Origin: Neoalteromonas arenosi
Lineage (GTDB): Bacteria > Pseudomonadota > Gammaproteobacteria > Enterobacterales > Alteromonadaceae
Reading direction: 5' to 3'
Length of the DNA: 64,000 nucleotides
Assembly: GCF_030362855.1 (NCBI RefSeq)
Contig: NZ_JAUCBP010000002.1
Coordinates: forward strand, 62,001 to 126,000
Each line of letters begins with the position of its first letter. Position 1 is the first letter of the stretch. A program made the translations under genes and the position numbers. Below are positions 1-64,000 of the stretch, piece after piece. Under the pieces are notes generated by a model. It worked only from the letters and a program-made list of their open reading frames with translations. It was not told the origin of the DNA and made no database searches.

Positions 1-1
1 A

Positions 2-814
2 AACCGCGCAGCGGAGCGATTAATTGGCCTGAAAAAGCGTCAGATGATGGATAAACCCATTACGTCAATAGTTGAGTTCAATACGGATATTACAGCCGAC
101 GGAACCGACCTTACATTGGCAGCATTGCTGACGGAGGATTCACCACAAACTCACTGTGTAAATGCAAAGTTGCTTGCGCAAAATAGTGACCATACTTCTG
201 TCATTAGTTCGTTTGGCTGGTTGCGAGATAATAGGGAGGATTTGAAAGGTCTAGTATTGGTAATGCGAATGGTTGACAGGCAGTATGTGAAGCTTTATCA
301 CCAAGCAAATTATGATGAATTGACCTCCTTACCCAATAGGGCATTGATGAATGATAGGTCAAACCTAGCCGTTAGGTTAGCCGTCAGACATAATTGTTAC
401 GTTGGTCTAATGTTTATTGATTTGGACTACTTTAAAGCCGTTAACGATGCGATGGGACATGATGCCGGCGATCAAATGCTCAAATCCGTTGCCAAGCGAC
501 TCATTTCATGTGTTCGCGCAAGCGATACCGTCAGTCGACATGGTGGTGACGAGTTTGTAATTTTACTCACTGAGGTCGTCAACTTAAGCGACTGTGAACG
601 GATAGCTAAGAAAATCTTGGACGCATTTAAGTTACCTCACATGGTAAACGACAAATCGTGTGTCATTGGCCTGAGCATCGGTATTAGTATATTTCCACTA
701 GACGCTGACAGTAGTCAGGCAATGTATGTAAATGCCGACAAGGCTATGTATGCCGCGAAAGCCAGTGGACGCAATACATTTGAAATCTATCATTATCATC
801 GATATGGTTTATGA
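2..814 (+). CDS. PAS-GGDEF diguanylate cyclase, 5'-truncated by the window edge
   Basis: This is the C-terminal part of a c-di-GMP synthase. An ATG lies at 44, but the frame is open back to base 2, and the residues before it read NRAAERLIGL, a classic PAS-domain core. The real start is therefore probably outside the window. The PAS remainder covers about the first 100 residues. The GGDEF domain begins at the linker YDELTSLPNR and carries an intact HGGDEF active site. An RASD sequence five residues upstream fits the RxxD inhibitory I-site, so product feedback is likely. No EAL domain follows; the protein ends about 35 residues after the last conserved GGDEF block. The downstream neighbours hflKC converge on it. 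Cyclase activity is inferred from the intact motif; the signal sensed is unknown. Confidence 0.9.
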   Translation, partial: NRAAERLIGLKKRQMMDKPITSIVEFNTDITADGTDLTLAALLTEDSPQTHCVNAKLLAQNSDHTSVISSFGWLRDNREDLKGLVLVMRMVDRQYVKLYHQANYDELTSLPNRALMNDRSNLAVRLAVRHNCYVGLMFIDLDYFKAVNDAMGHDAGDQMLKSVAKRLISCVRASDTVSRHGGDEFVILLTEVVNLSDCERIAKKILDAFKLPHMVNDKSCVIGLSIGISIFPLDADSSQAMYVNADKAMYAAKASGRNTFEIYHYHRYGL

Positions 815-877
815 TTGGTCATTATGCAGTGACAGAAAACTCCTGGAATTGAACTCCGTAAAGAGCTGAGTTACCCG

Positions 878-1864
878 TTAATTACCTTTTTCTTCCTCAA
901 GCCCCGGTTCCTTAAGATATTTAAAAAGTTCGCTATCCGTGGTCAAAATTAAGGTTGTACTGTTACCTATGACCGAAGGGTAGGCTGCCATAGTTCGAGT
1001 AAACTGGTAAAACTCTGCTGCTTCAGGGCTTTGGCCGTAGGCGCTAGCATATATCAGCGCGGCCAAAGCGTCGGCCTCGCCACGAATGGCCTCTACTTGT
1101 TGGTATGCTTCCGACTGAATTTTGTCCAGATCTCGTACCCTGTTGCCTCGAATTCGCGCAGCTTCACCGTTGCCTTCGGAAATAAAGCGTTCGGCAATCT
1201 GTCGCCGTTCGCTGATCATTCTATCGTAGATTTTTGGCCTTACGCTAGCGTTGTAGTTCACTCGTTTGAAGCGAATGTCCAGTAGTTCAATACCAAAAAC
1301 TTTGACCTTCTCTGCCGCCGATCTAAAAATTTCTAATTCGACGATTTTACGACCTTTATGAATGGGTACCAACGTTCCTATATCCGATGCAGTTTCTCCA
1401 GCAGTAGGCAATTCGTCACGCTGCGGAGTCCGATCTTTGGTTGTCCGAATGATTTCTATCAATTCATGTTTAGCTACTGCATTGCGGGTTTCACTACCAA
1501 GGATGTCATCAAGTCTGGATTGCGCACTTCGTTCATCTCGCAAACGCAAAAAATATTGGAGTGGATCGGTAATTCGCCACCGAGCAAATAAGTCAACCGA
1601 GATATATAACTTGTCTTTGGTTGGCATATCAGATGGACTACCGTCCCATTCCAACACCCTTTTTTCGATAGGGTTAACGTGCTGAATAAATGGCACTTTA
1701 AATTGCAAACCTGCAGTGACTATGGCGTCGCCGACGGGCTTGCCAAATTGAGTAACAATAACTTGTTCTACCTCACTCACGGTGTACAGTGCACTGTTCA
1801 ACACTATGGCGATACTGGCCGTTAATACAATTGCGGCAATTGTTAACCGTTTCACTTTATTCAT
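878..1864 (-). CDS. hflC: HflC, subunit of the FtsH-modulating SPFH complex
   Basis: HflC pairs with HflK to form a large periplasmic cage around the FtsH protease and modulates its degradation of membrane proteins. The 328-residue product has one N-terminal membrane segment (about residues 8-28). The SPFH/Band 7 domain follows, with the family-typical stretch EQVIVTQFGKPVG, and then a long charged helical region (about 200-270) rich in Glu, Arg and Ala. Its start overlaps the end of hflK by 8 bases, so the two are translated together. In many relatives hflKC sits behind hfq-hflX; here the pair stands alone between a cyclase gene and a fumarase gene. No terminator was recognised in the 63-base gap to the convergent cyclase gene. 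Confidence 0.95.
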   Translation of the reverse strand: MNKVKRLTIAAIVLTASIAIVLNSALYTVSEVEQVIVTQFGKPVGDAIVTAGLQFKVPFIQHVNPIEKRVLEWDGSPSDMPTKDKLYISVDLFARWRITDPLQYFLRLRDERSAQSRLDDILGSETRNAVAKHELIEIIRTTKDRTPQRDELPTAGETASDIGTLVPIHKGRKIVELEIFRSAAEKVKVFGIELLDIRFKRVNYNASVRPKIYDRMISERRQIAERFISEGNGEAARIRGNRVRDLDKIQSEAYQQVEAIRGEADALAALIYASAYGQSPEAAEFYQFTRTMAAYPSVIGNSTTLILTTDSELFKYLKEPGLEEEKGN

Positions 1865-2915
1865 GATTCGCCTGTTCTTCAGTTTTCAGATTTAGTAACG
1901 GCAAAATGCTCTGTGAATCAACATCCAGAATTACTTTACTGGAGACCCTTGGCATAACCTCTTGCATGGTTTCTAGATAAATTCGCTTACGTGTTACTGT
2001 GGGGGCTTTGATATATGCAGCAAACAAGGCATTGAACCGAGCAATGTCACCTTTTGCTTCATTAATACGCTTTAGGCGGTAGCCGTCTGCTTCTCGAATA
2101 CGTTGATCTTTTTCACCTTCCGCAAGCGGAATAACTTTGTTGTAATCGCGCCGCGCTTCATTTATTAGCTTTTCTTTTTCCTGCTGTGCTTGATTGACTT
2201 CATTAAAGGATTCCTGAACAGGCTTAGGCGGATTAATGTTTTTCAACTGTACCTGATCGATGCTTATACCCATGGCATATTTGCTTGACGTAGCCTGCAT
2301 TTTTATTAACGCTTCAGATTCAATTTCTTGGCGGCCAATAGTTATGACTTCATCAACAGTGCGGTCGCCCACCACTTCACGCATGACCGACTCCGATACG
2401 TATCGGAGAGTTTCACTGGGCTCTCTGACCTCAAACAAAAATTTAACGGGGTCAGAAATCCTGTATTGCACTACCCATTCGACCAAAGCCGCATTTAAAT
2501 CTCCGGTAACCATCTGGGTTTCTCGTTGAGGATCTATATTACGCAGACTTTGATTCGGGTCAGTGGCATTTGGGGTACTAAAGCCAAACTCTTGTTTGAG
2601 TTGGCGCTTTACTGGGACAATTTGGACCGAATCGATTCCAAATGGATAGCGAAAATGTAAACCTGGCTGGACTTGTTTAATGTACTTCCCAAAGCGTTGT
2701 ACGACCGCCACTGAATCACTGGGTACTGTATATACGGCACTCCATAGGACTGACCCGACAACAAAGATCAGCGCGAGAGTGAAAAATGCATGTGGGCTTC
2801 CCCCAGGAAGCCATTTTTTGAAACGGTTGAAGAACTGCTTGATTGCCTGATCTAAATCAGGAGGCGGTAAGTTACTCTTCCAAGGATTTCTTGAAGGGTC
2901 ATTTTCTTGCGCCAT
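1857..2915 (-). CDS. hflK: HflK, subunit of the FtsH-modulating SPFH complex
   Basis: This is the partner of HflC in the inner-membrane complex that surrounds FtsH. The 352-residue protein starts with a cytoplasmic, proline-rich segment (DPSRNPWKS), followed by one membrane helix at about residues 43-62. The SPFH domain (about 68-270) includes AVVQRFGKYIKQVQPGLHF, the usual HflK signature, and a coiled helical tail rich in Glu/Lys/Arg follows. Length and domain order match the family, although the glycine-rich N-terminal stretch of enterobacterial HflK is short here. It is the first gene of a two-gene operon, and its promoter should lie in the 165 bases before it, where I do not see a convincing sigma70 match. 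Confidence 0.95.
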   Translation of the reverse strand: MAQENDPSRNPWKSNLPPPDLDQAIKQFFNRFKKWLPGGSPHAFFTLALIFVVGSVLWSAVYTVPSDSVAVVQRFGKYIKQVQPGLHFRYPFGIDSVQIVPVKRQLKQEFGFSTPNATDPNQSLRNIDPQRETQMVTGDLNAALVEWVVQYRISDPVKFLFEVREPSETLRYVSESVMREVVGDRTVDEVITIGRQEIESEALIKMQATSSKYAMGISIDQVQLKNINPPKPVQESFNEVNQAQQEKEKLINEARRDYNKVIPLAEGEKDQRIREADGYRLKRINEAKGDIARFNALFAAYIKAPTVTRKRIYLETMQEVMPRVSSKVILDVDSQSILPLLNLKTEEQANHE

Positions 2916-3080
2916 GATTTTTGCCTCAAGTTATTGGTGGGATATTGGTAAATCTCACCACTTACAGTTTAATCGAGACACTGTGTGGAGTATGTTCGTT
3001 AGCAAACATTAGCCAGATAAAATTACTTCGAATCGTTATTTTGACGGGTTTAAATGTCTAGGCATCCCATTTTAATAATG

Positions 3081-4529
3081 CTACTGAAAGGCGTTCCGTT
3101 TTAATAAGTCCTCGAAGTCAGTGCGACTGAAGAGGCCTAATGATTCAGCAGATTGGGCTAACGAGAGGTGTTTTTTCTGTGCCTCCTTTACAATAGAGGC
3201 TGCCATGTCATAGCCCAGCTCTGGTGTAAGTAAGGTAATAATGGATAAGTTGTTGGTCATATTCTGCTCAATCTGTGCTTTGTTGAGAGTTAATCCATAT
3301 AGGCAATTTTCCGCAAACGATTGTATTGCATCGGATAATAATTCTATGCTCTCCATAATGTTGTGAATAATGACGGGTCGTGAGGTGTTCAACTGTAATT
3401 GGCCAGCAGAGGCCGCTAGAGAAACGGTGAGATCGTTACCAAACACCTGCATGCAAACCATACTTAAAGCCTCGCATTGGGTAGGATTTACTTTGCCGGG
3501 CATAATTGAGCTACCGGGTTCATTGGCAGGCAATATCCACTCATTCAAGCCACATCGAGGGCCACTACCCAAAAGCCGAAAATCATTCGCCATTTTCAGC
3601 AATACCGAAGCCAGTAGTTTCAGTGACGCACTAAATTTTAACAATGCTGATTCTCCAGACACGGCAGTGTATAGATTTTCATGCTGTTCAAATGGCAACT
3701 CAAAGCGCTTTGCCAAACCTGCAATAACCTGGCGGCCAAAATTGGGGGGAGAATTAGCCCCCGAGCCAACGGCCGTGCCCCCGAGTGCCAACTTGAAAAC
3801 TTGTTGTAAACTAGCCTGGAGGTCCAACTTAGCATGATTTAGTTCGCTCAAATATACCGACAAAATTGCCCCTGCTGGCAATGGAATAGCGTCCATTAAA
3901 TGGGTGCGCCCTACGCATGAAACACCTTTAAACTCCGATTGTTTTTCCTGTAAGTATTGACAAAGTTTGTTTAACGAAGGCAATAATTTTCGTGTCGATT
4001 GCTGTGCCACAACTACGTGCATAGCGCTAGGAAATACATCATTTGAGGATTGCGACATATTGACGTGATCGTTGGGGTGAATCTTGTCTTTTGTAAGCAA
4101 TTCAAAGGTTTTAACTTGATCACGCAGATAAGCATTCGCAAGCGAGGCTATAACCTCGTTCACATTCATATTGGTTTGTGTGCCAGAACCAGTTTGCCAA
4201 ATCCGCAATGGAAACTGATCTTCATAGTGTCCTTTAATGATTAATTTACAGGCATATAAAATTGCGTGATGTTGTGTCTTATTCAACAGGCCTTCTGCAT
4301 AGTTGACATCTGCACATAAAAGCTTAATTGCTACCAGAGCATGAATAAAATCATGGTCAAAACACTGCTTACCAATGTTAAAGTGCAGTAATGAGCTTTG
4401 CGTTTGTTTCCCCCACCATACACCTTGACTCACCTTTTCCGTGCACTCCGATTGAGCTTTGTTGGCTTGTATAAACGTAGAGACAGGTTTAAACGACATA
4501 CTGTGATGCCACATAAACGTGTCTTGCAT
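3081..4529 (-). CDS. fumC: Class II fumarate hydratase
   Basis: The enzyme interconverts fumarate and malate in the TCA cycle as a cytoplasmic, iron-independent tetramer. The 482-residue product carries the superfamily blocks in order: GSGTQTNMNVNEV, SSNDVFPSAMH, GRTHLMDAIPLPAG with the catalytic His at about residue 207, and GSSIMPGKVNPTQCE with the mobile-loop catalytic Ser at about 338. It is slightly longer than the usual 460-470 residues. The N-terminus has three possible Met starts (4529, 4514, 4499) and no clear ribosome site for any, so the first 10 residues are uncertain. The N-terminal third is more diverged than usual, which could mean a relaxed paralogue, but the catalytic residues are all present. 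Aspartase is less likely because the GRTHLMDA block is of fumarase type. Confidence 0.88.
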   Translation of the reverse strand: MQDTFMWHHSMSFKPVSTFIQANKAQSECTEKVSQGVWWGKQTQSSLLHFNIGKQCFDHDFIHALVAIKLLCADVNYAEGLLNKTQHHAILYACKLIIKGHYEDQFPLRIWQTGSGTQTNMNVNEVIASLANAYLRDQVKTFELLTKDKIHPNDHVNMSQSSNDVFPSAMHVVVAQQSTRKLLPSLNKLCQYLQEKQSEFKGVSCVGRTHLMDAIPLPAGAILSVYLSELNHAKLDLQASLQQVFKLALGGTAVGSGANSPPNFGRQVIAGLAKRFELPFEQHENLYTAVSGESALLKFSASLKLLASVLLKMANDFRLLGSGPRCGLNEWILPANEPGSSIMPGKVNPTQCEALSMVCMQVFGNDLTVSLAASAGQLQLNTSRPVIIHNIMESIELLSDAIQSFAENCLYGLTLNKAQIEQNMTNNLSIITLLTPELGYDMAASIVKEAQKKHLSLAQSAESLGLFSRTDFEDLLKRNAFQ

Positions 4530-4751
4530 TCGGTATTGTCAAATCATCTGTGCTGTTCACAAGTCCTTTACCCGTCTTATAAAAATCGACATTTTCTCCG
4601 ACCCACTATCGTTTTTGTGATCTTGAAGCAACAGTTAAGCGCTGTTCCATTGCGGTTGAACTGTTCGGTAATCTTTCTCAAAGCTAGTTATCTGGTAATT
4701 AATAGAAATTAATAATAACGGTTTGCTTAGTTCAGTTAAAATACCCCAGGT

Positions 4752-4763
4752 CCCCCCCCGGGG
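4752..4763. repeat. C8G4 homopolymer run
   Basis: Eight cytosines are followed directly by four guanines, within the gap between the fumarase gene and the first ORF on its right. CCCC four bases upstream can also pair with the GGGG. Such a run is prone to slippage. The 583 bases between 4530 and 5112 otherwise hold only the doubtful small ORF at 4807. Confidence 0.6.
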
Positions 4764-4806
4764 AATACACATCAAAATCAAACGTATTTTAGAATCAATG
4801 AGGGAT

Positions 4807-4962
4807 ATGAAAAGCTCTTACAATACATTTTGCGACACATTAACAAGAACCATCATGGCTGTTTCTTTTGGTCTTGCTTTGATTGTTGCTTTTGCGGCTC
4901 TTTGCTCGGAGCTAGTTGCTTTTCTTGGTCGGGCTTGCCATCTTTCGTTGGAGTTTGCATAA
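4807..4962 (+). CDS. Possible small single-span membrane protein (51 aa)
   Basis: This short ORF encodes MKSSYNTFCDTLTR followed by one strongly hydrophobic helix (about residues 18-43) and a short tail. A GAGGG lies only two bases before this ATG, closer than usual for a ribosome site. The frame is open further upstream to 4723, but that extension crosses the C8 run and looks non-protein-like. It is not recognised as any family and may not be real. Its reading direction matches the PRC-barrel gene 150 bases downstream. Confidence 0.3.
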   Translation: MKSSYNTFCDTLTRTIMAVSFGLALIVAFAALCSELVAFLGRACHLSLEFA

Positions 4963-5112
4963 ATGCCTCTGGCGTTTCACCGTTAGCTTGATTGCCAACA
5001 GTTCAAGTAAAGCTTAGATGCTTTATTAGTATCTTTCCGTTCGCTAGCGAACAGAACGCCAACTCGTCCGTTGGTATATTTTTCTTGCAATGAATCTTTT
5101 AGGAACAAGACA

Positions 5113-5527
5113 ATGAATGTGCTCGCTCACCAAGTAAAACGAGTTCCATCCAAACCCAATTCGGTTAAAGAAATGCAGTGGTACCTAAGCAGCAATACGT
5201 TATGCAACAATAGTGTTTACAACCATAAGGAACAAAAGCTAGGTAAATTAAACAGTTTGATGGTTAGCCTGCCAACAGGGGTGGTAACTTATGCTATCAT
5301 CGCCCATGGCGGATTTTTCGGGATCGGCGGGAACTTAACCGCAGTGCCATGGCGCTCGTTAATATTGGACCGCGAGAAAAAATGCTTCACTTTATCCGTT
5401 CCAAAGAAAAGGTTTGAGGGGGGCTCCATCATTCAATGCGAATAGCTGGCCAAATATGGAAAATACAAAATGGGCGACGGAAGTTCTCGGCTATTTTAAC
5501 GTTAAAGATACCAATTTAAACATGTAA
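5113..5527 (+). pseudogene. PRC-barrel domain protein, frame broken at a G6 run
   Basis: PRC-barrel proteins are small beta-barrel proteins of RNA-processing, photosynthetic or stress contexts; the exact role here is unknown. The ATG at 5113 has AGGA nine bases before it, better placed than the ATG at 5071. The first frame gives a normal PRC barrel (QKLGKLNSLMV, then VTYAIIAHGGFFGIGG and AVPWRSL) and then hits a stop at 5445. Removing one G from the six-G run at 5418-5423 continues the family with GAPSFNANSWPNM, then WATEVLGYF, to a stop at 5525-5527. That WP.M...W block is exactly what follows in intact relatives. The gene is therefore either a recent frameshift, a slippage-switched gene, or a sequencing error in the G run. 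Confidence 0.75.
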
Positions 5528-5803
5528 AGGTCTAAAGAGCTTAGTTGCGCAGTCAGTCTGTTGTTGAATTTTTTCTTCTACATTTTTTCGTCGTTGAGTT
5601 TCGCAGCTTACCATGTGGTCGCTTCTAACTAGCTAGACATCTCATAACCACGATCTCCAAGTCAAAGGAATCGTTGTTATATTTTCAATAAAGGTCGAAT
5701 CTTCTAATAACTATGCACAAAGACAAACCTCTATTATACGTAACAGTGACCTAGCGTGGTGTGTCTCCGAAAGTACACCCACAGGGTGCGCTTTCTCCGG
5801 GCA
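5528..5803. other. Non-coding stretch left of the tRNA terminator
   Basis: I see no gene here. One imperfect stem-loop lies at about 5771-5794 (AAAG.CACCC, loop ACA, GGGTG.CTTT). It lacks a T-run on either strand, so its role as a terminator for the PRC-barrel gene is doubtful. Confidence 0.5.
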
Positions 5804-5827
5804 CAAAAAAACCGACTTTCGTCGGTT
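5804..5827 (-). terminator. Intrinsic terminator of the tRNA-Leu transcript
   Basis: Read on the minus strand, AACCGAC-GAAA-GTCGGTT forms a tight stem with a GNRA-type tetraloop followed by a run of seven T. It lies just beyond the last tandem repeat. The simplest reading is that one transcript covers the tRNA and all three repeats and stops here. Confidence 0.85.
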
Positions 5828-5838
5828 GGTGTGCATAG

Positions 5839-6057
5839 TGGTACCAGAGGCCGGGCTTGATGGGACTGACTTTTCAGCCGGTACACGATTTTTCTAATCG
5901 TTATTAGATGATGGTACCAGAGGCCGGGCTTGATGGGACTGACCTTTCAGCCGGTACACGATTTCTCGAATCGTTATTAGATGATGGTACCAGAGGCCGG
6001 GCTTGATGGGACTGACCTTTCAGCCGGTACACGATTTTTCGAATCGTCATTAGATGA
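5839..6057 (-). repeat. Three 73-nt tandem repeats carrying the 3' end of tRNA-Leu
   Basis: Copies begin at 5839, 5912 and 5985, and the tRNA 3' end itself begins at 6058. The period is therefore exactly 73 bases throughout, and copies differ at only a few positions. On the transcribed minus strand each unit ends with the 22 nt TCAAGC...GGTACCA of the tRNA (one mismatch), including the CCA. Each unit also holds a perfect hairpin ACGATT-N5-AATCGT whose loop varies between copies, and a small hairpin CTGA-AAGG-TCAG (loop AAAG in the outermost copy). GTACC and GGTAC at its two ends could close a larger tRNA-like fold. Because 73 is not a multiple of three, a reading frame cannot persist, so the array is more likely RNA than protein coding. 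The arrangement resembles the repeats behind E. coli tyrT. Confidence 0.9.
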
Positions 6058-6144
6058 TGGTACCAGAGGCCGGACTTGAACCGGCACACCCTCACGGGCG
6101 GCGGATTTTGAATCCGCTGCGTCTACCAATTCCGCCACTCTGGC
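6058..6144 (-). tRNA. tRNA-Leu (anticodon CAA)
   Basis: The 87-nt gene folds as a class II tRNA. The acceptor stem is GCCAGAG against CTCTGGT, with a G1-U72 pair as in some E. coli leucine tRNAs. The anticodon stem is GCGGA/TCCGC with loop TTCAAAA, so the anticodon is CAA and it reads UUG. A long variable arm (CGCCCGTGAGGGTGT region) and T-arm CCGG-TTCAAGT-CCGG follow, and CCA is encoded. The A73 discriminator fits leucine. It is transcribed leftward into the tandem repeats. Confidence 0.97.
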
Positions 6145-6195
6145 AATGGTAACCATGCAATGCTCGATACGTAGTTTAACGCTTCGAGGTTGCGC

Positions 6196-6223
6196 ATTAT
6201 AGCGAGCTAAAAAATCCACGCAA
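6196..6223 (-). promoter_or_regulatory. Sigma70-type promoter of tRNA-Leu
   Basis: On the minus strand there is TTGCGT, a 16-base spacer, and a consensus TATAAT (plus-strand 6196-6201). It is followed by a GC-rich discriminator GCGCAACC, the type found at stringently controlled stable-RNA promoters. The tRNA begins about 50 bases downstream. Strong tRNA expression and growth-rate control are inferred. Confidence 0.85.
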
Positions 6224-6256
6224 GAGAATTTTACCATCGGTTTATCAATAGCTCAT

Positions 6257-6850
6257 TTGTTGTGCTATTCAGCAGAAGTGCTAGCGCAGGTTGATCAACT
6301 TTGTCAGACTATAGGTAATCATACATACCCGACTTTTAGAGCTGTAGCCGTGACCGAGAGTAAAACCCAACCCAAACGCGCTGGATTTTTTAAGCGATTA
6401 GCCGCCATGGTTTACGATGTACTGGTGGCAACCGCAGTGGCGATGTGTGCGGCACTGGTCATTATTATTACCCTGCTGATTTTGTATGAAACCAACGTGA
6501 TCCCGCATACCGGAGGTATGTTATTTAATGACTTTATTCAGCAGTCGTTGTTGTACACCAGCATCATCCAAGCCTGGGTATTACTCTGGGTTATTGGCTT
6601 TTTCTTGTACTTTTGGAAAAATGGCGGTCAAACATTGGGGATGCGAGCATGGCGTTTGCGCATGTATTCGCTAACAGATAAACCGGTAGGCTACGGACGC
6701 TTGCTGCTGAGAATGATCAGTGCATTTGGTGGGCTCGGTACTCTCTTGGTGCTGCTTGATTTTAAGCACAAACTGGCCTTACAAGATCGCATTTCGCAAA
6801 TTGAAGTGTTGAGCTTAAGCAAGGAAGATAACCACCACCGTTCTTGGTAG
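6257..6850 (+). CDS. RDD family inner-membrane protein
   Basis: A small polytopic membrane protein with the RDD fold: AGFFKRLAAMVYDVLVA (Arg then Asp at the start of the first helix, about residue 43), two to three long hydrophobic helices, and the later GGQTLGMRAWRLR motif at about 120. RDD proteins may work in ion transport or envelope stress; the substrate here is unknown. The first 31 residues before VTESKTQPKRAG look unlike the family, and a GTG at 6350 could be the true start. It converges on lptG with an 8-base gap, the same neighbourhood as in pseudomonads. Confidence 0.85.
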   Translation: MLCYSAEVLAQVDQLCQTIGNHTYPTFRAVAVTESKTQPKRAGFFKRLAAMVYDVLVATAVAMCAALVIIITLLILYETNVIPHTGGMLFNDFIQQSLLYTSIIQAWVLLWVIGFFLYFWKNGGQTLGMRAWRLRMYSLTDKPVGYGRLLLRMISAFGGLGTLLVLLDFKHKLALQDRISQIEVLSLSKEDNHHRSW

Positions 6851-6857
6851 TGGCTCA

Positions 6858-7919
6858 CTACTTCCTCAGCAGGAATCCAGCGATCGCGATAAATACAAAA
6901 CTGGGCACCAACGCGCCGAGTATGGGGGGTAATTGATACACCAAACTCAGTGGCCCAAATACTTCGTTGCTGATAAAGAATGCAAAGCCAGTCAGCACAC
7001 CCATAATCACACGTGCGCCCATGGTCACGCTGCGCAGTGGTCCGAAGATAAAACTCAGCGCCATCAACAGCATCACCGAAACCGAGACCGGTTGCATTAT
7101 TTTTCGCCAAAGGGCTAATTCGTAGCGCGATGGATCTTGGGCATTATTTTCTAAATAGGTCACGTAATCGAGTAAACCGCGAATAGACAGTGCTTCGGGT
7201 TTTACGGCTACCACGCCAAGCTTGTCAGGCGTAAGCGTTGAGGGCCAGCTGTTGGATTCTATCGACTCTTGGCGGATGGCTAAGTCAGAGAAGTAGGTGT
7301 GATTTACGCTTTTCAATTGCCATTCATCCGCAGCATAAGCAGCTTCTTCGGCATAGGTTAAACGGGTTAAATTTAGCGATTCATCGAACCAGTAGATGGT
7401 GACTTCACGCAGTAACTCACGTGATACCACTTGGCCAATGCTCACGAAATTATCGCCGTCCTTAGCCCAGACCAACTGTTCGGAAGAGAATAAACTACCA
7501 CCGGATATTGCTTCGGTGCGGATCTCTTTGGCCTTTGATTCACTGGCTGGGGTCACAAACTCGCCGACTGCCATTACCACCAAAATCATCACCACGCATG
7601 ACTTCATCGCCGAGCCGATAATGTTCCAACGGCTAAGCCCCGCAGCTTGCATCACAACCAGCTCGGAATGTGTCGCCAATACGCCCATACCGATTAGGCC
7701 ACCGAGTAGGGTAGCCATGGGGAAGAATTGTTCAAGATCGCGGGGCAGGCTCAATATCACATACAACAAGGCAACTGTCATATCGTATTCACCTTCGCCA
7801 ATACGACGAAGTTGTTCGACGAATTTAATCAACCCGCTAAGACCCAATAAAATAGTCAGCGTCAGTGTGACTGTGCCCAGCAGGGTACGGGCTACGTATA
7901 AATCGAGGATCTTAAACAT
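6858..7919 (-). CDS. lptG: LptG, LPS export ABC transporter permease
   Basis: LptG and LptF form the transmembrane half of the LptB2FG machine that extracts lipopolysaccharide from the inner membrane and feeds it to LptC. The product from the Met at 7919 is 353 residues, the usual length. It has three N-terminal membrane helices, a periplasmic beta-jellyroll (about 130-260), and three C-terminal helices ending in FVFIAIAGFLLRK. The longer open frame back to 7952 is ignored because ATG at 7919 overlaps the lptF stop as TAATG, the usual coupling. LptA, LptB and LptC are encoded 26 kb away in this window. Confidence 0.95.
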   Translation of the reverse strand: MFKILDLYVARTLLGTVTLTLTILLGLSGLIKFVEQLRRIGEGEYDMTVALLYVILSLPRDLEQFFPMATLLGGLIGMGVLATHSELVVMQAAGLSRWNIIGSAMKSCVVMILVVMAVGEFVTPASESKAKEIRTEAISGGSLFSSEQLVWAKDGDNFVSIGQVVSRELLREVTIYWFDESLNLTRLTYAEEAAYAADEWQLKSVNHTYFSDLAIRQESIESNSWPSTLTPDKLGVVAVKPEALSIRGLLDYVTYLENNAQDPSRYELALWRKIMQPVSVSVMLLMALSFIFGPLRSVTMGARVIMGVLTGFAFFISNEVFGPLSLVYQLPPILGALVPSFVFIAIAGFLLRK

Positions 7920-9028
7920 TAGCTGCGCCTCCGCAGCAATGACCGCACCCAAGTACCAGTGCGCCTATCCCTCGCAATTAAGGTAATACCAATAACCAGC
8001 ATGATCAGATGTACCCACCACAAACCAATTTGCGCGGGGATTTTCCCATCTTCGAGTACACGACGGCTAGCAAGTAGCAGTAAAAAGTAGCCTAGGTATA
8101 AAAGGATAGCTGGAAACATCTTACCGAATCGGCCTTGGCGGGGGTCAACGGCGGACAGAGGGACTGCAATCAATACCAAAAATGGTAGTGAAAGCGGGAT
8201 GGCTATGCGCCATTGCAACTCTGCGATAGCTTCAATAGAACCATCATTCAAAAGGTCTAATGTCGGAACGGCAACCATTTTGCGACTGGATTCTTGTGGA
8301 GCCTGTTCACTGATTTGAATTTGATACTCGTCAAATTCAACAATGCGATAGTCACTGTTGGCCGAATTGCCTTCATACTGATTACCGTTGTTGAGGATAA
8401 GGTTTTGCTCGCCGGTTTCGCTGACCGAAATACTGCCAGTGTCCGCATAAACTATGTGCACATCCGGTGGCCCTGCACTTTGCTGCTTGCGCTGAGACAA
8501 GAAAATTTTGCGCAGCGGTTGGTCCAATTCAGTATCGACTTCATGAATAAAGATTACCGCCTTATCGTTGCCAGTTTGTTGGAATCGGCCTGGGATTAAA
8601 GCCGCGATGCTCGCTTCAGAACTGGCCTTGTCGCGTAGTTGGTACTCACTTTCAGCTGATAGCGGTGCAAGCCACAAGGTCACAACACCGGTAATTACCA
8701 TGAGGAACGCCGACAGCACTAGCATGACGCGTGTGACGTACCACTCACTGATGCCACAAGCTTTCATTACGGTCATTTCGCTATCAACGTATAACCTTCC
8801 ATAGGCTAGCATGATGCCCAAGAAGGCACTAATGGGCAGTACTAAGGAGGCTAAGACAGGACTATATAACGCCAGAAAACCCACCACTAAACTGGCAGGA
8901 ATATCGCCGTCTGATGCATCGCCTAACACCCGCACGAATCGCAGGGTGATGAATATTGCCATCAAAACGAAAAAAATCGCGAATTGAGATTTTAGTGTTT
9001 CTTTAAGCAGGTAACGGAAAATTAGCAT
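7919..9028 (-). CDS. lptF: LptF, LPS export ABC transporter permease
   Basis: Second permease of the LptB2FG complex in the inner membrane. At 369 residues it has the family layout: MLIFRYLLKETLKSQ leading into three helices, a periplasmic jellyroll with SEYQLRDKASSEASIAALIPGRFQ at its start, and three C-terminal helices with PLSAVDPRQGRFGKMFPA, a typical LptF loop before the last helices. It is first in a two-gene operon with lptG and diverges from pepA, a conserved gene order in gammaproteobacteria. The 213-base gap to pepA should hold both promoters. Confidence 0.95.
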   Translation of the reverse strand: MLIFRYLLKETLKSQFAIFFVLMAIFITLRFVRVLGDASDGDIPASLVVGFLALYSPVLASLVLPISAFLGIMLAYGRLYVDSEMTVMKACGISEWYVTRVMLVLSAFLMVITGVVTLWLAPLSAESEYQLRDKASSEASIAALIPGRFQQTGNDKAVIFIHEVDTELDQPLRKIFLSQRKQQSAGPPDVHIVYADTGSISVSETGEQNLILNNGNQYEGNSANSDYRIVEFDEYQIQISEQAPQESSRKMVAVPTLDLLNDGSIEAIAELQWRIAIPLSLPFLVLIAVPLSAVDPRQGRFGKMFPAILLYLGYFLLLLASRRVLEDGKIPAQIGLWWVHLIMLVIGITLIARDRRTGTWVRSLLRRRS

Positions 9029-9094
9029 TGCTTAGTCACACACAAACTTGGATTTTTAGTGAAAGCAGTCACAGATTTAAGTAAACTCAGTGTT

Positions 9095-9122
9095 TTGACA
9101 TGTTTTGTCGACATGCGGTCAA
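9095..9122. promoter_or_regulatory. Inverted repeat between lptF and pepA
   Basis: TTGAC and GTCAA lie 18 bases apart, around a central TGTCGACA palindrome and two GACATG words. It sits midway between the divergent lptF and pepA genes and could be an operator for either. No known regulator motif was recognised. Confidence 0.3.
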
Positions 9123-9241
9123 GCATATACGCATTCAATTGCCCGCATATTAAATCACAAGCAACAGCAAAAGGTTAATGCAAATTGGATTAAAATGACA
9201 ATTTGATCGATTAAAACCGCCCTGTTGAACGAGAGATTATT

Positions 9242-10747
9242 ATGGAATTTAGTGTAAAAAGTGGTAGCCCTGAAAAACAACGTAGCGCGTGTATTGTCGT
9301 GGGCGTGTATGAACCGCGTCGGTTATCACCAGTAGCAGAGCAATTAGATGAAATCAGCGATGGTTACATCAGCAGCTTGTTACGCCGCGGTGATTTGGAA
9401 GGCAAAGCGGGCCAGATGCTGTTATTACACCATGTGCCGAATGTACTCAGTGAGCGTGTTTTGTTAGTCGGTTGTGGTAAAGAGCGCGAGTTAGACGAGC
9501 GTCAGTACAAACAAATTATTGCCAAAACGATTCGTACTTTGAATGAAACCGGCTCAATGGAAGCGGTGTGTTACTTATCGGATCTGCACGTTAAGGGGCG
9601 TGATGTATATTGGAAAGTGCGTCAGGCGGTGGAAGCAACACAAGATTCTCTCTACACCTTTTTGCAATTAAAAAGCAAGAAAGGCGAGCCTCGCCGTCCT
9701 TTGCGCAAAATCGTATTTAACGTGCCAACGCGTAAAGAGCTGCCAATTGGTGAGCGCGCACTTGAGCACGGCTTAGCGATTTCGGTAGGTTCACGTACAG
9801 CGCGTGATGTCGCGAATATGCCGCCGAATATCTGTAACCCTGAGTACTTGTATCAGCAAGCCAAAGACATGGTCGCTGAATATCCACATTTGAGCCTTGA
9901 ACACGTTAACGAAGCGCAAATGGAAGAGCTTGGGATGCACAGCTATCTCGCGGTTGGTCGCGGTTCAGAGAACGAATCGATGATGTCGATCATCCACCAC
10001 AAAGGTGCTAGCGATGACGACGCGCCCATCGTATTAGTTGGTAAAGGCTTAACCTTTGACAGCGGCGGTATTTCAATCAAGCCTGGCGAAGCCATGGACG
10101 AAATGAAATACGATATGTGTGGTGCGGCATCTGTTCTGGGTGTAATGCATACGGTGGCTGAGCTCAACTTACCATTGAACATTATCGGCGTGCTGGCTGG
10201 GTGTGAAAATATGCCTGACGGTAAAGCCTATCGTCCAGGTGATATCCTCACAACCATGTCAGGTCAAACCGTAGAAGTGTTAAATACAGATGCGGAAGGC
10301 CGCTTAGTCTTGTGTGATGCATTGACTTATGTTGAGCGTTACATGCCAGACACTGTCATCGATATTGCTACCTTAACGGGCGCTTGTGTTATCGCCCTGG
10401 GCAAACACGCCACTGGCGTGATGAGCCCGCACAATCCGTTGGCACACGAGTTAGTCAATGCATCGGAGCAAAGCTCAGATAAGGCGTGGCGTTTGCCATT
10501 GTGGGATGAGTATCAAGAGCAAATCGAAAGTCCGTTTGCTGATATGACAAACCTCGGCGGTCGACCTGCAGGTACGATCACGGCCGCATGTTTTTTGTCG
10601 CGTTTCACTAAAAAGTACAACTGGGCGCATATGGATATTGCCGGAACATCTTGGGTTTCGGGCAAAAACAAAGGCGCGACAGGTCGTCCAGTACCGATGT
10701 TGACGCAGTTTTTGATGAACCGTGCAGGCTTGCGCACTGAAGATTAA
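9242..10747 (+). CDS. pepA: Leucyl aminopeptidase (M17 family), PepA/XerB type
   Basis: A two-metal cytosolic aminopeptidase that removes N-terminal residues; family members also bind DNA in Xer recombination and arginine regulation. The 501-residue protein has the N-terminal regulatory domain (1-170) and the catalytic domain with [16 protein letters not shown] at about 266-281, [10 protein letters not shown], and the signature NTDAEGRL at about 348-355. [13 protein letters not shown] near the end is also typical. GAGAG lies a few bases before the ATG. It leads into holC with a 5-base gap, a conserved pepA-holC-valS order. Confidence 0.96.
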
Positions 10748-10752
10748 TTTTG

Positions 10753-11187
10753 ATGACGCAAGTAACGTTTTATCAGCTGCAAGACGATGATCTTACTGCC
10801 GCTGCAACCCAGTTAATCACCAGCCAGTACCGTGCTCGACAGCATGTCCTGGTTGTTTGTTCTGACCAAGTACAGGGAGAACACTGGGATGAGCATTTGT
10901 GGCAACAGCCAACTGACGCCTTTATTCCGCACAATTTGCGCGGTGAGGGCCCACCAAATGGTGCGCCGGTAACTATTGTGTGGCCACCTGTGAGTGAAAC
11001 GCGCGCCGTGGTTGTAAACTTAAGCGACACGACGATAGCTGTGAACAATCGCACACGCCAAGTGATTGAATTTGTGCCTACCGACGAAACCGGTAAACAA
11101 GCGGCGCGTGAACGTTATAAAAATTACCAAAGGGCTGGCTGCCAATTGCAGTTTCAGCCGTTAGCAAAAGAGACAAATAATGGATAA
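10753..11187 (+). CDS. holC: DNA polymerase III chi subunit
   Basis: Chi connects the clamp loader to single-strand binding protein at the replication fork. The 144-residue product begins MTQVTFYQL, a typical chi start, and contains [18 protein letters not shown], the conserved core. A TTG three bases earlier could also start but the ATG is preferred. It sits between pepA and valS as in most gammaproteobacteria, and its end overlaps the valS start by 8 bases, giving coupled translation. Confidence 0.93.
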
Positions 11188-13960
11188 GACCTTTAATCCT
11201 GGTGCAATTGAACAAACCTGTTATACCGACTGGGAACAAAATGGTTATTTCAAACCCTCGGGGCAGGGCGAGCCTTACTGTATTTTGTTGCCACCTCCGA
11301 ATGTGACCGGTAGCCTGCATATGGGCCACGCGTTTCAGCACACTATCATGGATACGTTAACGCGTTATCACCGCATGAAAGGCGACAACACCTTATGGCA
11401 ATGTGGTACAGACCACGCCGGTATCGCCACACAAATGGTGGTAGAGCGTCAATTGGACGCGCAAGGCAAAAGCCGACATGATCTAGGTCGCGAAGCCTTC
11501 CTTGAAAAAGTCTGGGAGTGGAAGGCCGAATCAGGCGGTACGATTAGTCAGCAAATGCGTCGCTTGGGGACTTCGACCGATTGGGATCGCGAAGTATTCA
11601 CCATGGATGAGAACTTATCCAAAGCGGTGACAAAAGTATTTGTCGAGTTGCATAAAGAGGGTTTGATCTATCGCGGTAAGCGTTTGGTTAACTGGGATCC
11701 GGTACTGCACACAGCGGTTTCTGACTTAGAAGTTGTCAATGAGGAAGAAGCGGGCCACATGTGGCATATGCGTTATCCATTGGCTGACGGCTCTGGCGAG
11801 CTAGTGGTAGCAACTACGCGCCCTGAAACCATGTTGGGCGATACCGCTGTTGCCGTGCATCCAGACGATCAACGCTATGCAAGCATGGTCGGCAAAGAAA
11901 TTAAGCTACCACTTACAGGCCGCTTAATTCCAATCATTGCGGATGATTATGTTGACCAAGAATTTGGTACAGGTTGTGTAAAAATCACGCCTGCTCACGA
12001 CTTTAACGATTACGATATGGGTAAGCGTCACGACTTGCCGATGATCAATATCCTAACCGACGACGCCAAGCTTAACGATGACGTGCCAGAAGCCTATCGC
12101 GGTATGGATCGTTTTGATGCGCGTAAGCAAATTGTCGCTGATCTAGAGGCGCAAGGTGTATTGGTAAAAATTGAGCCACACAGCTTAAAAGTGCCACGCG
12201 GCGATCGCTCCGGTACGGTTATCGAACCGTATTTGACTGACCAATGGTATGTAGCGGTTGAGTCGCTGGCGAAGCCTGCCATTGAAGCGGTTGAAAGTGG
12301 TGAGATCCGCTTCGTTCCAGAGAACTGGAACAAGACCTACTATCAATGGATGCACAACATTCAAGACTGGTGTATTTCGCGTCAGTTGTGGTGGGGACAC
12401 AGAATTCCAGCTTGGTATGACGATGCGGGTAATATCTACGTAGGCGAAGATGAAGCTGCCGTGCGCCGTGAAAACGGCTTAGACGATGCGGTTGCGTTAA
12501 AACAAGATGAAGATGTATTAGATACTTGGTTCTCTTCTGCCCTGTGGCCATTTGCAACTATGGGCTGGCCTGAAAAAACACCAGAGCTAGAAACATTCGT
12601 ACCTAGCTCAGTGCTAGTGACCGGTTTTGACATTATCTTCTTCTGGGTCGCACGTATGATCATGATGACCAAGAAGTTCACCGGCAAAATTCCGTTTAAA
12701 GACATTTACATCACCGGTCTTATTCGCGATGAGCAAGGCGACAAGATGTCGAAGTCGAAGGGTAACGTACTTGACCCGATCGATTTGATTGACGGTATCA
12801 GCTTAGACGCGTTACTTGAAAAGCGCACCGGCGGCATGATGCAGCCACAGAAAGCTGAGAAAATTGCTAAGCGCACGCGTAAACAGTTCCCAGAGGGCAT
12901 TGCCAGTTATGGTACTGATGCACTTCGCTTTACCTTTGCGGCGATGGCGTCAACTAGCCGTGATATTAACTTTGATATGGGCCGGGTTGAAGGTTACCGC
13001 AACTTCTGTAACAAGATTTGGAACGCATCGCGCTTCGTGCTGATGAATACCGAAACTGAAGACACCGGTGCCAATGCATCAGCAAGTGAACGGGAGTTAA
13101 GCGTAGCGGATCGCTGGATCTGGGCGCGCTTTTATCAAACTGTTACAGATTTTGAACAAGCCATCGCGCAATACCGTTTTGATATTGCTGCACAAGCATT
13201 ATATGAGTTTACTTGGAACCAGTTCTGTGACTGGTACTTAGAGCTTACCAAGCCAGTGCTTAACTCAGAGCACAGCAGTGACGCACAAAAACGCGGCACG
13301 CGTCACACGCTAGTGAACGTACTTGAACAATTAATGCGTTTACTTCACCCAGTAATGCCATTTATTACTGAGTCGATTTGGCAACGTGTTGCACCATTAA
13401 CGGCAGTCGGTGCAGGCGAAACGGCGAGCGTTATGACGCAAGCGTTTCCACAAATGCCAGCAGAAGGTGTTGATCAAGACGCCTTGGCAGACATCGAATG
13501 GTTCAAGAAAGTGATTGTCGGTATTCGCAACATTCGCGGCGAAATGGATATTTCACCTAACAAGCCACTGTCGGTCATGCTGCGCAATGCTACCGCTGAA
13601 GATGAGCAGCGCTTCGACACGTTGTCGTTGTACGTAACGCGTATGGCCAAGCTTGAAGATGTGAAAGTGTTGGCTCAAGACGAAACAGCACCACCATCAG
13701 CGAGCGCGATTGTGGGTGAGATGGAAGTTTTGATCCCTATGGCGGGGCTTATCGATAAAGATGCCGAGCTGGCGCGGATCAGCAAAGCGATGGAAAAAAT
13801 CGAGAAAGACGTGGCACGCACGCAAGGCAAGCTCAGCAATGAGAACTTTGTGAGTAAAGCCCCAGAAGCGGTGATTGAAAAAGAAAAGCAGAAGCTTGCC
13901 GAAGCCTCTCAGCAATTAGCTAAATTGCAAGAGCAGTACAAGAGCATCGAAGCTATCTAA
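11180..13960 (+). CDS. valS: Valyl-tRNA synthetase
   Basis: Class Ia synthetase that charges tRNA-Val. At 926 residues it has the HIGH-type motif in [15 protein letters not shown] (about 39-53), the editing domain with [13 protein letters not shown] (about 212-224), the KMSKS motif at about 521-525, an anticodon-binding domain, and a C-terminal coiled coil (about 865-926) of the valine enzyme. It is the last gene of the pepA-holC-valS run and is followed at once by an intrinsic terminator. Confidence 0.97.
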
Positions 13961-13968
13961 TTCAATCG

Positions 13969-14523
13969 TTAGGTTGCAAAAGGCTGGGATTTCCCGGCCT
14001 TTTTTGTGGCTGCCCGGCAATAACAACCTTCAGCTTCCATCAATATTGTCGCGCCAATATGGGCTGTATTATCAAGATGGCTTTCAACAATGCCTTGACC
14101 AGTAAAACAACCAGCACCTTCGGCGTAGGGGCCCAAATAGGTTAGCTCGCCATTGGCGTCAAAAACTGCGACAGCGGGGGTGGCGGGGATCGTATTTAAC
14201 CAGCTTGAGCTTTCAGCGAGTGCAACATCTATGTTATTTTTTCCGAGCTCAGAGGATAAGTTTTTCACGGCTTGAATATGACGGCTAGCTACCGTTTCGC
14301 ACATGCAGTTATCTTGACTGCTAAAGTGCACAACTGTATTGGCAATATCTTGGCCTAATTGCTGTGTAGCTAGCGCGCCAAATTGACGCTCAAAATCGCG
14401 TGCCTGTACGGCATTGTATAAACGGCTATCATCAAAAGGCAGGTTTGATGACTGTGAGAACACCACTAACGCTGTGATGGACGCCCCTATCCACAAAACG
14501 AATAACACGTAAAACCAGCGCAT
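13969..14523 (-). CDS. Membrane-anchored thioredoxin-like protein with CxC motif (DUF6436-like)
   Basis: A 184-residue protein with one N-terminal membrane helix (about 4-22) and a periplasmic thioredoxin-like domain. The redox site reads DNCMCE (CxC rather than CxxC), then TPAVAVFDANGELTYLGPY, the cis-proline strand of the fold, and a C-terminal pair GAGCF and GCYCRA. This pattern matches the DUF6436 group as I remember it. A thiol-disulfide role at the membrane is inferred, with no known partner. Its 3' end overlaps the valS terminator, and it shares orientation with the chemotaxis receptor upstream. Confidence 0.7.
   Translation of the reverse strand: MRWFYVLFVLWIGASITALVVFSQSSNLPFDDSRLYNAVQARDFERQFGALATQQLGQDIANTVVHFSSQDNCMCETVASRHIQAVKNLSSELGKNNIDVALAESSSWLNTIPATPAVAVFDANGELTYLGPYAEGAGCFTGQGIVESHLDNTAHIGATILMEAEGCYCRAATKKAGKSQPFAT
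13978..14006 (+). terminator. Intrinsic terminator after valS
   Basis: AAGGC-T-GGG, loop ATTT, CCC-G-GCCTT forms a stem with one G-T wobble followed by a run of T. It lies 18 bases after the valS stop, inside the last codons of the convergent CxC gene. Confidence 0.8.
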
Positions 14524-14541
14524 AACACAACATCCTGTTGA

Positions 14542-16026
14542 TTAGGTTTCAAATTTGGCTAATGCATTGTCGAGGTGCATCAAGCTCTCTTTTAAAGCCG
14601 CCAATTCCGCCACGTTTTGCTCTAACTGATTTAATTGGCTCGCACTTGAAGTGGTGAGTCGCTCAGCGGAATCAGTAATTTGCTCAGACATGCTGCGCTG
14701 CTCAATGGTGGCAGCCTCTACTGATTTCATATTGTCAGTTAAACGCGTGATCATCTGATTGATGTTTGCCATAGTCTCACTGGTGGTAGCAGTACTGCTA
14801 ACTGACGATTCAACTTTTTCGGCACAACCAGAGATGCTGGTCATCGCGTGATTCGCACTGGTCACCAGATTTTCGGTGATCGCACTGATTTCGGCAGCAT
14901 TTTCACCTGTTTTGGTCGCCAGTTGACGTACTTCGTCAGCGACAACAGCAAAGCCACGACCATGCTCGCCAGCCCGGGCTGACTCGATAGCTGCATTTAA
15001 TGCGAGCAGATTAGTTTGCTCCGCGATGGCTTTGATTGATGACATAAAGGTGTCGATGTCATTACACATACGAGATAACTCGTTGATAGTTTGCACAGCC
15101 GTGTCCATTTCAACTTTCAAGTGGCGCGCCTCATCGAGATTCCTGTCTATTTGCTCTTTACTGTTGCTGGTTTCGACACTGGCATCAACGCTCAACCCAG
15201 ACACTTCCTCGATATTTTCAGCCACAGATTGGTTGGTTAACTTAACTTGGTCGAGAGCGGTAGAGATACTTTCCACGTCTTTTTGATTCTCACGCGCACT
15301 GACTATTATTTTTGCAGAACTGTCGGAGACACTCACTGACATTTCGGTCGCATGTTTACCATCGCGCTTAACTGAGCTGACTAATGAACATAGCGAATCA
15401 AGCAGTAAATTAAAGTCAGCGATAGTCTCACCTTCAATATTACTGATGCTTTTATTCGCGACATTGATTTTGTCGTTATTAACGATTTGGTCGATAGTTG
15501 AGGAAATGGCATAAGCCGTTACTGCTTCGGTATGTGTATTCTTCGCGATAAACATCAGTGCAACACCTTCCGCAACAGCAAAAAAAGCGTGTAAAAACAG
15601 GATGCCCCAAAGCACATGGCCGTCTTCAAAAACAAATAGATTGGCCCCACCAAGTTGTGCAATGAAAAATGCGACATGGTGAATAGCCACCACGGCAACA
15701 GCGGACGCAATTATTTTCCAGTCTCGGTAAACGCTTAAAATAGCCAAAATCGTGAAGATTTCGAAGTGAATTTCAATCAAACCCATTGCTTGATGGATAT
15801 GCAAGGCAGTTAGCAGCTGAGTAGCTATCGCTATGGCGTGGCGCGTCAGTGCTTGGTCAGGTGCAGTCCTTATCATCAATAACGGCGGTGCCGCAAATAG
15901 CGTCGCAATTAACAAACTACTGAGCAATTGCCCTTGGTATAAACCAATACCAATTGCTGCAATCCATTGCAAAATAATTACGCCGCTAAAAATGCGGTGT
16001 GCAAATGCATGCCATGGATACTGCAT
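14542..16026 (-). CDS. Methyl-accepting chemotaxis protein with multi-span membrane sensor
   Basis: A chemoreceptor that signals to CheA/CheW. The Met at 16026 has GAGG eight bases before it and is preferred to 16053, giving 494 residues. About 200 N-terminal residues form five to six membrane helices with histidine-rich loops ([25 protein letters not shown]) and no periplasmic ligand domain, so it probably senses something in or near the membrane, possibly through bound metal or haem. The C-terminal signalling hairpin is canonical: [20 protein letters not shown], then [15 protein letters not shown]. There is no C-terminal CheR-tethering pentapeptide. Other chemotaxis genes are not in this window. 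Confidence 0.9.
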
Positions 16027-16061
16027 TGATAAGTCCTCAAAAACGCTAAGCAATTACACAA

Positions 16062-16090
16062 ACTATAGGCGCTCTGTGGAATTGTGCCAA
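16062..16090 (-). promoter_or_regulatory. Sigma70-type promoter of the chemoreceptor gene
   Basis: On the minus strand TTGGCA, a 17-base spacer and TATAGT lie about 36 bases before the chemoreceptor start, each hexamer one base from consensus. This argues against a flagellar sigma28 promoter for the gene. Confidence 0.7.
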
Positions 16091-16177
16091 AGCCGATCAC
16101 AGAAAGATCGTTACTTTATTGCAATTTATTTTATATCGATCTAAAGTGATATCAAAATGACATCAAAAGGAAATGTT

Positions 16178-17047
16178 ATGATAGTCGAAAAGAAAGCGTG
16201 GTCGTTTAATGGTTATATCTCAGCGTTGGTTCTGATAGCAGTGACAATCGCCTCGTTTACATTAATAGGCAGTAACACGGTGCCAATTAACGGCTTGGAA
16301 TTATTGAATATCTTTATATTTATTATTGTTTTGGCTTGTTGGGGTGGATTTTTTATGGTGCAACCCAATCAAGGTAAAGTCCTGACTTTATTCGGTAGTT
16401 ACGTAGGCACAGAAAAGCGCGCTGGACTGCGTTGGACCATCCCATTGTTTATGCGCAAAGCTATCTCATTGCGGATCCGCAACTTTGAAAGTGCCAAGAT
16501 CAAGGTTAATGACAACCAGGGGAATCCGATTGAAATTGCGACTATTGTGGTGTGGTCGGTAACCGATACAGCTGAAGCGGTGTTTGAAGTGGATGATTAT
16601 GAAAGCTATGTAACAATCCAAAGTGAATCGGCATTGCGTATTTTAGCTAGCAGTTATCCATACGATCCCCGCGATGATGGTGAGGCTGAAATCGCGCTAC
16701 GGAGCCATCCGGTAGAAATAGCCGATCGCCTCTCAGGCGAAATTCAAGAGCGTTTAGGTAAAGCCGGGATCACTGTGCACGAAGCGCGTATTAGCCACTT
16801 AGCGTATGCACAGGAGATCGCCAGTGCCATGCTGCAACGTCAACAAGCTGCTGCCATTATTGCGGCCAGAGGACGCATTGTTGAGGGGGCGGTGAGTATG
16901 GTCGAGATGGCGTTGCAGAAACTTAATGAACAGCAGATTGTTGAGTTAGATGAAGAGCGCAAGGCCGCGATGGTGAGTAATTTGTTGGTGGTGTTGTGTG
17001 GCGACAAAAACACGCAGCCGATAATCAATACAGGCTCATTATATTAA
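16178..17047 (+). CDS. SPFH/Band 7 domain membrane protein
   Basis: A stomatin/prohibitin-like protein. ATG at 16178 has AAAGGA seven bases before it and is preferred to 16157, giving 289 residues. Two N-terminal hydrophobic helices are followed by FMVQPNQGKVLTLFGSYVG (start of the SPFH domain), IEIATIVVWSV, and YDPRDDGEAEIALRSH, a stretch typical of the subgroup found next to small DNA-binding proteins. The tail AEIASAMLQRQQAAAIIAAR is a conserved helix. A scaffold role in membrane microdomains is inferred. The next gene starts on the last base of its stop (TAATG), so the two are coupled. Confidence 0.9.
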   Translation: MIVEKKAWSFNGYISALVLIAVTIASFTLIGSNTVPINGLELLNIFIFIIVLACWGGFFMVQPNQGKVLTLFGSYVGTEKRAGLRWTIPLFMRKAISLRIRNFESAKIKVNDNQGNPIEIATIVVWSVTDTAEAVFEVDDYESYVTIQSESALRILASSYPYDPRDDGEAEIALRSHPVEIADRLSGEIQERLGKAGITVHEARISHLAYAQEIASAMLQRQQAAAIIAARGRIVEGAVSMVEMALQKLNEQQIVELDEERKAAMVSNLLVVLCGDKNTQPIINTGSLY

Positions 17048-17259
17048 TGGCTAAAAAAGCGTATCCACTACGAATAAATGCCAACGTATTGGCCGCAATG
17101 CAGCGCTGGGCTGATGATGACTTGCGGAGTTTGAATGCGCAGATTGAGTTTGTCCTACGTGATGCGTTGGTAAAAAATGGCCGGGTCAAGTTAGTGGAAA
17201 AAGTTGTTGTAGATATTGAACAACTTGAACCACCAGACCCGGCCGAAAGCCGCAAGTAA
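17047..17259 (+). CDS. Small Arc-like ribbon-helix-helix protein
   Basis: A 70-residue basic protein. MAKKAYPLRINANVLAAMQR forms a strand and first helix, followed by RSLNAQIEFVLRDAL as the second helix, the arrangement of Arc/MetJ-type DNA-binding proteins. It begins on the last base of the upstream SPFH stop codon. Small proteins of this kind accompany SPFH genes in several bacteria; the partnership is known from gene order only. It may be an autoregulator of the pair. The earlier open frame from 16996 lies inside the SPFH gene and is not used. Confidence 0.75.
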   Translation: MAKKAYPLRINANVLAAMQRWADDDLRSLNAQIEFVLRDALVKNGRVKLVEKVVVDIEQLEPPDPAESRK

Positions 17260-17269
17260 AGCTTGCGGC
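17249..17269. terminator. Hairpin between convergent genes
   Basis: GCCGCAAG-TAAAG-CTTGCGGC is a perfect 8-bp stem that spans the stop codon of the ribbon-helix-helix gene. It lacks a T-run, so termination strength is uncertain, but its position between convergent genes fits a two-way barrier. Confidence 0.55.
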
Positions 17270-17283
17270 ATACGGCTCTGCGT

Positions 17284-18054
17284 TTAATGTGTTTCCCGCA
17301 GACGCAGAGCGCGTAATCCTATGCCGGCGAGCAGTAGTAAAATAACACCAGACAAACTACCACCATGTTCTTCAATGATGACTACTCGTTCTTCAATCAC
17401 TTCATAGTTTTCGCTTTCTAGCGGTATAAAAGCCAAGTCTGCGTCGTCGTAGCCATCGGTCAGCGCGACTAATTCATCGGTGTCGGCATCGTAAAGCTCG
17501 ATCAGTACTTCGTAATCATTGGGTGGATAGCCACTAATCAGCTCGCTTTCAACAACAAAGCTATCGAGGCTAGACTGGGCATCAATGGCGAAAACTGAAG
17601 TGACATGCAGCGATTCAAATACATCGCCAATACCGAGATATATCACTGCATACACATACGCACGGGTGTATACGGTATCAGCATCAAACTCAACGTTAAG
17701 TTGGGTATAGTAGCCGTCGTAATCAAAGTCGTCGCTGACGCTAGTCCAACTGTCATAGATCCAAAAATCCGTTCCTAGCGCGGTATTAAATGAATCGCGA
17801 TCTTTACTGATTGAACCGCGCGCTTGTAACTCCGCATTTTTTTGTTGCCAGTCGGTAACCTGTTCAACAGCAGCAGTGGTAAGCGCATCCTTTTCCACTA
17901 AAGGTTGGCGAGGCGGCGAAACAAAAGCTTGCTCGTATTGAAATTCATTAATATTTGCTAGCTTAGTTGACGCTTCACTTGACGGATCAGCCACGCTAGC
18001 GCTTGAAGCAGTTAAAAGAGCAATGCTGCTTAGTGTTGTGAGTAACTTGTTCAT
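17284..18054 (-). CDS. Exported protein with GlyGly-type C-terminal anchor (choice-of-anchor H-like)
   Basis: A 256-residue protein with an N-terminal signal peptide (cleavage near ASVADP), a central beta-rich domain (SVSDDFDYDGYYTQLNVEFD, then VTSVFAIDAQSS), and an acidic stretch with many Asp and Glu. The C-terminal anchor is Gly-Gly-Ser, one hydrophobic helix (SGVILLLLAGIGLRAL) and basic residues. Such tails are cleaved by rhombosortase-type proteases in marine gammaproteobacteria, and the whole resembles the family called choice-of-anchor H. Function is unknown. It is a single-gene unit convergent with the SPFH pair. Confidence 0.7.
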   Translation of the reverse strand: MNKLLTTLSSIALLTASSASVADPSSEASTKLANINEFQYEQAFVSPPRQPLVEKDALTTAAVEQVTDWQQKNAELQARGSISKDRDSFNTALGTDFWIYDSWTSVSDDFDYDGYYTQLNVEFDADTVYTRAYVYAVIYLGIGDVFESLHVTSVFAIDAQSSLDSFVVESELISGYPPNDYEVLIELYDADTDELVALTDGYDDADLAFIPLESENYEVIEERVVIIEEHGGSLSGVILLLLAGIGLRALRLRETH

Positions 18055-18436
18055 TGGCGGCTCCTGATCCCTATCACTTTTGCCTTAAAGTTGGGAACAG
18101 TTTGCCTTGCTAAAACTGAACGAAAACTGAAAGCTATCTGAATTTCAGTGAGTTAAATGGCAGCGTTTTGCAATAGCATAAGGCACACTGAGTCAATCAT
18201 TTTTATGCCTCAAAAATCGATTCAATTCTTGCGAGTCGTTAGGGGCCAAGGAAATTGTGAGTGTTTAAAAAAACGCTTCAGGCTCGATGCATGTGAGCCT
18301 AGCGTTACCAGAGGCATGCGCGTTAGCAATTATTTATTAAGCACTAGATGGAATCGCGCATGTGAACTTTCGCTATGTATGACAATACTGTTAAGTTATC
18401 GTTCTAGTAGTTAGACGTTATATTTCGGCCGATAAT
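18055..18436. other. Gap without a supported gene
   Basis: These 382 bases hold the upstream region of the anchored-protein gene and the leader of the small membrane protein. An 85-codon open frame (18157-18414) has no ribosome site and an unlikely composition. A GTTAGAC at 18410-18416 resembles an integron core site, but no partner site was found. I see no clear promoter. Confidence 0.5.
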
Positions 18437-18643
18437 ATGAAATTTGTACAATCATTTTCACAAGCGGTATTTGACCGTTTTTACAAAAGTATTGGAGATG
18501 CTCTTTTCTATTTTGGCATTGCTCTAGTTTTTTCTTACTTATACCAAAGTGAGAGTAGCTTGCGCATCCCTCTGTTCATTATTCTGTTATTTCCAATTCT
18601 TGTGACTCAAACGCTCGCTCCAAGGTGGCATTGGTATGACTGA
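18437..18643 (+). CDS. Small two-span membrane protein of unknown function
   Basis: A 68-residue protein, MKFVQSFSQAVFDRFYKS, followed by two hydrophobic segments (about 20-35 and 44-60) and a short tail. No family recognised. It overlaps the next open frame by 8 bases (ATGACTGA), which suggests a two-gene unit. Confidence 0.5.
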   Translation: MKFVQSFSQAVFDRFYKSIGDALFYFGIALVFSYLYQSESSLRIPLFIILLFPILVTQTLAPRWHWYD

Positions 18644-18662
18644 AAGAACAAAGAGGGGCGGT

Positions 18663-19136
18663 ATGCGGAGATATAGGTCTTTTTTAGGCCTATTGTTTGT
18701 GTTTACTCAATTTGTGAATGCCTCGGATAGTTGTGATTCTTTGCATCAAACCCAGTGGGTGTTAGGTAGCTGGGTTTCAAAATCGAACGAGCGCACCTAT
18801 GAGGAAAGTTGGCAAAAGGTAAGTGATAAGACTTTCGAGGGTTTTAGTAAAATCACCTTAGTTAATGGCAAAAATGGAGGGAGTGAGTCACTCCGGTTGG
18901 TTGCTATGGGCACCGAAGTTTTTTTCATTGCTAAAGTTAGTCACAACGAATTACCAATCGCTTTTAAACTGATTTTTTGTTCGGCACAACAATTACACTT
19001 TCAAAATACCAATCACGATTTTCCTCAGTCACTTAAGTATCATCGCACTGGCGATAATACTCTTTCGGTTTTGGTTGAAGGTGACGCTGAGCAAGGGGTT
19101 AAGCTGGATTTTGTCCGTAGTGAGGGCGACAGTTAG
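18663..19136 (+). CDS. Exported DUF6265-like protein
   Basis: A 157-residue protein whose start at 18663 follows AGAGGGG and begins with a signal peptide (MRRYRSFLGLLFVFTQFVNA). The frame also has an ATG at 18636 overlapping the previous gene. The mature part matches the DUF6265 pattern: WVLGSWVS, TYEESWQKVSDKTFEGFSK near residues 40-65, SLRLVAMG, and FQNTNHDFPQSLKYHR near the end. The fold is lipocalin-like by family; ligand and role are unknown. A hairpin about 100 bases downstream may end the transcript. Confidence 0.75.
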   Translation: MRRYRSFLGLLFVFTQFVNASDSCDSLHQTQWVLGSWVSKSNERTYEESWQKVSDKTFEGFSKITLVNGKNGGSESLRLVAMGTEVFFIAKVSHNELPIAFKLIFCSAQQLHFQNTNHDFPQSLKYHRTGDNTLSVLVEGDAEQGVKLDFVRSEGDS

Positions 19137-19233
19137 CTAGCTTTTTGGTGAAGGTTGCTATTCCACATGAGGCTTAGTGCATGTAAAGTGGGGCAGTAGG
19201 CCTGGCTGATTCAGCAGGAACGCAGATTTTCGA

Positions 19234-19257
19234 ACCCTTGCGCTTGTGCGCTCGGGT
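19234..19257 (+). terminator. Stem-loop after the DUF6265-like gene
   Basis: ACCC-TT-GCGC, loop TTGT, GCGC-TC-GGGT forms a stem with one internal mismatch pair, followed by AGGTTTT. The T-run is short, so it is a weak terminator candidate. Confidence 0.45.
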
Positions 19258-19336
19258 AGGTTTTACAACCGCTACTTTAGTCATGCCCCTAGTATCTGCT
19301 CATACAGGGAGTCAGTTTTAGAGCAAAGGAATAATT

Positions 19337-19945
19337 ATGAAATTAAAGTCATTGTTTGGTTTAGTGTTTTTCGCACTATCGCTACCGGCACTTGCTGGCA
19401 ACTACATTTTAAAGATCGATGGTAAACTCTACGAGATAGGACTGGGTGAACAAACGGAAGTCAGAATTGGTGACAAAGTTGTGAGTGTTTCGCTCGATCA
19501 AAAAGCAGTGTTGACCTACAGCTCACAGTATTTTTCGTTTGACCATCCCAGAGAGTTTGTTCCTGCAAAGAGTGATTTGGGCTCAGGCTTATATCAGACT
19601 GCAACTATGACCCCACTGGGTTCCGTTGTTCTAGTGCAGGAATATACAACGATGAGTCCGGTAAGTTTACTTGATCTGATGATCAATGAAATTACAAAAG
19701 TAGAGCGACAGTATGGTTATAACATAACCGAGGAGCCCAAGGCGATCACCCTCAAAGACGGCAAAGTGGTGAAGGGTAAAATGGTGTACTCCAAATATAA
19801 CGATACTGATATCGAACGTTTTATTGGTGTCTATGGCAATCGTGACTCTGGCGTGTTGATAATGACACAAATCGACTTCGGCATAGACAGTGGCTCTCAA
19901 CCATTCATTCAAGGTGTTCTGGATTCTCTAGTGTTGAAACTGTAG
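19337..19945 (+). CDS. Exported protein of unknown function
   Basis: A 202-residue protein with a clear signal peptide (MKLKSLFGLVFFALSLPALA) and an AAAGGA ribosome site. The mature part starts GNYILKIDGKLYEIGLGEQ, followed by alternating strands, and YSSQYFSFDHPREFVPAKSD near residues 70-90. No family recognised. The layout (a short metal-free beta domain followed by a PsbP/MogA-like alpha-beta domain) is only a guess from strand pattern. It stands alone between two other exported proteins. Confidence 0.7.
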   Translation: MKLKSLFGLVFFALSLPALAGNYILKIDGKLYEIGLGEQTEVRIGDKVVSVSLDQKAVLTYSSQYFSFDHPREFVPAKSDLGSGLYQTATMTPLGSVVLVQEYTTMSPVSLLDLMINEITKVERQYGYNITEEPKAITLKDGKVVKGKMVYSKYNDTDIERFIGVYGNRDSGVLIMTQIDFGIDSGSQPFIQGVLDSLVLKL

Positions 19946-20080
19946 TTGGAATCACAGTAAGGTATTGTCGTCAGCAGAACGTGTATTTCTGCTGATGTTA
20001 CGTACATGCTATTTTTTTGCACAATAGCGCAGCGTGACCTATGTTTGATGCCTAACCTCACATTGCTATAAGGATTTTCT

Positions 20081-20722
20081 ATGCGGACAATTATTGCCGT
20101 TGTGGCCCTATGCATAGGTTCAATCATATTAGGGCACGGTGCTGCACAAGCGCAATTTCCTCAGCAAGTTCAGCAACCTCAATATGTTGGAATACCGTCA
20201 ACACAGATGAACTATTTTGCTGCTGCGCAAAACAACTCGCAGTGGTGTTGGGCTGCAGCTATTCAGATGGTACTGAATTATTACGGCGTAAGTATTTCTC
20301 AAGAACAAATCGTGGCGCGAACATACGGTGTTGACCCATACGGTAATTTGCCAAACTGGGCTGGAAGCTTCCAAGCCATAACTGCCAATTTGAATAATTG
20401 GAATGTGGACAACCTCGGGAATCAGTACCAAGTAATGGCGTCGTTAAACTGGGGTGCTCCAACCCCTGCGGTACTATTACAGGAACTCAGCCAAGGACGA
20501 CCAGTTATCGTCGGATACAGCACTGGACCTAACACCGGGCACGCGGTTGTTATTACTGCTGCCAGCTATACGATGTCGCCCAGTGGCCCCATCATTCAAT
20601 CTGTAGTGGTTCGTGATCCTTGGCCATCAGCGCAAAATATCCAAACATCTGGTCGGGTTGAGTATCCAGGGGCGCAACTAGCTTCAGTTATGCAGGCGTA
20701 CTGGTACGTGCGAGTTCAATAG
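20081..20722 (+). CDS. Secreted papain-like cysteine protease
   Basis: A 213-residue protein with a signal peptide ending at about AAQA (residue 24) and a ribosome site AAGGA six bases before the ATG. The catalytic Cys lies in NNSQWCWAAAIQMVLNYYG (Cys56). The His is in GHAVVITAAS (about His154), and a following VRDPWP supplies the usual Asp/Asn position. This is the pattern of the small C39/C70-like proteases of the papain clan, which resemble secreted effectors and toxin-maturation enzymes. No propeptide or transporter domain is attached, so it is not a bacteriocin exporter. Target unknown. Its last 39 bases overlap the convergent membrane-protein gene. Confidence 0.8.
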   Translation: MRTIIAVVALCIGSIILGHGAAQAQFPQQVQQPQYVGIPSTQMNYFAAAQNNSQWCWAAAIQMVLNYYGVSISQEQIVARTYGVDPYGNLPNWAGSFQAITANLNNWNVDNLGNQYQVMASLNWGAPTPAVLLQELSQGRPVIVGYSTGPNTGHAVVITAASYTMSPSGPIIQSVVVRDPWPSAQNIQTSGRVEYPGAQLASVMQAYWYVRVQ

Positions 20723-21130
20723 GTATTTCTTTACTACATAGCCCCATGGTACGGCCAAAATCGGCAGTAAAACTAAGCCAAAAGCAAAAACAGTTGCTTC
20801 ACTGCCAGAACCTTCTAATTGGCCACTACTAGCGAGTGGCCAAGCAAAAATCACCAACCACAGCACTTTGTAAAAGATCTCTAGCAGTAGCAACGGGATC
20901 ATCTCAACCGGTCTAAAAACACCCAAGGCCGCCAGGCCAGAAAATGCGGCCCATACACTCCATGCAATAGCCTCCATCTCTTGCCATGGACCTTCATGCG
21001 TCAGAATATGGCTCCACACATCTTTGCCCAGCACAAAAAACATCAATAAATAGATCGCGCGCATGAAATAAATATTGAACGGTCGAATACCATCGTATTT
21101 CTCTTGAGGGATAAATAGTCTTGCTAGCAT
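20684..21130 (-). CDS. Four-span membrane protein of unknown function
   Basis: From the Met at 21130 the product is 148 residues: MLARLFIPQEKYDGIRPFNIYFMR, then four hydrophobic helices with an acidic loop (THEGPWQEMEAIAW) between the first two and a short polar loop (SSGQLEGSGSEA) before the last. An upstream Met at 21163 is possible but less natural. No family motif is recognised. Its C-terminal codons overlap the end of the protease gene on the other strand. Confidence 0.65.
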   Translation of the reverse strand: MLARLFIPQEKYDGIRPFNIYFMRAIYLLMFFVLGKDVWSHILTHEGPWQEMEAIAWSVWAAFSGLAALGVFRPVEMIPLLLLEIFYKVLWLVIFAWPLASSGQLEGSGSEATVFAFGLVLLPILAVPWGYVVKKYLLNSHVPVRLHN

Positions 21131-21301
21131 GATGCACTCTCGGCTGTCGAGTTGAGTCACCATGCTATCTGGAATAGGCAGTCAGACGCTATTAGTAAAG
21201 TGTTTCACTGTCGTCAGATTTGTAACAAATAGCGACTTTGGTCGGTTGAGGATGCCAATGAACTTAGTGATATTGCTCAATGGCACAGAGCGATGACTAA
21301 A

Positions 21302-22339
21302 TCACCTCACTTTTTTGGATAGCTTAATTGATGGCTTTTCTACCCATATATGCATCAAATGAGAAGCAATTACGCTTACAACAACGCCAACCATTAAGAC
21401 AAATAACATGTTCAGCAGCGATTCCACTGGCACATAAATTTTTGAGAACGACATGACCTTCCAGCCTAAGTCCGCGTGAAGCACATATAACGGGTAGGAA
21501 ATTGAGCCAAGATACAGCATCCAGCTATTGGTGAGAAACCTTGCCTTAAATTGATACTGTCGCATCAACACAATAAATGCAGCGGTTAGCATTGCGGCGA
21601 TTGTGTATGGTTTAGCATGCAAGAAAAGCATAAAACCGAGTAGGCAAATTGCCCAGGCAAAGAATGCCATTCTAAATGCACCCCCTTGGCGAAAGAATCG
21701 TTCACACAAGTACCCCAAAAAGAAATAATGCCATTGTGAGAAGAACAAGCCGGTATACAATTCCTTTAGGACCCGTAAATCGACCAAAATTGAATACACA
21801 GCAAGGGGTAAGCCGATAGCAAAGCAAAATACGATATCTGCTTTGTCTTTAAATAAGGCCTTACAAGTTAGCAGGCTAAGTATAAAAAAGAGGTAGAATT
21901 GTACTTCTAAACACAAAGTCCAATAAACCATAGAGATTTGGTTTTCTAAGTCCAGAATGTTTTGTAAGTAAAACATGTGAATAAGGACTTCGCTGGTGGA
22001 GTACATTTCGAGTGTTTCGTTGGTCACTTTGGACTCAACCACTAATAGAAAAATAGCAATAGCTATCGACAGCCAATAGACAATGTCTAAGCGGATGCTG
22101 CGTCTTAAAATAAACTTTCCGACATATTTTGAACCCATTTCATTAAGGTTCACAGTAAGCGAAATAACGAAGCCACTGATCACAAAGAAAATGGGGACGC
22201 CCAGATACCCATAAGACAAAATATCACTAATGAAAGGGTAGTTGGCTGCTAAAAAAGGTGACAACGCAAGGTTAAAGTGGAATAACATTACCATTACGGC
22301 GGCTACTCCCCTCATTCCATGTATAAACTCTATCCTCAT
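21302..22339 (-). CDS. Acyltransferase 3 family membrane protein
   Basis: Integral membrane O-acyltransferase of the type that acetylates surface polysaccharides or lipids. From the Met at 22339 the 345-residue product begins MRIEFIHGMRGVAAVMVMLFHFN, with the conserved Arg and catalytic His of the family, then YGYLGVPIFFVISGFVISL, the second signature, and about ten helices. The open frame extends to 22540, but that part overlaps the upstream gene and has no family similarity. Substrate unknown; no polysaccharide cluster is nearby. Confidence 0.85.
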   Translation of the reverse strand: MRIEFIHGMRGVAAVMVMLFHFNLALSPFLAANYPFISDILSYGYLGVPIFFVISGFVISLTVNLNEMGSKYVGKFILRRSIRLDIVYWLSIAIAIFLLVVESKVTNETLEMYSTSEVLIHMFYLQNILDLENQISMVYWTLCLEVQFYLFFILSLLTCKALFKDKADIVFCFAIGLPLAVYSILVDLRVLKELYTGLFFSQWHYFFLGYLCERFFRQGGAFRMAFFAWAICLLGFMLFLHAKPYTIAAMLTAAFIVLMRQYQFKARFLTNSWMLYLGSISYPLYVLHADLGWKVMSFSKIYVPVESLLNMLFVLMVGVVVSVIASHLMHIWVEKPSIKLSKKVR

Positions 22340-22484
22340 ACGACGATTAACCCTACTGCTCGCGTGTCTATCAAGTTGCTGTAAAACTACACTAAGTTTA
22401 TCAGATTTGAAACACTCAACGAGATAATGAACAATACACAATGCTAACGCATGTAGCGGTTCTGATGATTGGGCTCGTCTATTT

Positions 22485-23261
22485 TCAGTGGCTCGCCAGT
22501 TGAGTCCACTGCAACCCATAATACTTGATGGCACTAGCAATCATACCGAGCTGTTTTTCAGAGGCTAGACGCTGTTCAAATTCAGTAACTACGTTTGGAC
22601 AAGTCTTGGCATATTCATGGGTAAAGGCGTTATGGACTTCCGGGCCTTGGATCACAATGGCAGGGCGTATTTCGTGCTCGATACTGCTCGCTTCGATGTA
22701 TTCATTACCAACTAAGTACCCCGTCACGAAGTAATCTGTTTCGCGTTCGAGTAACATCCTAAAGTTTTTTGCTAAACCTTCAATGGCTTGCACTTGTGGC
22801 TGACTAAGCAGAAATGCATCGATTGCTTCAGTATGCGAGTCACCTGCGTTAATGCTACCTAGTTTGCCGGCTAAATCATCCATCTGATCGACGTCTAACA
22901 GCTCTGCAGCACGCACGTAAAAAGCGACCGGGTTGGCAGCAAATGATTCTTGGGTAAAGTGCAAATATTGTTGCCGTTCACTATTGTTTTTTAGTGCTGG
23001 TATAAAGTCGATATCGTTGCGTTTGGCACTGTTAAGGACTTCTTGCCAATTCCCAACGTATTTTACATATACGTTTAAACCCAGTCGTCTGAAAATGCCT
23101 TTGCTGATGTCAATCGAAGCGCCGGCCAAGGAATCGCCTTCGCGCCAGTGAAAGGGGGGATAATTGGGGTGCGCAGAAATAGTAATACTGCGGCATTGTT
23201 CATCTGCGAAGCTCGGCAAGGCAACGATAATAATTAGGATGAGCAAAAATAGTTTGTCCAT
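22485..23261 (-). CDS. Periplasmic solute-binding protein, family 3 type, orphan
   Basis: A 258-residue protein with a signal peptide (LLILIIIVALPSFA) and a bilobed binding fold: ITISAHPNYPPFHWREGDSLAGASIDISKG, then DFIPALKNNSERQQYLHFT, the typical hinge and ligand strands of amino-acid-binding proteins. No ABC permease or ATPase genes lie nearby, so it may be an orphan transporter part or a sensory input. Such stand-alone copies are common in marine gammaproteobacteria next to signalling genes. Ligand unknown. Confidence 0.8.
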   Translation of the reverse strand: MDKLFLLILIIIVALPSFADEQCRSITISAHPNYPPFHWREGDSLAGASIDISKGIFRRLGLNVYVKYVGNWQEVLNSAKRNDIDFIPALKNNSERQQYLHFTQESFAANPVAFYVRAAELLDVDQMDDLAGKLGSINAGDSHTEAIDAFLLSQPQVQAIEGLAKNFRMLLERETDYFVTGYLVGNEYIEASSIEHEIRPAIVIQGPEVHNAFTHEYAKTCPNVVTEFEQRLASEKQLGMIASAIKYYGLQWTQLASH

Positions 23262-23453
23262 AAATACCTACAGCGATTGGCGTAACAGCACCACTAAAAG
23301 TATAGCTACGCAATTGTCTTCATCAAGTAACCTAACCGATTAGACAGTATAAATAATTGAAGGCCATATTGCGGTTGTGCGCGTAGTCACTTAGAACGCA
23401 GAATAAATCATATCGCAATATAGCGAAGGTGCTTACAACAGGATTCTTGGACC

Positions 23454-23876
23454 ATGAGATTGTGTATTTTTGTAACGTTAGTTGGCTTACTCACCGCGTG
23501 CTCTAAACCGTTTCACCACCCGGAAAAGCTCTGGTTTAATAGTTTACAGCAAGGGACCGCGTTAATACTGTCAGAACATGTTGATGGTGATTGGAACTCG
23601 GTGTGTATTTTTGCCCCTTATAGTGACAACGCTCAAGCGCGGCAAAAGCTGGGCTTTGAGTGGCCCTTGGAAGACTTAACTACCGTTTGGGTATTAGACA
23701 ATGTCAGCTTATTAGTATTTGTTGATAACAATACTGTGATTGATTTTTTGGAGGTGAGGCGTGACCATGTGGACTTCGCACCCCTCGCGGGTGAGTGTTT
23801 GGTGCGCGAAAAATCAAAATTTTACTATGATAATGGCATTGCAGTGCAGACTAATCGTAACCACAACCGTCTATAA
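23454..23876 (+). CDS. Small lipoprotein of unknown function
   Basis: A 140-residue protein with a lipobox LLTAC, giving a lipidated Cys at residue 16. The mature part has a mixed pattern (TALILSEHVDGDWNSVCIFAPYSDN, then a VWVLDNVSLLVFVDNN hairpin) and no family motif I recognise. It diverges from the solute-binding protein gene. The 114 bases to the convergent rraB hold no supported gene. Confidence 0.7.
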   Translation: MRLCIFVTLVGLLTACSKPFHHPEKLWFNSLQQGTALILSEHVDGDWNSVCIFAPYSDNAQARQKLGFEWPLEDLTTVWVLDNVSLLVFVDNNTVIDFLEVRRDHVDFAPLAGECLVREKSKFYYDNGIAVQTNRNHNRL

Positions 23877-23990
23877 GTAAATTTATTGACTAATAATGTG
23901 CGGCTGCGAGGATTGGTGTTTATGCTGAGTTTCGTCGCTGTGCTCGCGATGTGGGCCCTACTAATGGTTCAATAATAGAGCCAAAGCTAC

Positions 23991-24374
23991 TTAATCGTCT
24001 AACTCTTGCGGCGCAGCGTCGTCACCGATGTAATAAGTGCCCCAACCGTCATAGTGGACCTGATGCTTGTCGCTGATAGTGACCAATGTGTCGGTATCTT
24101 TGTCTAATACATCGCGAGTCAATGCTCGCTCTACAATGGCGTCAAAGCAAAAAATAGTGCCACCATCATCAAGCACCAACTCCTCGGCATCCGTTACTTC
24201 AAAACCCGCTTTAAACACATCAACAGCGGCTTTTTCTAAACGGTCAAAATCCGCTGAGGCAATATGGTGTTCAACCGTGTAGGTCGCATCCATTTGGCTA
24301 CCGTCTTCACGCAACGCATCAATAGTTTCCTGATTAAACGCGTACCACTCTTGCTGTTCTTGTTGAATACTCAT
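23991..24374 (-). CDS. rraB: RraB, ribonuclease E regulator
   Basis: RraB binds RNase E and changes the composition of the degradosome. The 127-residue acidic protein matches the family along its length: DGSQMDATYTVEHHIAS, then LEKAAVDVFKAGFEVTDAEE, then VHYDGWGTYYIGDD near the C-terminus. It is transcribed in the same direction as the plsC gene upstream, with a 33-base gap. Confidence 0.93.
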   Translation of the reverse strand: MSIQQEQQEWYAFNQETIDALREDGSQMDATYTVEHHIASADFDRLEKAAVDVFKAGFEVTDAEELVLDDGGTIFCFDAIVERALTRDVLDKDTDTLVTISDKHQVHYDGWGTYYIGDDAAPQELDD

Positions 24375-24407
24375 AACTTTTACTTAATTGCCCGTTTCAC
24401 TCATAGT

Positions 24408-25145
24408 TTATCGCGTTGGATCACATTGCGCGACCTCCACATTGAGTTTTTCAATGTGTTGTTGCATTAAACCATGACAATGTTCAGCCCACTGCTTAGC
24501 GCTCTTACTCTTGTCAAGCGTTATAGGTGGCAAGATATCAATCACCACTTCACCATTATTCCACCGGTTGAGCTTGATGGTTTTATGCGTATCACTGGCA
24601 CACACCATCACAATTTGTTCATCGGTATCTAATGCTAAGCGGAATGCACCAGTTTTAAAGGGAAGTAATCCACGACCGTAACTGCGTGTGCCTTCAGGGA
24701 AAAACCATACACTTAAGCGTCTTTCGCGGATTTTCTCTGCCGTTAGCGACAGTGTATCACGGGCTTTTCCCGAGTTTTTTCTGTCGATCATTATATTGCC
24801 AGTTAGCCAATAAAGCTGTCCAAATACAGGGATCCACTTCAGGCTCTTTTTGCCGATGGTAACAACGCCGGGCAATGCTGCTTTACAAATAGTCAACAAG
24901 TCATAACTGTTTTGGTGGTTGGCGATAAATACATAGGGTACGTCTTGCTTCACTTCTGGCGAGCAGCGCACAATGATTTTCACGCCAATAAACCGAGACA
25001 TTGACGCATAGACTTGTCCCGCCATATGGACATTATTGCGGTGAAAAGGCCTGAATAGACAGACCAGAATAAGGAAAAAATTGATCATCAAAAAATAAAA
25101 GAAAATGATCACACAACGAATTACAGCTAACACATGTACGCTCAA
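24408..25145 (-). CDS. plsC: 1-acyl-sn-glycerol-3-phosphate acyltransferase
   Basis: Acylates lysophosphatidate to phosphatidate, a step of phospholipid synthesis, at the inner membrane. The 245-residue product has an N-terminal hydrophobic region, the HxxxxD catalytic motif in ANHQNSYDLLT, GNIMIDRKNS, and the substrate motif FPEGTRSYGRG. Length and motif spacing fit PlsC. It may form an operon with rraB. Confidence 0.93.
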   Translation of the reverse strand: MSVHVLAVIRCVIIFFYFLMINFFLILVCLFRPFHRNNVHMAGQVYASMSRFIGVKIIVRCSPEVKQDVPYVFIANHQNSYDLLTICKAALPGVVTIGKKSLKWIPVFGQLYWLTGNIMIDRKNSGKARDTLSLTAEKIRERRLSVWFFPEGTRSYGRGLLPFKTGAFRLALDTDEQIVMVCASDTHKTIKLNRWNNGEVVIDILPPITLDKSKSAKQWAEHCHGLMQQHIEKLNVEVAQCDPTR

Positions 25146-25331
25146 AATGATTTTGCGACGCAGTATACGGATTTCGGCGCAGATCTAAAGCACAGATTTG
25201 ACTTGTCTTACCTCCAGATTGCGCGTTTGTTTACAACCATATCAGTTGAAATTGCGTGGATATGCTAAAGTGTTAAATTAGGTTGGTCGATATTAAGACT
25301 TATTGATAAAGAAGAGAGGTTTGCCGCACCG

Positions 25332-26477
25332 ATGCAAGTATTTACGCCTGAAGAGTTAGACGATGAAATCCTCGGCGATTTAATGGAGGAGATCCAGGAG
25401 TTATACGAAGCGAGTGAGCAAACCTTAATTGAACTGGAGCTGCGCCCCGAAGATAACGAGTTACAGCGTTCGCTATTTCGCTCGGTACATACAATTAAAG
25501 GCGACCTTGGCTTGGTCAGCTTTTCGCCGATGATCCCTATTTTACAACACGTAGAAGATTTGCTTGATTATTTGCGTAAAGGCCAGATTGCCTATACCAG
25601 TACTATGAGTGATTTAGTACTAATCACCATGGACAAGGTTAAAACCTTTGTTGAGCAGTGCATGAATCAGGGAAAAGCACCTTACGATGGTGATATGCAC
25701 GATAGGCTAGTAGCAGCTATAGCTAAGATTCAACCTGATAATCAGGCAATGCATGAGAAGCTATTAGCAAACGCAGTGTTGATTTTGGACCCAAGCCTCG
25801 ATCTCGGCGGTGACAATGATGACGGCGATAGCAGTGCAAAACCGTCTTCAGCTGCGGCAATGATCGGCAATACCGGTATACCCAAGGATCTTAGCTCTGA
25901 AAAGCAACAGGATATTCTGTTTTTCCGCGACTTGATGAAAGCGATTGAACGACGCTCTAAGTATTGGGAAGGTCGTGGTGACCGCATTGCTAAATTGGCA
26001 AGCTACGTTAACAAAGCCTCCGGTTACTTAGTCGATGCTGATCAATTGGCTGTCGCCTGCTATACCCATGACTTCGGCATGGCGTTTATGCCTCTAAAGT
26101 TGCTCAACAAAACCGATAAATACTCTGAGATTGAGTTTAACCTCATGCGCTCTCACGTGTACAAAAGCTCGCGTTTGTTAGAACACTTAGACGAGTGGGA
26201 CGGAGCGCGTAAAATCGTCATGCAGCATCACGAAAGAGTAGACGGCTCTGGTTATCCATTAGGTATTAAAGAAAAAGATATGTGTGAGGGCGCAAAGCTC
26301 TTAGCCATTCTCGATGCTTACGACGCTATGACACATTCGCGCGCCCACAACGGTGAAGCGAAGTATTCTAAGAAGGACGCCGTAATCGCTATTAACCGTG
26401 AAGCTAAAGGCCAATACAGCGTAAAGTGGCTGCGTATATTTAATCAAGCAATGACAGCACTGCTCACTAAACAGTGA
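25332..26477 (+). CDS. Hpt / HD-GYP fusion protein
   Basis: A 381-residue two-domain protein. The N-terminal Hpt domain (about 15-110) carries LFRSVHTIKGDLGLVSF with the phosphate-accepting His at 53, so it can receive phosphate from a hybrid kinase. The HD-GYP domain (about 195-381) has THDFGMAFMP at about 244-253 and HHERVDGSGYP at about 299-309. HD-GYP domains hydrolyse c-di-GMP. Here the canonical HDxGK motif reads HDFGM, losing a conserved Lys, while the GYP block is intact. The usual input for HD-GYP is a receiver domain; an Hpt input is unusual. No kinase is encoded next to it, but arcB encodes a hybrid kinase in the same window. Confidence 0.9.
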   Translation: MQVFTPEELDDEILGDLMEEIQELYEASEQTLIELELRPEDNELQRSLFRSVHTIKGDLGLVSFSPMIPILQHVEDLLDYLRKGQIAYTSTMSDLVLITMDKVKTFVEQCMNQGKAPYDGDMHDRLVAAIAKIQPDNQAMHEKLLANAVLILDPSLDLGGDNDDGDSSAKPSSAAAMIGNTGIPKDLSSEKQQDILFFRDLMKAIERRSKYWEGRGDRIAKLASYVNKASGYLVDADQLAVACYTHDFGMAFMPLKLLNKTDKYSEIEFNLMRSHVYKSSRLLEHLDEWDGARKIVMQHHERVDGSGYPLGIKEKDMCEGAKLLAILDAYDAMTHSRAHNGEAKYSKKDAVIAINREAKGQYSVKWLRIFNQAMTALLTKQ

Positions 26478-26481
26478 GCAG
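26460..26481. terminator. Perfect hairpin between convergent genes
   Basis: CTGCTCACT-AAAC-AGTGAGCAG is a 9-bp perfect stem over the stop codon of the HD-GYP gene, seven bases from the murA stop. It lacks a T-run; a two-way barrier role is inferred from position. Confidence 0.6.
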
Positions 26482-26487
26482 CTCCTA

Positions 26488-28022
<1,535 letters not shown>

Positions 28023-28039
28023 GTTCAGATCCCGAATAC

Positions 28040-28071
28040 AAAAAAGCAGTTGAAGTTTAATTTCCAACTGC
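28040..28071 (-). terminator. Intrinsic terminator after mlaB
   Basis: On the minus strand GCAGTTG, a 12-base loop, CAACTGC is followed by six T. It lies between mlaB and ibaG, which in enterobacteria are one operon with murA. Here transcription probably stops, at least in part, before ibaG. Confidence 0.8.
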
Positions 28072-28100
28072 GATGCAGAATTTAAAAAGTAGATTTGGCG

Positions 28101-28415
28101 CTATTCTAACGGTAAAAGCACTGAAGCGTCGCTAATTTTCGCAATATTTAGCAAATCTTCGGGGACATTAGTAAATTTCACTGTCAAATTTGCGGTTTTA
28201 CAGTCGCGAATAAGGTTAATCAGCCATGCCAACCCAGCACTATCGATCCGCTCAATATTGTGCAGGTCAAACAGAATAGGCCGCTGTTTATCGAGTTTAT
28301 CAACCGCGCTTTTACCTTCAGTGGGCCACCAGTCTTTGCGAATGGTATACATGGTGAGTTCACCGCGAATAGCGACTAAATTATCGTCCTTGAAGGTTAA
28401 CGAGTAATTCGACAT
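28101..28415 (-). CDS. mlaB: MlaB, STAS-domain subunit of the Mla transporter
   Basis: Cytoplasmic STAS protein that stabilises and activates the MlaF ATPase. The 104-residue product has the fold pattern NLVAIRGELTMYT, ILFDLHNIERIDSAGLAWLINLIRDC, with the Ser-Ala-Gly turn typical of STAS domains. It is last in mlaFEDCB, six bases after mlaC. Confidence 0.9.
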   Translation of the reverse strand: MSNYSLTFKDDNLVAIRGELTMYTIRKDWWPTEGKSAVDKLDKQRPILFDLHNIERIDSAGLAWLINLIRDCKTANLTVKFTNVPEDLLNIAKISDASVLLPLE

Positions 28416-28421
28416 GAGTAC

Positions 28422-29057
28422 TTAAGACTCTTCCGCATTTAACTGGATAGGCTTGTTAATTGTATCGCGCATGGTGCTAATTACTTTCTCGATTCCGTCT
28501 TGGCGCAACATGGTTTCAAATTCACTGCGGGTGCTCGACAACATACTGATACCCTCTGCAATCATATCGTAAGCGCGCCAGTCACCCGAGCGGCCTTTGC
28601 GTACTTTAAACGCAATCTTGATCTCAGGACGGTCATCGTCTTGTATCACAGCGCGAACTGTTACCGTTTTCTCGCCGTCAGAATCACCTTGCGGTTCAAA
28701 TACAACCGTTTGATCGTCGTAGTAACCCATAGCCACGGCGTAACGTGTGATCAGGTACTCGCGAAATACTTGAACATATTCACCTAACCGATCTTCGGGC
28801 ACAGATTTAAAGTGTTTACCGAGCACCATAAACGCCGCAAACCGATAGTCGATATACGGGATTAACTCTTCTTCCATTACTAAGCGCAATTGTTCAGGGT
28901 TTGCTTTTATTTGTGCTTGCTCATTTTTGATCCGATCAAAGGTCCTATTTGCGACCTCTGTAACCATCAAATACGGGTCTTCAGATGATACCTCTGCCAA
29001 TACTGATCCACAGAATAGGACGCTTGCTGTAATAAGACCCACAAACCACTTTTTCAC
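28422..29057 (-). CDS. mlaC: MlaC, periplasmic phospholipid shuttle
   Basis: Carries phospholipid between the outer-membrane MlaA complex and MlaFEDB. The 211-residue protein has a signal peptide (cleavage near VLAEVS) and the MlaC core with YIDYRFAAFMVLGKHFK and YQ-type helices FREYLITRYAVAMGYYDDQ, then RKGRSGDWRAYDMIAEGISML. MlaA is not encoded in this window. Confidence 0.93.
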   Translation of the reverse strand: MKKWFVGLITASVLFCGSVLAEVSSEDPYLMVTEVANRTFDRIKNEQAQIKANPEQLRLVMEEELIPYIDYRFAAFMVLGKHFKSVPEDRLGEYVQVFREYLITRYAVAMGYYDDQTVVFEPQGDSDGEKTVTVRAVIQDDDRPEIKIAFKVRKGRSGDWRAYDMIAEGISMLSSTRSEFETMLRQDGIEKVISTMRDTINKPIQLNAEES

Positions 29058-29084
29058 TATACTTTCTCCACTAATGACGGCGCA

Positions 29085-29552
29085 CTAATCGCTATCACGA
29101 CTAAACAAAAACTGTCCAATTAAATCTTCTAACACCAACGCAGATTTGGTGTCCTCAATAAAGTCACCATCTTTGAGGTTCTCAATATCGCCAAATGAAA
29201 ACCCCGGTTGTAAACCGACGTACTGCTCACCCAGTAATCCCGAGGTTAAAATTGCCACCGATGTCGTCTCTGGAAACGTACTGTACTGCGTACTAATTGA
29301 CAAAACGACCACTGGTGTAAAATCGTCACTGTCGAGTTCAATCGATTCGACCCGGCCGACGGTTACACCGCCGACTTTCACGGCTGAACGCTCTTTTAAG
29401 CCGCCGATGTTGTCAAACTTTGCCTTCAAGGTGTAGGTGTCACCGTTGGCTTGCATTCCTTGATTGGCTACTTTTAGGCCTAACAGTAAGGTTGCGGCAA
29501 TAGTTAGCAGCACAAAGATGCCGACCAAAATTTCTGTTTTACGTGTTGTCAT
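29085..29552 (-). CDS. mlaD: MlaD, MCE-domain subunit of the Mla transporter
   Basis: Forms the hexameric periplasmic ring of MlaFEDB. The 155-residue product has one membrane helix (about 8-25) and one MCE domain (GLKERSAVKVGGVTVGRVESIELD, then ILTSGLLGEQYVGLQPG). Length matches single-MCE MlaD. Confidence 0.95.
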   Translation of the reverse strand: MTTRKTEILVGIFVLLTIAATLLLGLKVANQGMQANGDTYTLKAKFDNIGGLKERSAVKVGGVTVGRVESIELDSDDFTPVVVLSISTQYSTFPETTSVAILTSGLLGEQYVGLQPGFSFGDIENLKDGDFIEDTKSALVLEDLIGQFLFSRDSD

Positions 29553-29560
29553 TGTTTCTC

Positions 29561-30340
29561 CTACTCAATGCCAAACATTATAGCTGTTAGCACAAAGTCC
29601 AACCCTAATACTGCTAAAGAACTAAATACGACCGTTTCAGTCGTTGCTTTACTGATACCCTCAGATGTTGGTATCGCGTCATAACCTTTAAATATGGCGA
29701 TCCATGTTACAACGGTAGCAAATACAACACTTTTAATAATGCCGTTCACCACGTCTTCATTCCAATCCACCGTCGCCTGCATGATTGACCAATAGCTACC
29801 AGCGTCTACGCCAAGCCAATCAACGCCGACAAAATGCCCACCTAGGATACCAACCGCACTGAATATTAGTGCCAGCATTGGCATTGAAATCATCCCAGCC
29901 CAGAAGCGTGGTGCAACCACTCGGCGCAATGGATCAACAGCCATCATTTCCAAACTGCTCAGCTGTTCGGTCGCTTTCATCAAACCGATTTCCGCAGTCA
30001 GTGCTGAACCCGCACGACCAGCAAATAACAAAGCGGTAACCACTGGGCCTAATTCGCGTAGCAGCGATAGCGCTACCATAGGGCCTAAACTCCCTTCAGC
30101 ACCATAGTCAACCAAAATGGTATAACCTTGCAGCGCCATAACCATGCCGATAAACAAGCCTGACACAATAATGATTAACAAAGACTGAACACCCACTACG
30201 TAAATTTGTTGGATGGTCAGACGGATATTTTTCAGTTGCGGCAATGCAAATATTGCCCCAAACAACATTAAACCAGCACGCCCTGTGGCTGCGATTTTTG
30301 AAATTGTGCGTGCACCAATCTGGGCAACCCAGTCGATCAT
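29561..30340 (-). CDS. mlaE: MlaE, permease of the Mla transporter
   Basis: Inner-membrane permease that moves phospholipids between MlaD and the membrane. The 259-residue protein begins with a short amphipathic helix and has five membrane helices, with [24 protein letters not shown] in the third region, the family signature, and [22 protein letters not shown] after it. It overlaps mlaF by 4 bases (ATGA). Confidence 0.95.
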
Positions 30341-31137
30341 GATGACGCTCCTAATAATTGCTCTGATAAATCGGGTGCGCTGAAATGGAATGGCACTGGT
30401 CCGTCGGCTTTACCCTGCAAGAATTGCTGAACTAGATCCGACTCGCTTTGTTGGATTTGTTCAGGAGTGCCTTCACCGATAATTTTTTGCTCGGCTAGGA
30501 TATACACATAATCTGCAATAGTGAGCACTTCCGTAACATCGTGGGTCACCACGATACTGGTGACACCGAGCGAATCATTTAGGGCGCGAATAAGCTTAAC
30601 TAGCACGCCCATTGAAATAGGGTCTTGTCCGGCAAAAGGCTCATCAAACATGATAAGTTTGGGGTCTAACGCAATTGCCCGGGCTAATGCTGCCCGTCGC
30701 GCCATACCGCCCGATAGTTCACTGGGCATCAAGTTTGCTGCACCACGCAAACCCACGGCTTGGAGTTTCAGCGCAACCAAGCTTTTTATGACTGACTCAG
30801 ACAAGTGGGTGTGTTCGCGCAATGGGAAAGCCACATTGTCGAACACAGATATGTCAGTAAACAATGCGCCGCTTTGAAACAGCATGCTCATATCACGGCG
30901 CAATTCGAATAATTGATTGCGAGAGATGGCGTGAACGTTTTTACCATTGAACTCAACCGTGCCAGAATCTGGTGTAAGTTGACCGCCAATCAGCTTTAAC
31001 AACGTTGTTTTGCCAATTCCACTAGGTCCCATAACCGCAGTGATTTTACCGCGCGGCACGTTCAACGAAATATCGTTGTAAATCGTTCTAGAGCCACGCT
31101 TAAATGTCATGTTTTTGATGGTTACAAGATTATCCAT
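30337..31137 (-). CDS. mlaF: MlaF, ATPase of the Mla transporter
   Basis: ABC ATPase that powers phospholipid movement. From the Met at 31137, with AAGG six bases before it, the product has 266 residues. Walker A is [11 protein letters not shown], signature [17 protein letters not shown], Walker [11 protein letters not shown], and H-loop VVTHDVTE. The open frame to 31227 is an upstream extension without family similarity. It is first in mlaFEDCB and diverges from yrbG. Confidence 0.96.
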
Positions 31138-31469
31138 GAGAGCCTTATCACTAGCTATCCTATTGCACTTTACGGCATCATAATTGATACCAGTGCGCTT
31201 ATGTTGCGACATTTTAACGGTTTTCAAGCCTCATCGGCAAAGATAAAAAGTAACAACTTATATCCGAAAAAAACGAACAATTGAGTAAATTCCGTTGTGT
31301 CGTCCTGATTTACTTATTCATTTCAACGTAACAGACCGCGAAAATGCGCAAAAGATTCCATTAAAAAACTTTCATAATACAAATACTAAGCTGAATCTTA
31401 GCTTTGCACTCTCGTAATTTTCTGCGATCATTGAGGGTAGAACTCGCAAATTTTATATTGCTTAAATTT
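31138..31469. other. Divergent control region between mlaF and yrbG
   Basis: These 332 bases hold the mla promoter candidate and the leader of the exchanger gene. A small stem CTAAG-CTGAAT-CTTAG at 31386-31401 lies in that leader. No gene is supported here, although the mlaF and yrbG frames are open into it from each side. Confidence 0.55.
31211..31240 (-). promoter_or_regulatory. Candidate sigma70-type promoter of mlaFEDCB
   Basis: On the minus strand TTGCCG, an 18-base spacer, and TAAAAT lie about 70-100 bases before the mlaF ATG. The -10 is one base from consensus; the -35 matches four of six. Confidence 0.45.
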
Positions 31470-32426
31470 ATGTTTATACATGTAGCGATATTCGTGCTGG
31501 GCGTTATCGTACTGAGCTGGTCGGCGGATCGCTTTGTGTACGGGGCTTCAGCTATCGCAAAAAACAGTGGTGTGTCGCCGCTGTTGATTGGGCTTACAAT
31601 CGTTGCCATGGGCTCTTCTGCGCCAGAAATTGTGGTCGCCGCTATTGCATCTTTCGCTGGAAACCCCGATACCGCGGTGGGCAATGCAATAGGTTCAAAT
31701 ATTACCAATATTGGCCTAGTGTTGGGTATCACAGCGCTGATGCGGCCGGTAATTGTGCGCTCGCTGACGGTTAAGCGGGAAATGCCTATTCTTTTGTTAA
31801 TTTGTCTTCTCGCCGCATGGTTTATCTCCGATCAGGTGATAAGTTTCGTCGAAGGTGTGGTGTTGATTATCGGTTTTGGTTTGATCTTATTTGGCATGGG
31901 GTATTTAGCCTTGACCACGCGCAAGGACGATCCTATGCAGCGAGAAACAGAGGACGAAATACCTAAAAATGTGTCAGATTTAAGTGCTTGGTTATGGATT
32001 GTCACGGGGTTAGTTCTACTTCCCGCAAGTGCCCATTTCATCATTGAGTCCGCCACTCATATCGCCATTTACCTTGGCGTGAGCCAATTAGTCATCGGTT
32101 TAACCGTAATCGCTTTGGGCACTAGCCTACCTGAGTTGGCGGCAAGCATCGCTGGAGTGCTAAAGGGTGAACATGATTTGGCCATGGGCAACATAGTCGG
32201 TTCCAATATATTTAATTTACTCGCCGTGTTGGCAATGCCTGGTCTGATTGCGCCGGGCGTTATTGATCAAGAAGCGGCAACACGCGACATATACGTTATG
32301 CTTGGTTTTACCATTTTACTGTTAGTATATAGTTTCGATGTTCTTGGAAGGAGGCGGATCAATCGCCTGGAAGCCTTTAGTTTGTTAATCGCCTTTGGCG
32401 TTTATCAATGGTTCTTGTTTGGATAA
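31470..32426 (+). CDS. yrbG: Sodium/calcium exchanger family protein (YrbG type)
   Basis: A CaCA-superfamily antiporter with two inverted halves. From the Met at 31470 it has 318 residues. The alpha repeats read GLTIVAMGSSAPEIVVA and GLTVIALGTSLPELAAS, each with the acidic residue that binds the cation, and GNAIGSNITNIGLVLG and GNIVGSNIFNLLAVLA follow. The nearest clear Met is used; an ATG at 31404 would add a non-hydrophobic tail. It stands upstream of kdsD in the standard order. Confidence 0.92.
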   Translation: MFIHVAIFVLGVIVLSWSADRFVYGASAIAKNSGVSPLLIGLTIVAMGSSAPEIVVAAIASFAGNPDTAVGNAIGSNITNIGLVLGITALMRPVIVRSLTVKREMPILLLICLLAAWFISDQVISFVEGVVLIIGFGLILFGMGYLALTTRKDDPMQRETEDEIPKNVSDLSAWLWIVTGLVLLPASAHFIIESATHIAIYLGVSQLVIGLTVIALGTSLPELAASIAGVLKGEHDLAMGNIVGSNIFNLLAVLAMPGLIAPGVIDQEAATRDIYVMLGFTILLLVYSFDVLGRRRINRLEAFSLLIAFGVYQWFLFG

Positions 32427-32429
32427 TGA

Positions 32430-33395
32430 ATGACAGATTTTATTGAATCAGGCAAACGCGTAGTTGCGATTGAACAGCGTGAGCTAACTGCGCTATCTGA
32501 CCGAATTAATTCGGCTTTCGCGCAAGCGTGTGAGCTGTGTTTGGCGTGTACGGGAAAAGTTGTGGTCAGTGGTATGGGTAAATCAGGCCATATTGGCCAC
32601 AAAATTGCGGCCACGTTAGCGAGTACCGGGACGCCGGCATTTTTTATGCATCCTGGTGAAGCCAATCACGGTGACCTTGGCATGTTGGCAGCGGGAGATG
32701 TATTGTTGGCTATATCCAACTCGGGGGAGTCCGGCGAATTGTTGAGTATCCTTCCGGTGATCAAACGACTTAAGATCCCAGTCATTGCGATGACCAATAA
32801 CGCGCATAGTTCGCTGGCAAAGAGCGCCGATGTTGTTTTAGATATTAGCGTCGAGGAGGAGGCCTGCTCATTGGGTTTAGCACCAACCACCAGTACGACT
32901 GTCACGCTCGTTATGGGGGATGCATTAGCTGTCGCTTTACTGGATGCCAAAGGGTTTACGTCAGATGATTTTGCTTTATCTCACCCCGGTGGCAGCCTAG
33001 GACGTAAGCTACTGCTTAACGTCGATGATGTAATGCTAAAAGGCCCTCAATTGCCATTGGTTACGCCTAAACAAACTATTTCAGAAGCGTTACTCGAGAT
33101 TTCTCGCAAAGGCTTGGGTATGACCGGTGTTCACGATAATAACGGCACTTTACTGGGGATATTCACCGATGGGGATCTCAGACGCTTACTCGATGCGCGC
33201 ATTGATATTCACTCTACCAATGTGGGTCAGGTGATGACCAAGGGCAGTGTTACCGTCCAATCACATACGCTCGCGGTTAATGCACTGAACCTTATGGAGC
33301 AGCACAAAATTAATGCAATGTTTGTTATTGATGACAACGGCCAACCTGTGGGTGCATTTAATATGCACATGTTATTAATGGCGGGAGTGATTTAA
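32430..33395 (+). CDS. kdsD: Arabinose 5-phosphate isomerase
   Basis: Makes arabinose 5-phosphate from ribulose 5-phosphate, the first step to Kdo of lipopolysaccharide. The 321-residue product has a SIS domain (GKVVVSGMGKSGHIGHKIAATLASTG region, about 45-70, and SNSGESGELL) and two CBS domains in the C-terminal third (MTGVHDNNGTLLGIFTDGDLRR). Gap to yrbG is three bases, and kdsC starts on its last base. Confidence 0.95.
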   Translation: MTDFIESGKRVVAIEQRELTALSDRINSAFAQACELCLACTGKVVVSGMGKSGHIGHKIAATLASTGTPAFFMHPGEANHGDLGMLAAGDVLLAISNSGESGELLSILPVIKRLKIPVIAMTNNAHSSLAKSADVVLDISVEEEACSLGLAPTTSTTVTLVMGDALAVALLDAKGFTSDDFALSHPGGSLGRKLLLNVDDVMLKGPQLPLVTPKQTISEALLEISRKGLGMTGVHDNNGTLLGIFTDGDLRRLLDARIDIHSTNVGQVMTKGSVTVQSHTLAVNALNLMEQHKINAMFVIDDNGQPVGAFNMHMLLMAGVI

Positions 33396-33949
33396 TGGCA
33401 AGCATACAAACCATTTACGGCGAGCTTGATGAGGCCATTTTTGCCAGTTTAAAGCAAATTAAACTGCTAGTTTGCGATATTGATGGCGTTTTCTCCGATG
33501 GCCGTATTTATTTGGGCAATAATGGCGAAGAACTCAAAGCCTTTCACACTCGCGATGGGTTTGGTTTTAAAGCGGTGAAGAAAGTCGGTATTAAAACGGC
33601 GGTGATCACCGGGCGTCAGTCAGCGATTGTGACTAAACGTATGGGGTCACTGCAAACCGACTTTATCATTCAAGGACGAGAAGATAAGAAAACGGCATTG
33701 CAGGCATTGTTGGTAGAACAACAAATTGAACCTGAAGAAGTACTCGCCATGGGTGACGATGTGCCCGACCTTGGCATGTTTGCGTTGGCAGGCGTTAAAG
33801 TTGCTGTCGCCGATGCTCATCCTTCGGTTGTCCAGAAGTCTAACTGGCAAACTACGGTGCGCGGCGGATTTGGTGCGGTTCGAGAAGTCTGTGATATGCT
33901 ATTGCAAGCTAATAACCGTCTTGACGATTACACCGGCTCCAGTACATGA
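33395..33949 (+). CDS. kdsC: Kdo-8-phosphate phosphatase
   Basis: HAD-family phosphatase that makes Kdo for lipid A core. The 184-residue protein has the catalytic DxD in LLVCDIDGVFSDGR (Asp28, Asp30), then TGRQSAIVTKR and GDDVPDLGMF. It starts in the TAATG of kdsD and overlaps lptC by 4 bases. Confidence 0.95.
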   Translation: MASIQTIYGELDEAIFASLKQIKLLVCDIDGVFSDGRIYLGNNGEELKAFHTRDGFGFKAVKKVGIKTAVITGRQSAIVTKRMGSLQTDFIIQGREDKKTALQALLVEQQIEPEEVLAMGDDVPDLGMFALAGVKVAVADAHPSVVQKSNWQTTVRGGFGAVREVCDMLLQANNRLDDYTGSST

Positions 33950-34518
33950 ACCGTCTAACCTACAGCATTTCAGCATTATTTATTTTGGCATTAGCCACTT
34001 ACATCCCAACATGGTTGAAAGAAGAGGAAATGCCCCAAATCACTAATGATGATGATGTATTTCGGCCGACTTATCAGGCGAAGAATTTGCGCAGTGCATT
34101 GTATGATGAAAACGGCAAACTGAGTCATAGAATTTTTGCTAGTCAAATGGAGCATTTTGAGCAATTAGGTTTTGTGTACTTTAAGCAACCGCAATACACT
34201 ATTTACCTAGATGAGAGCGAAACGCCTTGGCAGGTTACTGCTGAAGAGGGCACTTTGTATGATGACAATCGCATTCAATTGGAACGAAATGTTGTCATCA
34301 CGAGTCTCAGTGATGGTGAGTTTGTAAAATCTATCACCACAGAATTCTTGCAAATGAACCTGGATTCGAAGGTAATGACCTCCGATCAAGCGGTCATTAT
34401 TGAAGGGCAAGATTACACAATAGAGAGCAATGGTTTGGATGCTAATTTGGAAACCAAGCTCTACGAACTAAAGCAGCATGTACAAACAGTATATTCACCG
34501 ACGGAAAAATCTTCGTAA
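33946..34518 (+). CDS. lptC: LptC, LPS bridge protein
   Basis: Single-span inner-membrane protein that receives lipopolysaccharide from LptB2FG and hands it to LptA. The 190-residue product has an N-terminal helix (about 6-22) and a periplasmic beta-jellyroll (LRSALYDENGKLSHRIFASQ, then VTAEEGTLYDDN). ATGA overlap with kdsC. Confidence 0.92.
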   Translation: MNRLTYSISALFILALATYIPTWLKEEEMPQITNDDDVFRPTYQAKNLRSALYDENGKLSHRIFASQMEHFEQLGFVYFKQPQYTIYLDESETPWQVTAEEGTLYDDNRIQLERNVVITSLSDGEFVKSITTEFLQMNLDSKVMTSDQAVIIEGQDYTIESNGLDANLETKLYELKQHVQTVYSPTEKSS

Positions 34519-34519
34519 T

Positions 34520-35125
34520 ATGAAAACAATCACACAAGCGCTTCACAAAGCGATTCCGGCGGTAAGCAAGCAGTTAATTAGCGGGGTCTGTACCTTGGGG
34601 TTAATTGCTGGGTTAAATCTAGCCCACGCGGACCAAAGTGACTTTTCACAACCCATCACCGTTGATGCGAAATCGCAGTTTGTCGACGGTAAAAACAAAA
34701 CATCTATCTTTAAAGACGATGTGCACATTACGCAAGGCTCAATGGAAATCAAAGCCGATGAAGTTGAAGTCATCGCAACTGATGGCGAGGGCCGTGAAGT
34801 ATTCATCGCGCGCGGTAACCCAGCGATCTACGCCCAAGACATGGACGATGGTACACGGGTATCAGCACAAGCCAACGTGATCACTTATGAAGTAAGCTCG
34901 CGAGCAATTACACTAGATGGTAATGCACAATTGATCCGCGACACCAGCATGGTGCAAGGTGATTTAATTCAGTTTGATATGCAAAACGAGCAATTGCTAG
35001 CGCAAAGTAGTGAAGACGGTGAAACTGGGGTTACGACTATCTTTAGACCGGAAACATTCCGCGATTTGCAAGAACAAGAAGAGCGGGATGAACCGCAATC
35101 TGAGCAACAGGATGAACCGCGTTAA
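34520..35125 (+). CDS. lptA: LptA, periplasmic LPS carrier
   Basis: Forms the jellyroll bridge that moves lipopolysaccharide to the outer membrane. From the Met at 34520 the 201-residue product has a signal peptide (cleavage near AHADQS) and the jellyroll repeats ([23 protein letters not shown]). An earlier Met at 34478 overlaps lptC but gives no signal peptide start. There is no clear ribosome site at 34520, so coupling to the lptC stop at 34516-34518 is likely. The tail after about residue 175 is rich in Glu and Gln. Confidence 0.9.
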
Positions 35126-35850
35126 TGGCAACTTTAACGGCGAAGAATCTCGCTAAATCGTACAAATCTCGACAAGTCGTTCGCGACGTTAGTGTCAGCG
35201 TCGATAGTGGCCAAATCGTCGGCTTACTTGGCCCCAATGGTGCCGGTAAAACAACCACTTTCTACATGATTGTCGGCCTTGTTCCTCTTGATGCGGGCAA
35301 GATATTTATAGACCAATCCGAGCTAACTCTGTTGCCTATGCATGAGCGCGCACGGCAAGGTATTGGTTATCTGCCACAGGAAGCCTCGATTTTCCGCAAA
35401 CTAACAGTGATCGAGAATATCATGGCGATTTTGCAGACGCGCAAAGAGTTGTCGAATAATCAGCGTGAACAAGAAGCTGATGCGCTGCTCGACGAGTTTA
35501 ATATCAATCATATCCGCAACAGTTTGGGGATGAGCCTTTCAGGTGGTGAACGACGTCGCGTTGAGATAGCCCGAGCACTGGCTGCTAATCCGCAGTTTAT
35601 CCTACTGGACGAGCCCTTCGCAGGTGTCGATCCTATTTCAGTTAACGACATCAAAAAAATTATCCAGCAATTGTGTGAGCGCGGAATTGGCGTACTGATT
35701 ACTGACCATAACGTGCGTGAAACATTAGATGTGTGTGAGAAGGCTTACATCGTCAGTCACGGTGAACTCATTGCCTCTGGATCGGCTGAAGAAGTTTTAG
35801 CAAATCAAAAGGTAAGAGATGTATACCTAGGTGAGCAATTCAGGCTATAG
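35125..35850 (+). CDS. lptB: LptB, ATPase of the LPS export machine
   Basis: Drives LptFG. The 241-residue ABC ATPase has Walker [12 protein letters not shown], signature [16 protein letters not shown], and Walker [14 protein letters not shown]. It starts in the TAATG of lptA. LptF and LptG are encoded at 6.9-9.0 kb of this window. Confidence 0.97.
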
Positions 35851-35921
35851 TTAAGCTATAGGCATTCGATACTTCAAAAGGTTATTTAACCAACAATGTT
35901 GTGGGAAATTAAGAGCAATAG

Positions 35922-37406
35922 ATGAAGCCCTCGTTACAGCTGAAATTCAGTCAACAACTCACGATGACACCACAATTGCAACAAGCGATAAAATTGTTGC
36001 AGTTATCGACGTTGGACTTACAAACTGAAATCCAAGAAGCACTAGATTCCAATCCGCTGTTGGAAATGGAAGAGGGGCATGAACCTGACAGCAATTCTGA
36101 TCTGCAAACTAATGCCAAAGACCGCGAAGAGCCTGCTGTTGAAGCCAGTCATGACTCGATAGAAAGTGGTGATGCGCTTGAGAAAAATGATCTTCCCGAT
36201 GAGTTGCCCATCGATAGTACTTGGGATGAGTATTACAGTGCATCTTCAGCCCCGGCGCCCATGTCATCGACGAATGATGACGAACAAGTTTTCCAAGGTG
36301 AAACCACCGATAACATCCAAGATCATTTGCTCTGGCAAATGGGGTTAACTCCATTCAGTGAGGTAGACCGTGCGATAGCTATTGCGATTATCGATTCGAT
36401 TGATGAGTCAGGCTATTTAACTTGTAGCGTCGATGACATTCTCGCTAGCGTGAATGACGATGATGTCACTGAAGAGCCGATTGAAGAAGATGAAGTCTTG
36501 TGTGTACTCAAGCGGATCCAAATGTTCGATCCCATTGGCTCCGGTTCGCGCACGCCACAAGAGTGTTTGTTAGTACAGCTGAATCAATTTGCCCCTGACA
36601 CGCCATGGGTCGAAGAGGCCAAGCAGCTACTGACCGAATACTCGGATTTACTTAGCAGCAAAGACTATCGCACGTTGATGCGCAAGAGCCGCTTAAAAGA
36701 AGATGAACTGCGTGAAGCGCTACGTTTATTGCAAACGCTGAATCCACGTCCTGGCAGTGCGTTAGTGACCAAAGAGCCCGAATACGTTATACCGGATGTG
36801 TCGGTATCGAAAAAAAATGGTCGCTGGCATGTGGAACTAAATCCAGATAGCTTGCCTAAGTTAAGTATCAACCAGCAATATGCAGCGATGAGTCGCAATG
36901 CTCGCAACAGTAGCGATTCACAATTTATTCGCTCGCATATGCAAGAAGCTAAGTGGTTTATTAAGAGTTTAGAAAGTCGCAACGAAACACTGATGAAAGT
37001 CGCTAATTGTATTGTCCAACAGCAAATCGGCTTTTTCGAACACGGGCCAGAAATGATGAAGCCCATGGTGTTAAACGATGTGGCGGAAATGGTGGATATG
37101 CATGAATCAACCATTTCGCGGGTAACAACCCAGAAGTATATGCACACACCTCGCGGCATTTATGAGCTGAAGTATTTCTTCTCTAGTCATGTTGCTACCG
37201 ACAGTGGCGGTGAGTGTTCGTCTACGGCGATTCGTGCATTAATTAAAAAGTTAGTGGCAGCGGAAAAACCCAGTAAGCCACTGAGTGATAGCAAGATTGC
37301 TCAATTGTTGGCCGACCAAGGCATTCAAGTCGCACGGCGGACAATAGCAAAATACCGTGAATCGCTTGCGATTCCTCCGTCCAATCAACGTAAGAGTTTA
37401 CTTTAA
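35922..37406 (+). CDS. rpoN: Sigma-54 factor
   Basis: Directs RNA polymerase to -24/-12 promoters that need an enhancer-binding protein. The 494-residue protein has the Gln/Leu-rich region I ([20 protein letters not shown]), an acidic region II (about 50-125), a core-binding domain, a helix-turn-helix ([19 protein letters not shown] region) and the RpoN box [10 protein letters not shown] near the C-terminus. The acidic region II is long, which fits the full-length type. It stands after lptB and before hpf, the standard order. Confidence 0.97.
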
Positions 37407-37433
37407 CAACTCGAACAAGAAGGAAGACGATTT

Positions 37434-37721
37434 ATGCAAATTAACTTAACTGGTCATCATGTAGATATCACTGATTCATTACGCAATTATGTGGATACCA
37501 AGTTTTCGAAGTTAGAGCGACATTTTGATCACATTTCCAATGTCCATGTCATACTCAATGTTGAAAAGCTCAGTCAAAAAGCAGAGGCAACGATGCATCT
37601 AAGCGGTGCCGAAGTATTTGCGTCATCTGAAGACACTGATATGTACGCGGCTATTGATAGCATGATAGACAAACTCGATCGGCAAGTGATTAAGCACAAG
37701 GAAAAACTCAAACGACATTAG
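37434..37721 (+). CDS. hpf: Ribosome hibernation promoting factor (short form)
   Basis: Binds stationary-phase ribosomes and helps form 100S dimers. The 95-residue product has the family core MQINLTGHHVDITDSLRNYV and LDRQVIKHKEKLKRH at the end. It lacks the long C-terminal domain. Followed directly by a terminator-like hairpin, before ptsN. Confidence 0.95.
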   Translation: MQINLTGHHVDITDSLRNYVDTKFSKLERHFDHISNVHVILNVEKLSQKAEATMHLSGAEVFASSEDTDMYAAIDSMIDKLDRQVIKHKEKLKRH

Positions 37722-37745
37722 GGCGTTTTGAACGCTGCCTTTTTT
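37722..37745 (+). terminator. Terminator-like hairpin between hpf and ptsN
   Basis: GGCGTT-TTG-AACGC-T-GCC followed by six T begins one base after the hpf stop. It would let hpf be made in excess over ptsN-rapZ-npr. Confidence 0.75.
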
Positions 37746-37766
37746 CGCAGTAATTTTTTTAGACGT

Positions 37767-38210
37767 ATGAACTTACAAACCATTTTAAGCACGAGCCGCA
37801 CGCAATGTGCGGTTCAGTGCAATAGTAAAAAACGAATTCTCGAGATCATCAGCCAGTTGGCTGCTGAAAATAATCGCGACATTGAATCAGACACAGTCTT
37901 AGCGGCATTAATGCATCGCGAACGAATGGGCAGTACCGGTATCGGTAACGGCATTGCTATTCCGCATGGTCGCTTGGCCAACCTCGACCGCGTGATGGCG
38001 ATTGTGGTAACCAGTGAGCCGGCGATTGATTTTGACGCAATTGACGACAAGCCAGTTGATATCTTTTTTGCGTTACTCGTACCTGAAGATCAGGCCGAAG
38101 GGCACTTACAAGTACTGGCCGGTGTAGCCGGTAAATTAGCTGACAAAGAGCGGGTTAAATTAATCCGCAAAGCTCAGTCCAGCGATGATATTATGCAAGC
38201 GCTAGCGTAA
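37767..38210 (+). CDS. ptsN: PtsN, EIIA of the nitrogen PTS
   Basis: Phosphate acceptor of the regulatory PTSNtr branch that controls potassium and envelope functions. From the Met at 37767 the 147-residue protein carries GIAIPHGRL with the phosphorylated His at 67. The open frame to 37728 would enter the terminator and is not used. It belongs to the rpoN-hpf-ptsN-rapZ-npr group. Confidence 0.95.
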   Translation: MNLQTILSTSRTQCAVQCNSKKRILEIISQLAAENNRDIESDTVLAALMHRERMGSTGIGNGIAIPHGRLANLDRVMAIVVTSEPAIDFDAIDDKPVDIFFALLVPEDQAEGHLQVLAGVAGKLADKERVKLIRKAQSSDDIMQALA

Positions 38211-38249
38211 GCGACACGCCTTCTACATGACTAAGGAAACGTCGATAAA

Positions 38250-39095
38250 ATGAAATTGATAATAGTGAGTGGTCGCAGCGGTTCGGGTAAATCCATTGCA
38301 TTGCGATCGTTAGAAGACCTAGGCTATTACTGCGTCGATAACATTCCTGTCAATTTATTACCGACACTGACTCATGCAGTTGTCGATGAATACGACCTCG
38401 TCGCAGTCAGCATCGACGTGCGCAATTTACCCAAAGATCCTATGGAACTGGTGGAAATTTTGAATTATCTACCAGATGCATGGGACATGAATATTATCTA
38501 CCTAGACGCCAGCGATGATGAGCTAGTCAAACGCTTCAGTGAAACGCGCCGTTTACACCCACTGTCGAAAGAAAATAAATCCCTAGCTGATGCGATTATT
38601 GCTGAGCGTCAATTACTCGCACCTATTGCTGAGCGCGCTGACTTATATCTTGATACTGATAAGTTATCAGTTCATCAGTTGGCGGAACTGATCCGAGAGC
38701 GGGTATTGGGTAAGAAAAGCTCGCGCTTGGTATTGGTGTTTGAAAGCTTTGGTTTCAAATATGGTATACCTAAAGACGCTGATTATGTATTTGATGCACG
38801 GTTTTTACCTAACCCCCATTGGGAGCCAGATTTGAAACACCTAACCGGTCTCGATTCACCGGTAGAGGTATTTTTGTCTTCACAGCCTATCGTGACCAAA
38901 TTCGTGTGGCAGATCCAAAACCTAATTTCTACCTGGTTACCGCATTTAGAGCGCAACAATCGCAGCTACGTGACAATAGCTATTGGTTGTACCGGCGGTC
39001 AGCACCGTTCGGTCTACGTAACAGAATGTCTGGCGAAAACGTTTGGTGAAATACATCCAGATGTGCAAATCCGCCATCGTGAACTCAATCGATAA
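38250..39095 (+). CDS. rapZ: RapZ, RNase adaptor
   Basis: Binds GlmY/GlmZ small RNAs and directs RNase E in enterobacteria, tuning glucosamine-6-phosphate. The 281-residue product has Walker A GRSGSGKS at about 8-15 and the C-terminal [14 protein letters not shown] that holds the RNA- and metabolite-binding pocket. Whether glmY/glmZ exist here cannot be seen. Confidence 0.95.
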
Positions 39096-39106
39096 CTGAA
39101 CCTACT

Positions 39107-39379
39107 ATGCGCATTGAAAAACAACTGACTATCGTCAACAAATTAGGCCTGCACGCGCGTGCCGCTACAAAGCTGGTAACTTTGGCCAATCAGTTTGAAG
39201 CTACCATAACGATTATTAAGGACGACAAACCGGCTGATGCTAGCAGTGTTTTAGGCTTGATGATGCTCGAGAGCCATCAAGGCGAAAATGTTCAGGTGGT
39301 GTGTGAGGGCGGTGACGCTGAACAAGCGTTTGTCGCAATAAAGACACTGATTGATGGTAAGTTTGACGAATCAGAATAA
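39107..39379 (+). CDS. npr: NPr, HPr-like phosphocarrier of the nitrogen PTS
   Basis: Passes phosphate from EINtr to PtsN. The 90-residue protein carries LGLHARAATKL with the active His at 16. The Ser of HPr-kinase regulated HPr is not expected. The gap to the response regulator gene is 29 bases. Confidence 0.95.
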   Translation: MRIEKQLTIVNKLGLHARAATKLVTLANQFEATITIIKDDKPADASSVLGLMMLESHQGENVQVVCEGGDAEQAFVAIKTLIDGKFDESE

Positions 39380-39408
39380 TCCATAGGTGCTAACGTTAGG
39401 AATGTGAA

Positions 39409-39810
39409 GTGGGAAAGTTAGAAAAACTGCTCAATAAGATTCACATTTTAATTGTCGACGACATGGAGTCCATTCGCAATTTAGTCAAAAGCTGCTTGTA
39501 CGAGCTTGGCGCTAAGAACATTAGCATGGCGGCAGACGGAGAGCACGCGTGGAAACACCTCAATAGTGCTAGGTTTGATTTAGTCATATGTGATATTGAT
39601 ATGCCTAAGCTTGACGGGATCGAGTTACTCAAACGCATTCGCTTTTCCGACAGTCACGCTAAAATCCCGGTCATTATGCTGACCGCCGCGGTGGATAAAG
39701 ACAATGTTAATGCCTGTATCAAAGTGGGTGCTAATGATTATGTAGCCAAGCCTTTTCAGCCTAAAACGCTCATATTCAGGGTGATTAAGCAACTGAATAA
39801 AATGACCTAG
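39409..39810 (+). CDS. Single-domain response regulator (CheY-like)
   Basis: A 133-residue receiver domain with no output domain, starting at GTG. Acidic pocket at Asp17-Asp18, phosphoacceptor Asp62 in VICDIDMPKLDG, Thr92 in IMLTAAVD, and Lys114 in YVAKPF are all present, so it should be active. Placed 29 bases after npr in the same direction, it may be co-transcribed with the nitrogen-PTS genes, which is not the usual order. Partner kinase unknown. Confidence 0.88.
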   Translation: MGKLEKLLNKIHILIVDDMESIRNLVKSCLYELGAKNISMAADGEHAWKHLNSARFDLVICDIDMPKLDGIELLKRIRFSDSHAKIPVIMLTAAVDKDNVNACIKVGANDYVAKPFQPKTLIFRVIKQLNKMT

Positions 39811-39990
39811 CTAGGTTAGCTAATGGAAGAGGACGACAATAGGTACCTGCCAATGTTTCTTTTTTGCGACACTTTATTGCTTAACACTTCCCTTTTTCAT
39901 TGTACATCCACCACTAATTTTCTGTTTTGCTCGAGCTAAGGGCCTATTAACCGCGGGCTATGCAGAATTAGTGGTGATCATAAGCAAGCG

Positions 39991-40006
39991 TGGCACGGTT
40001 GTTGTT
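39991..40006 (+). promoter_or_regulatory. Candidate sigma54 promoter
   Basis: TGGCACG-N4-TTGTT has the spacing of a sigma54 promoter, with one mismatch in the -12 element (TTGC expected). It lies about 35 bases before the DUF4382 lipoprotein ATG, with a small stem ATACTC-GTTAG-GAGTAT (40007-40023) in between. The gap from 39811 holds no gene. Confidence 0.4.
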
Positions 40007-40039
40007 ATACTCGTTAGGAGTATTTAAAGAGGTATTTTT

Positions 40040-41026
40040 ATGCAGTTATCAACAATCTTCGCAATGACTAACAAACAACAATTCAGATGTGCGGCACTAG
40101 CTGGTTGCATGTTTGGGTTAGTCGCCTGTGGTGGATCCAGCGGGGGTAGTGATAGTGAAGTCGTTGCACCTTCAACACCGCAACCGACATTATTCTCTTT
40201 GGCAGTTTCTGATGCACCGATTGACGAGGCTATATCAGTCAATGTCTATTTTGACCAAGTCGAGCTTGTAGGGGCAGCAGGTGGACCTATCACCTTTGAT
40301 GTGCGCGATGAGAATGGCGACCCTAAAATGATTGATTTGCTGCAAGTACAAGGCGCGGATTTTGAGCCCATTGTCACAGATACTGAGATACCCAGTGGCG
40401 AATATAATCAATTGCGCTTATCGGTTACTGACGAAAGTTTTATTGAAATGGAGTCAGGAACATTTCCACTTCGCGTACCCAGTAATGAATTAAAGCTTGA
40501 TGGTTTTTCTGCTTTACCTGGCTTTCAAGCCGCATACACGGTCGAATTCGATTTGCGCAAAGGATTAGTCGATCCGGTAGGGCAAGACGTTATCTTGCTT
40601 AAACCCAGAGGTGTGCGCTTAGTCGCGAATGACGATGTTGGTATTTTGTCGGGCACAGTAGATGAGTCGCTAATTATTGCTACAGAATGTGCAGTGAAGG
40701 ATGATGCAATGGCAGGCAATGCCGTGTATGTGTATGAAGGCGTGGGCCTTGATTTTGCTAACTTAGGTGATGATGCAGATGCCTTTGAAGGCGATACAGA
40801 AGTTCGACCGTTGACTATCGTGCCGGTTAACTTCAATGCATCTGAACAGAACTATGAGTTTGTCGCCGGTTTTGTGCCTGAAGGTGAATATACATTGGCT
40901 TTTAGTTGTCTAGCTTTATTTGATGAGCCAGAAAGTGACGAAAATGCGGAAGAGGGTTTCGCATTACAGACTCAAGACGAAGTTACGGTGGTAGCGACAA
41001 CAACAACGACCGTTGTGATTGAGTAG
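40040..41026 (+). CDS. DUF4382 lipoprotein
   Basis: A 328-residue lipoprotein with lipobox LVAC, then a Gly/Ser-rich linker. The DUF4382 domain (about 48-200) reads LFSLAVSDAPIDEAISVNVYFDQ, IPSGEYNQLRLSV and VTDESFIEMESG. A second beta-sandwich (about 210-310) follows. Role unknown; such proteins are probably outer-membrane or surface proteins. The ribosome site AGAGG lies six bases before the ATG. A terminator follows. Confidence 0.85.
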   Translation: MQLSTIFAMTNKQQFRCAALAGCMFGLVACGGSSGGSDSEVVAPSTPQPTLFSLAVSDAPIDEAISVNVYFDQVELVGAAGGPITFDVRDENGDPKMIDLLQVQGADFEPIVTDTEIPSGEYNQLRLSVTDESFIEMESGTFPLRVPSNELKLDGFSALPGFQAAYTVEFDLRKGLVDPVGQDVILLKPRGVRLVANDDVGILSGTVDESLIIATECAVKDDAMAGNAVYVYEGVGLDFANLGDDADAFEGDTEVRPLTIVPVNFNASEQNYEFVAGFVPEGEYTLAFSCLALFDEPESDENAEEGFALQTQDEVTVVATTTTTVVIE

Positions 41027-41074
41027 GTTGTAAGGTAGCCATAGAATGCTGTGTCGCAATAAAGATACAGTAAG

Positions 41075-41107
41075 CGCCAGTGGCGATTGAACACTACTGG
41101 CGTTTTT

Positions 41108-41109
<2 letters not shown>
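41075..41109. terminator. Intrinsic terminator between the DUF4382 gene and gltD
   Basis: CGCCAGT, a 14-base loop and ACTGGCG are followed by seven T on the plus strand, ending at the gltD stop codon. It is clearest for the plus strand. Confidence 0.75.
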
Positions 41110-42526
<1,417 letters not shown>

Positions 42527-42540
42527 TTACAATCCTTCCA

Positions 42541-45500
42541 CTACTGCGCTTGTAACTGAAGCTCTGACGTTGAGCGACTAATGTGCCCAAGTAGATTCTT
42601 CACATCACTGGTTTTTGGCTTAACTAAACGGAACTTGGTTACTGCCTCGGTAAAGTGGGTCAGTAATTGCAATGAATGTTCGCTGCCTGTTTCTTCATAA
42701 TGTTGGTTGATCAAACCGCGTAGATGCTCAGTAAGGATACCTTTTTGTTCAACCGGCAGAACTTCGACCAATTCTGGATTGACTCGTGCATTCAAATCGT
42801 CATTTTCATCATACAGATAAGCAAAGCCACCGGTCATACCAGCACCGAAGTTAACGCCGCAAGAGCCAAGCACGGCAACAATACCACCGGTCATATATTC
42901 ACAACCGTTATCACCAATACCTTCTACTACCGCAATTGCGCCAGAATTACGCACGGCAAAACGCTCACCGGCACGGCCCGCGGCAAATAATTTACCGCCA
43001 GTGGCACCGTACAAGCAGGTATTACCCATGATTGCACTTGCGTGCGGATCAAACTTGATATTGCGTGGTGGATTGATCACTAATTTACCGCCAGCCATAC
43101 CTTTACCGACATAGTCGTTGGCATCGCCAATCAGGTGCATATTCACACCACCGGCATTCCACACGCCAAAGCTCTGGCCGCTGGTACCGGTTAAGGTGAT
43201 ATTAATCGGTGAATCTTCCACACCTTCATTGCCGTAACGTTTAGCAATTTCTCCCGATAGTGTTGCGCCTACACTGCGATCAGTGTTGCGAATATCGTAA
43301 TTGACGGATAGCGGTTTACGCTGTTCCACCGCATCGATGCAGTCTGCGACGATTTGTAGGTTCAAATCACCTTTATCGAGCGGCGCATTGGTTGTTTCCG
43401 AGCAGAATAAGCGCGTGTGATCCATCGCTGAAGCCTTAGCCAACAGAGGTTGCAGATCAAGGCGATTCTGTTTCGCTGTAATACCGTCGAGTACTTCGAG
43501 ATACTCGGTGCGGCCAATGATGTCATCCAGCTTTGTGACGCCAAGGCTAGCGAGGATCTCGCGAACTTCTTGAGCGACAAACTTGAAATAATTCATTACC
43601 ATTTCAGGCAAGCCAATGAAGTAGTTGTCGCGCAACTTCTCATCCTGAGTTGCAACCCCCGTCGCGCAGTTGTTCAAGTGACAAATTCTTAGGTATTTGC
43701 AGCCGAGCGCCACCATTGGACCGGTGCCGAAACCGAAGCTCTCTGCACCTAAAATGGCGCCTTTGACTACGTCTAAGCCGGTTTTCAAGCCGCCGTCAGT
43801 TTGCACACGGACTTTGTGGCGCAGGCCATTTTCAACTAGCGCTTGTTGCGTTTCTGATAGACCCAGTTCAAACGGACTACCCGCATATTTCACTGATGTA
43901 AGTGGACTTGCACCTGTACCGCCGTCATAACCGGAGATGGTAATTAAATCGGCATAGGCTTTTGCAACACCGGTAGCGATGGTCCCAACGCCAGGCTCAG
44001 ACACTAACTTAACGGAGATAAGCGCTTTAGGATTGACTTGCTTCAAGTCAAAAATGAGCTGCGCCAAATCTTCAATTGAATAAATATCATGGTGCGGAGG
44101 CGGCGATATCAAGGTTACTCCCGGCACAGAGAAACGCAGCTGAGCAATATATTTATTTACCTTGTCACCTGGTAGCTGACCGCCTTCGCCAGGCTTCGCG
44201 CCTTGGGCTACTTTGATCTGAATAATGTTGGCATTGGTCAAATAGTGCGGGGTTACACCGAAACGACCGGATGCAACCTGTTTAATATTTGAATTGCGCT
44301 CGGTGTTAAAGCGTTTCGGATCTTCACCGCCTTCACCAGAGTTTGAGTTTCCGCCTAAGCGGTTCATAGCTATTGCCAAGGCCTCGTGTGCTTCAGGGCT
44401 TAATGCGCCAATCGACATTGCGGCGGTATCAAAGCGCGGGTACAGGTTTTCAGCCGGCTCAACTTTCTCGATATCAATCGGTTCGTGCGGACTGGTTAGT
44501 TTTAATAGATCACGCAAGTGTGACGGACTGCGGTCATTAACTAAACGGCTAAATGCTTTGTAGTGTTCATAATCGCCACTTTTAACCGCGACTTGCAGTG
44601 TTTGGACGACATCGGGGTTGTACGCGTGGTATTCACCGTCGTGCACATACTTGAGTAGGCCGCCATGCGATAGTTTTTTACGCTTCAACCAGGCAACGCG
44701 ATTAAGATTGATCGTATCTTGCTCAAAGTCGTCAAAGCTAGCACCTTGGATGCGGCTATGTACGCCTTTAAAGCACAGTTCCATCACACTGTCATTGATA
44801 CCTACGGCTTCAAACAGTTTAGAACTGCGATAACTGGCTACAGTACTGATACCCATTTTCGACATGATCTTGTATAGACCCTTATTGATCCCTTTGCGGT
44901 AGTTCAACACGGCGTCTAATACTGGGATGTCAAACTCGCCACGCTCAGCCATTTGTTCAATGGTTTCGTAGGCGAGGAATGGATAGATAGCCGTTGCGCC
45001 CAGCCCAATCAGAACAGCAAAGTGGTGCGGGTCACGGACACTAGCCGTTTCGACTACTATGTTTGCATCGCAGCGCAATTGCTTGGTTACTAGGCGCTGA
45101 TGCACAGCACCAACCGCCATCGCCGCCGGGATGGGTAAGCGATTAGGCTTAACGTTGCGGTCAGACAAAATTACAAAAGCAGCGTGCTTTTGCTTGACCA
45201 AGTATTCCACTTCACCACACACGCGTTCGATAGCTTGTTTTAAGCCTTCTTCAGGTGAGTAGTTAAGGTCGACCACTTCGGAGTAGTAGTTTTCAGGATT
45301 AAATTCGCGCAGCTGTTTTAAATCGGTATACATCAATACTGGTGAATCGAATAGCACGCGGTCAGCGTAACCACTGGTTTCACTGAAGACGTTTTGCTCG
45401 CGACCAATACAGGTAGCCAGCGACATCACGTGGTTTTCGCGTAGTGAATCGATTGGCGGGTTAGTTACCTGCGCAAATTGCTGGCGGAAATAATCGAACA

Positions 45501-47007
45501 GCGTTCGTTGCTTCGACGACATAACGGCCATTGGCGTGTCATCACCCATGGAGCCAACGGCTTCTTGCCCATCTTTGGCCAGTACCTTTATGACCTGCTG
45601 GATCTCTTCATAACTGTAATTGAATAGCTTGTGATAAGTGGCTATGGCATCATCATCAAACACCCGCTTACCGATTAGGCTGGCGTCAAGTTGCTCAATG
45701 GGTGTTAAGCGACGGATGTGTTTCTCCAGCCACTCTTGATACGGATGGCGATCTTTCAGATCTTCATCTATTTCATTCGAGCGTAAAATTGTTCCGGTAT
45801 AAGTATCAACAGCGAGCATTTCACCGGGACCGACCCTGCCTTTTTCGACTACTGATGCTTGATCGTAATCCCAGATCCCAACTTCCGAAGCCAGAGTAAT
45901 AAAACCGTCGTCCGTTAATACGTAACGGGCAGGACGCAAGCCATTGCGGTCAAGGTTACAGGCTACGTGACGACCATTGGTCAACACGATACCGGCAGGA
46001 CCATCCCATGGCTCCATGTGCATTGAGTTAAACTCGTAGAATGCACGCAGTTCAGGATCCATGGTCTTATTATTCTGGTACGCGGGCGGCACGAGTAAAC
46101 GCATCGCGCGGAATAAATCCATCCCACCGGCAAGGAATAGTTCTAGCATGTTGTCCAGCGAGCTAGAATCTGAGCCTTCGGTATTAACAAAAGGAGCCGC
46201 ATCTTTTAAGTCAGGGATCAGAGGCGTGGCAAATTTCGCCGTACGTGCCATCGCCCAGTCGCGATTACCTTTGATGGTATTAATCTCACCGTTGTGAGCA
46301 AGGAAGCGGAATGGTTGTGCCAATGGCCACTTAGGCAGCGTATTGGTTGAGAATCGCTGGTGGAATACACATATCGCGCTTTCCATGCGTTCATCCGCCA
46401 AATCCAAATAAAACTTGGGCAAATCGCGTGGCATTACCAAGCCTTTGTAGATGGTAACTAAGGCTGAAAGACAAGCGATGTAAAAGTCAGGGTCTTCGGC
46501 CAGGCGCTTTTCTGCGCGACGACGGATCATAAACAAACGGCGCTCAAGGTCGCGCTTACGCCATCCCGGTGGTGCGTTAACGAATACTTGCTCGATAACC
46601 GGTACACCGGTTTTTGCCAAGTCGCCTAGCACACTAGTATCAACTGGAACAACACGCCAGCCAACAACGCCAAGTGTCTCTTTTGCTAACTCTTCATTGA
46701 TTACGGCACGCGCTTGCTCGCGCAGCGTCTCGTCTTGGCTAAAAAAGACAGTACCTACACCGTACTTCTTACTTAGTTTCCAGCCATTATCTTCGGCGAT
46801 GGCACGAAAGAAACCGTCGGGTTTTTGCATTAGCAAACCACAACCATCTCCCGTTTTACCGTCAGCGGCGATACCGCCCCGGTGCTGCATGCGGTCGAGA
46901 CCTTCAATGGCTGTTGCGACTAATCGGTGACTTGGCTGGCCTTCGATCTGGGCAATCAGTCCGAACCCACAATTATCCCGCGAATCAGCAGGGTTATATA
47001 AACTCAT
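42541..47007 (-). CDS. gltB: Glutamate synthase large subunit
   Basis: Makes glutamate from glutamine and 2-oxoglutarate. From the Met at 47007, preceded by AGGAG, it has 1488 residues. A 12-residue propeptide ends before DNCGFG, the catalytic Cys13 of the class II glutamine amidotransferase domain (to about 400). A central domain follows, then the FMN/synthase domain with GYDGGTGASPLTSVKYAG, the 3Fe-4S ligands CKYLRICHLNNCATG, and a C-terminal beta-helix of repeated Gly motifs. The open frame to 47160 lacks family similarity. Regulation is likely at the long upstream gap. Confidence 0.97.
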   Translation of the reverse strand: MSLYNPADSRDNCGFGLIAQIEGQPSHRLVATAIEGLDRMQHRGGIAADGKTGDGCGLLMQKPDGFFRAIAEDNGWKLSKKYGVGTVFFSQDETLREQARAVINEELAKETLGVVGWRVVPVDTSVLGDLAKTGVPVIEQVFVNAPPGWRKRDLERRLFMIRRRAEKRLAEDPDFYIACLSALVTIYKGLVMPRDLPKFYLDLADERMESAICVFHQRFSTNTLPKWPLAQPFRFLAHNGEINTIKGNRDWAMARTAKFATPLIPDLKDAAPFVNTEGSDSSSLDNMLELFLAGGMDLFRAMRLLVPPAYQNNKTMDPELRAFYEFNSMHMEPWDGPAGIVLTNGRHVACNLDRNGLRPARYVLTDDGFITLASEVGIWDYDQASVVEKGRVGPGEMLAVDTYTGTILRSNEIDEDLKDRHPYQEWLEKHIRRLTPIEQLDASLIGKRVFDDDAIATYHKLFNYSYEEIQQVIKVLAKDGQEAVGSMGDDTPMAVMSSKQRTLFDYFRQQFAQVTNPPIDSLRENHVMSLATCIGREQNVFSETSGYADRVLFDSPVLMYTDLKQLREFNPENYYSEVVDLNYSPEEGLKQAIERVCGEVEYLVKQKHAAFVILSDRNVKPNRLPIPAAMAVGAVHQRLVTKQLRCDANIVVETASVRDPHHFAVLIGLGATAIYPFLAYETIEQMAERGEFDIPVLDAVLNYRKGINKGLYKIMSKMGISTVASYRSSKLFEAVGINDSVMELCFKGVHSRIQGASFDDFEQDTINLNRVAWLKRKKLSHGGLLKYVHDGEYHAYNPDVVQTLQVAVKSGDYEHYKAFSRLVNDRSPSHLRDLLKLTSPHEPIDIEKVEPAENLYPRFDTAAMSIGALSPEAHEALAIAMNRLGGNSNSGEGGEDPKRFNTERNSNIKQVASGRFGVTPHYLTNANIIQIKVAQGAKPGEGGQLPGDKVNKYIAQLRFSVPGVTLISPPPHHDIYSIEDLAQLIFDLKQVNPKALISVKLVSEPGVGTIATGVAKAYADLITISGYDGGTGASPLTSVKYAGSPFELGLSETQQALVENGLRHKVRVQTDGGLKTGLDVVKGAILGAESFGFGTGPMVALGCKYLRICHLNNCATGVATQDEKLRDNYFIGLPEMVMNYFKFVAQEVREILASLGVTKLDDIIGRTEYLEVLDGITAKQNRLDLQPLLAKASAMDHTRLFCSETTNAPLDKGDLNLQIVADCIDAVEQRKPLSVNYDIRNTDRSVGATLSGEIAKRYGNEGVEDSPINITLTGTSGQSFGVWNAGGVNMHLIGDANDYVGKGMAGGKLVINPPRNIKFDPHASAIMGNTCLYGATGGKLFAAGRAGERFAVRNSGAIAVVEGIGDNGCEYMTGGIVAVLGSCGVNFGAGMTGGFAYLYDENDDLNARVNPELVEVLPVEQKGILTEHLRGLINQHYEETGSEHSLQLLTHFTEAVTKFRLVKPKTSDVKNLLGHISRSTSELQLQAQ

Positions 47008-47414
47008 TCCAAAAACTCCTATTGCATATGCTTTGGTGACATGGTCAACACCAAAGCCGGGCAGAATCAGCAGACATCTTGTATACAACAACAGCTTTTG
47101 CATAGTCGCACCGCTGCCTCCATTGGCAAACGCCGACTCCAAGCGTCCACACGCACTCAACGGTGTGGTCCGAAACGTTCCTGTAATCTGTTGTGTGTTT
47201 TATTTTGTTATGTCGTTGTGCTTTGCGAGGATACTAGGCCCTGTTTACCGCATTTTTATTCATTTTTGTGCGCGGTGAATTACTCAAAATACCGATGTTC
47301 GAAGACAAAATCAATTGGATAATGTCGTTGTTGTGGTTGGATTCCGTGAATATTTAACTAAATTCAATAAAAACATAGGTTTGCGCTTTTATTTAAACAG
47401 TTGCAATTGCAACT

Positions 47415-47438
47415 AAAATCCCGTTAAAACGGGATTTT
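47415..47438. terminator. Perfect palindrome resembling a two-way terminator
   Basis: AAAATCCCGTT-AA-AACGGGATTTT is an 11-bp perfect inverted repeat with A/T tracts on both sides. It lies between two divergently transcribed genes, where no terminator is expected. Confidence 0.65.
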
Positions 47439-47480
47439 GTTGACGAAAAAAGCAGCGGTTAACACAGTGTTTACAAATTG

Positions 47481-47529
47481 AAATGACTCTCATTTAGAAA
47501 AGACGTGAAGTGAATAATCATTCATTATT
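47481..47529. promoter_or_regulatory. Two Fur-like dyads
   Basis: AAATGA-CTC-TCATTT (47481-47495) is an inverted repeat one base from the AAATGAGAATCATTT form common in gammaproteobacterial Fur sites on the opposite strand. AATAAT-CATTC-ATTATT (47513-47529) is a second dyad with Fur-like half-sites. Iron control of the holin pair or of an unseen transcript is inferred only. Confidence 0.4.
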
Positions 47530-47617
47530 GCGCGCTTCTGCTGCATACGTATTCAGGCTTGTAGTGTTTTCGAGCGTTTAATCCTCGCGCTTCGACGAGG
47601 TTAGACTATGCTTTGAA

Positions 47618-47649
47618 TATCCATGCAGACCCATGCATTCGTATGGATA
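47618..47649. promoter_or_regulatory. Candidate operator before the holin gene
   Basis: TATCCAT and ATGGATA form an inverted repeat 18 bases apart, and CCATGCA occurs twice within it, 10 bases apart (47621 and 47631). The cluster ends 28 bases before the holin ATG, just ahead of the AAGGAG ribosome site. Confidence 0.45.
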
Positions 47650-47677
47650 CGTTGATTAAACACAAAAGGAGTCTGTA

Positions 47678-48178
47678 ATGAGTTGGTTCACTGATTTATT
47701 TAGTGGGAGTGCGGGTACCATCATCGAAAAGGTCGGCAACACGATCGACCAGTTTCATTTGTCAGGTGAAGAAAAGCAGCAATTTAAAATTGAGTTGCAG
47801 CGCTTAATGGCTGCGCGTGATTCTGAGATTGAGCAGACCATGCGTAAAAACCTAGAAGCCCGTGAGCGGATTTTGGTCGCTGAATTGCAGCAAGGCGATA
47901 CGTACACGAAGCGGGCACGTCCAACAGTGGTTTATTTTGGTTTGGTAATGATCGCGCTAAATTACTTTGTAGTGCCATTAATCTCACAAATCACAAGCGG
48001 AACGCCGGATCCATTCCCATTACCCGGGGAGTTTTGGGCCGCTTGGGGCGGTATTGTAGCGACCTGGGCTATCGGCCGTTCATTCGAGAAGCGCGGCGTA
48101 CAAAATCAAATGACTCGCGCGGTGACCGGGGAGCGTCAGCGCTCCTCTTTACTCGATGACAGTACTCCTATGGGGTAG
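47678..48178 (+). CDS. Holin-like protein (GTA/3TM holin type)
   Basis: A 166-residue protein with an amphipathic N-terminus (SWFTDLFSGSAGTIIEKVG), a coiled charged region (about 25-75), then two membrane helices (about 88-108 and 122-140) and a polar tail. RPTVVYFGLVMIALNYFVVP is typical of the holin group first seen with gene transfer agents. A holin makes pores that release endolysin. It has a strong AAGGAG ribosome site and lies five bases before an endolysin-like amidase gene. No other phage or GTA genes lie nearby. Confidence 0.8.
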   Translation: MSWFTDLFSGSAGTIIEKVGNTIDQFHLSGEEKQQFKIELQRLMAARDSEIEQTMRKNLEARERILVAELQQGDTYTKRARPTVVYFGLVMIALNYFVVPLISQITSGTPDPFPLPGEFWAAWGGIVATWAIGRSFEKRGVQNQMTRAVTGERQRSSLLDDSTPMG

Positions 48179-48183
48179 GGCCT

Positions 48184-49017
48184 ATGCAACCAATCTATGT
48201 GATAGACAATCATCAATTGCACGGCGTAAATGTTACTCAAACGCCGTCACCTAATCACGGTCAAAATTTTGCTAGTGGTCTACCTGATACCATTGTAATG
48301 CACTACACCGCAGGCAGCAGTGTGAATTCTTCGGTATCGACAATGTGTAATCCAGCTAACAAAGTTTCTGCCCATTTAGTAATTGGTCGTAAAGGTCAGG
48401 TAGTACAGTTAGTCGATTTTAATACCATTGCTTGGCATGCTGGGCGCAGTTCTTGGCAAGGGCGGACTGGCTTAAATAAGTACAGCATTGGTATTGAGTT
48501 AGACAACGCTGGACCGCTCACGCAGAATGACGATGGCCTGTTTTTAAGCTGGTTTAACAAAGCCTACACTGGCGAAGAAGTGTTCAAAGGCAAGCACAGG
48601 AATCAAAGCCAAAGTGGTTATTGGCACGCCTACACAGAAGCTCAAATCCTTGTTGCATTTGATGTTTGTCGGTTGTTGTGCGAAACCTATGGGATCAAAA
48701 CCATTGTCGGTCATGAAGAAATTGCGCCGGGACGTAAATCCGATCCTGGTCCGGCGTTTCCGCTCGACAAATTGCGTAACAACTTGCTCGAAAGCCGCGA
48801 CCAGGAGGGTAGTGCAGTCGATGTACTCAGTGTGGAAAACACAGGGATAGTTACCGTGCCCAAGCTCAATATACGTAGTGGTCCTGGCGCTAACTTTAAG
48901 CCTGTAGCACCACCGCTTACAGGCGGGGCTACTGTGCAAGTTAAGGAGCGCTATCAAGGTTGGGCTAAGGTTGATTACGTGGTCAGTGGCTGGGTTAGTG
49001 AAAAGTACATTAAGTGA
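48184..49017 (+). CDS. N-acetylmuramoyl-L-alanine amidase with SH3 domain, endolysin-like
   Basis: A 277-residue peptidoglycan amidase. The Amidase_2 domain (about 30-195) has the zinc ligand His in TIVMHYTAGS, WHAG, and GHEEIAPGRKSDPGPAF. The C-terminal SH3-type domain (about 218-277) reads LNIRSGPGANFKPV and then GWAKVDYVVSGWVSEKYIK. There is no signal peptide, which fits release through the holin encoded just before it. As housekeeping AmiD it would carry a lipobox, which it lacks. A two-gene lysis cassette is the best reading. Confidence 0.85.
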   Translation: MQPIYVIDNHQLHGVNVTQTPSPNHGQNFASGLPDTIVMHYTAGSSVNSSVSTMCNPANKVSAHLVIGRKGQVVQLVDFNTIAWHAGRSSWQGRTGLNKYSIGIELDNAGPLTQNDDGLFLSWFNKAYTGEEVFKGKHRNQSQSGYWHAYTEAQILVAFDVCRLLCETYGIKTIVGHEEIAPGRKSDPGPAFPLDKLRNNLLESRDQEGSAVDVLSVENTGIVTVPKLNIRSGPGANFKPVAPPLTGGATVQVKERYQGWAKVDYVVSGWVSEKYIK

Positions 49018-49103
49018 CTTAGAGCGATTTAAAATTACCACTCGCGCCGTTGCAGAATGCTGGTAACATGCAAACATCGTGTTAACAGCATTACTTTTAG
49101 TTC

Positions 49104-51455
49104 ATGTACGAAAAACAACCGAAAGATTCTTGGGCGATCCGCTTTGCACAGTTTGTTGAACGTTTTGGCACCATCAAGCTGAGTTTTTTATTCGTTTTCG
49201 GCAGCTTGGTTTTCACTATTGGGGGCTCATATATTATTCGTATTAGCCTCGACAGCAATATCGAGCCAGACGACTTTATCAGTGCCATTATTCTTACTAT
49301 GTTAAGTGCACCTTGGGTACTGTATTTCTTTAGTGAGCTGGTCAAACATCTTGAGCACTCGCGCAATGACTTGCAAGATTTGGTTGAGCAGATGGAAAAG
49401 CTGCGCGAGGAAGACGTGTTTCTCAATCGCGAGTTACAACACAATATTCGCCAGCTCAACCACGAAATTGAACAACGTAAAGCTGCCCAATTAGAGCGTG
49501 AATCGGTATTTGTCGAGCTTGAAAAAGAGATCAAAGAAAAATCTGAGCAAGAGATCCAAGCGCGTCGTATATCCACTTTATTGCGCTCCATCATCGATGC
49601 ATCGCCGGATCTAATTTATTACCGCAATGAAGAGGGACGTTTTGCTGGTTGTAATCGCGTTGCAGAGCAGTTGACAGGTAAAACTCAAGAAGAGCTTTTG
49701 GGTTTAACTCCGCATGATGTATACGAGGAAGACCTAGCGAAGCAAGTGGTTGCCAGTGATCACGAAGTTTTAGAAAGTAATGCCAGCATTACGGAAGAAC
49801 TGTGGTTGCGTTTTGCTGATGGAAGGCGTCGTTATTTTGAAATGCGCAAGGTTCCATTCTTTGATAATGACGGCAATCGCCTTGGGCTACTAGCGTTCGG
49901 GCGTGATATGACAGAGCGCAAACAAGCAGAAAGCGCTGCAGCGAAAGCCAGCAATGATAAGACGCGCTTTATCGCTACTATCAGCCATGAGTTACGAACT
50001 CCACTGAATGGGATCGTGGGATTGAGCCGCATGCTGCGGGATACTGAATTAACTAAAGAACAGTTTAATTGGGTCAGTACGATTTATGCTAGTGCTATCA
50101 CGTTGGGGAATATCTTCAACGATATTATCGATCTAGACCGGCTCGATCGCGACAAGCTAGAGCTGTCACTTAAGACCGTATCACTGAATGAATTCACCGA
50201 TGAGTTGGCGAGTATTATCCGTCTACTCGCTGCCGATAAAGGTTTAGAATTCAATTGGACGATTAATGAACCTTTGCCAACGCTTGTCGAGGTTGATGGC
50301 ACACGCTTGCGTCAAGTATTGTGGAATATCCTGTTTAACGCAGTTAAGTTTACACCGCGCGGGCAAGTGAGCTTGTCGGTGTCAGCCACAAAACCGGAAA
50401 ACGGCGTATCGCTGGTTAAATTTGTGGTGGAAGATTCCGGTGTAGGGATTCCACAAGATGAGCTCGATAAAATCTTCGCGATGTATTATCAAGTGGACCA
50501 CCCCGATCATCAGACTGCGACTGGCACTGGTATCGGTTTAGCTATCTGTAAACAAATGGTCGATTTGATGAAAGGCCAAATTTCAGTGCAAAGCCAAGTG
50601 GGTAAGGGCTCGCGATTTGAAATTCAACTTCCCGTGGCTATTTCAACGCAACCAGTGCAGCTTGAATCATTGCAGGTTGATAATCTCGATATTCTGCTGG
50701 TAGAAGATATTGAACTAAACGTAATGGTGGCCAAGGCGCTGTTGGAAAAACTCGGTCAGCGGGTGGATGTAGCTATGACAGGGCAAGAGGCGATAGATAA
50801 AGTCCGAAGCCATACCTATGACTTAATTTTATTAGATATTCAGTTGCCTGACATGAATGGTTTTGAAGTCGCGAAAACACTGCATGAAGAAGACCTAGTT
50901 ATTCAAACCCCGATCGTCGCTCTGACTGCAAATGTTATCAAAAAACGTGAAGAATACCTGCAAAACGGCATGGACGATATTATCGCTAAACCGATTAAAA
51001 AGAGTCGGGTGATTGAAGTGTTTAATGAACTGTTTACGCAGACGCCAGCATCGCCAGCTGTTGAGCAGCAAGAGCTAGTGCCAGCAGCTAAAGATCTTGG
51101 TAATGTGCTTGATTTGGAGTTGTTGCAAATGTTGGTCGATACCATTGGTGAAGATATGGTTCGCACTAGCGTTAAGGTATTCCAAGAAAAGATGCCAGAA
51201 TACATGGAAATATTGCAGCTGAGCTTGAGTGCGGATGAGAAATCTGAAGTGTGTTCGCAAGCCCATAAAATTAAAGGTGCAGCGGGCTCAGTGGGTCTGG
51301 CACGAGTACAGAGGATTGCCAATCAGATCCAACAAGGTGATCACCCCGCTTGGTGGCAAAACGTCCATGATTGGGTCGAGGAGTTACAAATGGCAGTTCA
51401 AAAAGATATGACCATGCTCACAGATTGGCTCAGTGAGCAAACGGTCGAAGATTAA
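49104..51455 (+). CDS. arcB: ArcB-type hybrid sensor histidine kinase
   Basis: Senses quinone redox state and phosphorylates ArcA. The 783-residue product matches ArcB in length and order: two membrane helices (about 20-70), a coiled linker, PAS domain (RSIIDASPDLIYYRNEEGRF), HisKA with SHELRTPLNGIVGLSR (His at about 295), ATPase with DSGVGIPQDELDKIFAMYYQ, receiver with LLDIQLPD (Asp at about 579), and Hpt with AHKIKGAAGSVG (His at about 720). The linker has no cysteine at the E. coli redox positions that I can see in the PAS region. ArcA is outside the window. It lies 86 bases after the lysis pair. Confidence 0.95.
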   Translation: MYEKQPKDSWAIRFAQFVERFGTIKLSFLFVFGSLVFTIGGSYIIRISLDSNIEPDDFISAIILTMLSAPWVLYFFSELVKHLEHSRNDLQDLVEQMEKLREEDVFLNRELQHNIRQLNHEIEQRKAAQLERESVFVELEKEIKEKSEQEIQARRISTLLRSIIDASPDLIYYRNEEGRFAGCNRVAEQLTGKTQEELLGLTPHDVYEEDLAKQVVASDHEVLESNASITEELWLRFADGRRRYFEMRKVPFFDNDGNRLGLLAFGRDMTERKQAESAAAKASNDKTRFIATISHELRTPLNGIVGLSRMLRDTELTKEQFNWVSTIYASAITLGNIFNDIIDLDRLDRDKLELSLKTVSLNEFTDELASIIRLLAADKGLEFNWTINEPLPTLVEVDGTRLRQVLWNILFNAVKFTPRGQVSLSVSATKPENGVSLVKFVVEDSGVGIPQDELDKIFAMYYQVDHPDHQTATGTGIGLAICKQMVDLMKGQISVQSQVGKGSRFEIQLPVAISTQPVQLESLQVDNLDILLVEDIELNVMVAKALLEKLGQRVDVAMTGQEAIDKVRSHTYDLILLDIQLPDMNGFEVAKTLHEEDLVIQTPIVALTANVIKKREEYLQNGMDDIIAKPIKKSRVIEVFNELFTQTPASPAVEQQELVPAAKDLGNVLDLELLQMLVDTIGEDMVRTSVKVFQEKMPEYMEILQLSLSADEKSEVCSQAHKIKGAAGSVGLARVQRIANQIQQGDHPAWWQNVHDWVEELQMAVQKDMTMLTDWLSEQTVED

Positions 51456-51472
51456 GGCTGCCACGCCCCAGT

Positions 51473-52080
51473 CTAAGGGGCATCCGATAGTTCAATGATA
51501 TCGAAGGCGCGAGTCACGCGTGAGACACCATTTACATTGCGAGCGATGTCAACGGCTGCGTTGGCTTCCTGCATGGTCAAGCTGCCCATTAAGAATACTT
51601 CACTGTTTTCAACAATCACTTCGACATTGAGCGTCGGCACAGTCTCGTCGGCGACAAATTGAGCACGGATCTTAGAAGCCAACCAGATATCATTTGCCTG
51701 AGTGCTAGCACCAATTGGTTCACCAATCCGAATTTGATTGTGGATTTTGTCAATATTACTAACCTTCTGAGCGGCATGTGCGGCTTCATTGCGTAACGCC
51801 TCGCTGGGGGCTTGGCCGGTAAGCAGTGCAACGGAGTTGTAGACGTGTACTTGAATGTTAGTGCGCTCTTTAAGGGCTTCACTTTGTCCAAGCTCATAGG
51901 CTACTTTTCCTGCGGTAGTAGTATCGTCTAACTGTGTGCCGAGTGTACGACGATCATTAGCACTAACTGCGGCTACAGTGCCAGCGGCACCAACCGCTAA
52001 GACAGTGCAACCAGTTTGGACTGATAAAACTACACCGGCTAGTAGGCTATATCGTATACAACGCCACGCGCTTGTCGCCA

Positions 52081-52081
<1 letters not shown>
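51473..52081 (-). CDS. dolP: DolP, BON-domain outer-membrane lipoprotein
   Basis: Supports outer-membrane integrity and BAM function. The 202-residue protein has the lipobox region VQTGCTVL and two BON domains (about 50-120 and 125-195) with IQVHVYNSVALLTGQAPSEALR and IVENSEVFLMGSLTMQEA. It starts in the TAATG of diaA. Confidence 0.92.
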
Positions 52082-53028
<947 letters not shown>

Positions 53029-53042
<14 letters not shown>

Positions 53043-54993
53043 TCACGCGTACCTGCTCAGCATCAATTACAGCCAGCGGCAATTGTCGCTCAACTTCATT
53101 GTTCGAGTTAATACTCAGTTGACCGCTCATTGCTGATACTGATAATTGCGGTATTGCGGCCATGTGGGGAAATTGCTCGAACTGTGAAAAAGCATCATAT
53201 CCCAACGCAAACAAACGAAGGAGAGAATCGCGTTGATTCGGATAAAGAGTTTTGAGTTCTAGTGCTAGGTTTTGCCATTGGTGCTCTGGCATCATCCACG
53301 GTAAATCAATGAAATGCACATTCTGTAAGTCGCGCAATTGGTTTTTACTGACATCAAAACGAATACTGCGCGACGTTACATAGACTGGCACATCCTTGTT
53401 GTTAAACGGGCTTAAACTGGCTTCAATAACCGGATTGAGAAGCTCTGTTTGTTCTGGGCTAGCAAAAGCAACAATAGCATCAATATCCCGACGATTGCGC
53501 GGAACATTGTACAACTCAGGTACTAACATACGCTCTAGCTGGCGAATGCGATCGCGACTTTGGGCTACATCCAAAGCTTCGCCAACACCTTCACGCATAC
53601 TGTCTGTGCTATCAAAGCTTACAACCGTAATGCCTTGATTATCCGTTTGACCATTTAACGCTCGCCACTGGGCTAAAAAGGCGGCGGCCAATCGCTGGTT
53701 AATGGCATCATTGCCATGCACCATGATCGGTGCGCGATAACCCGAGTTATAGACATGCCTTGCTAGCTGTTTAGCTTCGTCTTCGGGCGCGAGGGCAAAA
53801 TATAAGCGCGGACCAATGGTTGCGACATATTCAGTTGTACTGGTTGTTTCGACCTGCTCGGTATCGAGGGCAGGAATCACTGCTACGTTTTGTGAATCTC
53901 GCGCTGCAATCGGTTGGTCTATGCGGTTTAACGCTAGCATAACGGTACTTGGGTTTACCATTGCGCTAACGCGTTCAATATTTTCTTTTAATAACGGACC
54001 CACAACCAAATCCACTGTTTGTAAATCCGCTTGAATAACCTCGTCAGTTAGGGTTTCTGTATCGTAAAACGCAAGTTCGATTGGCTCAGTTGATATAAGA
54101 CTGGATTGGTCAAAGTAAGCAGTCAGAATGCCTTGTTTTATGGCGTTACCTTGTGCGGCTAAGCGACCGCTCAGCGGCAACAGCACCGCAACTTTTTGTG
54201 GGGGGGCAACCCTAACCTCAAGACCCGCGAGCAATTCCGCCGGCGGGGTGACTGCTAGTGGATGAGCAGGATACTGAGTAACAAAATTACGGTACGCCTG
54301 CTGAAGTGCTGCAGGGGAGGCACCGTATTGATTTAACATAGCAATTACTGCTGTCCATGGTCGCAACTGTGCACTAGTGCGCGCCGCTTGGCGCAGGGTA
54401 TTTTGGTCGAGCTGGTTTAGCCATTGCCATACATCACTGACCTGACTTTCATTAAGCTCCGGTAGGCGTGTTACCGATTTGGCTGCTTCTAACCATTGGC
54501 GTTTATCTACGAATAATTGCGTTTGTAAGTTAATCCGGCGCTCTTCTAGCTCGGCATCAGCAAACGATTGTGCAAGTAATTCAATGCGATGCTCGGGAGA
54601 AATGGCGTGAGCGGGGGCACACTCGGCTAATAACAGATCACTCAATTGTTGATTTTGTCGATTAGCTAGCGTGTCTTTAACCGCGTTAAGGACCACGAGC
54701 GCTTGGTAACATTGTTGTTCTTGACGGTAGGTATTTGCGGCCTCTAGTAAGTAGCGGTTGCGTAACGCTAGATTTTGTTCCTCTGCTCCAAGGCTTTGTG
54801 CATCGCTTAGCCATTCTTCTGCGGTTTTTACCGTTGTTACTTGCTCTACCTGTTCGCTGGGAATGCGATCGGTTGGACTAGATTGCACTACCGGTTGCGG
54901 CGTCGAACCACAGCCTGATAACACCGCTGTACCTAGCAAAACAGTGGCAGCTAAAGTGCGTCGAGGCGACAAATTACGTGCAAATCCGACCAT
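53029..54993 (-). CDS. lpoA: LpoA, activator of PBP1A
   Basis: Outer-membrane lipoprotein that activates the penicillin-binding protein PBP1A through the periplasm. The 654-residue product has a lipobox (AVLSGC), a TPR-like helical N-domain (about 55-250) and a periplasmic-binding-like C-domain with VAVLLPLSGRLAAQGNAIKQGI and IDAIVAFASPEQTELLNP. Divergent from rsmI as in E. coli. Confidence 0.93.
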
Positions 54994-55171
54994 GAAAACG
55001 AAAAACTCTATTAATCTAAACGCGATGTTGTCAGTTTAACACTAGGCAGAAGCGATACTCTAGCGTAAGAGCAATAAAACCGCCAAATGTTCAGGTTGGG
55101 TTCATGTGTACAGTCAACTCCATGCTACACTTGCCGCGAAGTAGTTAATTGGGCGCATAGGCTATACAACC

Positions 55172-56050
55172 ATGACTGATATGGATCTACAATCTTCAAA
55201 CTATGAATCACACGCTGTAGAGAGCGGAACTTTATATATTGTACCCACGCCTATTGGTAATTTGGGGGATATAAGTCAACGTGCGATTGATGTGCTAGCT
55301 AACGTTGATTGGGTAGCGGCTGAAGATACGCGCCATAGCAAGCGTTTGTTTGACCATTTGGGCCTGCGTGTGCGCAGCCTATCGTTGCATCAACACAATG
55401 AATCTCAACGCAGTGAATTATTGTGTAATCATTTGCGCAATGGGCAGAGTGTGGCCTTGGTTAGCGATGCTGGGACACCGCTCATCAGTGACCCAGGCTA
55501 TGTGTTAGTCCAGCATTGTCGTGAACAGGGGGTTCCTGTGACTGCACTACCCGGGCCTTGCGCCGCAATTACTGCGCTGAGTGCCTCAGGGCTACCCACC
55601 GATAAATTCCAATTTGTTGGCTTTTTGCCAGTCAAACAACAAGCGCTGAATGAAGCAGTTAAAGCGCTCGCGGCAGCACCTTTAACCTCGGTATGTTACG
55701 AATCTCCACGACGCGTAACAGCGACTTTAAATGCGTTGGCCGAGCACTGTGCCAAAGGGCAACAGATTGTATTGGCTAAGGAGCTAACCAAAGCGTTTGA
55801 GTCCTATGTAAGCGGCGATGCTGAAACGATACTGACATGGTTTGAAGAAGACGAACGCCGGCTGAAAGGGGAATTTGTTTTAATGATTGCGCCTGCGCCT
55901 GATACCGACCAAGCAATCTCGCCAGAGGCTCTTGCTTTATTACAGGCACTTGGCGGCCTACTTCCCCCGAAAAAAGCAGCTGCGGTTGTTGCTCAGCACT
56001 ATGGATTAAAGAAAAATAGCTTGTATAAGCTACTCATTACAGACAACTAG
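55172..56050 (+). CDS. rsmI: 16S rRNA C1402 2'-O-methyltransferase
   Basis: Methylates C1402 in the decoding centre together with RsmH. The 292-residue product has the tetrapyrrole-methylase fold with TLYIVPTPIGNLGDISQRA, AEDTRHSKRLF, and VALVSDAGTPLISDPGY. Divergent from lpoA; the 178-base gap holds their promoters. Confidence 0.96.
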   Translation: MTDMDLQSSNYESHAVESGTLYIVPTPIGNLGDISQRAIDVLANVDWVAAEDTRHSKRLFDHLGLRVRSLSLHQHNESQRSELLCNHLRNGQSVALVSDAGTPLISDPGYVLVQHCREQGVPVTALPGPCAAITALSASGLPTDKFQFVGFLPVKQQALNEAVKALAAAPLTSVCYESPRRVTATLNALAEHCAKGQQIVLAKELTKAFESYVSGDAETILTWFEEDERRLKGEFVLMIAPAPDTDQAISPEALALLQALGGLLPPKKAAAVVAQHYGLKKNSLYKLLITDN

Positions 56051-56252
56051 TATCTTAACTCTGACTACCTAAGGCATCCGGCAAGAGAAACAGCACTGAT
56101 AGCTGTAACCCATAATGGTCGAATCTGCGTATAGGTTGTTCTTCTAGTAAAAGCGATGAGTATGAGTAGCTTCGCGGTAAATACAGCAAAGCATGTTTAC
56201 AGCTCTGGTACACTCAGTCGCTTTGTTACATTAGCGATTTACAAGGTACTTG

Positions 56253-58325
56253 GTGTTGAACAAAACAATTATTGGCGCAGCAGCGCTGGCAGTTCAGTCA
56301 ATGGCTGCGGAGCAAACCACTGAACTCGACAATATAGAACGCATAACCACAACGACTTCGCGGTTTGAAACAGTAGCGTTGAGTTATCCGCGCGCGCTAA
56401 ATTGGGTATCAGCAGAAACCTTGGCGACAGTCGAGCCACAACATATTCAACAAGTACTTAACCGCATCGCTGGCGTTAACTTACAGCGTGGTAATGGTCA
56501 AGAATATCTTCCCGCTATCCGCTCGCCGGTTTTTACTGGTGCTGGCGCGTGCGGTGAACTATTAACTACTGAAGATGGGATTGCGCTGCGCTCTGCTGGT
56601 TTTTGTAATATCAATGAGCTCTTTGAGGCCGGTACTGAGTACGCGCAATCTATCGAAGTACTCAAAGGCCCAGGTACGGTTATTTATGGCTCAAATGCCA
56701 TGCATGGTGTGGTCAATGTGGTCACGCGCAATCCGATTGATGCGCCAGAGTTTGTCGGTTTGGAGTTGGGCTCTTATGGGTTTAAACGCCTCACAACCAG
56801 TGCTGGCAATAATGCCGATGAGCATGGTTTGGGGATTAACCTAGCAATCACCGACGATACCGGCTATCGCGATGAAGAAGGGTTTGAACAAGCTAAAGTA
56901 CATGTACGGTATCGCACCCGACTCGATAATGTCGATGTTAGCGCGGGGTTGAGCCTAAGTAGCCTAGATCAGGAAACCGCAACATTTATTACTGGCCTTG
57001 ATAGTTATCGCGATGCCGAAATCGCTCAGTCTAACGTTAATCCGGAAGCCTACCGCAAGGCGGATTCTGCCCGTTTGTGGATCCGCTTTTCCGGTATCCA
57101 GCAATCGGCTGACAACGCTTATGAGTGGCAAGTAACCCCTTATGTTCGCTATCAAGATATGGACTTTTTGATGCATTTTTTGCCAGGTCAGCCGAATGAA
57201 CTTAACGATCAAACCAGTCTTGGTGTGTTATCAAGTGCACAGTGGCAGTTAGCGCCAGATGTAAGTGTAACGGTAGGTGCTGATGCAGAAATTACCGATG
57301 CGAGCTTGCAGCAAATCCAAGCTAATCCAACCCAAGGCTCCCCATTTTTACAAGCGACAATCCCCGCTGGTCGCCAGTATGACTATGCGGTAGATGCGAC
57401 TATGGTGGCCGCTTACGGTGAACTCAATTGGGATTTGACCGATGCGTGGCAGCTGTCAGCCGGTGCCCGCTGGGAACGGATTGAATACGACTACGATAAC
57501 CTGATGGTCAGTGGTCGTGTGGATGAAAATGGCAATACCTGTGGTTTTGGTGGGTGTCGTTATTCGCGCCCGGACGATCGCACCGATAGCTTCAGTGAGT
57601 TTTCGCCGCAAGTGTCGATGTCCTATCAACTCGACCCACAACAAATGCTATTTGTGGTGCTAGCCCAAGGCTATCGTGCTCCGCAAGCAACTGAACTCTA
57701 CCGTTTGCAGCGCGCACAAACGGTCGCTGAGCTAGATAGCGTTAAAGCGCAAAACCTGGAAGTAGGTTACAAGTGGATAAGTTCGGCACTGGAGGTACAA
57801 GTTGCGCTTTATCACATGGATAAAGACAATGTGATATTCCGCGATTCGGATTTCTTTAACCGTTCAGATGCTGAAACGCGTCACCAAGGTGTTGAATTAA
57901 CAATTGGCTTCCAAATCAACGAGCAATGGCGTTTATCAACGGCTATGACGTATGGCCGTCATCAGTATCGCAATGATTTGGGCAATCTATTGCTGGCGGG
58001 CAACGATATGGATACCGCACCGCGCCGTTTGGCGACTGCACAATTGCAGTGGACCCCTACGGATAGCTTAACCGGTGAGATTGATTGGCGTTATACCAGC
58101 GAGTATTTCTTGGAGCCAGAAAATGAGCGCCTGTACAACGGTCACAATATTGTGGATTTACGTATGCGCTGGCAGCTCAATGACAACTGGCAGCTCACAG
58201 GACAGGTTTTGAATGCGTTAGACAGAGCCTATGCAGAGCGCGCTGACTATACAGTATTCTCTGGGCCTCGCTATTTCCCGGGACGCCCTCGCTCGGTGCA
58301 AATGGGCGTCGAATACCAGTTTTAA
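56253..58325 (+). CDS. TonB-dependent outer-membrane receptor
   Basis: A 22-strand barrel that takes up ligand with TonB energy. The start is uncertain among TTG 56250, GTG 56253 and TTG 56256, with AAGGT before them. The product is about 690 residues with a short signal peptide. The plug has VLNRIAGVNLQRGNGQEYLPAIRS and VLKGPGTVIYGSNAMHGVVNVVTR, and the barrel ends in GVEYQF. Cysteines at GACGEL and GFC in the plug, and CGFGGC in a barrel loop, are unusual. No Fur box is visible upstream, and no TonB or ABC genes lie nearby. Ligand unknown. Confidence 0.88.
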   Translation: MLNKTIIGAAALAVQSMAAEQTTELDNIERITTTTSRFETVALSYPRALNWVSAETLATVEPQHIQQVLNRIAGVNLQRGNGQEYLPAIRSPVFTGAGACGELLTTEDGIALRSAGFCNINELFEAGTEYAQSIEVLKGPGTVIYGSNAMHGVVNVVTRNPIDAPEFVGLELGSYGFKRLTTSAGNNADEHGLGINLAITDDTGYRDEEGFEQAKVHVRYRTRLDNVDVSAGLSLSSLDQETATFITGLDSYRDAEIAQSNVNPEAYRKADSARLWIRFSGIQQSADNAYEWQVTPYVRYQDMDFLMHFLPGQPNELNDQTSLGVLSSAQWQLAPDVSVTVGADAEITDASLQQIQANPTQGSPFLQATIPAGRQYDYAVDATMVAAYGELNWDLTDAWQLSAGARWERIEYDYDNLMVSGRVDENGNTCGFGGCRYSRPDDRTDSFSEFSPQVSMSYQLDPQQMLFVVLAQGYRAPQATELYRLQRAQTVAELDSVKAQNLEVGYKWISSALEVQVALYHMDKDNVIFRDSDFFNRSDAETRHQGVELTIGFQINEQWRLSTAMTYGRHQYRNDLGNLLLAGNDMDTAPRRLATAQLQWTPTDSLTGEIDWRYTSEYFLEPENERLYNGHNIVDLRMRWQLNDNWQLTGQVLNALDRAYAERADYTVFSGPRYFPGRPRSVQMGVEYQF

Positions 58326-58335
58326 TGTTTTAGTC

Positions 58336-59472
58336 TTATGACAAACGGCTACGGAAATCTTCGTAGCCGAATTGACGCACGATGTCTAACGCCCCGTCTT
58401 TACGCAAAATAGCGATAGCAGGATGCTCGACGCCATTGAAGAAGGTGGTTTTCACCATGGTGTAATGCATCATATCCTCGAACTGGATACGGTCACCGGT
58501 CTGTAGCGGCTGGTCAAAACTAAATACATCAATCACATCGCCAGCCAAACAAGAGTTGCCACCAATGCGATATTCGTGTGGTTTATCACCCGGCATGCCA
58601 GCACCTAAAATACGCGGTCGGTAAGGCATCTCAAGCACATCTGGCATATGCGCAGTGACTGAGATATCCAATATTGCAATTTTGCCTTCATTCTCGACGA
58701 TATCGACGACTTCGGCAATCAATGGTCCGGTATCCCACGCGACTGCTGAGCCCGGCTCCATAATGATTTCTAAGTGTGGATATTTCGCTTTGAATTCACG
58801 TAGGGCAGCAATAAGGTGTTCAACGTTATATCCCTCGCGGGTCATTAAGTGACCACCACCGAGATTGAGCCATTTTAACTGTGGTAACCATGCGGCAAAC
58901 TTGGCGTCTATTGCTTTCAACGTCCGTTCGGTCGCAAACGAATCACACTCACACAAGTTGTGCACATGAAAACCGTCAATCCCAGTAAGGTCGACATGAC
59001 GCAGCTCGTCTGCTCGGATCCCTAAACGCGAACCTGGCGCGCACGGATCGTACAGCGGCGTCTCCGCTTCTTGATTCTCTGGGTTAACCCGCAGGCCAAG
59101 CGACACACCTGCGCTGGTAAGTACATCGCGGTGCTGATGCCACTGAGCGATACTGTTAAACGACAGGTGGTCAACTAAGGTACTGAGCACTTTAATATCT
59201 GCGGTTTTATACGCCGGAGAATAAGCGTGTACCTCACCGCCCATTTCACCACGCGCCAATTGCGCTTCCCATACCGAACTAGCGGTAGCGCCATGCAAAT
59301 ATTGTTTGACTAAATCAAAGGTTGACCACATGGAAAAACCTTTGAGCGCGAGAATGATTTTAACCCCGGCGGCTTTTTGAACATGTGCCATTAGCTTGAG
59401 GTTTTGCTCTAAGCGCTCTTCGATCATCACATAACAGGGTGATGGAATATCTTTGCGGTCAACCAGATTCAT
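58336..59472 (-). CDS. nspC: Carboxynorspermidine decarboxylase
   Basis: PLP enzyme that makes norspermidine from carboxynorspermidine, or spermidine from carboxyspermidine. The 378-residue protein has the PLP Lys at about 44 in LALKGFSMWS, CECDSFATE as part of the active site, and MEPGSAVAWDTG. It is second in an operon with the synthase, 12 bases apart. Confidence 0.94.
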   Translation of the reverse strand: MNLVDRKDIPSPCYVMIEERLEQNLKLMAHVQKAAGVKIILALKGFSMWSTFDLVKQYLHGATASSVWEAQLARGEMGGEVHAYSPAYKTADIKVLSTLVDHLSFNSIAQWHQHRDVLTSAGVSLGLRVNPENQEAETPLYDPCAPGSRLGIRADELRHVDLTGIDGFHVHNLCECDSFATERTLKAIDAKFAAWLPQLKWLNLGGGHLMTREGYNVEHLIAALREFKAKYPHLEIIMEPGSAVAWDTGPLIAEVVDIVENEGKIAILDISVTAHMPDVLEMPYRPRILGAGMPGDKPHEYRIGGNSCLAGDVIDVFSFDQPLQTGDRIQFEDMMHYTMVKTTFFNGVEHPAIAILRKDGALDIVRQFGYEDFRSRLS

Positions 59473-59484
59473 TGTAGTTCGGCC

Positions 59485-60684
59485 TTATCGTTTAAATGGG
59501 CTATCACACTCAATCACATGCCAAGGTAGGCCGTGTTCGTTGAGCATTGCCATAAACGGATCAGGATCGAATTGTTCCATATTCCATACACCAGGCTTTT
59601 TCCACGTACCGTTGAGCATCAAAGCAGAGCCAATCATAGCTGGCACACCTGTAGTGTAAGAAACGGCTTGTGCTCCCACCTCTTCGTAACATGCAGCGTG
59701 ATCACAGTTGTTGTAGATGAAGATGGTTTTTTCTTGGCCATCTTTAACACCCGTTATGTAGGTACCGATACAGGTTTTTCCGGTGTAACCTTCCGCCAGA
59801 GAGCCTGGGTTAGGTAATACGGCTTTGAGGAATTCAAGCGGCACGATTTGCTGACCTTGGTACTCAATCGGTTCGATGCTCGTCATGCCAATTCCCTCGA
59901 GCACGCGCAGGTGAGTAAGATAGGCTTCACCAAATGTCATCCAAAAACGCGCGCGTTTCAACGTTGGAAAGTGCTTCACTAATGACTCTAGTTCTTCATG
60001 GAACATCAAGTATGAAGCGCGTACACCAATGTTTTGGTAATCGAGATCTTCGCGTACGCTTAGTGGGTCCGTTTCTTTCCACTCACCGTCTTCCCAGAAG
60101 CGACCGCGCTGGGTAATTTCACGGATGTTGATTTCTGGGTTGAAGTTGGTCGCAAAGGCTTGACCGTGATCACCGCCATTACAATCAACGATGTCAAGGT
60201 AGTGAATTTCATCAAAATAATGCTTGGCAGCATATGCGGTGTAAACATTTGTTACGCCCGGGTCAAAACCTGAGCCCAATAACGCCATGATGCCAGCATC
60301 TTGGAATTTTTGTTGATACGCCCATTGCCAAGAATACTCAAATTTGGCCTCGTCTTTCGGCTCGTAATTAGCAGTATCAAGATAATCGGTTTTAGTCGCT
60401 AAACACGCATCCATGATCGGCAGATCTTGGTAGGGCAGAGCTAAGTTAATCACCAAATCGGGTTGCACTTCATTGATGACAGCCTCAACTTCTGCAGCAA
60501 TATCGGCGTTTAACGCATAAACACCCTTAACGCGGTCTTTACCGACTTCTTCTTGCAACGCCACACATTTCGATACGGTGCGGCTAGCCAAATAAATCTC
60601 GTCAAAATGCTCGGTTAAACGTGCACATTTTTTCACAGTTACCGCTGCGACACCGCCAGCGCCGATGATTAATACTCTTGCCAT
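59485..60684 (-). CDS. Carboxynorspermidine synthase
   Basis: Condenses aspartate semialdehyde with diaminopropane or putrescine and reduces the product; a saccharopine-dehydrogenase relative. From ATG 60684 it has 399 residues, with a Rossmann start VLIIGAGGVAAVTVKKC and GFDPGVTNVYTAYAAKHYFDE. The open frame to 60696 uses TTG. The diaminopropane-forming genes are not in this window, so whether the product is norspermidine or spermidine is not settled. Confidence 0.93.
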   Translation of the reverse strand: MARVLIIGAGGVAAVTVKKCARLTEHFDEIYLASRTVSKCVALQEEVGKDRVKGVYALNADIAAEVEAVINEVQPDLVINLALPYQDLPIMDACLATKTDYLDTANYEPKDEAKFEYSWQWAYQQKFQDAGIMALLGSGFDPGVTNVYTAYAAKHYFDEIHYLDIVDCNGGDHGQAFATNFNPEINIREITQRGRFWEDGEWKETDPLSVREDLDYQNIGVRASYLMFHEELESLVKHFPTLKRARFWMTFGEAYLTHLRVLEGIGMTSIEPIEYQGQQIVPLEFLKAVLPNPGSLAEGYTGKTCIGTYITGVKDGQEKTIFIYNNCDHAACYEEVGAQAVSYTTGVPAMIGSALMLNGTWKKPGVWNMEQFDPDPFMAMLNEHGLPWHVIECDSPFKR

Positions 60685-60789
60685 AATAGGTTCCAAAAGA
60701 GAGTTTTTGATTTGCGCTGAATGCTAGCAGTTAATTCCAATCTTGCAAGTGTTGGACAAACATAAACATCAGCGAGTTTTTAGTGCAGG

Positions 60790-61191
60790 CTAAAACGTAC
60801 TGGGGGCACCAATGGCAACCCCTTGTGATGTTACTGCATATGGATAAAGTCGAGTGATTTCGGCGCCGCTGGCATCATTAATTTGTACTACGATAACGTC
60901 GCTTTCGCCGTGTTTAGGATCAACCACATTGGCTAAGTACGCCACAACGCTATTAGTACGTTGAGTTTGAAAACTGCGCTCAACAATCAACCATTCGAGC
61001 ATTTCAATCATATTGCCATTTTCCGCTTGCTCTTCGTCGCAGCATACGCACTGTACGTCACCGTCTATGGACAATACCGCAAAGGGGTAGATTGAGTCAG
61101 TGTACTTCAGCAATGCAGCCGCGAATTGCACCGCGCGGTCGATCAGCGGTTCGCATTCGGTTAAGGCATGAAGTGCTGTGGAATGTCGCAT
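60790..61191 (-). CDS. Hypothetical protein with a CVCC motif
   Basis: A 133-residue cytosolic protein, not recognised. Contains VQCVCCDEEQAENGNM at about 47-62 and a mixed alpha/beta pattern. No signal peptide or membrane helix. It lies between the carboxynorspermidine genes and the PLP enzyme, same strand. The cysteine cluster could bind metal. Confidence 0.6.
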   Translation of the reverse strand: MRHSTALHALTECEPLIDRAVQFAAALLKYTDSIYPFAVLSIDGDVQCVCCDEEQAENGNMIEMLEWLIVERSFQTQRTNSVVAYLANVVDPKHGESDVIVVQINDASGAEITRLYPYAVTSQGVAIGAPSTF

Positions 61192-61280
61192 GCAGTCCTC
61201 GCCAGTTTTAGGTAGCAGAAAAAGAGTAAGGTTACTGCCTTAAACGTATGGTTCAACCATTCGGTTCAATTGCTGGCGCG

Positions 61281-62159
61281 TCAACGAGCGCCTTGTAAAC
61301 CACCAGTATGTAGAAAAACGAGCGTTGCCCCCGTTGCAAATTGACCGCGACTAACCAATTGCTGCATGGCATGTAAGGCTTTACCTGAATAAACTGGCTC
61401 TAGTGGGAGATTGAGTTGCGCGCTATGCCGTTGGCAAAAGTGAGCTAATTCATCTGTGACTTTTGCATAACCACCGTGATGAAAATCGTGCCAGATAGTG
61501 TAATCGCTGTGCTTGCGCTTATCGATAAGGTCTGCGACGAGCTTATCTACGTAATCCGCACCCTTTAACATGGCAATACCGTGCAGTTGGTCAATAGTAG
61601 AGTGTTTGGCGACACTTAACCCTGCGAGAGTACCACCACTGGCCACCGGCAGAATCAGTGCATCTATAGGCCTGTTAAATTCGTCTGCTAGTGATTGCAT
61701 TCCTGCAAAGCACTGTTGTTGGCTGCCACCTTCAGGGATCACAACGTCAATGTCGTACTGTGCGGAGAGCTGGTTGATAAACTCCGTTTCGGTGCGCCGC
61801 TGATAATCTACTTTGTTGAGGTAAACAATCTCAGCCTGCCACGTAACAATGTCCTTCAGCATAGGTGTTTCGTTGCCGGTGTAATCGCCGCGTATAAATA
61901 CCGTTAGGGGTATTTGTAGTTGCCAGCAACAGTATGCAAGGGCGTGGATGTGATTGGAGTAACCACCCCCAAAACTCGCCACGCGTGAAGGTCTGTGTTG
62001 CGCAAATTGCAGTATAGGTGCTGCCAGTTTGCGCCACTTGTTACCGGAGATCACTGGGTGGATCAAGTCATCCCGTTTGACATAAAGCTGATAGCGCTCA
62101 GCATTGGGCCAATCGGGATAAAACCGCTGTAGTGGCGATGGTACTTGAATAGAAAACAA
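61281..62159 (-). CDS. PLP-dependent ACC deaminase / D-cysteine desulfhydrase-like protein
   Basis: A fold-type II PLP enzyme of 292 residues. PLP Lys41 lies in VISGNKWRKLAAP, then SFGGGYSNHIHALAYC, and LPVASGGTLAGLSVAKH as the phosphate loop. Family members act on 1-aminocyclopropane-1-carboxylate or D-cysteine. The residues that separate the two were not assigned, so the substrate is open. Confidence 0.85.
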   Translation of the reverse strand: MFSIQVPSPLQRFYPDWPNAERYQLYVKRDDLIHPVISGNKWRKLAAPILQFAQHRPSRVASFGGGYSNHIHALAYCCWQLQIPLTVFIRGDYTGNETPMLKDIVTWQAEIVYLNKVDYQRRTETEFINQLSAQYDIDVVIPEGGSQQQCFAGMQSLADEFNRPIDALILPVASGGTLAGLSVAKHSTIDQLHGIAMLKGADYVDKLVADLIDKRKHSDYTIWHDFHHGGYAKVTDELAHFCQRHSAQLNLPLEPVYSGKALHAMQQLVSRGQFATGATLVFLHTGGLQGAR

Positions 62160-62168
62160 CCGGATCCT

Positions 62169-62849
62169 TTAAAAGCGATAGCTTAAGTTAACGCCCAATG
62201 ATACCGGATTGTAATCTAGATTATCCAAAGCACCTACGGCATTTTCTTCAGCGTCAAGACTTACTCTGCTTAGGTCTTGCCAGCGAGCTTCAGTCGCTAG
62301 TGACCAATTTTGATTTAGCCTGTAGTCGGCCTGAAACATTAACTGCCATGTAATGTCGCCATCACCTGAATAGGAGCGCTCGACACTGCCTTGTTCTAAA
62401 TCCAAGTCAATTTCTTGTACCCAGCCAAGGCCAGCGCCCAAGCTGACGTGCCATGGGCCGTTGGTGTACGCATGGTAATAGCCATTCAGATAAAAAATAC
62501 TGGAAGCAAAATTGCCAGAAAAGCTATCGCCATTGGCATTCACTTGGGTATCAGAATCATTGGTGCGGTATTCCCAGTAAAGCTCAGTTGAGAAATCTTC
62601 AGAAATCTGTTTGCCTAACCCCGCACCAGCATAAAAGCCACTATCGATATTTGCATCCCAGCGATTGTTATCTGTGGCCGTTATTGCAGTGTTTGTTGCA
62701 TCGGAGGACGTATCGGAGAGCTGGCTCAATCCAACGCTCGCCTTGGTGTACCAGGTTGAGTCGCTGGCAAGTGCGCTCGAGCTAAAAGTGATGGCGATTA
62801 ACGCTGCGGTTAGCATGGGTTTATTAAGGTTGTTGTGAAAGTTGTACAT
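62169..62849 (-). CDS. Outer-membrane beta-barrel protein (OmpA/OmpW-like porin family)
   Basis: A 226-residue protein with a signal peptide (cleavage near ALASDS) and eight predicted strands: LGKQISEDFSTELYWEYR, WHVSLGAGLGWVQEID, WQLMFQADYRLNQNWSLATE, ending in NLSYRF with a C-terminal Phe. No peptidoglycan domain. Role unknown. Ten bases separate it from the PLP enzyme gene. Confidence 0.8.
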   Translation of the reverse strand: MYNFHNNLNKPMLTAALIAITFSSSALASDSTWYTKASVGLSQLSDTSSDATNTAITATDNNRWDANIDSGFYAGAGLGKQISEDFSTELYWEYRTNDSDTQVNANGDSFSGNFASSIFYLNGYYHAYTNGPWHVSLGAGLGWVQEIDLDLEQGSVERSYSGDGDITWQLMFQADYRLNQNWSLATEARWQDLSRVSLDAEENAVGALDNLDYNPVSLGVNLSYRF

Positions 62850-63071
62850 TGCTATTCCTCGTGGTTTTAATGGTTGCGTTTAAGTCTACGAAAATGCGCA
62901 TTACCACAAGGTTACGAGGGTATTAAATAACTGTAATTAAGCACCGTTATGCAGTTAAGTGTATGTTTTTAAATATTATTGTCTGTTTGTGAATGAGTTT
63001 TAATACTGGGGGAATTGATCAGGATCACAGGCTTTGCGTACTAATTATCAATTTAACAATGGAGTCTGGAT

Positions 63072-63587
63072 ATGAAACGCAGGTTTGCGACTCTGTACTT
63101 AATTCTCTCAATGGCAGGACCGGTAATGGCAGATCGAGCAACGATCGAACAATATATTGATGACCCACAAATTGTCGGTGAGGCCAAGTTTGAATATATC
63201 TTTTGGGATGTGTATACAGCGAAGCTATATGCGAGCGCCGGCGATTATGTCAGTGATAAGCCCTTCGCCTTGTCATTGACATACTTGCGCAACTTCGATG
63301 GCGACGACATTGCTAAGCGGTCGGTGAAAGAAATGAAATCACAAGGATTTAATGACGAGGAACAATTAGACCAGTGGCTAACGACAATGAATGAATTATT
63401 CCCGGATGTGAAAAAGGGCGAGACCATTACCGGCATTGCTGATGCACAAGGCGTTGCACATTTCTATCTCGATCAAAACAAGTTAGGCGAAGTAGATGAT
63501 CCTGCTTTTACCCAATGGTTCTTTGCGATTTGGCTCAGTGACAAAACGTCTGAGCCAGGTCTGCGCAAAAAATTACTGAATTTATAA
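63072..63587 (+). CDS. Chalcone-isomerase-fold exported protein
   Basis: A 171-residue protein with a signal peptide (cleavage near VMADRA). The chalcone-isomerase-like fold reads GEAKFEYIFWDVYTAKLYAS, LSLTYLRNFDGDDIAKRSVKEM, and FFAIWLSDKTSEPGLRKKLL near the end. Bacterial members have no known isomerase activity. It is followed 10 bases on by a DUF3833 lipoprotein gene, a common pair. Confidence 0.88.
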   Translation: MKRRFATLYLILSMAGPVMADRATIEQYIDDPQIVGEAKFEYIFWDVYTAKLYASAGDYVSDKPFALSLTYLRNFDGDDIAKRSVKEMKSQGFNDEEQLDQWLTTMNELFPDVKKGETITGIADAQGVAHFYLDQNKLGEVDDPAFTQWFFAIWLSDKTSEPGLRKKLLNL

Positions 63588-63597
63588 GGAGTTAGCA

Positions 63598-64000
63598 ATG
63601 AGTAAACTTTCACAATGGGCGCCGCGCTTACTGGTAGTGCTGGGCGCTACATTTGGGCTAGCGGCGTGTAGTGTATCTATTGACGGCAATGACTATAAGT
63701 CAATTGAGCCGACGTTTGATATTAACCAATTTTTCAATGGTCAAGTGCGCGCCTGGGGGATAGTGCAAAATCGCAGCGGTGAAGTGGTTCAGCGCTTTAT
63801 TGTTGATATTGATGGTCGTATTGAAACTGGTGAACTGATCCTCGATGAAACCTTTACCTACGGTGTTGGCGATGGCCCCAAAACCCGTATTTGGCGAATT
63901 GAGCAGCAAGCGCCTGGCAGTTTTATTGGCAACGCTGGCGATATTGCCGGCCCCGCAACTGGCACCGCATTCGGCAATGCGTTTAATTTTCGCTATGAGA
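63598..64000 (+). CDS. DUF3833 lipoprotein, cut by the window end
   Basis: Starts at ATG 63598 with AAGGAG before it and runs off the window. The first 134 residues show a lipobox LAACS, then FDINQFFNGQVRAWGIVQNR and TYGVGDGPKTRIWRIEQ, the DUF3833 pattern. Role unknown; probably periplasmic-facing lipid-linked. Shares an operon with the chalcone-isomerase-fold gene. Confidence 0.85.
   Translation, partial: MSKLSQWAPRLLVVLGATFGLAACSVSIDGNDYKSIEPTFDINQFFNGQVRAWGIVQNRSGEVVQRFIVDIDGRIETGELILDETFTYGVGDGPKTRIWRIEQQAPGSFIGNAGDIAGPATGTAFGNAFNFRYE

Follow-up and report, generated by a model that had tools for sequence, protein, structure and literature searches.

What is the tandem array that lies immediately behind the tRNA-Leu(CAA) gene of this genome, and what maintains it? 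The window (the whole stretch of 64,000 nucleotides that was analysed) belongs to a 3.74-Mb genome assembled into 15 contigs, which is referred to as G000 hereafter. The array (5839-6057, minus strand) consists of three direct copies with spacings of 73 and 73 nt, and no gap exists between the tRNA and unit 1 (Table 1). Tandem Repeats Finder returned a single row for the 64-kb window, and this row was the array (5839-6079, period 73, 3.3 copies, 96% matches, score 447). An earlier sequence-only reading had described units that each end in the last 22 nt of the tRNA, bracketed by a strong promoter and a terminator. The three 73-nt units, located between the CCA of the tRNA and its terminator, are confirmed; their identity to the tRNA, however, is exact only over the last 16 nt and amounts to 21 of the last 22 nt in every unit. 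As for the bracket, the terminator was found by the scan, in which one site is about the level of shuffled sequences (mean 0.8, sd 0.9). Better support for it comes from a relative, G002, where the same hairpin lies directly 3′ of the tRNA CCA. The putative promoter was recognized by eye, and the promoter scan of the locus did not have TTGCGT/TATAAT among its sites.

Table 1. Features of the tRNA-Leu(CAA) locus in the window, and displaced halves of the tRNA in relatives
Feature	Position	Strand	Basis
tRNA-Leu, anticodon CAA, CCA encoded	6058..6144	-	ARAGORN; Rfam RF00005, 56.4 bits
Repeat unit 1, 73 nt, abuts the tRNA CCA, itself ends in CCA	5985..6057	-	
Repeat unit 2, 73 nt	5912..5984	-	
Repeat unit 3, 73 nt	5839..5911	-	
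Exact 16-nt tail copy (CCGGCCTCTGGTACCA, the tRNA 3′ end), unit 1	5985..6000	-	
Exact 16-nt tail copies, units 2 and 3	5912-5927; 5839-5854	-	
Hairpin CTGA-AAGG-TCAG in place of the T-loop, unit 1	6012..6023	-	Sequence; compensating changes in relatives
The same hairpin, unit 2	5939-5950	-	
Hairpin in place of the T-loop, unit 3 (loop AAAG)	5866-5877	-	
Hairpin ACGATT-N5-AATCGT, unit 1	6031..6047	-	
Hairpin ACGATT-N5-AATCGT, units 2 and 3	5958-5974; 5885-5901	-	
Intrinsic terminator 3′ of the array	5810..5827	-	Scan; conserved hairpin in G002
Promoter-like TTGCGT, 16 nt, TATAAT, 5′ of the tRNA	6196..6223	-	By eye
Displaced tRNA-Leu 3′ halves	G002:C22:63677-63731; 83964-84046		
Displaced tRNA-Leu 3′ half	G130:C18 ~4086-4138		

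Read from 5′ to 3′, a unit starts with a 10-nt spacer, followed by the hairpin ACGATT-N5-AATCGT, the last letters of which open the stretch GTGTACCGG. Then follow CTGA-AAGG-TCAG, TCCCATCAAGC and CCGGCCTCTGGTACCA, while the counterpart in the tRNA reads GTGTGCCGG TTCAAGT CCGGCCTCTGGTACCA. A Leu unit comprises a spacer, a broken copy of the T-arm, and the 3′ acceptor strand with CCA, reproduced without change; a hairpin and a short additional stretch stand where the tRNA has its 7-nt T-loop. The array contains no CCAGAG, which would be complementary to the acceptor strand, and the units thus have no 5′ acceptor strand. Part of the tail can pair within the unit on folding, and the fold energies are mildly better than those of shuffled sequences (z from -1.4 to -1.6). 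The three units differ at 4 columns alone (unit positions 10, 17, 20, and 41). The ACGATT hairpin, which the sequence-only reading stressed as kept, is invariant among them, but this provides no evidence of constraint because the copies differ at so few columns; moreover, it is missing from the related array of G003 (L002).

The layout is that of a repeat class named tRNA-linked repeats (TLRs), of which 22 copies occur at ten loci of E. coli K-12 and which share 18-19 bp with the 3′ end of the upstream RNA (PMC8144298). These repeats have been known in E. coli since 1978 (Egan and Landy 1978; Rudd 1999, as cited in PMC8144298). In the portions of that source on TLRs, for which Bosl and Kersten 1991/1994 and Lalaouna 2015 are among the works cited, their function is given as not known apart from the 5S-linked ones, and a claim of a role in recovery from amino-acid starvation as retracted. 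The 5S-linked RrA, RrB, and RrF are described there as transcribed, processed, and bound by Hfq and CsrA (PMC8144298), and two relatives of RtT in Actinobacillus as giving Northern signals (PMC4986893, in the part that treats them). In the K-12 sequence, 178-nt units with tRNA-Tyr tail ends were found at tyrTV, units ending in their own local tRNA tails at proK and argQZYV, and one repeat between the two terminators of the rrnB 5S gene; proL and argX-hisR-leuT-proM have no tail copy. The parallel with E. coli tyrT that had been drawn from the window holds: these are the same kind of repeat, with local tail ends and a place between tRNA and terminator. We put the probability at about three in four that the window array consists of TLRs of the tyrT/rtT kind, in a short variant that is transcribed with the tRNA and trimmed off.

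The Rfam family of RtT RNA (RF00391) was matched at K-12 tyrTV, at a tyr locus of Klebsiella, and at proK in one further E. coli record and one of Klebsiella. Under its 45-bit cut-off remained the argQZYV units (31.0 and 29.2 bits) and the long-module units of the genus described below (Lys and both Ser, 31.6-39.9 bits). The window array did not match this family at the gathering score (45 bits) or at E up to 10, and all of Rfam at the same two settings returned the tRNA and chance families alone. The array is thus a short, divergent variant of TLRs.

We also surveyed the tRNA loci of four genomes of the genus (G000-G003) for copies of the last 14 nt of each tRNA in the 800 nt downstream, with at most 2 mismatches allowed and other tRNA ends left out. 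Among 196 tRNAs, one (L334, at a contig end) has no tail and was void, and 26 of the 195 usable ones were followed by tail copies, at 17 loci. The locus count is the safer figure because clustered identical neighbours see the same copies. When 11 of the 14 tail letters were shuffled in 50 rounds, the tRNAs with copies numbered 1.24 on average and never more than 2, one of which was always the void row, leaving about 0.2 expected. The loci are Leu, Thr, Val, and Ser(TGA) in G000; Ser(GGA), Arg(ACG), Leu, Arg(CCG), and Gly in G001; Arg(ACG), Gly, and Phe in G002; and Arg(ACG), Leu, Gly, Lys, and Val in G003, whose Gly array has five units of 97-98 nt. In the window's genome, such repeats also follow tRNA genes for Val, Thr, and Ser as well as a 5S gene. 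Several of the arrays examined end with partial copies, and in several the tail, trailer, and terminator are duplicated jointly.

Within G000, tRNA-Thr(TGT) is followed by three copies, one of which is broken by N (L066), tRNA-Val(TAC) by two (L075), and tRNA-Ser(TGA) by a repeat of the long-module type (L255). The idea that a paired T-stem is retained in all units was also examined at 20 loci and is not supported generally: an exact 5-bp T-stem complement occurs at 4 loci against 2.33 expected, and one of at least 4 bp at 13 against 10.09. In this test, 4 or 5 bp are kept at all three Leu loci of the genus.

Relatives of the Leu unit clarify which part of it is kept. In G003, tRNA-Leu(CAA) is followed by two units that carry CTCG-AGAG-CGAG at the place of the T-loop and lack the ACGATT hairpin, and in G018 a single unit with CTCG-AGGG-CGAG is located past the terminator. 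Model R1, built from four Leu-type units, was searched over 246 genomes of the family and exceeded 60 bits at six places only (three in the window's genome, two in G003, and one in G018). Weaker matches were read and taken for units in G164, G141, G242, G001, G249, G002, and G130, and many others were the tRNA itself. Of 47 distinct tRNA-Leu(CAA) loci, sampled by their similarity to the window, eight have tail copies within 900 nt downstream. At six of the eight, the first copy lies past the first run of six T, so that its transcription would need read-through.

For covariation, 23 matches (20 distinct) were aligned, 13 rows from five genera having letters in the hairpin. In these 13 Leu-type rows, 98.1% of the cells of the T-loop hairpin are paired, and three of its four pairs show changes on both sides; the variants CTGA/TCAG, CTCG/CGAG, and CCGA/TCGG are legible in the letters. 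Over the whole structure, two-sided changes are seen in 16 cells (5.2 in shuffles), and the covariation score is 0.178 against 0.081, neither value being reached by any of 500 shuffles. Pairing falls from 93.2% of the cells to 67.8% or 47.7% when the partners are slid by one column, although the pairing count leans towards the structure because the alignment was fitted to a model already holding the hairpin. For two of the five measures, the values are no higher than in the shuffles: the number of pairs with two-sided changes (4 against 2.9, reached by 130 of 500) and that of further pair types (5 against 7.0). The hairpin with compensating changes between species is the one at the T-loop; the ACGATT hairpin, to which attention had been drawn, is not conserved. 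Gly and Leu units of different genera have the hairpin core CCGAGTGTCGGCC in common. By eye, a short hairpin type, CCGR-NNN-YCGG, with variants, is common to the Leu, Gly, Arg(ACG), and Phe units; the Thr units, with an intact T-loop, fall outside this scheme.

The core (the 36 nt before the tail) and the spacer were then compared between genomes for Gly, Arg(ACG), Leu, and Val, using one unit per genome, each 61-124 nt long; the Ser, Arg(CCG), Lys, Phe, and Thr units did not enter this comparison, and Leu was represented by G000 and G003, without G001. In all 8 between-genome pairs the core is more alike than the spacer (identity 0.59-0.92 against 0.48-0.67, with about 0.5 for shuffled sequences), the Gly pair of G001 and G003 being nearly tied (0.69 against 0.67). 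Gene conversion could, however, hold the similarity of the tRNA-like part of the core.

A comparison of copy number among relatives was feasible at the syntenic site, marked by an RDD gene, in G001 also by lptG, and in G002 by RDD alone at a distance of about 1.1 kb. This site has three 73-nt units before the terminator in the window's genome and a single 106-nt unit, including a terminator and with a different core, in G001. In G002 there is none beside the intact tRNA, and one unit of the G001 type is displaced by 36 kb. The displaced copy extends from the anticodon loop of tRNA-Leu to a T-arm that bears a TLR-type insert; the trailer, the terminator, and a partial second unit come next. Another copy, about 16 kb downstream of the intact gene in G002, has an intact T-loop, while the copy in G130 carries the same TLR-type insert in a stretch that has no tRNA gene. 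The probable island copies begin at tRNA positions of about 26-33, not at the T-loop. We consider that the displaced halves are probably island ends, and the 36-kb copy of G002 and that of G130 may be hybrids, formed when halves displaced by islands recombined secondarily with a TLR nearby. Upstream of both G002 copies and the G130 copy, a similar stretch is seen, GCAAAGAATTT(G/A)CAAAG.

Collections of plasmids and phages, in distant mode, gave 42 and 36 matching records, respectively; among the best 20 of each, the matches lay within positions 89-204 of the query, in which the tRNA occupies about 107-193. The pattern ATCAANNCCGGCCTCTGGTACCA had 0 matches in viral contigs, and a lax pattern with 2 mismatches matched 363 of 395 genomes but was uninformative, its reversed control also matching widely. 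A scan of the genome collection gave at least 116 stretches; among the 80 listed, one is a real array (L174, which is the G003 array), seven are tRNA-Phe spanning itself, and 72 have no tRNA nearby. The proK module of E. coli was seen in 9 phage records (Salmonella or Escherichia). In an E. coli record (CP061233.1; L092), the last, partial proK repeat (1686-1767) is cut off by naRNA4 of Rfam, a REP-like sequence.

How the array may have arisen and what it does can be considered on this basis. If the tRNA is transcribed, the array would be transcribed within its precursor, judging from the promoter seen by eye and from the terminator, found by the scan and conserved. The 3′ maturation of the tRNA would cut the units off as hairpin RNAs of 73 nt or a multiple thereof, and such a release of small RNAs is plausible. 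Having neither an acceptor stem nor a T-loop, the released units would be poor tRNA mimics. The copies would multiply and vanish by tandem duplication, since the units have the tRNA tail and trailer in common, with the core hairpin and the tail being kept. That the released RNA has a small-RNA job, binding a protein or another RNA (RrA, RrB, and RrF of E. coli bind Hfq and CsrA), we rate slightly short of an even chance; otherwise it would be a tolerated by-product.

The most serious competitor is a neutral one, in which slippage or unequal recombination between the T-arm and the trailer produces the copies, no selection acts, and gene conversion with the tRNA keeps them similar. It agrees with the weak folding z-scores, the variation in unit number, core, and placement between species at the syntenic site, the occurrence of copies both before and after terminators, and the partial copies at the ends of several arrays. 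The compensated changes in the T-loop hairpin, however, and the core CCGAGTGTCGGCC common to Gly and Leu units of different genera weigh against it, as does the excess of core over spacer identity in 8 of 8 pairs, although conversion could account for the tRNA-like part of the latter; we regard this explanation as rather unlikely. The sequence-only reading had also offered relics of tandem integration, in which the units are tRNA 3′ ends displaced by elements integrated there. Tail copies at tRNA 3′ ends are indeed what integration leaves, and this tRNA has probable islands behind it in G002, with 3′-half copies about 16 and 36 kb downstream, the latter and the G130 copy spanning the anticodon loop to a T-arm that bears the TLR-type insert. 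A 73-nt unit, on the other hand, is too small to hold an element, 5S genes of E. coli and of the window's genome are followed by the same arrangement, and the joint duplication of tail, trailer, and terminator in several arrays is that of tandem duplication. Together with the start points of the probable island copies and the conserved core, this leaves plain relics an improbable source of the array.

A decoy for RNase P, the CCA enzyme, or LeuRS was suggested by the fact that every unit ends in the 3′ acceptor strand with CCA. Without the 5′ acceptor strand, with the T-loop replaced and with part of the tail able to pair inside the unit, this role appears very improbable. An assembly artefact might be suspected in a genome of 15 contigs whose Thr array is broken by N. 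This suspicion can hardly be sustained, as each copy has its own substitutions and comparable arrays exist in relatives.

A second form of TLR occurs in the same genus. The Ser, Arg(CCG), and Lys units contain a long module alignable with the rrnB repeat of E. coli; in five sequences including rrnB, its four hairpins have 99.1% of their cells paired and changes on both sides in 8 of 23 pairs. By sequence, this RrB-like module (GACAAA...GAACGT...GGCCCG...CAGGA...GTAA) is absent from the window Leu units. A model of the long module (R2) has two matches in G000, one of which, among those listed, is at the Ser locus (C7).

Several further observations concern this module. On C7 of G000, a degenerate RrB-like repeat was seen by eye 3′ of a 5S gene, between two terminators (L342, ~100-360), with a 5S tail copy at its end; at the other 5S locus found in this genome (L343), no such repeat is present in the 420 nt read. 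Searched over 247 genomes of the order, model R2 matched in 97. Of 30 such loci (L344-L373), 13 lie less than 700 nt downstream of a tRNA, with a tail copy at 12 of these, and one has a 5S motif. The 16 remaining loci were inspected by eye: L346 and L350 have 5S-like tail ends, the end of L363 resembles a tmRNA tail, and several resemble free-standing dispersed repeats. In the alignment of the long module (A3), GGA stands in two hairpin loops of all five sequences, as in CsrA sites, of which GGA is the motif. An Rfam match to rsmX at L262 lies far below the cut-off, in a list mostly of chance matches.

A wider and more speculative picture, which we judge doubtful in its entirety, would make TLRs a widespread non-coding family moving among tRNA, 5S, and perhaps tmRNA genes, settling by homology at the near-universal T-arm or RNA 3′ end and copying the local tail. 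The core RNA would be released with each round of stable-RNA synthesis, its amount reporting the growth rate; the GGA hairpins of the long module would titrate CsrA, and the window Leu array would represent a branch with a short core and a different partner.

Titles and abstract openings of the open-access literature gave no TLRs in Alteromonas and no T-loop insert. What is new here is the presence of many divergent TLRs in one genus, with a compensated core hairpin and spacers that drift faster. These provide a comparative handle, by which what is kept in TLRs, and why, becomes testable.

Among the known systems, 3′ETS-leuZ (as cited in PMC8144298) is likewise cut from a tRNA transcript, one whose end is a leucine tRNA; it is not described as a repeat with a tail copy in the passages of that source concerning it. 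It belongs to another leucine tRNA than that of the window. With RtT RNA (RF00391), the window array has the layout in common, whereas the covariance model is not matched by its units. RrA, RrB, and RrF occupy the same kind of locus, and the genus has the rrnB module too, in its Ser, Arg(CCG), and Lys TLRs and, in degenerate form, in the 5S TLR of G000; the window Leu units differ from them in having neither this module nor a GGA in the T-loop hairpin. The differences from the E. coli TLRs in general are a unit of 73 nt against 178 (tyrT), an exact tail of 16 nt against 18-19 bp, a short T-loop hairpin against the long module, another genus, and another tRNA. Nevertheless, the window array stands, like the E. 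coli TLRs, directly behind a stable RNA gene and within its operon, between CCA and terminator; its three copies fall within the one to five per locus of that class, and each ends, in this looser form, in a tail identical to the 3′ end of the local upstream RNA.
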